Source of the DNA: Acidobacteriota bacterium
GTDB taxonomy: Bacteria; Acidobacteriota; Terriglobia; Bryobacterales; Bryobacteraceae
Assembly: GCA_016201205.1 (NCBI GenBank)
Contig: JACQDF010000291.1
Coordinates: forward strand, 1-36,734
Length of the DNA stretch: 36,734 nucleotides
Direction of reading: 5' to 3'
Every line of letters begins with the position of its first letter. Positions within the stretch are counted from its first letter, which is position 1. This document shows positions 1 through 36,734 of the stretch, piece by piece. The notes under the pieces are model-generated. The model searched no databases, was not told the DNA's origin, and saw only the letters and a program-made list of their open reading frames with translations. The position numbers were made by a program, and so were the translations under genes.

Positions 1-2577
1 CGCCAGATGGCTTCCGAACAGGCTCTCGGCCAGCCGGGTGGCGTCGATGTACAGATTCCGCCCATGCCGCGTGTGGGTTTTCGCCGCATCGAGCAGCCGC
101 TCCGGGCCCGCCAGAACACGCTTGCGGATGTGCTCGCCGGTAGGCACAAGACTCGTGTTCAGCACGGCCACTGTTTTCTCCGGATCGGCCGTCTTCAGAT
201 TCTCGGCACTGGCTGCGCCGATCAGGTCAAAGCCGAGGATCAGATCGGCATTGGCGATGTTGGTGCGCGCTGACGCCTCGACCTGCCGGTCGCTGATCAG
301 CAGGTGCGACACGACGGCGCCGCCTTTCTGCGCCAGGCCGGTCTGATCCAGTGTCACCACATGACGGCCATCGATCAGCGCCGCTGTCGCCAGCAGCGCA
401 TTGATGGTCACGACGCCTGTTCCGCCGATCCCCGGCATCAGAATCCTGTAACCGCCACCCGGTTTGACCACGTCGCGCGGCGGCGGCACTTCCGTCTGGG
501 GCAATGGCGGGAGCTTGCGCCTTTTCAGCCCGGTTCCCTCGGCGATGTGCACCGTCAGGAACGACGGGCAATCGCCCAGTGCGCAGGAGTAATCCTTGTT
601 GCACGAAGACTGGTGAATGCGAATTTTCTGCCCCAGCTCGGTGGCCACCGGATGAAGGCTCATGCAATTGGATTGCCGGATGCAATCGCCGCACCCTTCG
701 CACACTTCTTCATGAATCACAAGACGCCGGGTGGGCTCTTTGTACTTGCCGCGTGTGCGAAGCCGGCGCTTTTCCGCGGCGCATTCCTGATCGTAGATGA
801 GCACCGTAACGCCGCGAATTTTCTCCAGTTCCGCCAGCGCCCGCTCGATGGCGGCGCGGTCGCGCACCTCGGCATTGGCAGCCATCCGCGCGCCGTCCAT
901 GTATTTGGCCACGTCGTCGGTAAGGACGATTGTCTTGCTGACGCCCTCGGCCTCCAGCTTCCGCGTAAGATCCGGAATCGGAATGGCGCCGGTTACATCC
1001 TGACCGCCGGTCATCGCCACGTGGCCGTTATAGAGAATCTTGAACGTGATGTTCACGCCCGCCGCGATCGCGCTTTCGATGGCCAGCGATCCGGAGTGAA
1101 AATACGTCCCATCGCCCATGTTCTGGAACAGGTGCCGGCGCTCGACAAACGGCGCCATGCCGATCCACGGAACCCCTTCCGCGCCCATGTGCGTGCAGAA
1201 CAGATAGCCTCGGTTGGAATCGGCCAGCATGGCCGACATGCCGTGACAGCCGATGCCGCCCCCGGCCACCTGCCCGTCGAGCAGCAGCGTCGAGCGGTTG
1301 TGCGGGCAGCCGGAGCAAAAATTCGGAGGCCGCACCGGAAGCGGCTCCTTCGGGCGCAGGGCAACGGCTTCGATCCGCGCCAGCCGCCTCCGCAAGGATT
1401 CGCCGGGCTCCGTATTCCCGAGACTGCCGGCCACCACGCGCGCCAGCATATCCGGGTCCAGCTCATAGGCGGACGGCAGCAGCGGTGCGCAGGATTCGTC
1501 TTCCTTGCCGATGATCACAGGATGCTCGCGCAGGTTGTAGAGTGCGTCACGAAGCTGCATTTCGAGGAAGCTGCGCTTCTCCTCGATCACCAGAATCTTG
1601 CGCAACCCGGTCGCGAACTCTCGCGCAAAGTGCGGCTCGACGGGGAATGTCATACCGAACTTCGCGATGCGAATCCCCATCGTTCCCAGATCCGCCATCC
1701 CGATGCCCAAATCGTGCAGCGCCTGCATCAGGTCGTAGTAATACTTGCCTGACGTGGCGATGCCGAGCGACGCGTTCTCGCGTGCGCCGAACCAGCGGTT
1801 GAGCCCGTTCGCTCGAGCAAAATCTTTCGCCGCTTCCAGACGGCGCCGGTTCACTTCCGGTTCCATGGCATTGGTGAACGGAATCAGCAGGCGCGGGTCC
1901 GTCTTCTTCTGATAGCCCTCGGGAATCACGATCGGCGGCCGCTCTGGCGCAACCTCGACCGTGCCGCCGCCGTCGCAGGTTTGCGTCAGCAGCTTCATCC
2001 CGCACCAGGCGCCGGTGAAGCGTGAGAGGGCGATTCCCGCGAGGCCGAAATCGAGGATCTCCTGCGTGTTTCCCGGAAACAGCACCGGGATGGCGGCGTT
2101 CATCAGGCTGAAATCGCTCTGGTGCGGAATCGAAGAGCTCTTGCACGGATGATCGTCCCCAGCCAGGACCAGTGCGCCGCAGCGGCCCGGCGAGCCGGCC
2201 AGATTCGCATGCCGGAAAATGTCGCCCGAGCGATCCACGCCCGGCCCCTTGCCGTACCAGATGCCGACCACGCCCTCAAACTTCGATTTGCCCATCACCT
2301 GGTAGATCTGGCTCCCGAAGATCGCCGTCGCCGCCAGGTCTTCGTTCACGCCGGGCCAGAAGCGAATATCCAGCTCATCAAGCAGCCCCTTCGCCCGCGC
2401 CAGCGCCAGGTCGTAGCCGCCCAGCGGCGAGCCTTCATAGCCGGAGATGAACGCGCCGGTCTTCCAGCCCGCCCGCCGGTCGCGCCGCATCTGGTCCATC
2501 GGCAGCCGCACCAGCGCCTGGATGCCGCTGAGATAGACGGTCCCGGACTCGACCGTGTATTTGTCGGTGAGCTGCAT
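1..2577 (-). CDS. Fused indolepyruvate ferredoxin oxidoreductase (alpha plus gamma regions), 3'-truncated by the window edge
   Basis: This thiamine-diphosphate enzyme family oxidises arylpyruvates from aromatic amino acids to arylacetyl-CoA. The frame is open for 859 codons to position 1 with no stop, so the C-terminus is missing. Visible landmarks are NFCSGCPHN near residue 419, the ThDP-binding GDG at 488-490 followed by a YNGHVAMTGGQ segment, and ferredoxin-type cysteines CEGCGDC from residue 626 followed by SNC. A gamma-type domain (GIGGTGVVTINALL) follows from about residue 690. Fused proteins of this family are usually about 1150 residues, so roughly 300 are outside the window. The ATG shares its first base with the upstream isomerase TGA, suggesting translational coupling. 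The fused form is typical of aerobes. I infer the aromatic substrate from the family only. Confidence 0.9.
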   Translation of the reverse strand, partial: MQLTDKYTVESGTVYLSGIQALVRLPMDQMRRDRRAGWKTGAFISGYEGSPLGGYDLALARAKGLLDELDIRFWPGVNEDLAATAIFGSQIYQVMGKSKFEGVVGIWYGKGPGVDRSGDIFRHANLAGSPGRCGALVLAGDDHPCKSSSIPHQSDFSLMNAAIPVLFPGNTQEILDFGLAGIALSRFTGAWCGMKLLTQTCDGGGTVEVAPERPPIVIPEGYQKKTDPRLLIPFTNAMEPEVNRRRLEAAKDFARANGLNRWFGARENASLGIATSGKYYYDLMQALHDLGIGMADLGTMGIRIAKFGMTFPVEPHFAREFATGLRKILVIEEKRSFLEMQLRDALYNLREHPVIIGKEDESCAPLLPSAYELDPDMLARVVAGSLGNTEPGESLRRRLARIEAVALRPKEPLPVRPPNFCSGCPHNRSTLLLDGQVAGGGIGCHGMSAMLADSNRGYLFCTHMGAEGVPWIGMAPFVERRHLFQNMGDGTYFHSGSLAIESAIAAGVNITFKILYNGHVAMTGGQDVTGAIPIPDLTRKLEAEGVSKTIVLTDDVAKYMDGARMAANAEVRDRAAIERALAELEKIRGVTVLIYDQECAAEKRRLRTRGKYKEPTRRLVIHEEVCEGCGDCIRQSNCMSLHPVATELGQKIRIHQSSCNKDYSCALGDCPSFLTVHIAEGTGLKRRKLPPLPQTEVPPPRDVVKPGGGYRILMPGIGGTGVVTINALLATAALIDGRHVVTLDQTGLAQKGGAVVSHLLISDRQVEASARTNIANADLILGFDLIGAASAENLKTADPEKTVAVLNTSLVPTGEHIRKRVLAGPERLLDAAKTHTRHGRNLYIDATRLAESLFGSHLA

Positions 2578-3467
2578 CAGGCGTAAGAAAGAATCTTGTC
2601 GAGCGCTTTTGACACCTGCATCAGATATTCGGCGTGGTTGCCGCGGCCACCGTATTCCGGGCTCAGGAAGCCCCTGTACCCGACCTTCTTGAGCGCCGCC
2701 ATCACTTCGGCAAAATCCACATCGCCCTCGAGCAGATCGACGAAACGGCCCTGCTCGGCGCGCGCGCTGAGCTTATAGTCCTTCACGTGCACCCGCTTGA
2801 TGCGCGAGCCCAGCGTCAGGATCCAGTCCTGCGGGTAGCCGAACTGCATCACGTTGCCGATGTCGAAGTGCGTTTGCAGCCACGGGCTCTTGAACTGATC
2901 GACAAAGGCGCGCATTTCGAGCGGGCTCACCAGAAACTTGTTCCACACGTTCTCCGGCGTCAGATAGACGCGCGCCGATTCAGCATGCGGAATCAGCTTC
3001 TTCAATTCCGCCGTGATCCGGTCCCAGGTGTCCTGGTAGCCATAGTGGAACTTCGGGCCGTCGCCGAGCCGTCCGGGCACGATCAGCAGCGCTCCGCAGT
3101 TGACCTGCCTGGCCAGCTCAATCGCCTTGTGCAGCACCTGGACGCCCTTCTCGCGGACGGCCGGGTCGGGATGATTCAGCGGATTTCCGGACAGCGGGTC
3201 GGAGACCCACAGGCTGACGATCGCCACGCCGGCTTTGCGCGCCTCATCGGCGATGCGCTCGGCCTCATCGCGCGGCGTGTCCACCGTGAGCTGCTTGCCC
3301 AGCCGGATCTCGATGCCCGCAAAGCCTGCGTTGCGGGCCTGCCGGAACTGCTCGCCGAGCGGGATCGCCTCCGGAAAGATGACGCCGCAAATGCTTTTCA
3401 GGAACTGGTCATTGGCGCCGGCGGCCGGAGCCGCGGCTGCCATGGCAAGGAACTCTCTGCGTTGCAT
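2577..3467 (-). CDS. Tat-signal sugar phosphate isomerase/epimerase-like TIM-barrel protein
   Basis: This 296-residue protein belongs to the xylose isomerase-like (AP endonuclease 2) superfamily, metal-dependent TIM barrels acting on sugars. The N-terminus MQRREFLAMAAAAPAAG is a twin-arginine-type export signal, so it is probably periplasmic. Candidate metal ligands in the usual order are E172 (TPENVW), D202 (THFDIGN), H227 (RVHVKD) and E271 (LSPEYGG). Its TGA overlaps the ATG of the oxidoreductase downstream by one base, and the upstream cupin ends 42 bases away. There is no clear Shine-Dalgarno sequence; an extended -10-like element lies about 10 bases before the ATG. The exact substrate cannot be assigned: epimerase, isomerase and inosose dehydratase-like roles are all possible. 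Confidence 0.87.
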   Translation of the reverse strand: MQRREFLAMAAAAPAAGANDQFLKSICGVIFPEAIPLGEQFRQARNAGFAGIEIRLGKQLTVDTPRDEAERIADEARKAGVAIVSLWVSDPLSGNPLNHPDPAVREKGVQVLHKAIELARQVNCGALLIVPGRLGDGPKFHYGYQDTWDRITAELKKLIPHAESARVYLTPENVWNKFLVSPLEMRAFVDQFKSPWLQTHFDIGNVMQFGYPQDWILTLGSRIKRVHVKDYKLSARAEQGRFVDLLEGDVDFAEVMAALKKVGYRGFLSPEYGGRGNHAEYLMQVSKALDKILSYA

Positions 3468-3477
3468 GACGGGGCTG

Positions 3478-3486
3478 ATTGTATCA
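3478..3486 (-). promoter_or_regulatory. Possible extended -10 promoter element before the isomerase gene
   Basis: On the minus strand this reads TGATACAAT, an extended -10-like motif. It lies in the 42-base gap after the cupin gene and ends 10 bases before the isomerase ATG. Transcription would start only a few bases before the ATG, giving an almost leaderless message, which fits the absence of a Shine-Dalgarno sequence. I see no convincing -35 hexamer. The call rests on the motif alone. Confidence 0.3.
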
Positions 3487-3509
3487 CGGGGCGCTGATCG
3501 GGCGCGGAT

Positions 3510-4298
3510 TCACTCCGCCCATACCTTCATCAGCAGGTAAGCAAGCTTCACCCCAGCCGACGGCATCATGTGGTGTGCTCCGTTGCGAGGGATGACGACG
3601 AGGTCTCCCGGACCAATGGCGTGCTCGCGTGATCCACGCATGCCCGTTCCGCGAATCTCTCCCGGCGACTCTTCGCTGACGCCTTCAATCTCGCCCCCAA
3701 GCAGCGCTTTGGCAGTGCCTTGTTGCAGGAAGTAGATGTCAACGCAGCCGCGGTGCGCTTCCCAGGGCCCGGGCCGGTTCGGGTAAATCACATAGTTGAT
3801 CGTGTACGCCTGGGCGGCATGAAGCGGCTGGTTGGCGTCGAACTTCGCGATGGTGGCGTCGATGTCCGCTTTCTTGAGCATGCCGGTCATGCGGCGCGGC
3901 GCCAGAAAGCCGGCGCGCGGTGGAAGATTCTCACCGGTGGCAAGGATGCGCACCGCGACCAGCTCGACGCGGCCTGCGCCCGGGTCAATCTGGCGGCGGC
4001 TGCCTCTCGGGATGTGCACGAAGTCGCCCGCGGCGCCCTCGTGCTTGCTGCCGTCGAGCATGATCGACGCGCGGCCCCGGCGGATCCAGAGGAATTCATC
4101 GGCTTCCGGGCGATTTTCGGACGGGCTCGCCTTACCTTCGAGTCTCCGCAGAACGATGGCGAAGTTCGGCCGTTCATGAATGGCGATGTCGCCGGCGCCG
4201 GGCCTGGAGAGCGCAGCGTCGATGGCGGCGCTCTTCATGACATCGCGGATTTCGGCGGCGGAAACCAGGGAAGCGGCAAAAGTGAGCAGGAGCAGCAT
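3510..4298 (-). CDS. Secreted bicupin-domain protein
   Basis: This 262-residue protein has a short hydrophobic signal peptide (MLLLLTFAASLVSAAE) and two cupin-like halves. The first spans about residues 60-125, with strand and turn pattern GRASIMLDG and GDFVHIPRGSRR. The second, about 165-255, contains IYFLQQGTAKALLGG and GPGDLVVIPRNGAHH. The histidine pair near the end of the second half could bind a metal; the first half lacks a full histidine set and may be structural. Cupins cover isomerases, dioxygenases and binding proteins, so no reaction can be given. It starts 13 bases after the stop of the Gly-rich protein gene and lies 42 bases before the isomerase gene, consistent with co-transcription. 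Confidence 0.82.
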   Translation of the reverse strand: MLLLLTFAASLVSAAEIRDVMKSAAIDAALSRPGAGDIAIHERPNFAIVLRRLEGKASPSENRPEADEFLWIRRGRASIMLDGSKHEGAAGDFVHIPRGSRRQIDPGAGRVELVAVRILATGENLPPRAGFLAPRRMTGMLKKADIDATIAKFDANQPLHAAQAYTINYVIYPNRPGPWEAHRGCVDIYFLQQGTAKALLGGEIEGVSEESPGEIRGTGMRGSREHAIGPGDLVVIPRNGAHHMMPSAGVKLAYLLMKVWAE

Positions 4299-4311
4299 GG
4301 CAACCTGGAAG

Positions 4312-5082
4312 CTATAGCGCCAGCTTCCCTCCGAACTTCATATCCTTGAGGGCGAACTTCGCCTTCACCAGCATCCCGCCCATCTGCCACTGGAACGTGA
4401 CTTCCTTGTCCGCCTCGTCGAGCGCATCTTTGCGGAGGAACATGAACACGACGGTCATGCCCTTCTCGGCGCGCAAGAAGCCTACCTCGGCCGCTGTGAT
4501 GGGCTCTTTTCCTTTGCGGACCAGCGAAGCGCCTGATTGCAGCCGTTCCTTGAAGCGGGCCGGATCGCCTTGCGGCCGGATGGGGAAGCCGGCGACGCTG
4601 ACGATGTAATACTGGCGGGCTCTCTCCTGGGCGTAGTCCTTCTGCTCGAGCTTCACTCGAGCTTCATGCACCGGCTCCGCGCTGTCCCAAACCACGGTGA
4701 CGGAGGGCATGGACATGCCTCCACCGCCCATTTCACCGCCGCCCATGCCTGCTCCACCAGGGCCGCCAGCGCCGATCTCGTCGCCGCCGGGACCCGTGCC
4801 GCCAACGCGCGGGCCACCGCCGCCCATGCCACCCATGCCACCGCCGCCCATGCCACCGCCACCGCCACCTTTGCCTCCACCGCGGGGCATGCCACCGCCG
4901 CCGGCTCCGCGCGCCGCCCCACCACCTCCACTCATCTGCAACGTCACTTGTTTGGCCCAAGGCGAATTGGTCATCAAGCGCTTGGATTCTTTCTCATTCC
5001 AATCGGCCGGTTTCTTCTGTTGCCAGAAGTCGGCGGCGAAGCAGAGCGCCGCCAGTGCGAGTACGGCGGAGAGAAGTTTCAT
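4312..5082 (-). CDS. Secreted protein of unknown function with a long Gly-rich linker
   Basis: I chose the ATG at 5082 because it begins a clean signal peptide (MKLLSAVLALAALCFAADF) and is preceded by GAGGGAG. The open frame extends upstream to 5226, but that part is Arg-rich and would overlap the receptor gene. The mature 256-residue protein has an N-terminal segment with FWQQKKPADW and NSPWAKQV, a low-complexity Gly/Met tract at about residues 51-123, and a C-terminal folded region (SVTVVWDSAEPV to the end). FW...W...SPWA segments resemble secreted proteins common in Acidobacteriota, but I cannot name a family with confidence. It sits 140 bases downstream of a TonB receptor and 13 bases before the cupin gene. 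Confidence 0.72.
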   Translation of the reverse strand: MKLLSAVLALAALCFAADFWQQKKPADWNEKESKRLMTNSPWAKQVTLQMSGGGGAARGAGGGGMPRGGGKGGGGGGMGGGGMGGMGGGGPRVGGTGPGGDEIGAGGPGGAGMGGGEMGGGGMSMPSVTVVWDSAEPVHEARVKLEQKDYAQERARQYYIVSVAGFPIRPQGDPARFKERLQSGASLVRKGKEPITAAEVGFLRAEKGMTVVFMFLRKDALDEADKEVTFQWQMGGMLVKAKFALKDMKFGGKLAL

Positions 5083-5222
5083 GACTCCCTCATCATACAT
5101 CCGGCGCCGGCTCGCGGCCGCCCCATGGTTCAGAAGCGCAAAGGCCGCGGCCCGCGGCGCCAAGCCCTTGAGGAACACCGGACTGTCCCTGCCGCGGGCG
5201 CGGTCCGTTTTGCGCGTGCTCA

Positions 5223-8213
5223 TCAATAGATAAACTTCATGCCCAATTGAATCTGGCGGCTCGAGCCCAGGTCGCCGCGCACGGTCCGCGTCGCGGTGAT
5301 CTGGCCGAAGGTTGCATTGTTCACGACATTCACCGGCTGCCCCAGGTTCGGGTGGTTGAACAGATTGAACACCTCCGCCCGGAGTTGCACCGAGTAGCCC
5401 TCTCTGATGGTGGTGTTCTTCGCAACCGAGAAATCGACGTTCTCAAAGCCCGGCGCCCGCAGAATATTGCGTCCCGCGTTGCCGAACCGCCCTCGCTGAT
5501 TCGCGACAAAGGCGGCCTTGTTGATCCACTGCGACGCCGACGGATTCGCCGCCAGCAAGGCCTGCCCGGCGACATAGTCGGGGCGGTCGAACGCCTGGAG
5601 GCTGCCCGAGTTGAGCGTGGTCACGATCGGGCTAAACGGATTGCCCGATTGCAAATTCACGATGGGCGCGACGCTCCAGCCTTCCATGATTCGCTTGGGC
5701 AAGGCGCCTTTTGCGTTGAACGGCAGAAAGTAGACCAGACTGGCGACGAACCGGCGCCGGGCGTCGAAATCCGAGAGCGCCCGTTCCGCGTTCACGTTGT
5801 AGGCATCCTGGATCTGCGGGTTCGAGCTGCCGACCGAGTTCAGATCGATCGACTTCGCCCACGTGTAGGAAGTCGTGAACGTCATCCCGCGCGAGAATCG
5901 CCGGTTCGCGCTCACCCACATGGCGTTGTAGTTGGACCGCGAGCTCGATTCGTTGAGGTTGATGACGCCGAACGTTGTGATGGGCCGCACGCTGTTGATC
6001 CCCTGGTTGTAATCGCGGAGCAGCCGGAGATGGCGCCCCTGCGAGCCCACATAGCTCACCTGAAACACTGTTCCGAACTGCTCATGCTGCAAGTTGAAGT
6101 TGTATTGCAATACTCTTCCGCTCACCAGATTCGGGTCGATCGAGTTCGCGTTTACGATGGCAGACCCTCCGCCCGGCAGGTTGAACGGCTGGGTGAGAGT
6201 GATGTTCAGCGGCCGCTGCGGCGTGCTGTTGAACGTCACCGAGCTCGAAAACGGCGGATTGCTGCCGAGCCCGGTCACGATATTCGTAACCGGCTGGTCA
6301 TAGTACAATCCCGTCGCCGCGCGGATCACCGTCCTGCCCTTGCCGGTCACGTCGTAGCTGAACCCGATTCGCGGTCCGAAGTTTGTCCATGTCCGCTCGT
6401 ATGGCCGCTCGATGCCGCCGGTTCCCACCGGGAATAATTGCACGCGAGTGAAATCGAACACGCCGAGACGGTCGTAGCGCTCGCTGGGGATGCCGTTAAA
6501 TTCCCAGCGAAGGCCGAGGTTGAGCGTCAGGCGGGCATTGATCTTGAAATCGTCCTGCGCGAACAGGTTCACCGCATTCACCGAGAGCGCAGGAGTCGCC
6601 GCCACCCTCTGCTGTGTGGTCGATGTCGGTGTGGCGCGCAGGAAATCGGTCAAGGTGGGGAACGTGATCGTGCCCCCCGTGCCGCCGTTAAAGTTGTTGT
6701 TCTGGAAGTTGCGCAGCTCGAAGCCATACTTCATCGAATGCCGTCCGCGCACCCAGCTCAGCGTATCGGTGAACTGCGTTGTCAAATCGCCGCGCCCTTG
6801 TGGAAACCCCGCAATGCCGCCGAACGCCATCCCGCCGCTCACGGTGATGCGTGGAAAAACTCCCGACCCGGTGCTCATGCCGAAATCGGCGGGATTCGAT
6901 TCGTTCTCTTGCTGAAACGAGATCCGAATCCGATTCAGGCCGGCGCGCAGCTCGTTGGTGATTCCAGGTGACACGACACGGATGTAGGCCAGCGAGAAGA
7001 AATACCGCCTCGCCGGACGGAAGTCTCCGGCGCCGGGCAGGTTGCCGCCTTGCAGATTCGGCTCCGTCCGGCTGTCCCGGTTCGAGATGAATGTCCCGGT
7101 GAGGAAGTTCCTTTCATTGAATGTGTGATCGGCGCGCCCGCTGAACTGGTTCAGTGTGCGCTTCTTCGGCACCGCGCCGACAAAGAACCCGTCCGGCGAG
7201 CTGGCTGCCGGAACCAGCCCCAGCAACCGTCTCACAACGCTGTCCGTTACCGCCGCCCGCTGCGCCTCCGAGGGAACCGGCGTCCGCAGCGAAACCGATT
7301 CACGCCCGCGCCGCCCTTCGTAGCTGTGGAAGAAAAATGTCTTGTTCCGGATCACCGGCCCGCCGATGCTGTAGCCGAAAATATTCCGCTTGAACGGAGG
7401 AATCGGCTGGTCGCCGCGGTCAAAGTAGTTCTTGGCGTCGAACTTGTCGTTGCGCACGAACTCGTAGGCCGTTCCGTGAAAGCCGTTCGTGCCCGACTTC
7501 GACACCGCATTGATGATGATGCCCGCGTTGCGGCCGTATTCGGCCGAGAACGCATTGGTCTGCACCTTGAACTCCTGGATCATGTCGATGTTCGGCTGGA
7601 AGGTGATCTGGTTCTGCACCATGTCGCTGAGGTTGACGCCGTCGAACATGTAGTTGGTGGAATCCTCGCGTGCGCCGGAGGCATTAATGCCAGCGGCGCC
7701 GATGCCGCTCGGCGCGGCCAGAAACGTGCGGTTATTCGTCGACGGCACGACCGTGCCCGGCGTCAGCAGCGCCAGATCCAGAAAGAAACGGCCGTTGAGC
7801 GGAATCTCGACGATCTTCTTGGTCTCGATGACGTCGCCGAGACTGCTCGATTCCGTTTGCACGCCCGAGACGCCGCTTTCGACGGTAACCAGTGTGCTGG
7901 TCTCGCCAATGCTCAAAACAGCATCGGCGCGACCGCGCTGATCGACAGCCAGGACAATCCCGCTCTGCACGAACGTCTTGAACCCGGCTTTCTCGACGCG
8001 CAGCGCATAATTGCCCGGCCGGACGATGGAGAACTCATACTGGCCGACAGCGTCGCTCGGAACGGTCAAGGAAACCTGGGTTTCAGCGTTGGTCAACGTG
8101 ACCGTCGCCGCGGCAACGACAGCATCCTGCTGGTCTCTCACAACGCCGACCAGCGAGGCGTTCTGCGCCCACAGTGACACGGACAGCAAGAATGGAAGCG
8201 CGCGAACAAACAT
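5223..8213 (-). CDS. TonB-dependent receptor with carboxypeptidase-regulatory-like domain (receptor 1)
   Basis: This 996-residue outer-membrane protein would import substrates using TonB energy. It has a signal peptide (MFVRALPFLLSVSLWAQ), a carboxypeptidase regulatory-like beta-sandwich at about residues 20-105 (LVGVVRDQQDAVV), a plug domain at about 125-240 containing YMFDGVN and FSAEYGRNAG, and a beta-barrel ending in an aromatic residue (QLGMKFIY). This is the Oar-like arrangement expanded in Acidobacteriota. GAGGTGG overlaps the stop of the upstream receptor gene and precedes the ATG, so the two receptors are very probably translated from one message. Ligand specificity cannot be read from sequence; nearby sugar enzymes suggest carbohydrate-related cargo. 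Confidence 0.93.
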   Translation of the reverse strand: MFVRALPFLLSVSLWAQNASLVGVVRDQQDAVVAAATVTLTNAETQVSLTVPSDAVGQYEFSIVRPGNYALRVEKAGFKTFVQSGIVLAVDQRGRADAVLSIGETSTLVTVESGVSGVQTESSSLGDVIETKKIVEIPLNGRFFLDLALLTPGTVVPSTNNRTFLAAPSGIGAAGINASGAREDSTNYMFDGVNLSDMVQNQITFQPNIDMIQEFKVQTNAFSAEYGRNAGIIINAVSKSGTNGFHGTAYEFVRNDKFDAKNYFDRGDQPIPPFKRNIFGYSIGGPVIRNKTFFFHSYEGRRGRESVSLRTPVPSEAQRAAVTDSVVRRLLGLVPAASSPDGFFVGAVPKKRTLNQFSGRADHTFNERNFLTGTFISNRDSRTEPNLQGGNLPGAGDFRPARRYFFSLAYIRVVSPGITNELRAGLNRIRISFQQENESNPADFGMSTGSGVFPRITVSGGMAFGGIAGFPQGRGDLTTQFTDTLSWVRGRHSMKYGFELRNFQNNNFNGGTGGTITFPTLTDFLRATPTSTTQQRVAATPALSVNAVNLFAQDDFKINARLTLNLGLRWEFNGIPSERYDRLGVFDFTRVQLFPVGTGGIERPYERTWTNFGPRIGFSYDVTGKGRTVIRAATGLYYDQPVTNIVTGLGSNPPFSSSVTFNSTPQRPLNITLTQPFNLPGGGSAIVNANSIDPNLVSGRVLQYNFNLQHEQFGTVFQVSYVGSQGRHLRLLRDYNQGINSVRPITTFGVINLNESSSRSNYNAMWVSANRRFSRGMTFTTSYTWAKSIDLNSVGSSNPQIQDAYNVNAERALSDFDARRRFVASLVYFLPFNAKGALPKRIMEGWSVAPIVNLQSGNPFSPIVTTLNSGSLQAFDRPDYVAGQALLAANPSASQWINKAAFVANQRGRFGNAGRNILRAPGFENVDFSVAKNTTIREGYSVQLRAEVFNLFNHPNLGQPVNVVNNATFGQITATRTVRGDLGSSRQIQLGMKFIY

Positions 8214-8222
8214 ATTTCCACC

Positions 8223-11200
8223 TCAGTAAATCAGTTTCAAGCCGAACTGCATGATCCGGGGGTCCGTGGTGCTCTGAATCCTTCCCACCGTCGCCGAGCT
8301 GATATTGGCCACCGGATTCGTCAAATTCGCGTGGTTGAAAAGGTTGAAGAACTCGGCGCGGAACTGCACCTTCGCCCGTTCGGTGACTCTGAAGCTGCGG
8401 AACGCCGAGAAGTCGAAGAAGTAACTTCCAGGGCCGATGAGCGTATTTTTTCCGCTGTTGCCGAACGAGCCTGGAGCCACCTGTGCGTAGGCAGCCGGAT
8501 TGAAGTAACGCAAAAGAAGCTCGTCGCGCGGCCGGCCCGTGTCGAGGTGCGGATCGCCTACCAGATTCGGGCGTTGCGTTCCGGCGCCGCTCAGAGCCTG
8601 GTCGCGTCCGCTTGTGACGTTGAACGGCGACCCGCTTTGGATGGTCACGATGCCGTTCCACTGCCATCCGCCGAGGATCGCCTTGGCAGCGCCCGTCTTC
8701 GGAGCGGGCGTTTCCCACAGGAAGCTGGTGACGAAGCGCTGGCGCACGTCGTAGGTGGAGAGGGCCTTTTCAGGTTTCAGGTTCAGCGGATTCTGATATG
8801 CGGCGGCTTCATCCAGCGACGCGTTGTCAATCGACTTGCCGTACGTGTAGTTGCCGTTCACGCTCATGCCGTGGCTGAGGCGCTTGTTCACACCGAGCTG
8901 CAGCGCGTGATATGTCGAGCAGCCGATCGAGTCATAGCTGTTGATGCTGCCGAAGGCCGGCGCGTAGATGCGGCGGGCGTCGATATTGCCGGTCGTGGCG
9001 CCAGGGCCGAAGACGCCTGGGTTCAACTCCCGCTGCGTCGTCAGCCGCGTCCCTTTCGCGCCGACATAACCGGCGCTCAACACCACCTGTCCTCTCAACT
9101 CTTTTTGGATGTTCAGGTTCCATTGCTGCGAGTAAGCGGCCGCCAGCTCCGGGTCGACCGATTCACCGATCACCACCGGGAACGTGTAGCGGAAAGCACG
9201 CTTCTCCTCTCGCGTCGATGGGGGCTTGAATGGGAACGGAATGGCGCGCCCCGCATAAGGATCGGAAAGGCTCGGCGGAGCGTTGATGTTGAATTGCAAC
9301 GAATACGGCTGGGTGTTCGCGAACGCAGTCAATGTATAGTGCCGCGGCGTGTCATAGAAAATTCCATACGCTCCCCGCAGGCTCGTCTTGGATCCCTTGA
9401 AGGGAGTCCAGGCGAATCCAAACCGCGGCGCAAAATTGTTCCAGTCGTTCGGCGAACCACCCCGCGTCACTCCTGAATCGCCAACGTAGAGCAACCCGGC
9501 CGGCGCATTTGGAAACACCGTCGATTGGACGCTGGGCCGGAACACCGAGAACTGATCGGAAGCGTCATAGAACGGAAAAAACGGGTCGTACCGGAGGCCG
9601 AGTGACAAGGTCAGGTTCCTCCGGACTTTCCAATCATCCTGCACGAAAAGCGAAAACGCCCGCGACCGGGCTTCATTCTTCCGCAGCGATCCCTGGTTCA
9701 TGACGCTCGGCCTCCCGAGCAGAAAATCGGCCAGCGGGTTTGTCGAGAACTGTCCGTTAAAGGTGAATTGAGGATCGGTCAGATTCGCAGTCAGGCGGTC
9801 GCTCATGGTAGTACGAATCTCTCCGCCGAACTTCATCATGTGCGCCCCGCGAATCCACGACACCGTGTCCGTAAACTGCGGAGTCTTGCGGTCGATATAG
9901 ACGAGATTGTCCTGCGCAAGATTCCAGTAGCCCGTAACACTGCCGCGCCAGTTCTGCGGGTACTCCGGGGTATCAGAGACCACTCGCATTCCGAGCGACT
10001 GGTAGGTGATGCCGCCCTCAACCGGCAGCGGTCCCCGTTTTAGATCCACACGTCCGAAACTGAACTGCGCGGTGTTGAGCAGGCTCGGCCCGATCGTGTA
10101 GGTGTGATTGGCCACCATGTGATAGGTATTGAAGCCGACCGTGGATTGGAGTTTCGGCAGTCCCGCCGTGAGAAACTGGTTGCTCCAGTCGTAGAAATAG
10201 CGGACCATGATGCGCTGCTTCGCGGTGGCCATGTGATCGGCGCGGCCCATTACCTGGTTGCTGTCCTGGGTGATGGGGCGGTTGAAGATATGGCGGCTGT
10301 CGGCGGTGTTGGCCAGCGGGACCATCAGTTCGATAAGCTTCGCCGCGGCCGGATCGAACCGGTTTGCCGGAATAACGTCGTTCGGGAATCGCATCCGAGT
10401 CACCGGATCGAGCGGCTTCAATGTCGATTGAGAAAAGTCCCCGCGCCGTTCGAGCTGCGTCGGAACCACGAGGTTGGAAAAGGTGTCGCCCTTTCGGTCC
10501 CGCACTCCCTCGAAGGAGAAGAAGAAAAACGTCCGGTCGCGGCCCTTGTAGAGCTTGGGAATATAGACGGGTCCACCGAGCGTCGCGCCGAACTGGCTGC
10601 GGCGCAGCTTTGACTTTTGGAGCGCGAAGAAGTTGCGTGCATCCAGCGAGTCGTTGCGTAGAAACTCGTACAGACCGCCATGCAACTGATTGGTCCCGGC
10701 GCGCGTGATCGCGTTGATGACTGCGCCGCTGTTCCGCCCGTACTCCGCCGAATAGTTGTTCGTCAGGATGCTGAACTCTTCGAGCGCATCGGGGTTGGGC
10801 AATAGAGACGCGGTGTTCGTCAGCGGATCGTTATTGTCGCCGCCATCGAGCATATAGTTGTTGGCGATCCCGCGAGCGCCGTTCACTGAGATTGCTGTGT
10901 TCTGGCCGAGACTCACAGTGCCAGTGCTGGGCACCGCGCCGGCGACGAGCAATTGGAGTTGCAGCGGATTGCGCCCATTCAGCGGGAGGTCCACCATACG
11001 CCGTTGATCGACGATCTCCTTGATCGTGCCGCCAACGGTCTCCACCAGTGCGACGGCTCCAGAAACGTTGACCGATTCGCTCACCTGTCCGACTTCGAGC
11101 GACACGCCGGCGTATCTCGTCTGATCGGAATCGAGACGTATACCGTCCACCACGAAATGACGGAAGCCCTGCTGTGTCGCCTCAAGCCGGTAATTGCCGA

Positions 11201-11402
11201 CCGGAAGGCGCGGAAAGCTGAACCGTCCCGCATCGTCGGCTGTCGTCGTATTCTTCAATCCGGTAAGCTCGCTGATTACGGTCACCGAGGCTCCGGGTAC
11301 GACGGCTCCGGACTTGTCCTGAACGACCCCCACAATCGCGCCGGTCGACTGTGCTATCAGACTGGCGGCGCAAATCAGCAGCGCGACGACTGTAGAAAGC
11401 AA
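8223..11402 (-). CDS. TonB-dependent receptor with carboxypeptidase-regulatory-like domain (receptor 2), non-ATG start
   Basis: This outer-membrane receptor of about 1059 residues has the same architecture as receptor 1: signal peptide (STVVALLICAASLIAQ), regulatory-like domain (GAIVGVVQDKSGAVVPG), plug (NYMLDGGDNNDP, YSAEYGRNSGAVINAI) and a barrel ending FGLKLIY. No ATG or GTG lies near the signal peptide. Candidates are TTG at 11402 or CTG at 11411, both just after AGGGGG. The open frame extends to 11795 but there it runs antisense to the SGNH hydrolase, so I reject the longer start. It ends 9 bases before receptor 1. The start is uncertain by a few codons; the identity is not. Confidence 0.9.
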   Translation of the reverse strand: MLSTVVALLICAASLIAQSTGAIVGVVQDKSGAVVPGASVTVISELTGLKNTTTADDAGRFSFPRLPVGNYRLEATQQGFRHFVVDGIRLDSDQTRYAGVSLEVGQVSESVNVSGAVALVETVGGTIKEIVDQRRMVDLPLNGRNPLQLQLLVAGAVPSTGTVSLGQNTAISVNGARGIANNYMLDGGDNNDPLTNTASLLPNPDALEEFSILTNNYSAEYGRNSGAVINAITRAGTNQLHGGLYEFLRNDSLDARNFFALQKSKLRRSQFGATLGGPVYIPKLYKGRDRTFFFFSFEGVRDRKGDTFSNLVVPTQLERRGDFSQSTLKPLDPVTRMRFPNDVIPANRFDPAAAKLIELMVPLANTADSRHIFNRPITQDSNQVMGRADHMATAKQRIMVRYFYDWSNQFLTAGLPKLQSTVGFNTYHMVANHTYTIGPSLLNTAQFSFGRVDLKRGPLPVEGGITYQSLGMRVVSDTPEYPQNWRGSVTGYWNLAQDNLVYIDRKTPQFTDTVSWIRGAHMMKFGGEIRTTMSDRLTANLTDPQFTFNGQFSTNPLADFLLGRPSVMNQGSLRKNEARSRAFSLFVQDDWKVRRNLTLSLGLRYDPFFPFYDASDQFSVFRPSVQSTVFPNAPAGLLYVGDSGVTRGGSPNDWNNFAPRFGFAWTPFKGSKTSLRGAYGIFYDTPRHYTLTAFANTQPYSLQFNINAPPSLSDPYAGRAIPFPFKPPSTREEKRAFRYTFPVVIGESVDPELAAAYSQQWNLNIQKELRGQVVLSAGYVGAKGTRLTTQRELNPGVFGPGATTGNIDARRIYAPAFGSINSYDSIGCSTYHALQLGVNKRLSHGMSVNGNYTYGKSIDNASLDEAAAYQNPLNLKPEKALSTYDVRQRFVTSFLWETPAPKTGAAKAILGGWQWNGIVTIQSGSPFNVTSGRDQALSGAGTQRPNLVGDPHLDTGRPRDELLLRYFNPAAYAQVAPGSFGNSGKNTLIGPGSYFFDFSAFRSFRVTERAKVQFRAEFFNLFNHANLTNPVANISSATVGRIQSTTDPRIMQFGLKLIY

Positions 11403-11504
11403 TTTATCCAGTACCCCCTGAGGATTCTCTGATGAAGAATATCCTACCGCGGTTTTTTCCGGATGGCTACTGGCGGGCCGGTTGAAATGGTAAGGTCTCC
11501 GTAT

Positions 11505-12152
11505 ATGATCTTTTTTTCCGTAATTCTGCTCTGCGCGCTCGCCGGCGCCCAGCAGCGCGAGCCGAACCCTGCCTTTGCGCCCATTCAGGACGCACCGGGC
11601 TTGCCCCGCGTGCTTTTGATCGGCGACTCGATCTCGATCGGATACACCCTGACTGCCCGCGGCCTGCTCGACGGCAAGGCCAACGTTCATCGCATACCCG
11701 CCAACGCCCAGACGACGCGCCACACGCTCTCTTCTTTGGATCCATGGCTGGGCAAAGGCAAGTGGGACGTGATTCACGTGAACTGGGGGCTGCACGACCT
11801 GAGGATCATGGACGACGGCAAACGCCAGGTCTCACTGGAAGACTACGAGCGCAACCTCCGCGAGCTGTTTACACGCCTGCGCATGACAGGCGCCAGACTG
11901 ATCTTCGCGACGACGACGCCGGTGCCGGAAGGTCCCGTCAGCCCGAAGCGCTTTCCCGCCGATGTCCCCCGCTACAATGGGGTCGCTGTCCGGGTGGCAA
12001 AGCAGCACGGGGCCGCCATCAATGATCTGCATGAAGCCATCCTGCCGAAGCTGGCTGATTTGCAGCGCCCCGACAATGTCCATTTCACGGACGAGGGATC
12101 CCGATTCCTGGCCGAACTTGTGGCCGCCTCGATCGAACGGGCGTTGCCCTGA
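11505..12152 (+). CDS. Secreted SGNH/GDSL-family hydrolase
   Basis: This 215-residue protein has the SGNH hydrolase blocks: LLIGDSIS with nucleophile S42, VNWGLHD with N93 in the block III position, and DNVHF with D190 and H193 as the catalytic pair. The family contains esterases and lipases that remove acyl groups from carbohydrates or lipids. I chose the ATG at 11505 because it starts a signal peptide (MIFFSVILLCALAGAQ) and has AAGG upstream; the open frame extends 14 codons further without a credible signal. It is divergent from receptor 2 and convergent with the binding-protein gene, ending directly at that gene's stop. A sugar ester is a plausible substrate but is not shown. Confidence 0.85.
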   Translation: MIFFSVILLCALAGAQQREPNPAFAPIQDAPGLPRVLLIGDSISIGYTLTARGLLDGKANVHRIPANAQTTRHTLSSLDPWLGKGKWDVIHVNWGLHDLRIMDDGKRQVSLEDYERNLRELFTRLRMTGARLIFATTTPVPEGPVSPKRFPADVPRYNGVAVRVAKQHGAAINDLHEAILPKLADLQRPDNVHFTDEGSRFLAELVAASIERALP

Positions 12153-13097
12153 TCACTGCTTCTTGCGCCACTCGGGAAACAGCAAAGCCTGCACGTCGGG
12201 CCTGGCGAGGTCGTCTTTGACGATCACACGCGCGGGCAGATCGAGGCGCTTCCCAGGCGTCTGGCCGGCGAGCTTCACCGCCAGGCTCTTCACCGCCTCG
12301 TAGCCGATGCGGAACGGATCCTGGACGAGCATCACGTGAATCGTGCCGTTCTTCAGCGCGTCGACGTGCGCATCGCTGAAATCGAACGTCACCAGTTTCA
12401 ACTTGCCGGCCAGCCCACGCGACTGGATTGCCTGCACGGCGCCGATGGAATTCGCCTCCGCGGAAGCGAACACGCCATCCAGGTCAGGATGCGCGGTGAG
12501 GATGTTCTCTGCCGCCGCCCGGGACTTCGCGCGGTCGGCCATGCCGAACTGCCGGGCGACGATCTGGATCTGGGGGAACTCCTCCGCCATCACGTCATCA
12601 AATCCCTTTTCGCGGTCGCCGGTCGATTTGCCGCCCGGCTTATGCATCAGCAAGGCGACCTTCCCGCGTCCTCCGATCAGCTCAGCGAGCTTACGGGCGC
12701 CGGTTTTTCCGGCCTGGTAATTGTCGGTGGCGACGAAGGTGACGTAATCCTCAATCGCCAGTCCGGAGTCAAAAACCGTTACCGGGATTCCAGAATCGAT
12801 CGCGCGCCGCACCGACGCAACGAGCGCCGTCTGGTCGGTAGCCGAAATCGCGAGTGCGTCGACACGCCGGGCCACCATGGCATCCACGATCTGGATCTGC
12901 CGCGCATGGTCTGTCTCTTCCTGCGGCCCGTTCCAGTTGACTTCGACGCCATATTCCCTGGCCGCCGCCTGCACGCCGGCATGCACCGACATGAAGAACA
13001 AATGCGAAGTGGCTTTGGGCACGACGCCGATGAGCCTCTTGCGCTCGCGCTTGCAGCCGGCAGCCCCCAGGCCGGCCAGAAAAACACGCCGCTTCAT
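12153..13097 (-). CDS. Periplasmic sugar-binding protein (RbsB-like), probable lipoprotein
   Basis: This 314-residue protein is a substrate-binding protein of the ribose/galactose type (periplasmic-binding domain 4). The family delivers sugars to ABC importers or to sensors. Segments typical of it are ATSHLFFMSVHAGVQ, GIPVTVFDSG, TDNYQAGKTGA and QDPFRIGYEAV. The N-terminus MKRRVFLAGLGAAGC combines a twin-arginine pair with a weak lipobox ending at Cys15. I chose the ATG at 13097, which overlaps the aminotransferase stop in a 4-base ATGA; the longer frame to 13196 would lie inside that gene. No ABC permease or ATPase is in the window, so the transporter partner is missing or elsewhere. Confidence 0.88.
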   Translation of the reverse strand: MKRRVFLAGLGAAGCKRERKRLIGVVPKATSHLFFMSVHAGVQAAAREYGVEVNWNGPQEETDHARQIQIVDAMVARRVDALAISATDQTALVASVRRAIDSGIPVTVFDSGLAIEDYVTFVATDNYQAGKTGARKLAELIGGRGKVALLMHKPGGKSTGDREKGFDDVMAEEFPQIQIVARQFGMADRAKSRAAAENILTAHPDLDGVFASAEANSIGAVQAIQSRGLAGKLKLVTFDFSDAHVDALKNGTIHVMLVQDPFRIGYEAVKSLAVKLAGQTPGKRLDLPARVIVKDDLARPDVQALLFPEWRKKQ

Positions 13098-14434
13098 GCC
13101 CGCGCCGCCGCGGCTCCAGCCGCCGCCAGCGCTTCCTCGAAGGCTTCGAGCGTTGCGTCCACATCGGCCGCCGTATGGGCCGCCGAGATGGACCATTGCT
13201 TGGTGGCCAGCGGGAACGCGTAGATGCCGCGCTCGATCATCTCGCGACGCAATGCTTCATCGAGCGCAAAGGGATGGTTGGCTGCGATATCATGCCAGTC
13301 CACCGGCTCGTGGTCCATGAAGTAAATGCAGAAGGCCGACCCCTGCCGCGCGACCAGGCCCGTCAGGCCGGCTGCCCGCAGGATGCCGTGGATGCCTTCC
13401 TCGATCCGCTGCCCAAGCGATTCGACGTGACGGTACACCTCACCGCCGTTCTCCGTCAGCCGCTCGATGGTGGCGATGGCCGCAGCCGTCGGCACAGGGT
13501 GTGCATTATAGGTGCCCGCCAGCAGCACTCGTCTGGAAGGATCGGGATGCACGAAGTACTCCATCCATTCGCGCCGCCCGCCGAGCACCGCGAGCGGATA
13601 TCCGTTGGCGACCGCCTTGCCGTACACCGTCAAATCGGGGTTCACGCCGCAGATGGCGGCATAGCCGCCCGGAGCGTGGCGGAAGCCGGTCTTGACTTCG
13701 TCGAAGATGAGCAGGAAGCCGTGTTGATCGGCCATTTGACGTAGTCCCGCGAGATAACCGGCCTTTGGTTTCAGGATGCCGATGTTTTGCAGCACCGGTT
13801 CGGTGATCAACGCCGCCACCGGCTGCCGCCGGCAGACGAACTCCACCGAATCCAGATCGTTGAAGTTGACGACGTGAACCAGCTTTTTGTGGCTCTCCGG
13901 GACGCCGGCGCTCATGCCGGCGTAGGGGTACTCGCCAGGAGAGACTCGCGGGCCCAATGTTTCGATCGGCGTCATCACATTGCACGAGACTTCGTTGTGC
14001 CAGCCGTTGTAGCCGCCCTGAATGACGATGATGTGCTCCCGGCCGGTGATCGCTCTGGCCAGCCGGATCGCCTGGTAGGTCGCTTCGCTGCCGCTGTTGA
14101 GCAACTGCACGGATTCGACTGAAGGCGCCGCCCGGCAGATCAGCTCCGCCAGCCGGCCCTCGGCTTCCGTGGTTCCGCTGCCGTACAGGCTTTCCTCGCG
14201 AGCCAGCACGCGGGCCACGGCTTCACTCACGTAGGGGTCGTTGTGGCCCAGAAAGTGCGGCGCGAAAGCCGCATGGTAGTCAATGTAGCGGTTGCCGTCG
14301 GCGTCCCACAGATACGCGCCACGCCCGCGCACGAACACGATCTCGGGCTTGGCAGCGCGGTTGACGCTGACCACACCACCGGGGATGTAGCGGCAATTGG
14401 CCTTGAGAATGGCGCGCGATCTGTCTCGCTTCAT
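13094..14434 (-). CDS. Class III aminotransferase, glutamate-1-semialdehyde aminomutase-like
   Basis: This 446-residue PLP enzyme moves amino groups between a substrate and a keto acid, or within one molecule as in glutamate-1-semialdehyde 2,1-aminomutase. Visible sites are the phosphate-binding NSGSEAT (113-119), D245 in LLIFDEVKTGF that contacts the PLP ring, and the Schiff-base lysine K273 in VYGKAVANGYPLA. The alanine-rich C-terminus overlaps the sugar-binding protein gene by 4 bases. A location among sugar oxidoreductases and away from heme genes suggests an amino-sugar or similar role rather than tetrapyrrole synthesis; that is inference. It has no export signal, unlike its neighbours. 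A small hairpin separates it from the upstream oxidoreductase gene. Confidence 0.87.
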   Translation of the reverse strand: MKRDRSRAILKANCRYIPGGVVSVNRAAKPEIVFVRGRGAYLWDADGNRYIDYHAAFAPHFLGHNDPYVSEAVARVLAREESLYGSGTTEAEGRLAELICRAAPSVESVQLLNSGSEATYQAIRLARAITGREHIIVIQGGYNGWHNEVSCNVMTPIETLGPRVSPGEYPYAGMSAGVPESHKKLVHVVNFNDLDSVEFVCRRQPVAALITEPVLQNIGILKPKAGYLAGLRQMADQHGFLLIFDEVKTGFRHAPGGYAAICGVNPDLTVYGKAVANGYPLAVLGGRREWMEYFVHPDPSRRVLLAGTYNAHPVPTAAAIATIERLTENGGEVYRHVESLGQRIEEGIHGILRAAGLTGLVARQGSAFCIYFMDHEPVDWHDIAANHPFALDEALRREMIERGIYAFPLATKQWSISAAHTAADVDATLEAFEEALAAAGAAAARA

Positions 14435-14469
14435 GCTATCCGTAGCATAACCCGCTGGGCTGCCGCCTC

Positions 14470-14486
14470 ACAGGCCGGAGGCCTGT
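14470..14486. repeat. Small perfect hairpin in the oxidoreductase-aminotransferase gap
   Basis: ACAGGCC and GGCCTGT form a perfect 7-bp inverted repeat around a 3-base GGA loop. It lies in the 74-base gap between the second Gfo/Idh/MocA gene (stop at 14509) and the aminotransferase start (14434). There is no T-run, so it is not a classical terminator. It may attenuate transcription, protect an mRNA end, or be one copy of a dispersed palindromic repeat; only a genome-wide search could tell. Confidence 0.45.
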
Positions 14487-14508
14487 TAGAAATGTCCGGA
14501 GGCCGGTG

Positions 14509-15669
14509 CTACCCCCTGTCGAAGCCCGGCACCTTCATCAATTCGCCGTTCTTCAACGCCGATTGGTGTGCGATGATGCCCGGAACGGTCATCGCCAGCG
14601 CGTCGTAGACGTGCACCGCCGGCTCGCGGCTGCCGATCAGCGCGTTGATGAATTCCGCGCAGATGAAGACGGCGCTGCCGCCGTGCCCGCTGTCGTGGCG
14701 CATCGCCGGCGGCAGCAGATCGCTCTGCCAGTACTTCGGCGCTTCGGCGGGACGCGGCTTGCCGTAACGGTCCTGCCAGATATCGCCGTGGATTCCGGGC
14801 TTGGCCATCAGCAGGCTGCCCTTTGTTCCGTACCACTGCGCGCGCTCCATTTCGCTGGCGGCGATCTGGCGGCATTCGTTATGCCGCACCATGTGACCTT
14901 TGCTGGTTCTGAGGAGGGCAACTTCATTGAAGAGCGCGTTCTTGTACGGATTCGATTTCAGCCGCGCGGCCTTGGCCCGCTCCTCGATGCCGAGGCAGGA
15001 CACGGTCGCGATGCGCTCTCCGGTTACGCCCACGACAAATCCCAGCGAATGCGTCGGGTAGTGCATCGGCGGCATCCCCTGCCGCCAACTGTTCGATCCA
15101 TCCGGATGGTAGTAGAGCGAGGGCCGCTTGTTCAGCCGTTCCTCGAAGTCGAAGTCGTGGTAGTACTCGACTTCGCTGTAGAGGATCTCGCCGAACCCCC
15201 CGGCTTGATACGTGTTGCGGGCGAAGATGGCCGCCTGCCGGTAGTAGCTCGATTCGGCCATCATATATCGCAAGCCTGTCTTCTCTTTCACCGCCCGGAG
15301 CTGCTCCGCCTCTTCGAGACTGAAGCACGCCGGCACGGCGCAGCACACATGCAGGCCGCGTTCCATGCACATCTTCGTGTGCTTCACGTGATCCGGCGCC
15401 CCGCTGAACACCGCAACGGCATCGATGTCATTCCGCTTTTTCAGCAGGTCCTCGAACGATTCGTAGACGTTGTCGCACTTGTACTGATCGCGCAGGCGTT
15501 TGCGGCGCTCGGCGTACAAATCCGTCACCGCCGTGACCACGCAGTTCGGATGCTCGTGCCAGTGGAACGTCGCGCCGAAGCCGCCGCCCACCACCGCCAG
15601 GCGGATTTTCTTGTCCGAAGCTTGATAGGCGCTGGCAGCGGCAGCGCTCAGAAACTCCCGGCGCTTCAT
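14509..15669 (-). CDS. Tat-signal Gfo/Idh/MocA-family oxidoreductase without the EKP motif
   Basis: This 386-residue NAD(P)-dependent sugar oxidoreductase homologue has a twin-arginine signal (MKRREFLSAAAASAY) and a Rossmann fold starting LAVVGGGFGA at about residues 25-33. Where the family normally has Glu-Lys-Pro, with the lysine assisting catalysis, this protein has A111-V112-P113 (CCAVPACFS). The subfamily with AVPA at this position occurs elsewhere, so this is probably a lineage feature and not damage, but the chemistry may differ. Its ATG overlaps the stop of the RidA-like gene by 4 bases (ATGA). Its neighbours suggest a periplasmic sugar-modifying pathway. Confidence 0.86.
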   Translation of the reverse strand: MKRREFLSAAAASAYQASDKKIRLAVVGGGFGATFHWHEHPNCVVTAVTDLYAERRKRLRDQYKCDNVYESFEDLLKKRNDIDAVAVFSGAPDHVKHTKMCMERGLHVCCAVPACFSLEEAEQLRAVKEKTGLRYMMAESSYYRQAAIFARNTYQAGGFGEILYSEVEYYHDFDFEERLNKRPSLYYHPDGSNSWRQGMPPMHYPTHSLGFVVGVTGERIATVSCLGIEERAKAARLKSNPYKNALFNEVALLRTSKGHMVRHNECRQIAASEMERAQWYGTKGSLLMAKPGIHGDIWQDRYGKPRPAEAPKYWQSDLLPPAMRHDSGHGGSAVFICAEFINALIGSREPAVHVYDALAMTVPGIIAHQSALKNGELMKVPGFDRG

Positions 15670-16124
15670 AGATACGCGATTACGTCGATCTCGACCAGCG
15701 AGTTCCCCGGGATCCCGCCGGCTGCCGCGATCGTCGTCCGCACCGGCGGCTCCGGTCCGAAGCGTCCCTGGAAGGCCTCATTCATCTCCTTATAGTCCTT
15801 GAGGTCGTTGAGGTAGACGTTACACTTGACCACTTTCTCCATCGACGATCCGCATTCGATCAGACGCTTCTCGATTACATCGAGGACATGTTTGGTGTGC
15901 GCCTTGATGTCGCCTTCAAAGTGCGCTCCGATGCCCGCGATGAACAGCAGGTTGCCGTAGGAAACCGCTCCGCTGAACAATGGCGTCTTGTCAGGTTTCT
16001 TTCCGCCGGAGTAATGCACCTTCTTTGCGGGCTTCGTCTGCGCTTGTGCGCTGGCCGTGCCGGCCGCGGCCGCCGTCCCGGCAGCAGCGGCTTTCGTGAA
16101 AAACCTGCGTCTGTTGCTCGCCAT
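15666..16124 (-). CDS. Exported RidA-family (YjgF/YER057c/UK114) protein
   Basis: This 152-residue protein has a twin-arginine signal (SNRRRFFTKAAAAG with an Ala-rich core to about residue 28) followed by a RidA fold. RidA hydrolyses reactive enamines and imines made by PLP enzymes. The key arginine is R129 in PPVRTT and a conserved acidic residue is E145 near the C-terminus (VEIDVIAYL). The usual early GPYSQAV segment is altered to LFSGAVSYGNLLFIAG. The gene starts 2 bases after the first oxidoreductase and overlaps the second by 4 bases. RidA is normally cytoplasmic, so an exported form is unusual. It may have another imine-type or binding role. Confidence 0.88.
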   Translation of the reverse strand: MASNRRRFFTKAAAAGTAAAAGTASAQAQTKPAKKVHYSGGKKPDKTPLFSGAVSYGNLLFIAGIGAHFEGDIKAHTKHVLDVIEKRLIECGSSMEKVVKCNVYLNDLKDYKEMNEAFQGRFGPEPPVRTTIAAAGGIPGNSLVEIDVIAYL

Positions 16125-16126
16125 GG

Positions 16127-17407
16127 CTAAACCTTCTCCGGCACGGCAAACGGCTTGCGATAGTCTCGCGTCAGCATTCTGTTCGCTTCCGCGTCGCCGG
16201 CGAACTTCTCCTTCACCGGGTCGAACTCGAGCTGCCGTCCCAGCCGGTAGGCGATGTTGCCCAAATGCGCCAGCGCGCTCGACAGGTGCGCTGTCTCGAC
16301 CGGGCCATTCTGTTCGCCGGTGTTGCGACTGCGAATCGCCTTGATCCAGTTCGCGTAGTGATCGCCGCCCGCTCTGCGCGCCGGTCCCTTCTCGCGCTTC
16401 TCGCCCAGGAATACCTCATAGCTGTCGTAGCCCTTGATCACCATGTAGCCCTTCGAGCCATAGAAGATGTTTCCGACGCTGGCGCCGCCTTCGTCGTTGG
16501 TGCACCAGTGGCGCACCTCGAACTGGATCATTTTCTTCTGCTCGGGATAGAGATACACGCTGGTGAGCACTTCCGGCGTCTGCTTGTCATCGTCGAACAG
16601 AAACTTGCCGCCCATCGAGGTGATCTTCTTGGGCAGCGTGTCCACGCCAAGGCCCCACATGCACATGTCCGTTTCGTGGATGCCCTGGTTGCCGACGTCG
16701 CCGTTGCCGTAGTTCCACGTCCAGTGCCAGTTGTAGTGAACGATGCGCGGCGAATACGGCTCCATCTGCGCCGGGCCGGTCCAGATGTCGTAGTTCAGAT
16801 GATCGGGCGCTTTCTCCGGACCTTTCCTGCCGATGGACGGCCGCCAGCGGAACACCAGCCCGCGCGCCATGTAGACGTCCCCGATGACGCCTTCCCGCAG
16901 CAGGCGCACGCCCTCCTGCAAGGCCGCCGAGCTGCGCAACTGCACGCCGTGCTGAACGATGCGGTTGTATTTCTTCGCCGCCTCGACCATCTTGCGCCCT
17001 TCCCACACGTTGTGCGAGCCGGGCTTCTCGACGTAGACGTCCTTGCCCGCCTGGCAAGCCCAGATCGCCGCCAGCGAATGCCAGTGGTTCGGTGTCGCGA
17101 TCGTGACTGCATCGATGTCTTTGCGCTCATAGACCTTGCGCAGGTCCTGCTCGATGACCACCTTCTTGCCGTACTTCTGTTCGATGTCCGCCGCCCGCTT
17201 GCGTGCCACGTTGAGATCCGGATCGCAAATGAGAGCCACTTCCGCGTCCGGCTGTTTCATGATGCCCTGAATATGGTCGCGGCCGCGGCCGTTGACGCCG
17301 AGCACCGCGATCTGAATCTTGTCGTTGGCGGAGAGCGCCTTTTGCGGGGCCAGGTGGGACACGGCCGCGCCGCCCGCTCCGAGCAGGAAGGTTCTGCGAT
17401 TGTTCAT
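16127..17407 (-). CDS. Tat-signal Gfo/Idh/MocA-family oxidoreductase (EKP motif intact)
   Basis: This 426-residue protein has a twin-arginine signal (NNRRTFLLGAGGAAV), a Rossmann nucleotide-binding segment LGVNGRGRDH (36-45), the NHWH segment at about 107-110, and the catalytic EKP at 127-129 (YVEKPGSHN). The C-terminal domain contains GNQGIHETDMCMWGL, typical of Tat-type family members in Acidobacteriota and Planctomycetes. Members oxidise or reduce sugar hydroxyls, often with tightly bound NAD(P), which permits Tat export already folded. AAGGAG lies 7 bases before the ATG. It is the first gene of the minus-strand cluster running to 12153 and pairs closely with the RidA-like gene. The substrate is unknown. 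Confidence 0.9.
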   Translation of the reverse strand: MNNRRTFLLGAGGAAVSHLAPQKALSANDKIQIAVLGVNGRGRDHIQGIMKQPDAEVALICDPDLNVARKRAADIEQKYGKKVVIEQDLRKVYERKDIDAVTIATPNHWHSLAAIWACQAGKDVYVEKPGSHNVWEGRKMVEAAKKYNRIVQHGVQLRSSAALQEGVRLLREGVIGDVYMARGLVFRWRPSIGRKGPEKAPDHLNYDIWTGPAQMEPYSPRIVHYNWHWTWNYGNGDVGNQGIHETDMCMWGLGVDTLPKKITSMGGKFLFDDDKQTPEVLTSVYLYPEQKKMIQFEVRHWCTNDEGGASVGNIFYGSKGYMVIKGYDSYEVFLGEKREKGPARRAGGDHYANWIKAIRSRNTGEQNGPVETAHLSSALAHLGNIAYRLGRQLEFDPVKEKFAGDAEANRMLTRDYRKPFAVPEKV

Positions 17408-17499
17408 GGGAAGTCTCCTTGTGCCGGAATGGCTTCCTTTGGATTCTATCCGATCTGCCTGACCGGGTGCGTGGCGCCCAGGTGTGCTGCTGCCAAACG

Positions 17500-17513
17500 G
17501 GCGGACGTCCGCC
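17500..17513. repeat. Perfect 14-bp GC-rich palindrome between deiodinase and oxidoreductase genes
   Basis: GGCGGACGTCCGCC is its own reverse complement. It lies in the 175-base gap (17408-17582) downstream of the deiodinase-family gene and upstream of the first oxidoreductase gene. It could act as a weak terminator for the deiodinase gene (GGCGG/CCGCC stem with an ACGT loop, followed by CGTTTGG on the minus strand) or as a dimeric repressor site. I see nothing else in this gap apart from the oxidoreductase ribosome-binding site. Confidence 0.4.
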
Positions 17514-17582
17514 GAAGGGCTTCAGTCGGGACCGCTTGCTGACGCGCGCGGCTCGGCAAGGGTGAGGGAGCGGTTGGAAAGG

Positions 17583-18254
17583 TTATTTAATGACAGGCGC
17601 TAACTCTTGACCGATAGCCGCCTCTAGCTCCACTGGCTTGAAGCCGCCGGGTCCGGGCTTGCTCTTGTAGGCGATGCGGCCGTTCTTGTCAACCAGATAC
17701 AGCCGGTCGGGCCAGGCCGTGTAGGCCAGTTCCACCTTGTTGTCCATGCCATCCAACAGAGTGGGGAACTTGATGTCCAGCTTGCGAGCGCAGCTTGTGG
17801 CGTGTTCCTCTTTCTGCTCCATCGTCTTGGCGTTCTCCAGGAGTATGCCTTCCTTGATATTTCTTGGCACCTGCCAGCCATCGGTCGCGTGGGCTTCGCG
17901 GATGTAGACCAGCAAGAACTCGACGCGGTCCTTGTACTTTTCAAACATCGCGTTGAGGGTCCCAACCTGGGACCGGAAGGGCGGTCAGGTGTAGCTGGCG
18001 AAAACAAGCGCCACGGGCTTCTTGCCACGGAAGGACGAGAGCTGGACTTGCTGCTCGGAGTGCAGCCTCTGCAATCGAAAATCGGGAGCCCCGTCACCCG
18101 GGTTGAGCTTGCCCTCTCCCCTTCCCATTTTCGCTTCGTATTCTTTGGCTTTCGCTCTCATCTCCGCACTCATGGGCGGGGCAGGGCCCTTTGGCTGTTG
18201 TGCCAGGGCGATCCCGAAAGCCAGAACGGGCGCCAGCAGTTGCATCGACTTCAT
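17583..18254 (-). CDS. Deiodinase-family selenoprotein with in-frame TGA (selenocysteine)
   Basis: This thioredoxin-fold protein of 223 residues is read through a TGA at 17985-17987 as selenocysteine 90. The flanks FASYT-U-PPFRSQ match the active site of iodothyronine deiodinases. Downstream are the family landmarks EAHATDGW (120-127), DRLYLVDKNGRIAYK and GPGGFKP, all in the same frame as the N-terminal half. The N-terminus is a signal peptide (MKSMQLLAPVLAFGIALAQQ) followed by GDGAPDFRL at about 53-61. AGGAG lies 6 bases before the ATG at 18254; an in-frame ATG at 18278 is less good. A 7-bp hairpin with a GGU loop starts just after the TGA. Bacterial members are not known to process thyroid hormone; a redox or dehalogenation role is possible. 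Ordinary gene calling would split it in two. Confidence 0.9.
17958..17974 (-). promoter_or_regulatory. Candidate bacterial SECIS hairpin for Sec insertion
   Basis: On the mRNA strand, GGTCCCA and TGGGACC form a perfect 7-bp stem closing a GGT loop. The loop begins after 17 bases following the TGA at 17987-17985. Bacterial SECIS elements are hairpins inside the coding region just after the UGA, with guanine in the apical loop about 16-37 bases downstream, bound by SelB. This hairpin meets the position, stem and loop-G criteria. It overlaps codons for the conserved region after Sec. SelB binding cannot be shown from sequence. Confidence 0.75.
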
Positions 18255-18332
18255 CGGCTTCTCCTCTCGTAATATCATCTTATATGTGTTAGGGGTGGGA
18301 GGGGGCGGCGCAACGGTTTTCCGCTACACTCG

Positions 18333-19022
18333 ATGGACCTGACAAACAGGATCGTCCTCATCACCGGCGCCAAAGGCGGGCTGGGAACGGCGGTGACGAA
18401 GGCATTTCTTGCTGCCGGCGCGACGGTCGTCGGAACCTCCCGCTCCATCCAGGCCTCGGATTTCGAGCATCCCAGCTTCGTGGCCATGCCGGCCGAGCTT
18501 TCAACGCCGGATGCTGCCCGCTTGCTGGCGGATTCCATCGTCAGCACGCGCGGCCGCATCGAGATTCTGGTTCACCTGGTGGGCGGCTTCGAGGCCGGCA
18601 AGGGGATCGCGGAAACCAGCGACGAGGTCTTTGCCCGAATGCTCGACACGAACTTCCACTCCGCGCTTCATATGGTCCGGGCGGTGTTGCCGCACATGCA
18701 AAGGCAGAACCTCGGACGCATCCTGGCGATCGGCAGCAGGGCCGCGCTCGAGCCTCAGGCTCGAGCCGGAGCTTACAGCATTGCGAAGACGGCATTGGTG
18801 GCGTTGATCCGGTCCGTCGCCATCGAGCAGAAGAACACCGGCATCACCGCCAACATCGTCCTCCCCGGCACAATGGACACGCCCGCCAATCGCGCCGCCA
18901 TGCCTCGGGCCGACCCGGCAAAGTGGGTGCAGCCTGCGGAAATCGCCAGCCTGCTGGTGCATCTGGCCGGCTCGGCGCAGGTGAATGGCGCGGTCATCCC
19001 GGTGTACGGGGGCGATTTGTGA
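18333..19022 (+). CDS. Short-chain dehydrogenase/reductase (SDR) family protein
   Basis: This 229-residue classical SDR has the cofactor motif TGAKGGLG (11-18) and catalytic residues S135, Y148 and K152 (YSIAK), with the usual 13-residue Ser-Tyr spacing. The usual NNAG motif is replaced by HLVGG at about 81-85. Such enzymes use NAD(P)H to oxidise or reduce alcohols and carbonyls. There is no export signal. The ATG lies just after a -10-like TACACT and has no Shine-Dalgarno sequence, so the leader is unclear. It is divergent from the selenoprotein gene (78 bases apart) and 86 bases upstream of the aldehyde dehydrogenase gene, which has its own possible promoter. The substrate is unknown. Confidence 0.87.
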   Translation: MDLTNRIVLITGAKGGLGTAVTKAFLAAGATVVGTSRSIQASDFEHPSFVAMPAELSTPDAARLLADSIVSTRGRIEILVHLVGGFEAGKGIAETSDEVFARMLDTNFHSALHMVRAVLPHMQRQNLGRILAIGSRAALEPQARAGAYSIAKTALVALIRSVAIEQKNTGITANIVLPGTMDTPANRAAMPRADPAKWVQPAEIASLLVHLAGSAQVNGAVIPVYGGDL

Positions 19023-19064
19023 GCCACCCCGGAGACAGCCACCGTTGAGATAGTATCAATGCCA

Positions 19065-19094
19065 TTGTCATCGGAGCCGCCCCGGCAGTACAAT
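19065..19094 (+). promoter_or_regulatory. Possible sigma-70-type promoter before the aldehyde dehydrogenase gene
   Basis: TTGTCA (19065-19070) and TACAAT (19089-19094) are separated by 18 bases, in the 86-base gap after the SDR gene. The predicted start would be about 7 bases before the ATG at 19109, giving a very short leader without a clear Shine-Dalgarno sequence. It could drive the packed plus-strand run that ends at the hairpin at 29802-29823. Confidence 0.42.
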
Positions 19095-19108
19095 TGGCCG
19101 GATAGCCC

Positions 19109-20548
19109 ATGATCGACGAGAAGTGGAAACTGTTCCTTGCCGGGGAATGGTGCGACGCGGATTCCGGGCGCACCGTCGAAGTGCGAAATCCGGCCACCGG
19201 GGAGATCGTTGCCGAGGTTCCCTTCTGCGGCGTCGCCGAAGCGAACCGCGCCGTCGCCGCCGCGGCCGCCGCGTTTCCGGATTGGTCCGCACTTTCCGCC
19301 TGGGAGCGGTCGCGCTACCTGCGGCGCGTCTCGGAATTGATTCGCGAGCGCAAGGAGGAGTTTGCCCGCTGGATGACGCTTGAAATGGGCAAGCCCATCA
19401 GCGAAGCTCGCGGCGAGGTGAACGCCACCGCCGATTATTTCGAGTGGTTTTCCGAAGAGGCCAAGCGCATATACGGCGATATCGTGCCCGCCCATACCTC
19501 GAAGCGGCGGCATTGGGTGATCCGGCAGCCCCTCGGCGTGGCGGTGGCGATCTCGGCGTGGAATTTTCCTTCGGTGCTTCCGGCGCGCAAGATCTCGGCC
19601 GCGCTGGCTGCCGGCTGCACGATGGTGGTGCGACCGGCGTCGCAGACTCCGTTGTCGGCAATCGCGATTGTCCAGTGCTGCGAGCAGGCAGGGCTGCCGC
19701 CGGGCGTCATCAACCTGGTGGTTGGTCCGTCCGCCGAAATCGGCCCGGTGCTCATCGCGCACCCCAAAGTCAGGAAGATCAGCCTCACCGGCTCGATGGA
19801 CGTCGGCCGGTACATCGCGCGCGAGGCCGGCGCGCATCTGAAGAAGGTCGCGCTCGAGCTGGGCGGCAGCGCGCCGGTTCTCATCTTCGAGGACGCGGAC
19901 ATCGAAACCGCGGCCCGGCAGACGGCGCGCTTCAAATTTCGCAACATGGGCCAGGTGTGCATTGCCATCAGCCGTATTTACGTGCAGCAATCGGTGCGGC
20001 GGCGCTTCGAGGAGATCTTCATTTCCGAGGTCGAGCGGCTGCGGATCGGCAACGGCCTTGAAGAATCGACCGAACTCGGCCCGCTGGCGAATGGGGAGAC
20101 TTTCGCCAAAACGCAGGAACTCATTGCCGACGCGGTGGGCAAGGGAGCGCGCCTGATGTGTGGCGGATCGAGGCCCAGCGGCTTCGACCGCGGCCTGTTC
20201 TACAAGCCGACCGTGCTCGCCGACGTGCCGGAGTCCGCGCGCATCCTGCGGGAGGAGCCCTTCGGCCCGATCGCGCCCATCTTCACGTTCGATGATTTCG
20301 ACGACGCGATTCACAAAGCCAACGACACCAGCTTCGGCCTGGCCGGCTACCTCTTCACGAGCAATTTGAAGACAGCGATTCTCGCTTCCGAGCGGATGGA
20401 GTGCGGCATCGTCGGCGTCAACGACCTGGTGCCCGCAACGCCGCAATGCCCCTTCGGGGGCATCAAGGACAGCGGCTTCGGCCGCGAAGGCGGGTATCAG
20501 GGAATCGACGAATTCGTCCATGCGAAGTATATTTGCATCGGTCTATAG
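19109..20548 (+). CDS. NAD(P)-dependent aldehyde dehydrogenase (succinate-semialdehyde dehydrogenase-like)
   Basis: This 479-residue aldehyde dehydrogenase oxidises an aldehyde to its acid. The catalytic set is present: N152 (WNFP), E250 (ELGGSAP) and nucleophile C284 (NMGQVC), with EEPFGPIAP in the C-terminal third. Residues 169-181 resemble GabD-type enzymes (GCTMVVRPASQTP), but the cofactor-binding lysine normally before the proline is R175 here, a conservative but uncommon change. It has no signal peptide and so is cytoplasmic. The TTG of the IolD-like gene follows after 12 bases. In inositol degradation the analogous position is filled by IolA (a CoA-dependent semialdehyde dehydrogenase), so a semialdehyde made by the pathway is a plausible substrate; this is inference. 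Confidence 0.9.
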   Translation: MIDEKWKLFLAGEWCDADSGRTVEVRNPATGEIVAEVPFCGVAEANRAVAAAAAAFPDWSALSAWERSRYLRRVSELIRERKEEFARWMTLEMGKPISEARGEVNATADYFEWFSEEAKRIYGDIVPAHTSKRRHWVIRQPLGVAVAISAWNFPSVLPARKISAALAAGCTMVVRPASQTPLSAIAIVQCCEQAGLPPGVINLVVGPSAEIGPVLIAHPKVRKISLTGSMDVGRYIAREAGAHLKKVALELGGSAPVLIFEDADIETAARQTARFKFRNMGQVCIAISRIYVQQSVRRRFEEIFISEVERLRIGNGLEESTELGPLANGETFAKTQELIADAVGKGARLMCGGSRPSGFDRGLFYKPTVLADVPESARILREEPFGPIAPIFTFDDFDDAIHKANDTSFGLAGYLFTSNLKTAILASERMECGIVGVNDLVPATPQCPFGGIKDSGFGREGGYQGIDEFVHAKYICIGL

Positions 20549-20560
20549 AGGAAAGCCGCC

Positions 20561-22336
20561 TTGCCCACGTTCCGGAATATGACGATGTCCGAAGCGCTGG
20601 CTCTGTTTCTGATGGAGAACGGCGTCCAGTACGCGTTCGGCATCGGCGGCCACGGGAACACATCTTTCATCGAGGCGCTTCGATCCCAGACCTGCCGCGG
20701 CAGGCTGCGCGTGATCGACGTACAGCATGAGGCTGTCGCCACGCACGCGGCCACGGCGCTGAAGTGGATCTACGGAATCGAGTCGATTGTCTTCACCTCG
20801 ATCGGCCCGGGCTGGTTCAATACGCTGATCGCGCAAAACACCGCGATGAGCAACGGCTGCGGCTATCTGGTGTTCGCCGGGGACAAGACGACGGCGTACG
20901 AAGGACCGAACATGCAGCAGATCCTGCGCGACGGCCAGTTCGGCTACGTGCGGGCGGCGGAGGCGATCGCCAAGAAAGCCTACGCCATCGTGGACCCGCG
21001 CAATGTGTACACGGTGATGAGGGAGGCGCTGGCGAAAACGCGCGAGCCGGGCAGCGCGGGCCCGGTTAACGTATTTCTGCCCATGAATCTGCAATCGGCG
21101 CAGCATGAATACAACGTCGAGATGCTCGTGAGACGGCAGCCGCTGCCATCCGGCGCGGCCCGGCCCGACCCCGAACAGGTGCGGCAGGCGGCCGAAGCGA
21201 TCACCCGCCACCGCAAGATCACCATTCGCGCCGGCGGCGGCGCTGCTCATTCGGGTGAGCAACTGAAGGCGTTTGCGCAGCTCATTGGCGCGGCCATCGT
21301 GATGGGTCCCGTTGCCATGGATACGATCGAGTCGGACTTCCCCTTGAATGCCGGCCCGGCCGGCTCGAAAGGATCCATCAGCGGCAACTTCGTTTCGGAA
21401 AACGCCACTCTCGTCATCAACGCGGGCGGCCGCGGCGTCTGCCAGGCGGATTGCTCCGGCACGCTGTACTCGAGCGCCGCCGAGTTCATCAATATCAATC
21501 TGAATCCTGTCGAGGCGCTGCGCTACGACGGCATCCCGCTGGTAGGGGATGCGAAGGCCGTTCTACTCGACCTGATCGAGTGCCTGCGCGGCATGCCGTT
21601 CAGACAGCCGGACGGCGAGTGGCTGGCTCAGATCGCGGATGCTCGCGTCCGGTGGGCCGGGTATCTCGATGGCTTCTTCCGCCATCCCGTGATCGACGGC
21701 AAACTCACCCAGCCGGCAGCCATCAAAGCGGTGGACGATTTCGTCAACGCAATCGGCGGCGTCAGGATTTTCGATGCCGGCGACGTGCAGGCGCACGGGT
21801 TCCAGATCGCACGCCACACCAGGCCCGGGACATTTCTGACGGACACGGGCAACTCCTGCATGGGCTTCGGCATTTCGGCCGCCTTCGCGCTCGGCCTCGT
21901 TCCCGACGGCAGGTATCCAACGGCGATCATCGGCGACGGTTCGTTCCTGATGCAGGCGCAAGCGATCCGCGATATGGTGAAGCACGGCTCGAATTGCACT
22001 GTGGTCGTGCTGGACAATCAGGCGATGGGCGCCATCACAGCGTTACAACGCGCACAGCGTTATGAAGAATTCGCCACCCTGGACGCGCCGTCGGTTCCAC
22101 CGGTCGATTTCAGCATGCTGGCTGAATCGATGGGCTGCGCCGCGTTCCGGCCGGAAGCAAGCGCCGATTCGCTCGCCGATTGTCTGGAGCGCGCGCACAA
22201 GCATCCCGGGCCCGCGGTGGTGGACGTCAAGGTGTATTTCGGGCCTCATCCGCAGGGAAGCCTCGCTGCTTTCGGGCGCTGGAATGTCGGCCCATGGTGC
22301 GAGGAAGTGGAAAGCATCTGGGAGGGAAAATCGTGA
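20561..22336 (+). CDS. IolD-like thiamine-diphosphate-dependent enzyme (acetolactate synthase superfamily)
   Basis: This 591-residue enzyme has the ThDP superfamily layout: pyrimidine-binding domain with GGHGN (29-33) and activating E57 (VQHEAVATHAA), a central domain, and a pyrophosphate-binding domain with GDGSFLM near 458-464 and DNQ about 27 residues later. FTSIGPG, SCMGF, GDGSFLM and the late WNVG...EEVES segment resemble IolD, which hydrolyses the ring of 3D-trihydroxycyclohexane-1,2-dione in inositol degradation. I keep the TTG start at 20561 because AGAGGA precedes it; an ATG at 20579 is the alternative. Its stop overlaps the GTG of the next gene (GTGA). The protein is shorter in places than classical IolD and could act on another dione or 2-keto acid. 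Confidence 0.84.
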   Translation: MPTFRNMTMSEALALFLMENGVQYAFGIGGHGNTSFIEALRSQTCRGRLRVIDVQHEAVATHAATALKWIYGIESIVFTSIGPGWFNTLIAQNTAMSNGCGYLVFAGDKTTAYEGPNMQQILRDGQFGYVRAAEAIAKKAYAIVDPRNVYTVMREALAKTREPGSAGPVNVFLPMNLQSAQHEYNVEMLVRRQPLPSGAARPDPEQVRQAAEAITRHRKITIRAGGGAAHSGEQLKAFAQLIGAAIVMGPVAMDTIESDFPLNAGPAGSKGSISGNFVSENATLVINAGGRGVCQADCSGTLYSSAAEFININLNPVEALRYDGIPLVGDAKAVLLDLIECLRGMPFRQPDGEWLAQIADARVRWAGYLDGFFRHPVIDGKLTQPAAIKAVDDFVNAIGGVRIFDAGDVQAHGFQIARHTRPGTFLTDTGNSCMGFGISAAFALGLVPDGRYPTAIIGDGSFLMQAQAIRDMVKHGSNCTVVVLDNQAMGAITALQRAQRYEEFATLDAPSVPPVDFSMLAESMGCAAFRPEASADSLADCLERAHKHPGPAVVDVKVYFGPHPQGSLAAFGRWNVGPWCEEVESIWEGKS

Positions 22337-23208
22337 GACTCATCCTGGCGTTGGGATTTTCCGCGCTCTTGTGGCTGGCCTGGTCGCAACCGGCAGGCGA
22401 AGTGCGCATCCGCTTTGCCGGCACGGGGCATCCGGACATCGTGGCGTCGAAGCCGCGCATGCAGGCGGGCATCGTCGTGGATATCGCCGGCGAGCGCTGG
22501 CTGCTCGACGCGGGCGCCGGCGTGCTGGCGCGGCTGTATGACTACAAAGTGCCGCCCGAGACGCTGAGCCACATCTTTTTGTCCCATCTGCACTACGACC
22601 ATTGCCTGGATCTCGGTGCGATCCTGTTGCTGTGGCAGACCAGCGGGCCGGTCCCCCTGACCACGGAGAACCGCCGCCCGTTGCACCTGTTTGGCCCCGA
22701 CGGCGCCGACCAGATGCTGGCGGATCTGTACGACAAGGCCTATGGGATCGACGGCCGAGGGAGGCGGCTGCTGAAAACGCCGCTGCTCCAGCGCAAACGC
22801 ATTCGCGACGCGGGCGTCTATGCCGGCCGGAATTACAAGGCTTCTTTCCATGAAGTGAAGCACGCCAACATGGACTGCTGGGCGATCAAGCTGGAAACGC
22901 CGCGGGGCGTCCTTGTGTATTCGGGCGACATCGGCAGCCCGCTGGTGACCAAGGCAGAAGACAATCAGGAGTTCATCGACTGGGCCAAAGGCGCGGACAT
23001 GCTGATTCTCGATACGCTGCACCTGGCGCCGGAAGAGCTCGCTCGAATGACCGCCGGCGTCAAACCCAAGACGCTCGTGCTCTCGCACCTCAGCGAGCGC
23101 GTGATTCCGCTCTTCAAGTACTACGACCTGAAAAAGACGGTGAGCCTCTGCGAGAAAGGCGCGGCCAAGGTGGTGGTGGCCGAGGAGGGGATGGAGCTGA
23201 AGTTATGA
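22333..23208 (+). CDS. Secreted metallo-beta-lactamase-fold hydrolase
   Basis: This 291-residue protein carries the zinc motif HLHYDH (85-90, with H85, H87, D89 and H90), a later histidine in HEVKHAN, the aspartate in YSGDIG and the terminal histidine in LVLSHLSE. This is the metallo-beta-lactamase fold, closest in pattern to RNase Z or arylsulfatase-like hydrolases. I chose the GTG at 22333: GGAGGG lies 6 bases upstream, it overlaps the previous stop by 4 bases, and it begins a signal peptide (MRLILALGFSALLWLAWSQ). The longer frame from 22180 would lie inside the IolD-like gene. The stop overlaps the next ATG (ATGA). A periplasmic hydrolase of esters, lactones or phosphodiesters is likely. 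Confidence 0.86.
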   Translation: MRLILALGFSALLWLAWSQPAGEVRIRFAGTGHPDIVASKPRMQAGIVVDIAGERWLLDAGAGVLARLYDYKVPPETLSHIFLSHLHYDHCLDLGAILLLWQTSGPVPLTTENRRPLHLFGPDGADQMLADLYDKAYGIDGRGRRLLKTPLLQRKRIRDAGVYAGRNYKASFHEVKHANMDCWAIKLETPRGVLVYSGDIGSPLVTKAEDNQEFIDWAKGADMLILDTLHLAPEELARMTAGVKPKTLVLSHLSERVIPLFKYYDLKKTVSLCEKGAAKVVVAEEGMELKL

Positions 23209-26081
23209 AGCTGCTGGTTGTCGCGGTTCTCATCGCCGTAGCCGTTGTTTTGCTCGCGCCGAAGCGGACGGCGCACACCTCGATCGCTCTGCCGCCCGAC
23301 GACACCGCCACCTTCCGCGTGACCCTTGGCCTGGGCGACAAAGCCGCCACCGACTGGAGCGGCACGCTCGACGTGAGCAATCACAGCTATGCCGACGTCG
23401 AAGGCTACCGGTTTCTGAGGAACGATCGGATGGGCGGCTCCTGGGAGGGCGCCCAGTGGCGCTTCGCGATCCGCTCGGAGCCAACCGTGCCACGCACCTA
23501 TCAGACGCAGCTTCTGCCCACGGATCCGCCGTCGTCGCCGAAAGGACTGGTGGTGCGCGTGCGAGGCGCTGCCGGCAGGCTGCGGCTCGAAACGGCCCAG
23601 GGCGGTTTCGCATTCGGCGCAACGGAAGTGCCTTTCGGCGGGCCAAAGGAATTCCTGGACGGCCGCGCGCGGGTCGAGCGTATTCCGGAATCCGTGCTTC
23701 TCAGCCAGCGCTCGCGGCAGGATGATTACCCGTCTGTCGCGGTCGGCCCTGACGGCACGATCTGGACGGCGTGGATGAGCTATCACGACCAGCGGGACGG
23801 CATTCTGCTGGCGCGCATGCGAGACAAGGAATGGCGCGGGCCAGTCGAGTTGCCGGAGACAAGCGGCGACGTCTGGATGCCTCAAGTCGCTGTCGACGCG
23901 AAAGGTCTGGTGTGGGTGGTGTGGTCGCAAAAAGCGGACGGCAACTTTGACCTCTACGCCCGTCCATTTCACAACGACCGTTGGGGCGCCGTTCTTCGAC
24001 TCACGGACAATCCGCTTCCGGACATCAACCCGCACCTGGTCCGGGCCGCTTCCGGGACGCTGTACGTCGTCTGGCAGGGCTGGCGCGGGAGGCATTCAAA
24101 CATCTTGTTAAAGGCGTATCGGGACGGCGAGTGGCAGCCGGAAGTGCGAGTCACCGAGACGCAAGCCAATGATTGGTTTCCGCAAGCAGCGCCGTGCCCC
24201 GGCGGCCGCCTGTGGGTGGTGTGGGACAGCTACCGCGGCGGCAATTACGACGTGTTCGCCCGCAGTGTTGGCGTGCGCGGGGACCGCTCGGAAGAGCAGA
24301 CCGTGGCTCACTCGCCTCTCTATGAAGGCGACGCGTCGGCTGCTTGTGCCGCGGATGGCAGCTTGTGGGTCGCTTACAACACCAGCGGCCCCAACTGGGG
24401 TAAGGACCAGGGCTATTTGATTCGCCAGCGCCCCGTGGGCATTCCAATGGGCGTGGCCCGCGATGTGCGAGTGCGTGTCTATCGCGACGGGCGCTGGCTG
24501 GAGCCGCGGGCGAAACCGGAAGAAGCCTTCCCCAAGAACGAGCGTGTGTTCCACTTCATCCCGCGGATGGCTGCGGATACGGCCGGGCGCGTGTGGCTTG
24601 GGCTGCGCCATCGGATGCAGAAGCCGCCAACCGCCGGCGCGGACACGCATCCGGGCGCCTATTTCGAGAACTACGTGACGTGTTTTGATGGCGCGAAATG
24701 GCGCGATGCGATCCCGCTGCCGCACAGTTGGGACCGCATGAGCGCGCGCTATAGCCTTGCGCCTTCATCTTCGGGCGAGCTATGGGCTGCCTGGTCCACC
24801 GATCACCGCGAATTTCGCTCGCCCAATGAGCCCGTGTGGAACGGAGTTTACGCGGCCCGCATTCCCGCCGCCTGCGAGCCGTTTGGCGAGCCACAATTGC
24901 AGCCGGTGTCCGAGCCGGCTCCCGAGGTCCGACCGGGTCACAAAGACGAGTCCGGTGATGTCGCGGCTTTGCGGGCGTATCGCGCCAGCGTGAATGGACG
25001 CCAATTGCAGATTCTGCGCGGCGACATGCACCGCCACACCGAGCTTTCCGTCGACGTGGGCGCGCCCGACGGCTCGGTGCTCGATTTCTTCCGCTACATG
25101 CTGGATGCGGCAGCGATGGATTTCTCCGGTCCCACGGATCACCAGGGCGGCGGCAGTTACGACTACTGGTGGTGGCTGACGCAGAAGCTCGATGATCTGT
25201 TTCATGTGCCCGGAGCGTATGTCCCGCTGTTCGGCTACGAGCGCTCGCTGGCGTATCCGTTCGGGCACAAGAACGTCTTCCATACCTACCGCGGCGTGCG
25301 CGTTGTGCCGTTCTTCTACAAATACGAAGTGCGGCCTTGGGTGAAGGACGCGCCGGGCAACGACCGCGAAGGGGTCGAGGGACGCTCAGTGGTGGAGAAC
25401 GAGACCGGATTGCTCTACGAGCAGTTGCGCAAGTCGAAGGGCATCGCGATGGCGCACACGCCGGCCACCTACATGGGCACGGACTGGCACACCTGGGATC
25501 AACAGGTCGAGCCGGCGGTGGAGATCTATCAGGGTGCGCGCACGGTTTACGAAGAGCCCGAAGGACCTGGCGTCGCGCGCAAAGGCGTTGATGATCCGCA
25601 CATGCGCACGCAGGGCTACGAGTCGGCGGGCTTTGTCTGGAACGCTCTGAAGAAGGGCTACCGGCTGGGATTCCAGGCCAGCTCGGACCACACCTCGACG
25701 CACATCTCTTACAGCCTGGTGTACGTCGAGAATCCGTCCCGCGAGGGAATCATCGATGCGATCCGCAAGCGGCATCTCTACGGAGCGACCGACAACATCC
25801 TGCTCGACGTGCGGATGGGCCGCGCATTCATGGGCGATGAAATTGCTGCCGCGGCCGTTCCGCCGCTGGAAGCAAAGGTGCACGGCACGGCGCCGGTGGC
25901 GAAAGCGGTGGTGGTGCGCGACAGCCAATATGTCTACACGGCGACGCCGAACCAGCAGGATGCAACCATCCGGTTTCAGGACCGCGACGCCGGCCGCGGC
26001 ACGCACTATTATTACGTCCGGATCGAGCAGGCGGACGGGCAATTGGCCTGGTCCTCGCCCATTTGGATCAACGTTCAGTAG
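23205..26081 (+). CDS. Large exported protein: beta-propeller-like repeats joined to a PHP/DUF3604-like metallohydrolase domain
   Basis: This 958-residue protein begins with a hydrophobic segment (MKLLVVAVLIAVAVVLLAP) that is a signal peptide or membrane anchor. Residues about 165-400 contain four to five similar blades with patterns such as PSVAVGPDGTIWTAW, PQVAVDAKGLVWVVW and PHLVRAASGTLYVVW, typical of propellers. From about residue 604 a PHP-like domain begins with GDMHRHTEL, then TDHQGG near 642, AHTPATY and SSDHTSTH, giving a set of possible metal ligands. This resembles DUF3604 and CehA/McbA-type metallohydrolases. The gene overlaps the previous one by 4 bases and ends 9 bases before the isomerase gene. 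The substrate is unknown. Confidence 0.82.
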   Translation: MKLLVVAVLIAVAVVLLAPKRTAHTSIALPPDDTATFRVTLGLGDKAATDWSGTLDVSNHSYADVEGYRFLRNDRMGGSWEGAQWRFAIRSEPTVPRTYQTQLLPTDPPSSPKGLVVRVRGAAGRLRLETAQGGFAFGATEVPFGGPKEFLDGRARVERIPESVLLSQRSRQDDYPSVAVGPDGTIWTAWMSYHDQRDGILLARMRDKEWRGPVELPETSGDVWMPQVAVDAKGLVWVVWSQKADGNFDLYARPFHNDRWGAVLRLTDNPLPDINPHLVRAASGTLYVVWQGWRGRHSNILLKAYRDGEWQPEVRVTETQANDWFPQAAPCPGGRLWVVWDSYRGGNYDVFARSVGVRGDRSEEQTVAHSPLYEGDASAACAADGSLWVAYNTSGPNWGKDQGYLIRQRPVGIPMGVARDVRVRVYRDGRWLEPRAKPEEAFPKNERVFHFIPRMAADTAGRVWLGLRHRMQKPPTAGADTHPGAYFENYVTCFDGAKWRDAIPLPHSWDRMSARYSLAPSSSGELWAAWSTDHREFRSPNEPVWNGVYAARIPAACEPFGEPQLQPVSEPAPEVRPGHKDESGDVAALRAYRASVNGRQLQILRGDMHRHTELSVDVGAPDGSVLDFFRYMLDAAAMDFSGPTDHQGGGSYDYWWWLTQKLDDLFHVPGAYVPLFGYERSLAYPFGHKNVFHTYRGVRVVPFFYKYEVRPWVKDAPGNDREGVEGRSVVENETGLLYEQLRKSKGIAMAHTPATYMGTDWHTWDQQVEPAVEIYQGARTVYEEPEGPGVARKGVDDPHMRTQGYESAGFVWNALKKGYRLGFQASSDHTSTHISYSLVYVENPSREGIIDAIRKRHLYGATDNILLDVRMGRAFMGDEIAAAAVPPLEAKVHGTAPVAKAVVVRDSQYVYTATPNQQDATIRFQDRDAGRGTHYYYVRIEQADGQLAWSSPIWINVQ

Positions 26082-26090
26082 GAGGCATTC

Positions 26091-27041
26091 ATGACACGTC
26101 GCAATGCATTCACTCTGTTTGGCGCGGCCCAGGTGGCCCGTCCGCCCATGCGAAAGATCTGGAAGCCGAAACTCGGCGTGCTGGGCAGGTTCTCCGAGGC
26201 GAATGTCGAATTCGCCCGGAAGGAAGGCTTTCAGAGCATCGGCCTGTGGGCCGACCGCCGGTCGAAGCTGGATGTCGGCAACGGCGTTCCCGACGAAATG
26301 GTGCAGATGGTGAAGGCGTCGATTTCGCGCTCCGGGCTGCATCTTTCGGTGGTGTCCACGGTGCAGAACCACATTGCGCCGGAAGCGGCGGCGCGCGCGG
26401 CGGCCAACGACTATTTCCGGAATGTGATCACGCTGGCCGGGCGGCTGGGAGTCGCCTTTGTCGGGACTTCGTCCGGGACCATGCCCGGCCGGCCGCTCGA
26501 GGAGCAAGTGGACGAAATTGTGCGTGTGTACACGGAGAAGTATTTTCCGCTCTGCGAGAAACACAAAGTGCGCATCCTGTGGGAGCCATGGGCCGGCGGC
26601 CCGAACGTCGCGACCGGTCCGGTCGGCTATGAGGCACTGTTCAAAGCGTTCGCCGGTTCGGCGTTTGTGGGCTTGCAGTACGACCCTTCGCACCTGGTGT
26701 GGCAGATGATGGATCCGATCCAGTGCGCACGCGATTTCGCGGACAAGATCTACGACGTGCATCTGAAGGACACCGAGATCCTGTGGCACGTGCTGCGCAA
26801 GACGGGAATCCATCCATTGAACAATGCGCGGTGGTGGCGCTTCCGGCTGCCCGGCTATGGCGTCATCGACTGGGCGGCGTTCTTCACGGTGCTGATGGAT
26901 GCGGGCTTTGAAGGCGCGATGAATATTGAACACGAGGATAATCTCTATGGCTGGCCTTACCCGGGCGACAATTTCAGCGAAGAATACCAGACGGGCTTTC
27001 GGATTGCGCAGCGTTCTTTGCGCCGGCTTCTGCCTGCTTAG
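26091..27041 (+). CDS. Sugar phosphate isomerase/epimerase-like TIM-barrel protein (IolE/IolI-like superfamily)
   Basis: This 316-residue TIM-barrel protein of the xylose isomerase-like superfamily has likely metal ligands E165 (ILWEPW), D198 and H201 (YDPSHLVW), H224 (YDVHLKD) and E280 (NIEHEDN). The superfamily includes inosose dehydratase IolE, inosose isomerase IolI and many sugar epimerases. The N-terminus MTRRNAFTLFGAAQ has a twin-arginine pair but a weak hydrophobic core, so export is uncertain. TAGGAGG lies 5 bases before the ATG. It is cotranscribed with the IolD-like and aldehyde dehydrogenase genes, which makes an inositol-like route worth considering. Its end overlaps the start of the alpha/beta hydrolase gene. 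Confidence 0.87.
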   Translation: MTRRNAFTLFGAAQVARPPMRKIWKPKLGVLGRFSEANVEFARKEGFQSIGLWADRRSKLDVGNGVPDEMVQMVKASISRSGLHLSVVSTVQNHIAPEAAARAAANDYFRNVITLAGRLGVAFVGTSSGTMPGRPLEEQVDEIVRVYTEKYFPLCEKHKVRILWEPWAGGPNVATGPVGYEALFKAFAGSAFVGLQYDPSHLVWQMMDPIQCARDFADKIYDVHLKDTEILWHVLRKTGIHPLNNARWWRFRLPGYGVIDWAAFFTVLMDAGFEGAMNIEHEDNLYGWPYPGDNFSEEYQTGFRIAQRSLRRLLPA

Positions 27042-28347
27042 CGGTACGGCCTTGCTGGCTCAACCGCGCCCTCCGGACGCGCCGAAGCCTCCAGGCCCGC
27101 CGCCTGTGCCTGCCGATGCGCCGCTGGTGCGTATCGGGTCGAAAGCGGCGGGCGTCGAAGGCGTCGTCGTGCGCGTCCTGAAGCCGGCCAAACCGCGTTA
27201 TCAGCAAGGCGCGCCGGTGGTGGTGAACGTCGACGGCGGATTCTCGCGGGGCAACGTCGATCGCGCGCAGGGCCGACTGGACCAATTCGGCTTTGTGAAC
27301 CTTCTCTTCCTGTTCCCTGGGGGTGAATCGGCTCCGCAGCCGGACGGGACGGTGTGGCGCAGCGGCGGCGCGTTCGACTATCGTGGGGCGGACTCGATGC
27401 GGGCGCTGGCTGACGTGCTCGTGTTCGCGCAAGGCCGCACGCGCACGCTGGACGGCAAGACGCTGGCGGAGGTTGCCGGCGTGCCCGTGCTGGCGGACGA
27501 AGCGGGCGTCATCGGCTGGTCGCTCGGCGGCAACGTCGTAGCCGGCGCACTGGGCCTTTACGGAAAAGAGATCGCGAATCTGAAGTGGTACGCGAGTTTT
27601 GAATCGCCTTACGGCGACGGCATCATCAATGCGGAGTTCGGCAGCCGCGGCCGCCCCAACCGCTTTTACAATGCTGATACCGGCGAGCTTGACCTGCGCT
27701 CGCTGGCGTGGGACAAGAACGCTGAAATGAACAGCATGCCGCCACGGCCGCCGGGCTTGGACATGCCGCGCGGCGTTTTGTTCCTCGACGCAAACAAGAA
27801 CGGCGTCTTTGATCCGGACACGGACGTCCCCTTCAACCCGGCCATGATCCCCGTGCCCGAGCCGCGTGCTTACTTCTCGCCTCCGCTGGCGCGCGCCGCG
27901 CGCGACAAGAAGGTCTTCGGCGACGCATGGCCCGCTCATATCGGCACCCTCGAGCAGAGCGAGAAGGCGATGACGATACGCAACGGCGTCTCGCATGTGC
28001 AGAATGTGGTCCGCAACGTTCCGCGGCTGGCTGTGATTGTGTGGTCCTCCGAGCAGGATCATGTGCAGGGAACCGCGGACTACCGCCACATTCGAGCGCA
28101 ATATGACGCCTATCAGGCCGCCGGTGTCCGCTGGATTCGCCTGAATCCCGGCGTCCGCTGGGTCGAGGAGGTCATGAAACGCAAGCCGGAGCAGTATAGA
28201 GAGAATCCGCCCAATGCCAGCTATGATCGGTTCACGGTTCGCAAAGCGGTGGCCAGGGAGCCACAGGAGGGGGGCCCGCCGGACCCGGTCGGCGTGATGG
28301 CGGCGGCCTGTGAATTGGCGGACCGCACCAGGAGGAACGAATGGTAA
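27004..28347 (+). CDS. Secreted alpha/beta-hydrolase-fold protein with a calcium-loop-like insert
   Basis: This protein of about 447 residues has a nucleophile elbow GWSLGGN near residues 169-175 (catalytic Ser about 172), typical of alpha/beta hydrolases such as esterases and peptidases. Near residue 262 is DANKNGVFDPDTD, which looks like an EF-hand or dockerin-type calcium loop. The TTG at 27004 starts a clean signal peptide (LRSVLCAGFCLLSGTALLAQ) but lacks a ribosome-binding site. An ATG at 26947 has GAGGA 8 bases upstream but adds a charged extension and overlaps the isomerase gene by 95 bases. The true start is one of these. A Pro-rich segment follows the signal. The gene overlaps the next one by 7 bases. 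Confidence 0.78.
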   Translation: MRSVLCAGFCLLSGTALLAQPRPPDAPKPPGPPPVPADAPLVRIGSKAAGVEGVVVRVLKPAKPRYQQGAPVVVNVDGGFSRGNVDRAQGRLDQFGFVNLLFLFPGGESAPQPDGTVWRSGGAFDYRGADSMRALADVLVFAQGRTRTLDGKTLAEVAGVPVLADEAGVIGWSLGGNVVAGALGLYGKEIANLKWYASFESPYGDGIINAEFGSRGRPNRFYNADTGELDLRSLAWDKNAEMNSMPPRPPGLDMPRGVLFLDANKNGVFDPDTDVPFNPAMIPVPEPRAYFSPPLARAARDKKVFGDAWPAHIGTLEQSEKAMTIRNGVSHVQNVVRNVPRLAVIVWSSEQDHVQGTADYRHIRAQYDAYQAAGVRWIRLNPGVRWVEEVMKRKPEQYRENPPNASYDRFTVRKAVAREPQEGGPPDPVGVMAAACELADRTRRNEW

Positions 28348-29801
28348 CAGCAGCAGTTCTCGTTCTGGCGGGTCTGGCGGCCGCCCAAACCAGGCAGCCG
28401 CCGATCAACGTCGTGTTCAATGTTCACCTCGATCCGGCCGGGCCGCCTGACCCGCAGATGCACAAGGCCGAGCTCGAGCGGCGCCGCGACAACGTGCTGT
28501 GGCTCAAGTCGTGGATCGAGTCGATCGACAAGGCGAAGCGGCCGCGGCTCAATGTGCAGATCAGTGGAGACCACGCCGAGTTCTACTTGCAGGACGAGAA
28601 AGGCCTGGCCATGCTTGCCGAGCTGTACAAGCAGGGACACGAGCTCGGCACGCACATGCACCGCAACATCTACAATGGCGAGTTCCTGCGCTGGAGCGAG
28701 CTGCGGCCATCGCGGCCATTTCAGAAACCCGCGATTGGGCCCGGCGACGTCATCACGCCCGGCGTGCTGGCCGAGCCGAATTCGATGGACGAAGTCCGCA
28801 GGCTGTGGAACGACAATTTCCGCTTCAGCAATGAGCTGCTGGCGAAGGTCACCGGCGTCACGGATCCGGCCGGGCTGCGCGCGATCAACAACAACGGCGA
28901 ATTCCACCTGCCCAACAGTTGGGAAGGCAAGGATGTGCTGTTCAAGCAATTCGGCATCACGGTGGAAACAGGCGGGCGCAACGAAGTGTTCAACATGATC
29001 TTCGATCACGATGTGTTTCACCCGTGGCGGCCGAGCATGACCCACGAGTTAGCCGAGGATCTGAGCAACAAGGCTTATATCTGCGTGCCGCAGCTTGCGG
29101 TGGTCGGCAACATCAAGATGCACTTCGGGCAGGATCAGGATCTGTCCGTGGCGGCGATGAAGAGGCGCTTTCTGCATGCGTTTCTCGAGCGGCGCGAGCA
29201 GGAGCGGCTCGGGCTGCCGCCGAAGGTGTGGACGTTCGGCTGGACGATGCACGGGTTTGATTTGTATCCGGAAGGCGCGGCGCGCCGCGTTTCCCAGCGC
29301 AAGAACGTGCAGGAGCTGGTCGAGTGGATCAACGCGAGCTTTGTGCCTGCGGCGGCGCGGTGGGCGACGCCCAATGACGTTGCCAGGGAATTCTACGCAT
29401 GGGAGAAGCAGCATCCGGGCGTTTCTTCCTTCCACTATCCGCATCGCAAGCAGAACTGGGATGCGTATCCATTCCGGCTGAAAGGGCTGGCGAAGGCGCT
29501 GATCAGCGCGCACTATGTGCGTGCCATCAGCGACTGGCGTGGGCAGGGCGTCGAGGTGCATGAATTCGAGCGCGTCAAGCCGGGCTCGGCGTGGTATACC
29601 GATGACGCCAATGCGGTGAGAGTGCGAGGGGAGACGACGAAGCTCTACATCGTGTGGGCGGGCAAGCCGGCGAAGGTCGATTTGTCGAAGCTGGCGGGGC
29701 TCAAAGTGACGGTGATCCGCGGTGGAGGCGGCCAGGGCAGGTCCGTGGACGCCAACACCGTGGCAGTGGATGCGGAGCCGCTGGTGGTGGAAGGGAATTG
29801 A
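28341..29801 (+). CDS. Secreted protein resembling the polysaccharide deacetylase/glycoside hydrolase-deacetylase barrel
   Basis: This 486-residue protein has a short signal peptide (MVTAAVLVLAGLAAAQ) and a region compatible with a deacetylase-type barrel: NVVFNVHLD near residues 23-31, GHELGTHMHRN near 101-111 (an HxH pair as in the family's metal site), and later FSNELL and SFHYPHR. The C-terminal 80 residues look like a small beta domain (TKLYIVWAGKPAKV). Polysaccharide deacetylases remove acetyl groups from amino-sugar polymers, but the match is only partial, so another hydrolase is possible. AGGAGG lies 5 bases before the ATG. It is the last gene of the plus-strand run and ends one base before the perfect hairpin at 29802. 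Confidence 0.75.
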   Translation: MVTAAVLVLAGLAAAQTRQPPINVVFNVHLDPAGPPDPQMHKAELERRRDNVLWLKSWIESIDKAKRPRLNVQISGDHAEFYLQDEKGLAMLAELYKQGHELGTHMHRNIYNGEFLRWSELRPSRPFQKPAIGPGDVITPGVLAEPNSMDEVRRLWNDNFRFSNELLAKVTGVTDPAGLRAINNNGEFHLPNSWEGKDVLFKQFGITVETGGRNEVFNMIFDHDVFHPWRPSMTHELAEDLSNKAYICVPQLAVVGNIKMHFGQDQDLSVAAMKRRFLHAFLERREQERLGLPPKVWTFGWTMHGFDLYPEGAARRVSQRKNVQELVEWINASFVPAAARWATPNDVAREFYAWEKQHPGVSSFHYPHRKQNWDAYPFRLKGLAKALISAHYVRAISDWRGQGVEVHEFERVKPGSAWYTDDANAVRVRGETTKLYIVWAGKPAKVDLSKLAGLKVTVIRGGGGQGRSVDANTVAVDAEPLVVEGN

Positions 29802-29823
29802 GGGGACAGGGTAGCCTGTCCCC
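29802..29823. terminator. Perfect 9-bp hairpin between convergent genes, probable bidirectional terminator or repeat
   Basis: GGGGACAGG and CCTGTCCCC form a perfect 9-bp stem with a GTAG loop. It starts right after the stop of the deacetylase-like gene (plus) and lies 3 bases from the stop of receptor 3 (minus), so both messages end in it. There is no T-run, so Rho-independent termination is not certain. It could instead be a 3'-end stabilising hairpin or a copy of a dispersed palindromic repeat. Confidence 0.6.
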
Positions 29824-29826
29824 GGC

Positions 29827-32800
29827 TCAAAACTTGAAGTGCAGCGCGAATTGAACGATTCTCGCCTGGTTGCCATCGGCCAGATCGGTGATGCGGCCGA
29901 ATGCGTTGCTTCCGCGGCTCAGGTTGGTCAGGCTGAAGTTCGGCCGGTTGATGAAGTTCAGCATCTCGCAGCGGAATTGCAGGGTGTACTTCTCGAAAAA
30001 GCGCATGTCCTTGAGAATCGAGAGGTCCATGGCGATGGCGCCCGGGCCGAAGCCGGCGGTGCGTCCTGAGTTGCCGAAGGTGAACTGCGCCGGCTCCGCG
30101 AACTGAGCGGTGTTGAACCAGGCGCTCACCTGCCCGGCACGGGAGCGGCTGCCGGAGATCTTCGGATCGCCGGCGACGTTGGGGCGGTTGGCGGGAGAGA
30201 AAGAATTGGTGCGATTGACCTGCTCGATCACGCCCCAGGGGGCGCCCGTGCGCAGCTCGCCGATGTAGCCGGCTGTCCAGCCGCCCAACAGCGCGTTGCC
30301 CACTCGATTGCTGATCCCCAGAGCATGGCCTTTTCCAACCGGCAGCTCGTAGACGACACTGTTGATCCAGCGGTGCGAGATGCTGTTGCCGCTGAGGCCG
30401 CGATCGACGCGGCGATTATACACGTTCGCCAGTGCGTTGCCGGGGTTGCCGCCCAATTCGCCGCGCGCTTCCACATCGTCGATCCCTCGAGCCCAGGTGT
30501 AGTTGGACTGGAAATGGAGCCCGTGCGAATAGCGTTTGTCGACCTTGAGGTTCATGGCGTGGTAGTTCGAGTTGCCGATCGGCTGTGCAACCTGGGTGAC
30601 GTCGGTGAACTGAGGAAACGGTCTGCGGGATTGGGCATTGCCGGCGCCCATCAGCTCGGGCCGGACCTGGTTGAGCGTCAGGGCGGCGGGAGAAGCCAGT
30701 TTGTGTCCAACGGTGGAAAGGTACCCCAACTCGACCATGATGTGCCCGGGAAGCTGCCGCTGGACGTTGAAATTGACGCTCATCATGTATGAGGCATCAC
30801 GAGGTCCAGGCTGAAAGTATTCGACCGCATTGACAGGAGACTGACCCGGCCGCACGGCGCCGAAGCCGGCCGTCAGGTCTTTCCCGGCCGGAATCTCGAT
30901 GGGGGGCATTCCGTCCCGCAGCCGGAAGGCGGGCGTGAGACCGTTGTCGGGAGAGACGAAGTTTCCCCGGAAGCTGAAGCCGCTGGTCGCGTTGATCACC
31001 GTGGCCTGGTCATAGAGGCCCATATAGAGCAGCGCCGCACCACCGCGCAAGACCCATTTGTCCGCGACCCGCCAGGAGAAGCCTAAACGCGGCGCAAAGT
31101 TGTTCTTGTCGAAATTGTGCGCGTAACGAGACACGCCGTTGCGGCCGGCGAACGTAATGACGCCGGGCGTGAGCGAGACGGGGTTGATGGCATACAGGTC
31201 GAACGAGTTCATCCGGTTGTCGAACTCTTCACGCCGCGGCGTGTCCATGTCCCACCGCAGGCCCAGATTGAGCGTGAGCCGGGACGTCACCTTCCAGTCG
31301 TCCTGGACGAAAGCGCCAAACGCATCGATGCGGCTGCGGATGGGAAAAACCTCGTTGACGTTGGCATTCTGCACCCAGCCCAGCAACAGCGATGCCAGCG
31401 CATGGCCGGTGGCGACGTCATTGAAGCCGAATACGCCGCCGGCGGTATTGAGGTTGAGGTCGTCGTTTCTCGAGAGCCTGTGCTCGAATCCGGCCTTCAG
31501 GCTATGGTTGCCCTTGAACCACAGCAGGTTCTCGGTGAGATGAGTCCCGCGAATCGGCGACTGGACCCGCTCCATGTTGGATCCCTCGCCGACGGTGGTG
31601 TATCCCGATACGGTGACGCGCGGTCCAAATTGCTGTTTGACGCCGCGAAGTCCGAGCTGAGAGTTGAGATTCGAGTACGCGCCGCTGTTCAGGTTGTGGA
31701 AGTGACGCCGGTCATAGTTGAAGCGCAGCTCGTTGATCAGATTTGGCTTGAGGTTGTGAAGCCAGGTTGCGCTTCCGTTGTAGTAGCTGTTCTTGCGGCG
31801 GCGGTGGAAGGGATCCGCGGCTGCCAGCGGCCAGACCGGATGGTCGATGGTGCCGCCATTGCTGGCCAGCAGGCGGCCGTAGATGCGATCTCTGGCGCCG
31901 ACGGTGTGATCGATCCGGGCGACGTAGGTGTTGGGCGGTTCGGTCGTTTTCGTATTCGCCAGGAAGTTGGCATCGCCCGATCCGCGCCCGGCCACGTTCG
32001 GGTCGGGATAAAACGAGGCGATTTGCCGTCCAATCGCGTCCAGGCGGCTGACGGGGATGCGGTTGGCCGCAAACGGAGGGCGCCCGGACGCTTCCGGATC
32101 GCGAATGATCCTCGAGCTGCCGGAGAAGTCTCCCTGCTTTTCGGCGGCCGTCGGCACGTTGTGAATGAACGTGGATCCGCGCGATTCCCGCCGCCCTTCG
32201 TAGTTGAAGAAGAAGTGCGTTTTGTCCTTGCGGACGGGGCCTCCAATGGACGCGCCAAACAGGTTATAGCGCAGCTTGGCTTTGTCGGCGGCAAAGAAAG
32301 AGCGGGCATCGAGCGCGTCGTTGCGAAGGTATTCGTAAGCAGAGCCGTAGAACTGATTGGTGCCGCTCCTGGTGGTCATCTGCACCACGCCGCCGCCGGT
32401 GCGGCCCAATTCAGCCGAGTAATTGCTCACCGACACGTTGAACTCCTGAAGCGACTCGATGGGCGGATCAAAGTTCAATCCCTGGTCGCCCACCAGCACG
32501 TTCTGTACGTTTCCGCCGTCGATACGCCAGTTGGTGTTGTTGCCGCGGCCTCCAGCCATGGCAAAACTTGATCCGGCGCCGATCTGCACGATGAATCCGG
32601 TCAGCCGTGCCAGTTGAGCGGCGCGGCGGTTGATGAGCGGCATGTTGGCGATGGTGCGGTTGTCCACCACTGCGCCCACGACCGAAGTTTCCGTCTGCAA
32701 CTGCGGAGCGCTGGCTTCCACCACGATGCGCTCGGCCTGCGAGCCGACCTCGAGGCGCACGTCGATGCGGTGCTGCCCGCCGGTCTCGAGCACAATCTCG

Positions 32801-33060
32801 GTGCGCCGGTACGGCTTGAATCCATCCTTATCGACGTCGAGCCGGTAGTTGGCGCCAGGCTTGACCAGCACCAGGACGTAGTTCCCGTGCTCGTTGCTCA
32901 CAGCGGTCCAGGATTCGCCAGTGTCCTGGTTGGTGAGCTTCAGGCCGGCGCCCGGGACGACAGCCTTCGATGCGTCCTCGATGACGCCGCCGAGAGTGGC
33001 GAGCTGGCTCTGGGCCGCCGCCGCCACCACGTAAAGAAAGAGCCCTACGAATCTTGTCAT
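29827..33060 (-). CDS. TonB-dependent receptor with carboxypeptidase-regulatory-like domain (receptor 3)
   Basis: This 1077-residue outer-membrane receptor has a signal peptide (MTRFVGLFLYVVAAAAQ), a regulatory-like domain at about residues 20-110 (LGGVIEDASKAVVPGAGLKL), a plug with NWRIDGGN and YSAELGRTGGGVVQM, and a barrel ending QFALHFKF. AGGGGAG precedes the ATG by a few bases. It is divergent from the quinoprotein gene, with 71 bases between them, and shares the hairpin at its 3' end with the convergent plus-strand run. It differs from receptors 1 and 2 in the plug region, so it probably has another ligand. Cargo cannot be inferred from sequence. Confidence 0.93.
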   Translation of the reverse strand: MTRFVGLFLYVVAAAAQSQLATLGGVIEDASKAVVPGAGLKLTNQDTGESWTAVSNEHGNYVLVLVKPGANYRLDVDKDGFKPYRRTEIVLETGGQHRIDVRLEVGSQAERIVVEASAPQLQTETSVVGAVVDNRTIANMPLINRRAAQLARLTGFIVQIGAGSSFAMAGGRGNNTNWRIDGGNVQNVLVGDQGLNFDPPIESLQEFNVSVSNYSAELGRTGGGVVQMTTRSGTNQFYGSAYEYLRNDALDARSFFAADKAKLRYNLFGASIGGPVRKDKTHFFFNYEGRRESRGSTFIHNVPTAAEKQGDFSGSSRIIRDPEASGRPPFAANRIPVSRLDAIGRQIASFYPDPNVAGRGSGDANFLANTKTTEPPNTYVARIDHTVGARDRIYGRLLASNGGTIDHPVWPLAAADPFHRRRKNSYYNGSATWLHNLKPNLINELRFNYDRRHFHNLNSGAYSNLNSQLGLRGVKQQFGPRVTVSGYTTVGEGSNMERVQSPIRGTHLTENLLWFKGNHSLKAGFEHRLSRNDDLNLNTAGGVFGFNDVATGHALASLLLGWVQNANVNEVFPIRSRIDAFGAFVQDDWKVTSRLTLNLGLRWDMDTPRREEFDNRMNSFDLYAINPVSLTPGVITFAGRNGVSRYAHNFDKNNFAPRLGFSWRVADKWVLRGGAALLYMGLYDQATVINATSGFSFRGNFVSPDNGLTPAFRLRDGMPPIEIPAGKDLTAGFGAVRPGQSPVNAVEYFQPGPRDASYMMSVNFNVQRQLPGHIMVELGYLSTVGHKLASPAALTLNQVRPELMGAGNAQSRRPFPQFTDVTQVAQPIGNSNYHAMNLKVDKRYSHGLHFQSNYTWARGIDDVEARGELGGNPGNALANVYNRRVDRGLSGNSISHRWINSVVYELPVGKGHALGISNRVGNALLGGWTAGYIGELRTGAPWGVIEQVNRTNSFSPANRPNVAGDPKISGSRSRAGQVSAWFNTAQFAEPAQFTFGNSGRTAGFGPGAIAMDLSILKDMRFFEKYTLQFRCEMLNFINRPNFSLTNLSRGSNAFGRITDLADGNQARIVQFALHFKF

Positions 33061-33085
33061 CGTTCTCCCCTTGAGCGTTGTACTT

Positions 33086-33112
33086 AGTATATCGGCTCTT
33101 GGCTCGAAGCAA
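33086..33112 (-). promoter_or_regulatory. Possible promoter for receptor 3
   Basis: On the minus strand, TTGCTT (33112-33107) and TATACT (33091-33086) are separated by 15 bases, shorter than the ideal 17. The -10 lies 25 bases before the receptor ATG, leaving room for the AGGGGAG ribosome-binding site. The same 71-base gap also holds a -10-like TAAGAT (33120-33125, plus) only 6 bases before the quinoprotein ATG, suggesting an almost leaderless message there. Confidence 0.33.
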
Positions 33113-33131
33113 CATCCAGTAAGATCAAAGA

Positions 33132-34970
33132 ATGCTGGACCGCCGGGATTTCCTTTCGTTGGTGGCGACCGCGCCTGTATGGGGCGCGGACCGGACCGAA
33201 GCAGACTGGCGCCACTATGGCGGCGACGCGGGCGCGACGCGCTTCTCGCCTCTGGAGCACATCAAACGGGGCAACGTCGCGAATCTGAAGGTGGCCTGGA
33301 GCCATCGCTGCGGCGACGCGGTCCAGAGGCCTTCGACGACGATCGAGTGCACGCCGCTGGTGATCGACGGGATCATGTACCTGACCACCGCCCGAGTACA
33401 GGTGCGCGCACTCAAGGCGGCGACCGGAGAAGCCCTCTGGAATTTCACTCCGCCAGGCCAGCCGGCGCGCGCCGCGGGAGTGAACCGCGGCGTGACCTGG
33501 TTTGAGGACGGCAAGGACCGCCGTGTTTTCGCCGCCATTCGGGACAAGATTTACTGCCTTCATCCCCAGACAGGCGAGCTCGTGCGGAGCTTCGGAGACA
33601 ACGGCATCGTCGACCTGGCTGCGCAGTTCGACAGGGACATGACCGGGCTGACGTTCCGGATCACGAGCCCGGCGGTGATCTTCGAAGATACGCTGATTGT
33701 GGGCGGCGGCGGCGGTGAGGGGCCGCGGCCACAGGCCCCCGGGCACGTCCGGGGCTACGATGTTTACACCGGAAAACGCAAGTGGATCTTCCACACAATT
33801 CCGCACCCGGGCGAGTTCGGCTACGATACCTGGCCGAAAGACGGGTGGCGGCGTAACGGCGCGGCCAACAACTGGGCCGGCATGAGCGTGGACCTCAAGC
33901 GCGGCTGGGTCTTCGTTTCCACCGGGTCGGCGTCCTTTGATTTCTGGGGTGGCGACCGCCATGGCGACAACCTGTTCAGCGACTGTGTCGTGGCGCTCGA
34001 TGCCCGCACCGGCCGCCGGATTTGGCATTACCAGACGGTACACCATGACGTTTGGGACTACGATCTGCCGGCGCAGCCGGCGCTGGTGAGCATTCGCCGG
34101 AACGGGCAGACGCTGGACGCTGTGGCCCAGGTGACCAAGACGGGTTTTGTGTTCCTGCTGGACCTGGTGACTGGCAAGCCGCTGTTTCCCGTGGAGGAAC
34201 GCGAAACAGAGGCCAGCGACGTGGAAAGCGAGAAGCTGTCGCCCACGCAGCCGTTCCCCTTGAAACCCGCGGCACTTTCCCGACACGAGGTGAACGAGGA
34301 CCTGATCACCGACATCTCGCCGGAAGCGCGAGAGTTTGTGCTGCAACGGTTCGGCGGCGTGCGGGGCGGGAGGCTGTTTTCTGCTCCCAGCAAGCAGGGC
34401 ACTCTCTACACGCCTGGAACGCTCGGCGGCGCTCTCTGGGGTGGCTGCGCATTCGACCCCGCCAGCCGGCGGCTGTTCGTGAATTCGAGTGAATTGCCAA
34501 GCATCGTTACGCTGGTCGACGGGCGCCCCGAGGATGGATACCGGTTTGGCATCACCAGCTACGAGAAGCTGGTCGACCATGAGGGCTTCCCGGGCGTCAA
34601 GCCCCCGTGGGGTCACCTCACCGCGATCGACCTCACGTCAGGCGATTTTGCCTGGCGGGAAGTGCTGGGCGAGTACCCGGCGCTGGTGGCGCGCGGTCAC
34701 AAACGCACCGGGACGTTCCAGCTCGGCGGCTGCATCGCGACGGCCGGCGGGCTGATCTTTGTCGCCGCGACGGCCGACGAGAAGATCCGCGCCCTGGATT
34801 CTGGAAACGGCGCGGTGCTGTGGGAGCACAAGCTGCCCGCGGGCGGCTATGCGACGCCCTGTACGTACGCGGCCGGCGGCAAGCAATATGTCGTGATCGG
34901 CTGTGGCGGCGGCAACCGGCAGCCCACCCCCGCCGGCGATGAATACGTGGCGTTTTCGCTAGGAACGTGA
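33132..34970 (+). CDS. Tat-exported PQQ-type quinoprotein dehydrogenase
   Basis: This 612-residue eight-bladed propeller protein belongs to the PQQ-dependent dehydrogenase family (glucose/alcohol type). It begins with a twin-arginine signal (LDRRDFLSLVATAPVWG), then GGDAGATRFSPL, the usual first-blade segment. Near residues 306-313, HHDVWDYDLPAQPAL matches the region with the catalytic aspartate of membrane glucose dehydrogenase. The C-terminus has GGYATPCTYAAGGKQYVV, the usual last blade. There are no N-terminal membrane helices and no heme motif (CxxCH), so it would be soluble in the periplasm and need another electron acceptor. It is divergent from receptor 3. A sugar or alcohol substrate is likely but unproven. 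Confidence 0.88.
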   Translation: MLDRRDFLSLVATAPVWGADRTEADWRHYGGDAGATRFSPLEHIKRGNVANLKVAWSHRCGDAVQRPSTTIECTPLVIDGIMYLTTARVQVRALKAATGEALWNFTPPGQPARAAGVNRGVTWFEDGKDRRVFAAIRDKIYCLHPQTGELVRSFGDNGIVDLAAQFDRDMTGLTFRITSPAVIFEDTLIVGGGGGEGPRPQAPGHVRGYDVYTGKRKWIFHTIPHPGEFGYDTWPKDGWRRNGAANNWAGMSVDLKRGWVFVSTGSASFDFWGGDRHGDNLFSDCVVALDARTGRRIWHYQTVHHDVWDYDLPAQPALVSIRRNGQTLDAVAQVTKTGFVFLLDLVTGKPLFPVEERETEASDVESEKLSPTQPFPLKPAALSRHEVNEDLITDISPEAREFVLQRFGGVRGGRLFSAPSKQGTLYTPGTLGGALWGGCAFDPASRRLFVNSSELPSIVTLVDGRPEDGYRFGITSYEKLVDHEGFPGVKPPWGHLTAIDLTSGDFAWREVLGEYPALVARGHKRTGTFQLGGCIATAGGLIFVAATADEKIRALDSGNGAVLWEHKLPAGGYATPCTYAAGGKQYVVIGCGGGNRQPTPAGDEYVAFSLGT

Positions 34971-34985
34971 GGCAGCTTTTGGCCG

Positions 34986-35267
34986 ATGGACGCAGCCACG
35001 ATTAACCAAAGCGCTCACCGGGAAACGGACGCGGTGGAACTTCAAGACCGCACTTCCGCACTACTGCCCTTGAGCGCAAGGGCGCCGGCCTCAGTCAGGC
35101 TGAGACTCGCGGAGCGACTCGGCAAGCCTCAATCTTTCGTGTCGAAGTTCGAGCGCGGAGAGCGGCGCCTGGACGTGATCGAGTTCCGCGACGTCGCGCG
35201 CGCGATTGGGATAGAGCCGCTGCGGCTCCTGCGGAAAGTCTACGGGCCGCCGAACGGTTCGAAGTGA
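34986..35267 (+). pseudogene. Frameshifted XRE-type HTH regulator, possible control gene of the restriction-modification relic
   Basis: The 93-codon frame contains the second half of an XRE helix-turn-helix: LAERLGKPQSFVSKFERGER followed by LDVIEFRDVARAIG. The expected first half, GAGLSQAE, is in another frame at 35081-35104. Removing one base, the A at 35105, joins them as GLSQAELAERLGKPQ, a standard HTH. The natural protein is therefore interrupted. The ATG-initiated N-terminus here (MDAATINQSAHRETD) does not look like this family. The stop overlaps a GTG (GTGA) that would start the endonuclease relic, as expected for a regulator-endonuclease operon. BamHI-type systems are known to have a controller protein; that link is inference. 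Confidence 0.68.
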
Positions 35268-35561
35268 AGATCGTGCGCGTCGAAACTGGCGCGCCACAAG
35301 AGACGCGCTGCACCAGGCGATCCGTCAAGTGTCGTGGCCTCCTGGCAGCGGGAGGTTCACCACTTACCCCGAGAGCGGGAAGAAGCGCGGCCTGGGGAAC
35401 GGAGTCAAGCCAGAGGCGGCTGGAAGCTGGAGGAACCGCTCGACCTGGCGACCCTCAAGAAACCAGGCAAGCTGGACGCAGTCTTCCACTCTGCCCACGG
35501 CCCCGTCGCCGTGGAGTGGGAGACCGGCAACATCTCGTCGAGCCACCGAGCGCTTAACAAA
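35264..35561 (+). pseudogene. BamHI-like type II restriction endonuclease relic (frameshifted and truncated)
   Basis: Homology runs through three frames. GTG at 35264 reads VKIVRVETG; another frame reads DALHQAIRQV from 35302; the third, from 35334, reads VASWQREVHH and continues to 35561. This last part contains EEPLDLATLKK, KLDAV and VEWETGNISSSHRALNK. From memory of BamHI (EKPLDILKLEKK, PIDV, MEFETGNISSAHRSMNK), the equivalents of catalytic E77, D94, E111 and E113 lie at 35430-35432, 35475-35477, 35514-35516 and 35520-35522. The match stops abruptly at ALNK, where the convergent methyltransferase stop codon lies, so the C-terminal part is lost. At least two frameshifts make it nonfunctional. 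Confidence 0.78.
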
Positions 35562-36450
35562 CGACGTAGTCCTCGTTCTTGTGGCTGCGGATCTCGCCAC
35601 TCTCGATCCTTTCGACAATCTCGCGGGCGAAATCGATCTCCATCCCCAGCCACTGGCGACTTTTCTTCTCGCAGACGGCGAAAGTGGCGCCACTGCCGCC
35701 GAAGGGGTCCATCACCATCTCGCCCGGAACGGTCGCCATCTCGACGACCCTATCCAGAATCTTTGTGGAGAGAGCGTTTGCCCGCCTGTCCTTCGACTTG
35801 AACTTCCAGTGACGCACCGGCGGGATGTCGGCCCAAACATCCTTGAGGTTGACGCCCTTGGGGTTCATGGCATCACGGTGGCCGCCGTAGTCCTTGACCT
35901 CGCCTCCGCAGTGGCGGCAGGTCAGGATCGGCGTGCGGATTCTGCGGAAAGTCTTCGGCTTCCCCTTCGTGTAGTAGAGCAGGCTATAGTGGCTCGGGTG
36001 CAGCCGGCCAGGGATCGGCAGGCACGCGCTGATTTCGATGGCGATCCAGTGGCGGAAGGTCATCCCGATGTCGGTCAGGAAGGCGCCGAGCAGCACGTTC
36101 CACTTCGGCAGATTGTATAGAAAGAACGCTCCGCCGGGCTTGAGTCCCCGGCAGCACTCCCTGATCCACGACCGGCACCATTCGAGATACTCGGGGTCGG
36201 GGACATCGTCGTTGGTCCGGCTGCCGTAATCCTTGCCCAGGTTGAACGGCGGGTCCGCGAAGACGGCGTCCACCACTTCGTCGCGGATGAACGGCAGCAC
36301 CGCCGTGCAGTCGTCAGCGTAGAGCGCGCCGAGGCTGGAGACATAGAACGGCTCCGGCCCGCCGTCCTTCATAAACGGCGCCGGGTCGAACTGGGTGTCG
36401 TCCCACTTGAGCGAGGGTTGGCGGACCAGGGACATCGCGTCAAGCATCAT
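35554..36450 (-). CDS. DNA methyltransferase, beta-type motif order, partner of the endonuclease relic
   Basis: This 298-residue SAM-dependent enzyme methylates DNA bases. The catalytic motif IV is DPPF at 66-69 (FADPPFNLGKDYG), and the SAM-binding motif I comes later, DPFGGSG at 248-254, so the order is beta type. A CRHCGG segment near 179-184 may be part of a small metal-binding or structural loop. DPPF fits N6-adenine enzymes, but N4-cytosine cannot be excluded. The frame looks intact. Its stop codon overlaps the truncated endonuclease relic by 8 bases. Start choices are 36450, 36447 or 36435; none has a good ribosome-binding site. It would still protect sites, or act as an orphan methylase. 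Confidence 0.87.
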   Translation of the reverse strand: MMLDAMSLVRQPSLKWDDTQFDPAPFMKDGGPEPFYVSSLGALYADDCTAVLPFIRDEVVDAVFADPPFNLGKDYGSRTNDDVPDPEYLEWCRSWIRECCRGLKPGGAFFLYNLPKWNVLLGAFLTDIGMTFRHWIAIEISACLPIPGRLHPSHYSLLYYTKGKPKTFRRIRTPILTCRHCGGEVKDYGGHRDAMNPKGVNLKDVWADIPPVRHWKFKSKDRRANALSTKILDRVVEMATVPGEMVMDPFGGSGATFAVCEKKSRQWLGMEIDFAREIVERIESGEIRSHKNEDYVVC

Positions 36451-36518
36451 TCTAAATCATCGGAGACCGCTCGCGAAGACTTGATATCCCGAATCTGCCC
36501 GGCGCGGCAAGCGCACAC

Positions 36519-36734
36519 TCAAAACAGCAGCCTTAACCCCAACTGCGTTTCCCGAGGGCGCTGGCGCACCGTCGTGATCAATCCGAACGTCGAGCTCAGC
36601 GGCGCCGAGTTCGGCGTCCCCATCTCGGTGCGGTTGAAGGCGTTGAAAAACTCGTCGCGGAATTGCGCCGAGAGCTTCTCCGTGATGCGGAACGCCTTGA
36701 ACACCGAAAGATCATGGTTCGCCGTGCCTGGGCC
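36519..36734 (-). CDS. TonB-dependent receptor C-terminus (receptor 4), cut by the window edge
   Basis: The frame is open from the right edge to a stop at 36519, giving the last 71 residues of a beta-barrel. The segment GPGTANHDLSVFKAF, FRDEFFNAFNRT and the terminal TQLGLRLLF match the ends of the other three receptors (for example FRAEFFNLFNHANL and QFGLKLIY in receptor 2). The N-terminal domains lie outside the window. The 68 bases between it and the methyltransferase (36451-36518) show no clear motif. Confidence 0.85.
   Translation of the reverse strand, partial: GPGTANHDLSVFKAFRITEKLSAQFRDEFFNAFNRTEMGTPNSAPLSSTFGLITTVRQRPRETQLGLRLLF

What the first reader, a model, noticed from the sequence alone, without database searches (positions are those of the whole stretch)
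17583..18254. Hidden selenoprotein: deiodinase-family gene read through an in-frame TGA
Two open frames in the same phase, split only by TGA at 17985-17987, together make one complete deiodinase-like protein. The TGA falls exactly where iodothyronine deiodinases have catalytic selenocysteine (FASYT-U-PPFRSQ), and the landmarks EAHATDGW and DRLYLVDKNGRIAYK follow. With a signal peptide and a strong ribosome-binding site, the gene looks functional. Standard annotation would give two fragments or a pseudogene. Its substrate in a bacterium is unknown; halogenated compounds or peroxides are candidates.
Basis: partly seen in the sequence, partly recalled or inferred. Interest (0 to 1): 0.9.

Follow-up and report, generated by a model that had tools for sequence, protein, structure and literature searches.

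The report
Bacterial deiodinase-like selenoprotein gene
This soil-bacterium gene has an internal TGA that is almost certainly read as selenocysteine, giving an exported relative of the enzymes that activate and inactivate thyroid hormone in animals; the kind of protein is already known in bacteria, and what this one acts on is unknown.

Summary
It is almost certainly a genuine selenoprotein gene. (1) The joined product matches Pfam T4_deiodinase at E 8e-31; its best solved matches, by sequence and fold, are mouse Dio2 and Dio3. (2) The genome has tRNA-Sec (TCA), selB, and a selD with its own in-frame TGA; selA was not found in this draft but passes its cut-off in 124 of 150 family genomes. (3) TGA is there in 80 of 80 fetched relatives and 29 of 29 family loci extracted. 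(4) A GGU-loop hairpin follows, with compensatory changes; its four inner pairs form in 104 of 110 Sec loci, against 31 expected from synonymous recoding and 0 of 12 Cys forms. (5) Sequence after the TGA is under purifying selection. Most animal catalytic residues are kept at the same spacing; the second relay His, proximal Cys and hormone clamp are not. Substrate unknown: organohalide or peroxide. Such bacterial proteins have been in print since 2005, so this is a new member of a known kind. A link to animal enzymes is hinted at, not established.

The parts
17583..18254 (-). Deiodinase-family selenoprotein gene (223 aa, Sec at residue 90 from this ATG); alternative upstream ATG at 18278
   Evidence: PF00837 E 8.4e-31
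17985..17987 (-). In-frame TGA, read as selenocysteine; catalytic position
   Evidence: TGA in 80 of 80 fetched relatives and in 30 of 30 loci extracted from the family scan, the window's own included
17958..17974 (-). bSECIS-type hairpin, 7 bp stem GGUCCCA/UGGGACC with apical loop GGU (loop 17967-17965)
   Evidence: fold -11.8 kcal/mol, z -2.64 for a 21-nt stretch but -0.48 for the 38 nt from UGA; covariation; Cys-form and synonymous-recoding controls
18261..18265 (-). Shine-Dalgarno-like AGGAG, six bases before the ATG
   Evidence: read
18201..18254 (-). Probable signal peptide MKSMQLLAPVLAFGIALA, AxA-type end before QQ (cleavage inferred; no signal-peptide predictor was run)
   Evidence: sequence; Kyte-Doolittle peak 2.0 over 15 residues; helix 15-26 of P0001 in the model
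17586..18080 (-). Thioredoxin/peroxiredoxin-like deiodinase domain (P0001 residues 67 to the end)
   Evidence: AlphaFold2 model, pLDDT mostly above 90 here; Foldseek best hits Dio2 and Dio3

Best explanation
It is a genuine selenoprotein gene. The UGA is decoded as selenocysteine by tRNA-Sec and SelB, guided by a GGU-loop hairpin that begins at the 14th base counted from the U of UGA (supported by comparison; not shown by experiment). The product is probably exported (inferred from the N-terminus) and has the deiodinase version of the thioredoxin/peroxiredoxin fold (predicted model). Mechanism (inferred): the selenolate, helped by Ser(U-3) and Thr(U-1), attacks an electrophilic atom of a small substrate; Tyr(+27), Glu(+30), His(+32) and Trp(+37) at the deiodinase-specific loop position the substrate and relay a proton; the oxidised Se is then reduced by thiols, perhaps through the conserved Cys163. 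It works like a deiodinase at the chemical step, but residues proposed to grip the thyroid-hormone carboxylate are absent, so the substrate is probably something else. My guesses: reductive dehalogenation of a natural organohalogen 0.45, reduction of a (lipid) hydroperoxide 0.40, other redox roles 0.15. The confidence below is for selenoprotein plus deiodinase family plus selenolate-based reductase, not for a substrate.
For: Family: PF00837 8.4e-31; PDB sequence hits mouse Dio3 5.2e-19 and Dio2 8.1e-16; Foldseek ranks 1 and 2 Dio2 7.9e-13 and Dio3 8.0e-12 on a model of mean pLDDT 89.1. Machinery: tRNA-Sec 77 bits, ARAGORN SeC(tca); selB; selD with in-frame TGA. Conserved TGA. Hairpin, 62 distinct sequences: 84.6% of 434 cells paired against 69.7% in shuffles, covariation 0.353 against 0.102, 0 of 500 shuffles as high on either; four inner pairs in 104 of 110 Sec loci, 31 expected by synonymous recoding, 0 of 12 Cys forms. 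Selection. Catalytic residues: S95, T97, U98, Y125, E128, H130 in 73 of 73 rows and W135 in 72 of 73, at the offsets of Dio2 Ser127, Thr129, Sec130, Tyr157, Glu160, His162, Trp167 (PMC11592359, passages).
Against: selA was not found over its cut-off in this 94.3%-complete, 2.05%-contaminated draft. The 38-nt fold from UGA is not better than shuffles (z -0.48; 55 of 200 shuffles fold as well). On one search's count of pairs with a change on both sides 17 of 500 shuffles reach the observed 6, and the +1 slid structure has more both-side cells (51 against 42), though less pairing (56.2%) and covariation (0.289). The two outer stem pairs form in only 36 and 35 of 62 sequences. The position aligned with Dio2's second relay His (His182) is Pro or Ala in 71 of 73 rows, and that of the Dio3 Arg275 / Dio2 Lys241 clamp is Pro or Ala in 71 of 73 (aligned through). 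No row of 73 has the DIO1/DIO3 proximal Cys at U-2 (66 Tyr). No conserved gene neighbour points to a substrate. One relative, G009, has GGA (Gly) at this codon.
Confidence: 0.9

Rival explanations
1. Same selenoprotein, but functionally a periplasmic peroxidase (peroxiredoxin-like), not a dehalogenase: the selenolate reduces hydroperoxides and the deiodinase loop only shapes the pocket. (This lies inside the best explanation; it competes with the dehalogenase substrate guess.)
For: AhpC-TSA and Redoxin also match over their cut-offs (47.7 and 39.7 bits); AhpE 1-Cys peroxiredoxins and ResA-type reductases are in the Foldseek list. Ser at U-3 and the invariant Arg192 before the LYLVD strand sit where peroxiredoxins have Thr/Ser and a catalytic Arg (recalled, not tested). 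Cys forms exist.
Against: The deiodinase model scores far better than the peroxiredoxin models, and the deiodinase-specific EAHxxDxW stretch is nearly invariant.
Confidence: 0.4
2. The TGA is a true stop: the gene is a pseudogene, or makes only a short N-terminal peptide.
For: Under table 11 the frame is two ORFs. Broken copies exist among relatives: 3'-only copies in L018 of this genome and in L147, and a copy in the same-genus genome G143 (L148) in which only a C-terminal part matches.
Against: TGA, never TAA or TAG, in 52 of 84 family match rows and TGA in 80 of 80 fetched relatives; purifying selection after the TGA; covarying hairpin; Sec machinery in the genome.
Confidence: 0.02
3. The TGA is an assembly or sequencing error in a Cys gene (TGC or TGT).
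For: The Cys forms have TGC or TGT here.
Against: The same TGA is in many separate assemblies, including a named strain, Acidicapsa dinghuensis 4GSKX (L135); the four inner hairpin pairs form in 104 of 110 TGA loci and in 0 of 12 Cys forms.
Confidence: 0.01

Closest known systems
Bacterial deiodinase-like selenoproteins (Sargasso Sea 2005, PMC1088965; GOS 2008, PMC2398784; listed in reviews PMC9312934 and PMC13188914; passages only of all four)
   Same: PF00837, in-frame UGA, bacterial SECIS, Cys homologues also exist
   Different: The two reviews list the motif as UxxC while the 2008 survey lists none; here it is U-PP-F with Phe, not Cys, at +3 in 73 of 73 rows. The 2005 and 2008 surveys are marine; the word Acidobacteri occurs 0 times in the main texts of the two reviews. 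The EF-hand-fused form (PMC9402790, passages) resembles L182 by eye, a very long branch in my tree.
Vertebrate iodothyronine deiodinases DIO1-3 (solved cores 4tr3, 4tr4, 9h48)
   Same: Fold (predicted model), T-U-PPF motif, Ser/Thr/Sec/Tyr/Glu/His/Trp at the same offsets, GP near the C-terminus
   Different: No second relay His, no proximal Cys, no Arg/Lys clamp; probable signal peptide where animal enzymes have a transmembrane region (PMC11592359); hairpin inside the coding region, where eukaryotic SECIS elements are in the 3' UTR (recalled); thyroid hormone not expected in the host
NCBIfam NF038285 deiodinase_rel (deiodinase family protein)
   Same: 195.5 bits, E 1.7e-57 over the catalytic domain
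   Different: Below that model's 250-bit cut-off; the model is 347 positions long and this protein matches positions 178-340 only
AhpE-type 1-Cys peroxiredoxins / ResA-type reductases
   Same: Overall thioredoxin-like fold
   Different: Weaker matches than Dio2/Dio3; they lack the deiodinase-specific insertion (described as Dio-specific in PMC11592359, passages; not tested here)

Membership tests
Sec-decoding (selenoprotein) gene | In-frame UGA at a conserved redox position with homologues carrying Sec or Cys there | tested here: met
   TGA in 80 of 80 fetched relatives; of 14 stop-free family rows fetched out of 32, 11 have Cys, 1 Gly, and 2 lack the position
Sec-decoding (selenoprotein) gene | bSECIS hairpin just downstream of UGA with a G in the apical loop | tested here: met
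   loop letters GGU in 59 of 62 distinct sequences
Sec-decoding (selenoprotein) gene | tRNA-Sec, SelB and SelD in the genome | tested here: met
Sec-decoding (selenoprotein) gene | SelA in the genome | tested here: inconclusive
   not over cut-off in this draft; over it in 124 of 150 family genomes, among them the 4 other same-genus genomes sampled
Sec-decoding (selenoprotein) gene | Selenium in the protein | not testable with these tools
   needs 75Se labelling or mass spectrometry
T4_deiodinase (PF00837) | Score over Pfam gathering cut-off | tested here: met
   107.5 bits against 27
Iodothyronine deiodinase | Catalytic Ser(U-3), Thr(U-1), Sec, Tyr(+27), Glu(+30), His(+32), Trp(+37) | tested here: met
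   73 of 73 rows, Trp 72 of 73; Dio2 residues from PMC11592359 (passages)
Iodothyronine deiodinase | Second relay His (Dio2 His182) | tested here: not met
   aligned position 150 is Pro or Ala in 71 of 73 rows, His in 1, Glu in 1
Iodothyronine deiodinase | Arg/Lys clamp for the hormone carboxylate (Dio3 Arg275, Dio2 Lys241) | tested here: not met
   aligned position 208 is Pro or Ala in 71 of 73 rows
Iodothyronine deiodinase | Deiodination of thyroid hormones | not testable with these tools
   needs enzyme assay
NF038285 deiodinase_rel | Score over NCBI cut-off (250 bits) | tested here: not met
   195.5 bits
Peroxiredoxin | TxxC-type active site (recalled) and peroxidase activity | tested here: inconclusive
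   Ser, not Thr, at U-3 in 73 of 73 rows; AhpC-TSA and Redoxin models match over their cut-offs; activity not testable

The most novel reading that the evidence does not exclude
Acidobacteriota carry a widespread, exported Sec-dependent reductive dehalogenase for natural organohalogens, and animal thyroid-hormone deiodinases are descended from, or sister to, the GS(F/C)TUPPF subgroup of this bacterial family.
Probability: 0.2. Interest if true: 0.85.

Novelty: new member of a known kind. Interest (0 to 1): 0.5.

Why it matters
Standard gene calling treats the TGA as a stop (one search shows two ORFs; no annotation of this genome was seen), so a family with matches in 66 of 150 sampled genomes (any PF00837 match: Sec, Cys or partial) may be under-annotated. 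It offers bacterial relatives, including Sec forms, Cys forms and two with the GSCTUPPF motif of DIO1/DIO3 (L161, L165), in which to ask what deiodinase chemistry did before thyroid hormone. The hairpin/protein trade-off is unusually clear: residues after Sec switch between R-S-Q-V-G and R-R-E-V-P while the RNA stem flips C-G pairs to G-C and stays paired.

Tried and rejected
Pseudogene and sequencing error were considered and rejected (see rivals). A conserved operon was sought by clustering ORFs of at least 110 codons around 78 relatives plus the window (many loci are cut by contig ends, and only clusters in 8 or more loci were printed): apart from the gene's own two halves, no printed cluster lay within 2.5 kb of the gene in more than 7 of 79 loci, so context gives no substrate. 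A plasmid search found matches in only two records; the phage collection was not searched. A nested origin of animal deiodinases was tested: the two mouse rows group with seven Acidobacteriota rows at 94/85, not a starred branch, and holding the 49 other bacterial rows of the inner clade together without the mouse rows is not rejected (p-AU 0.524; that tree even scored 0.83 log units higher), so I do not claim it. Literature searches for an acidobacterial deiodinase selenoprotein (an open-licence PubMed Central library only) listed nothing on point; one search listed a Dictyostelium dechlorinase (PMC3205185; listing and start of abstract seen) as a possible functional parallel, and the 12 of 438 papers shown did not help. 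Passages only were seen of PMC1088965, PMC13188914, PMC9312934, PMC11592359, PMC9141512, PMC2398784, PMC1794560 and PMC9402790.

Alignment A3 used 72 of the 80 fetched loci plus the window: L071 and L109 were not matched by my pattern (both have TGA), and L097, L102, L107, L108, L113 and L121 were left out by hand. L143, one of the 11 family Cys rows, was left out of the tree. The 80 loci are the best 80 of 209.

Full report
WHAT IS THERE. The span 17583-18254 holds, on the minus strand, one frame of 223 codons plus stop, broken only by TGA at 17987-17985. AGGAG lies six bases before ATG 18254, so I take that as the start (Sec = residue 90); numbering below follows P0001, which begins at the in-frame ATG 18278 and is 8 higher (Sec = 98).

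FAMILY. Read with Sec, the protein matches T4_deiodinase (PF00837) at 8.4e-31, with AhpC-TSA and Redoxin weaker but over their cut-offs. The part after the TGA alone scores 79.5 bits against the 27-bit cut-off; the part before it alone matches no Pfam family at E 0.001. The closest solved sequences are mouse Dio3 (5.2e-19) and Dio2 (8.1e-16). An AlphaFold2 model from 73 aligned sequences has mean pLDDT 89.1, and Foldseek places Dio2 and Dio3 first and second of 1554 matches with E up to 10, followed by thioredoxin-like reductases of the ResA type and AhpE peroxiredoxins. A second structural aligner was not available.

IS THE TGA SELENOCYSTEINE? Machinery: the genome (7.0 Mb, 392 contigs, 94.3% complete, 2.05% contaminated) has a tRNA-Sec with anticodon TCA (77 bits; ARAGORN agrees; the only other hit over the cut-off, 48.6 bits, is a tRNA-Ser by ARAGORN), selB and selD with an in-frame TGA of its own. 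selA is not found (best hit 37.3 bits, cut-off 267.9), but 124 of 150 genomes sampled from the family pass, among them the four other members of the genus in that sample; a gap in the draft is the simplest reading. selB passes in 129 of 150.

CONSERVATION. In the family, 66 of 150 genomes have a PF00837 match; of 84 match rows, 52 contain exactly one stop, which is TGA, and 32 contain none. All 30 loci extracted from that scan (29 relatives and the window's own) have U-PP-F at this position. A protein search of one genome per bacterial and archaeal species gave 209 relatives, of which the best 80 were kept; all 80 have TGA (78 by pattern; L071 and L109 by eye). Three are labelled Planctomycetia or Planctomycetota; the other 77 carry labels of Acidobacteria or groups that I place in that phylum. 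The search patterns were a Cys-lettered motif and a motif away from the codon, so I see no bias towards TGA, though the best-80 cut favours close relatives. Of the 32 stop-free rows I fetched 14: 11 have Cys, 1 has Gly (G009, GGA), and 2 are partial copies without the position. In L138 and L139 the Cys form is the C-terminal domain of a 474- or 549-aa protein; in L139 the rest matches TPR-repeat models. I call the others TPR forms from their long frames only. In the tree 11 such Cys rows (10 from the family, 1 from another family of the phylum) nest inside a 19-row clade with the window (100/97), which suggests Sec-to-Cys replacement. Across the phylum 30 of 297 genomes match.

THE HAIRPIN. 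From position 14 to 30, counted from the U of UGA, the window RNA forms a 7-bp stem with loop GGU. Folding energy alone is weak evidence: z -0.48 for 38 nt, -2.64 for 21 nt. Comparison is strong: over 62 distinct sequences 84.6% of cells pair (shuffles 69.7%) and the covariation score is 0.353 against 0.102, 0 of 500 shuffles reaching either; 6 of 7 pairs have double changes, which 17 of 500 shuffles reach; slid structures score 0.038 to 0.289 in covariation, although the +1 slide has more both-side cells (51 against 42). The two outer pairs form in 36 and 35 of 62. The four inner pairs all form in 104 of 110 Sec loci; recoding the same proteins with the family's own codons predicts 31; in Cys forms it is 0 of 12. 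In 16 Sec genes from the phylum scan the same four pairs form in 8; L161 and L165 instead show AAGAUC-GGU-GAUCUU, the same loop one codon further on (by eye).

SELECTION. Against eight relatives, pN after the TGA is 0.20-0.30 while pS is 0.60-0.84 (ratios 0.29-0.50); in the 50 codons before the TGA the ratios are 0.34-0.50.

HOW IT WORKS. Ser95, Thr97, Sec98, Tyr125, Glu128 and His130 are invariant in 73 of 73 rows and Trp135 in 72 of 73, at the spacing of the Dio2 residues linked to catalysis and proton relay in PMC11592359 (passages). Missing are the second relay His, the Arg/Lys clamp and the proximal Cys; roles of the proximal Cys and relay residues in DIO1 are in PMC9141512 (passages). 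Cys163 (72 of 73 rows) is a candidate resolving Cys, inferred only; L156-L161 and L165 lack it (by eye). The N-terminus looks like a signal peptide; many relatives have a more hydrophobic N-terminal segment, as a membrane anchor would. I infer a selenolate-based reductase outside the cytoplasm with deiodinase-like chemistry and a different, unknown substrate.

WHAT IS KNOWN. Bacterial deiodinase-like selenoproteins with Cys homologues were described in 2005 (passages), and a 2026 review lists them among selenoproteins whose biological functions remain largely unknown (passages). I found no paper on an acidobacterial one, within an open-licence library only; a 2006 survey counts 4 selenoproteins of 3 families in Acidobacteria, and the word deiodinase does not occur in its text. 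So: new member of a known kind.

ANIMAL LINK. The mouse enzymes group with L156-L161 and L165 (94/85), two of which carry the GSCTUPPF motif, but the alternative is not rejected and sampling outside Acidobacteriota was minimal.

Noticed in passing
L018 1498-1855 (own genome, contig C93): A second, 97% identical copy of only the 3' part of the gene (from residue 109 on), without the Sec codon or the hairpin; differences from the window copy are mostly synonymous (pS 0.093, pN 0.007). A 3'-only copy starting near residue 111 is in L147 of another genome.
   Followed up: partly
L137 (G009), 992-1711 minus strand: One relative has GGA (Gly) instead of TGA at the Sec codon, with the rest of the gene open: natural change or sequence error.
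   Followed up: no
L138-L146, L149, L150, L169: Cys-type deiodinase domains (such as FGSYTCPNFR), fused to TPR repeats in L139; those in the tree nest inside the window-type Sec clade, and the four inner hairpin pairs form in 0 of 12.
   Followed up: partly
L161, L165: Acidobacteriota Sec forms with GSCTUPPF, i.e. with the proximal Cys of DIO1/DIO3.
   Followed up: partly
L024 1489 onward: selD of this genome is itself a selenoprotein gene (VKAAGUASKLSPKV).
   Followed up: partly
L182: Sec form FGCLTUPPF on a very long branch, behind a region that looks by eye like EF-hand repeats, as in a published domain fusion (PMC9402790, passages).
   Followed up: no
L148 (G143, same genus): Only the C-terminal part of the gene matches; a membrane-anchor-like N-terminus lies upstream in another frame, so this copy looks internally broken or misassembled.
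   Followed up: no
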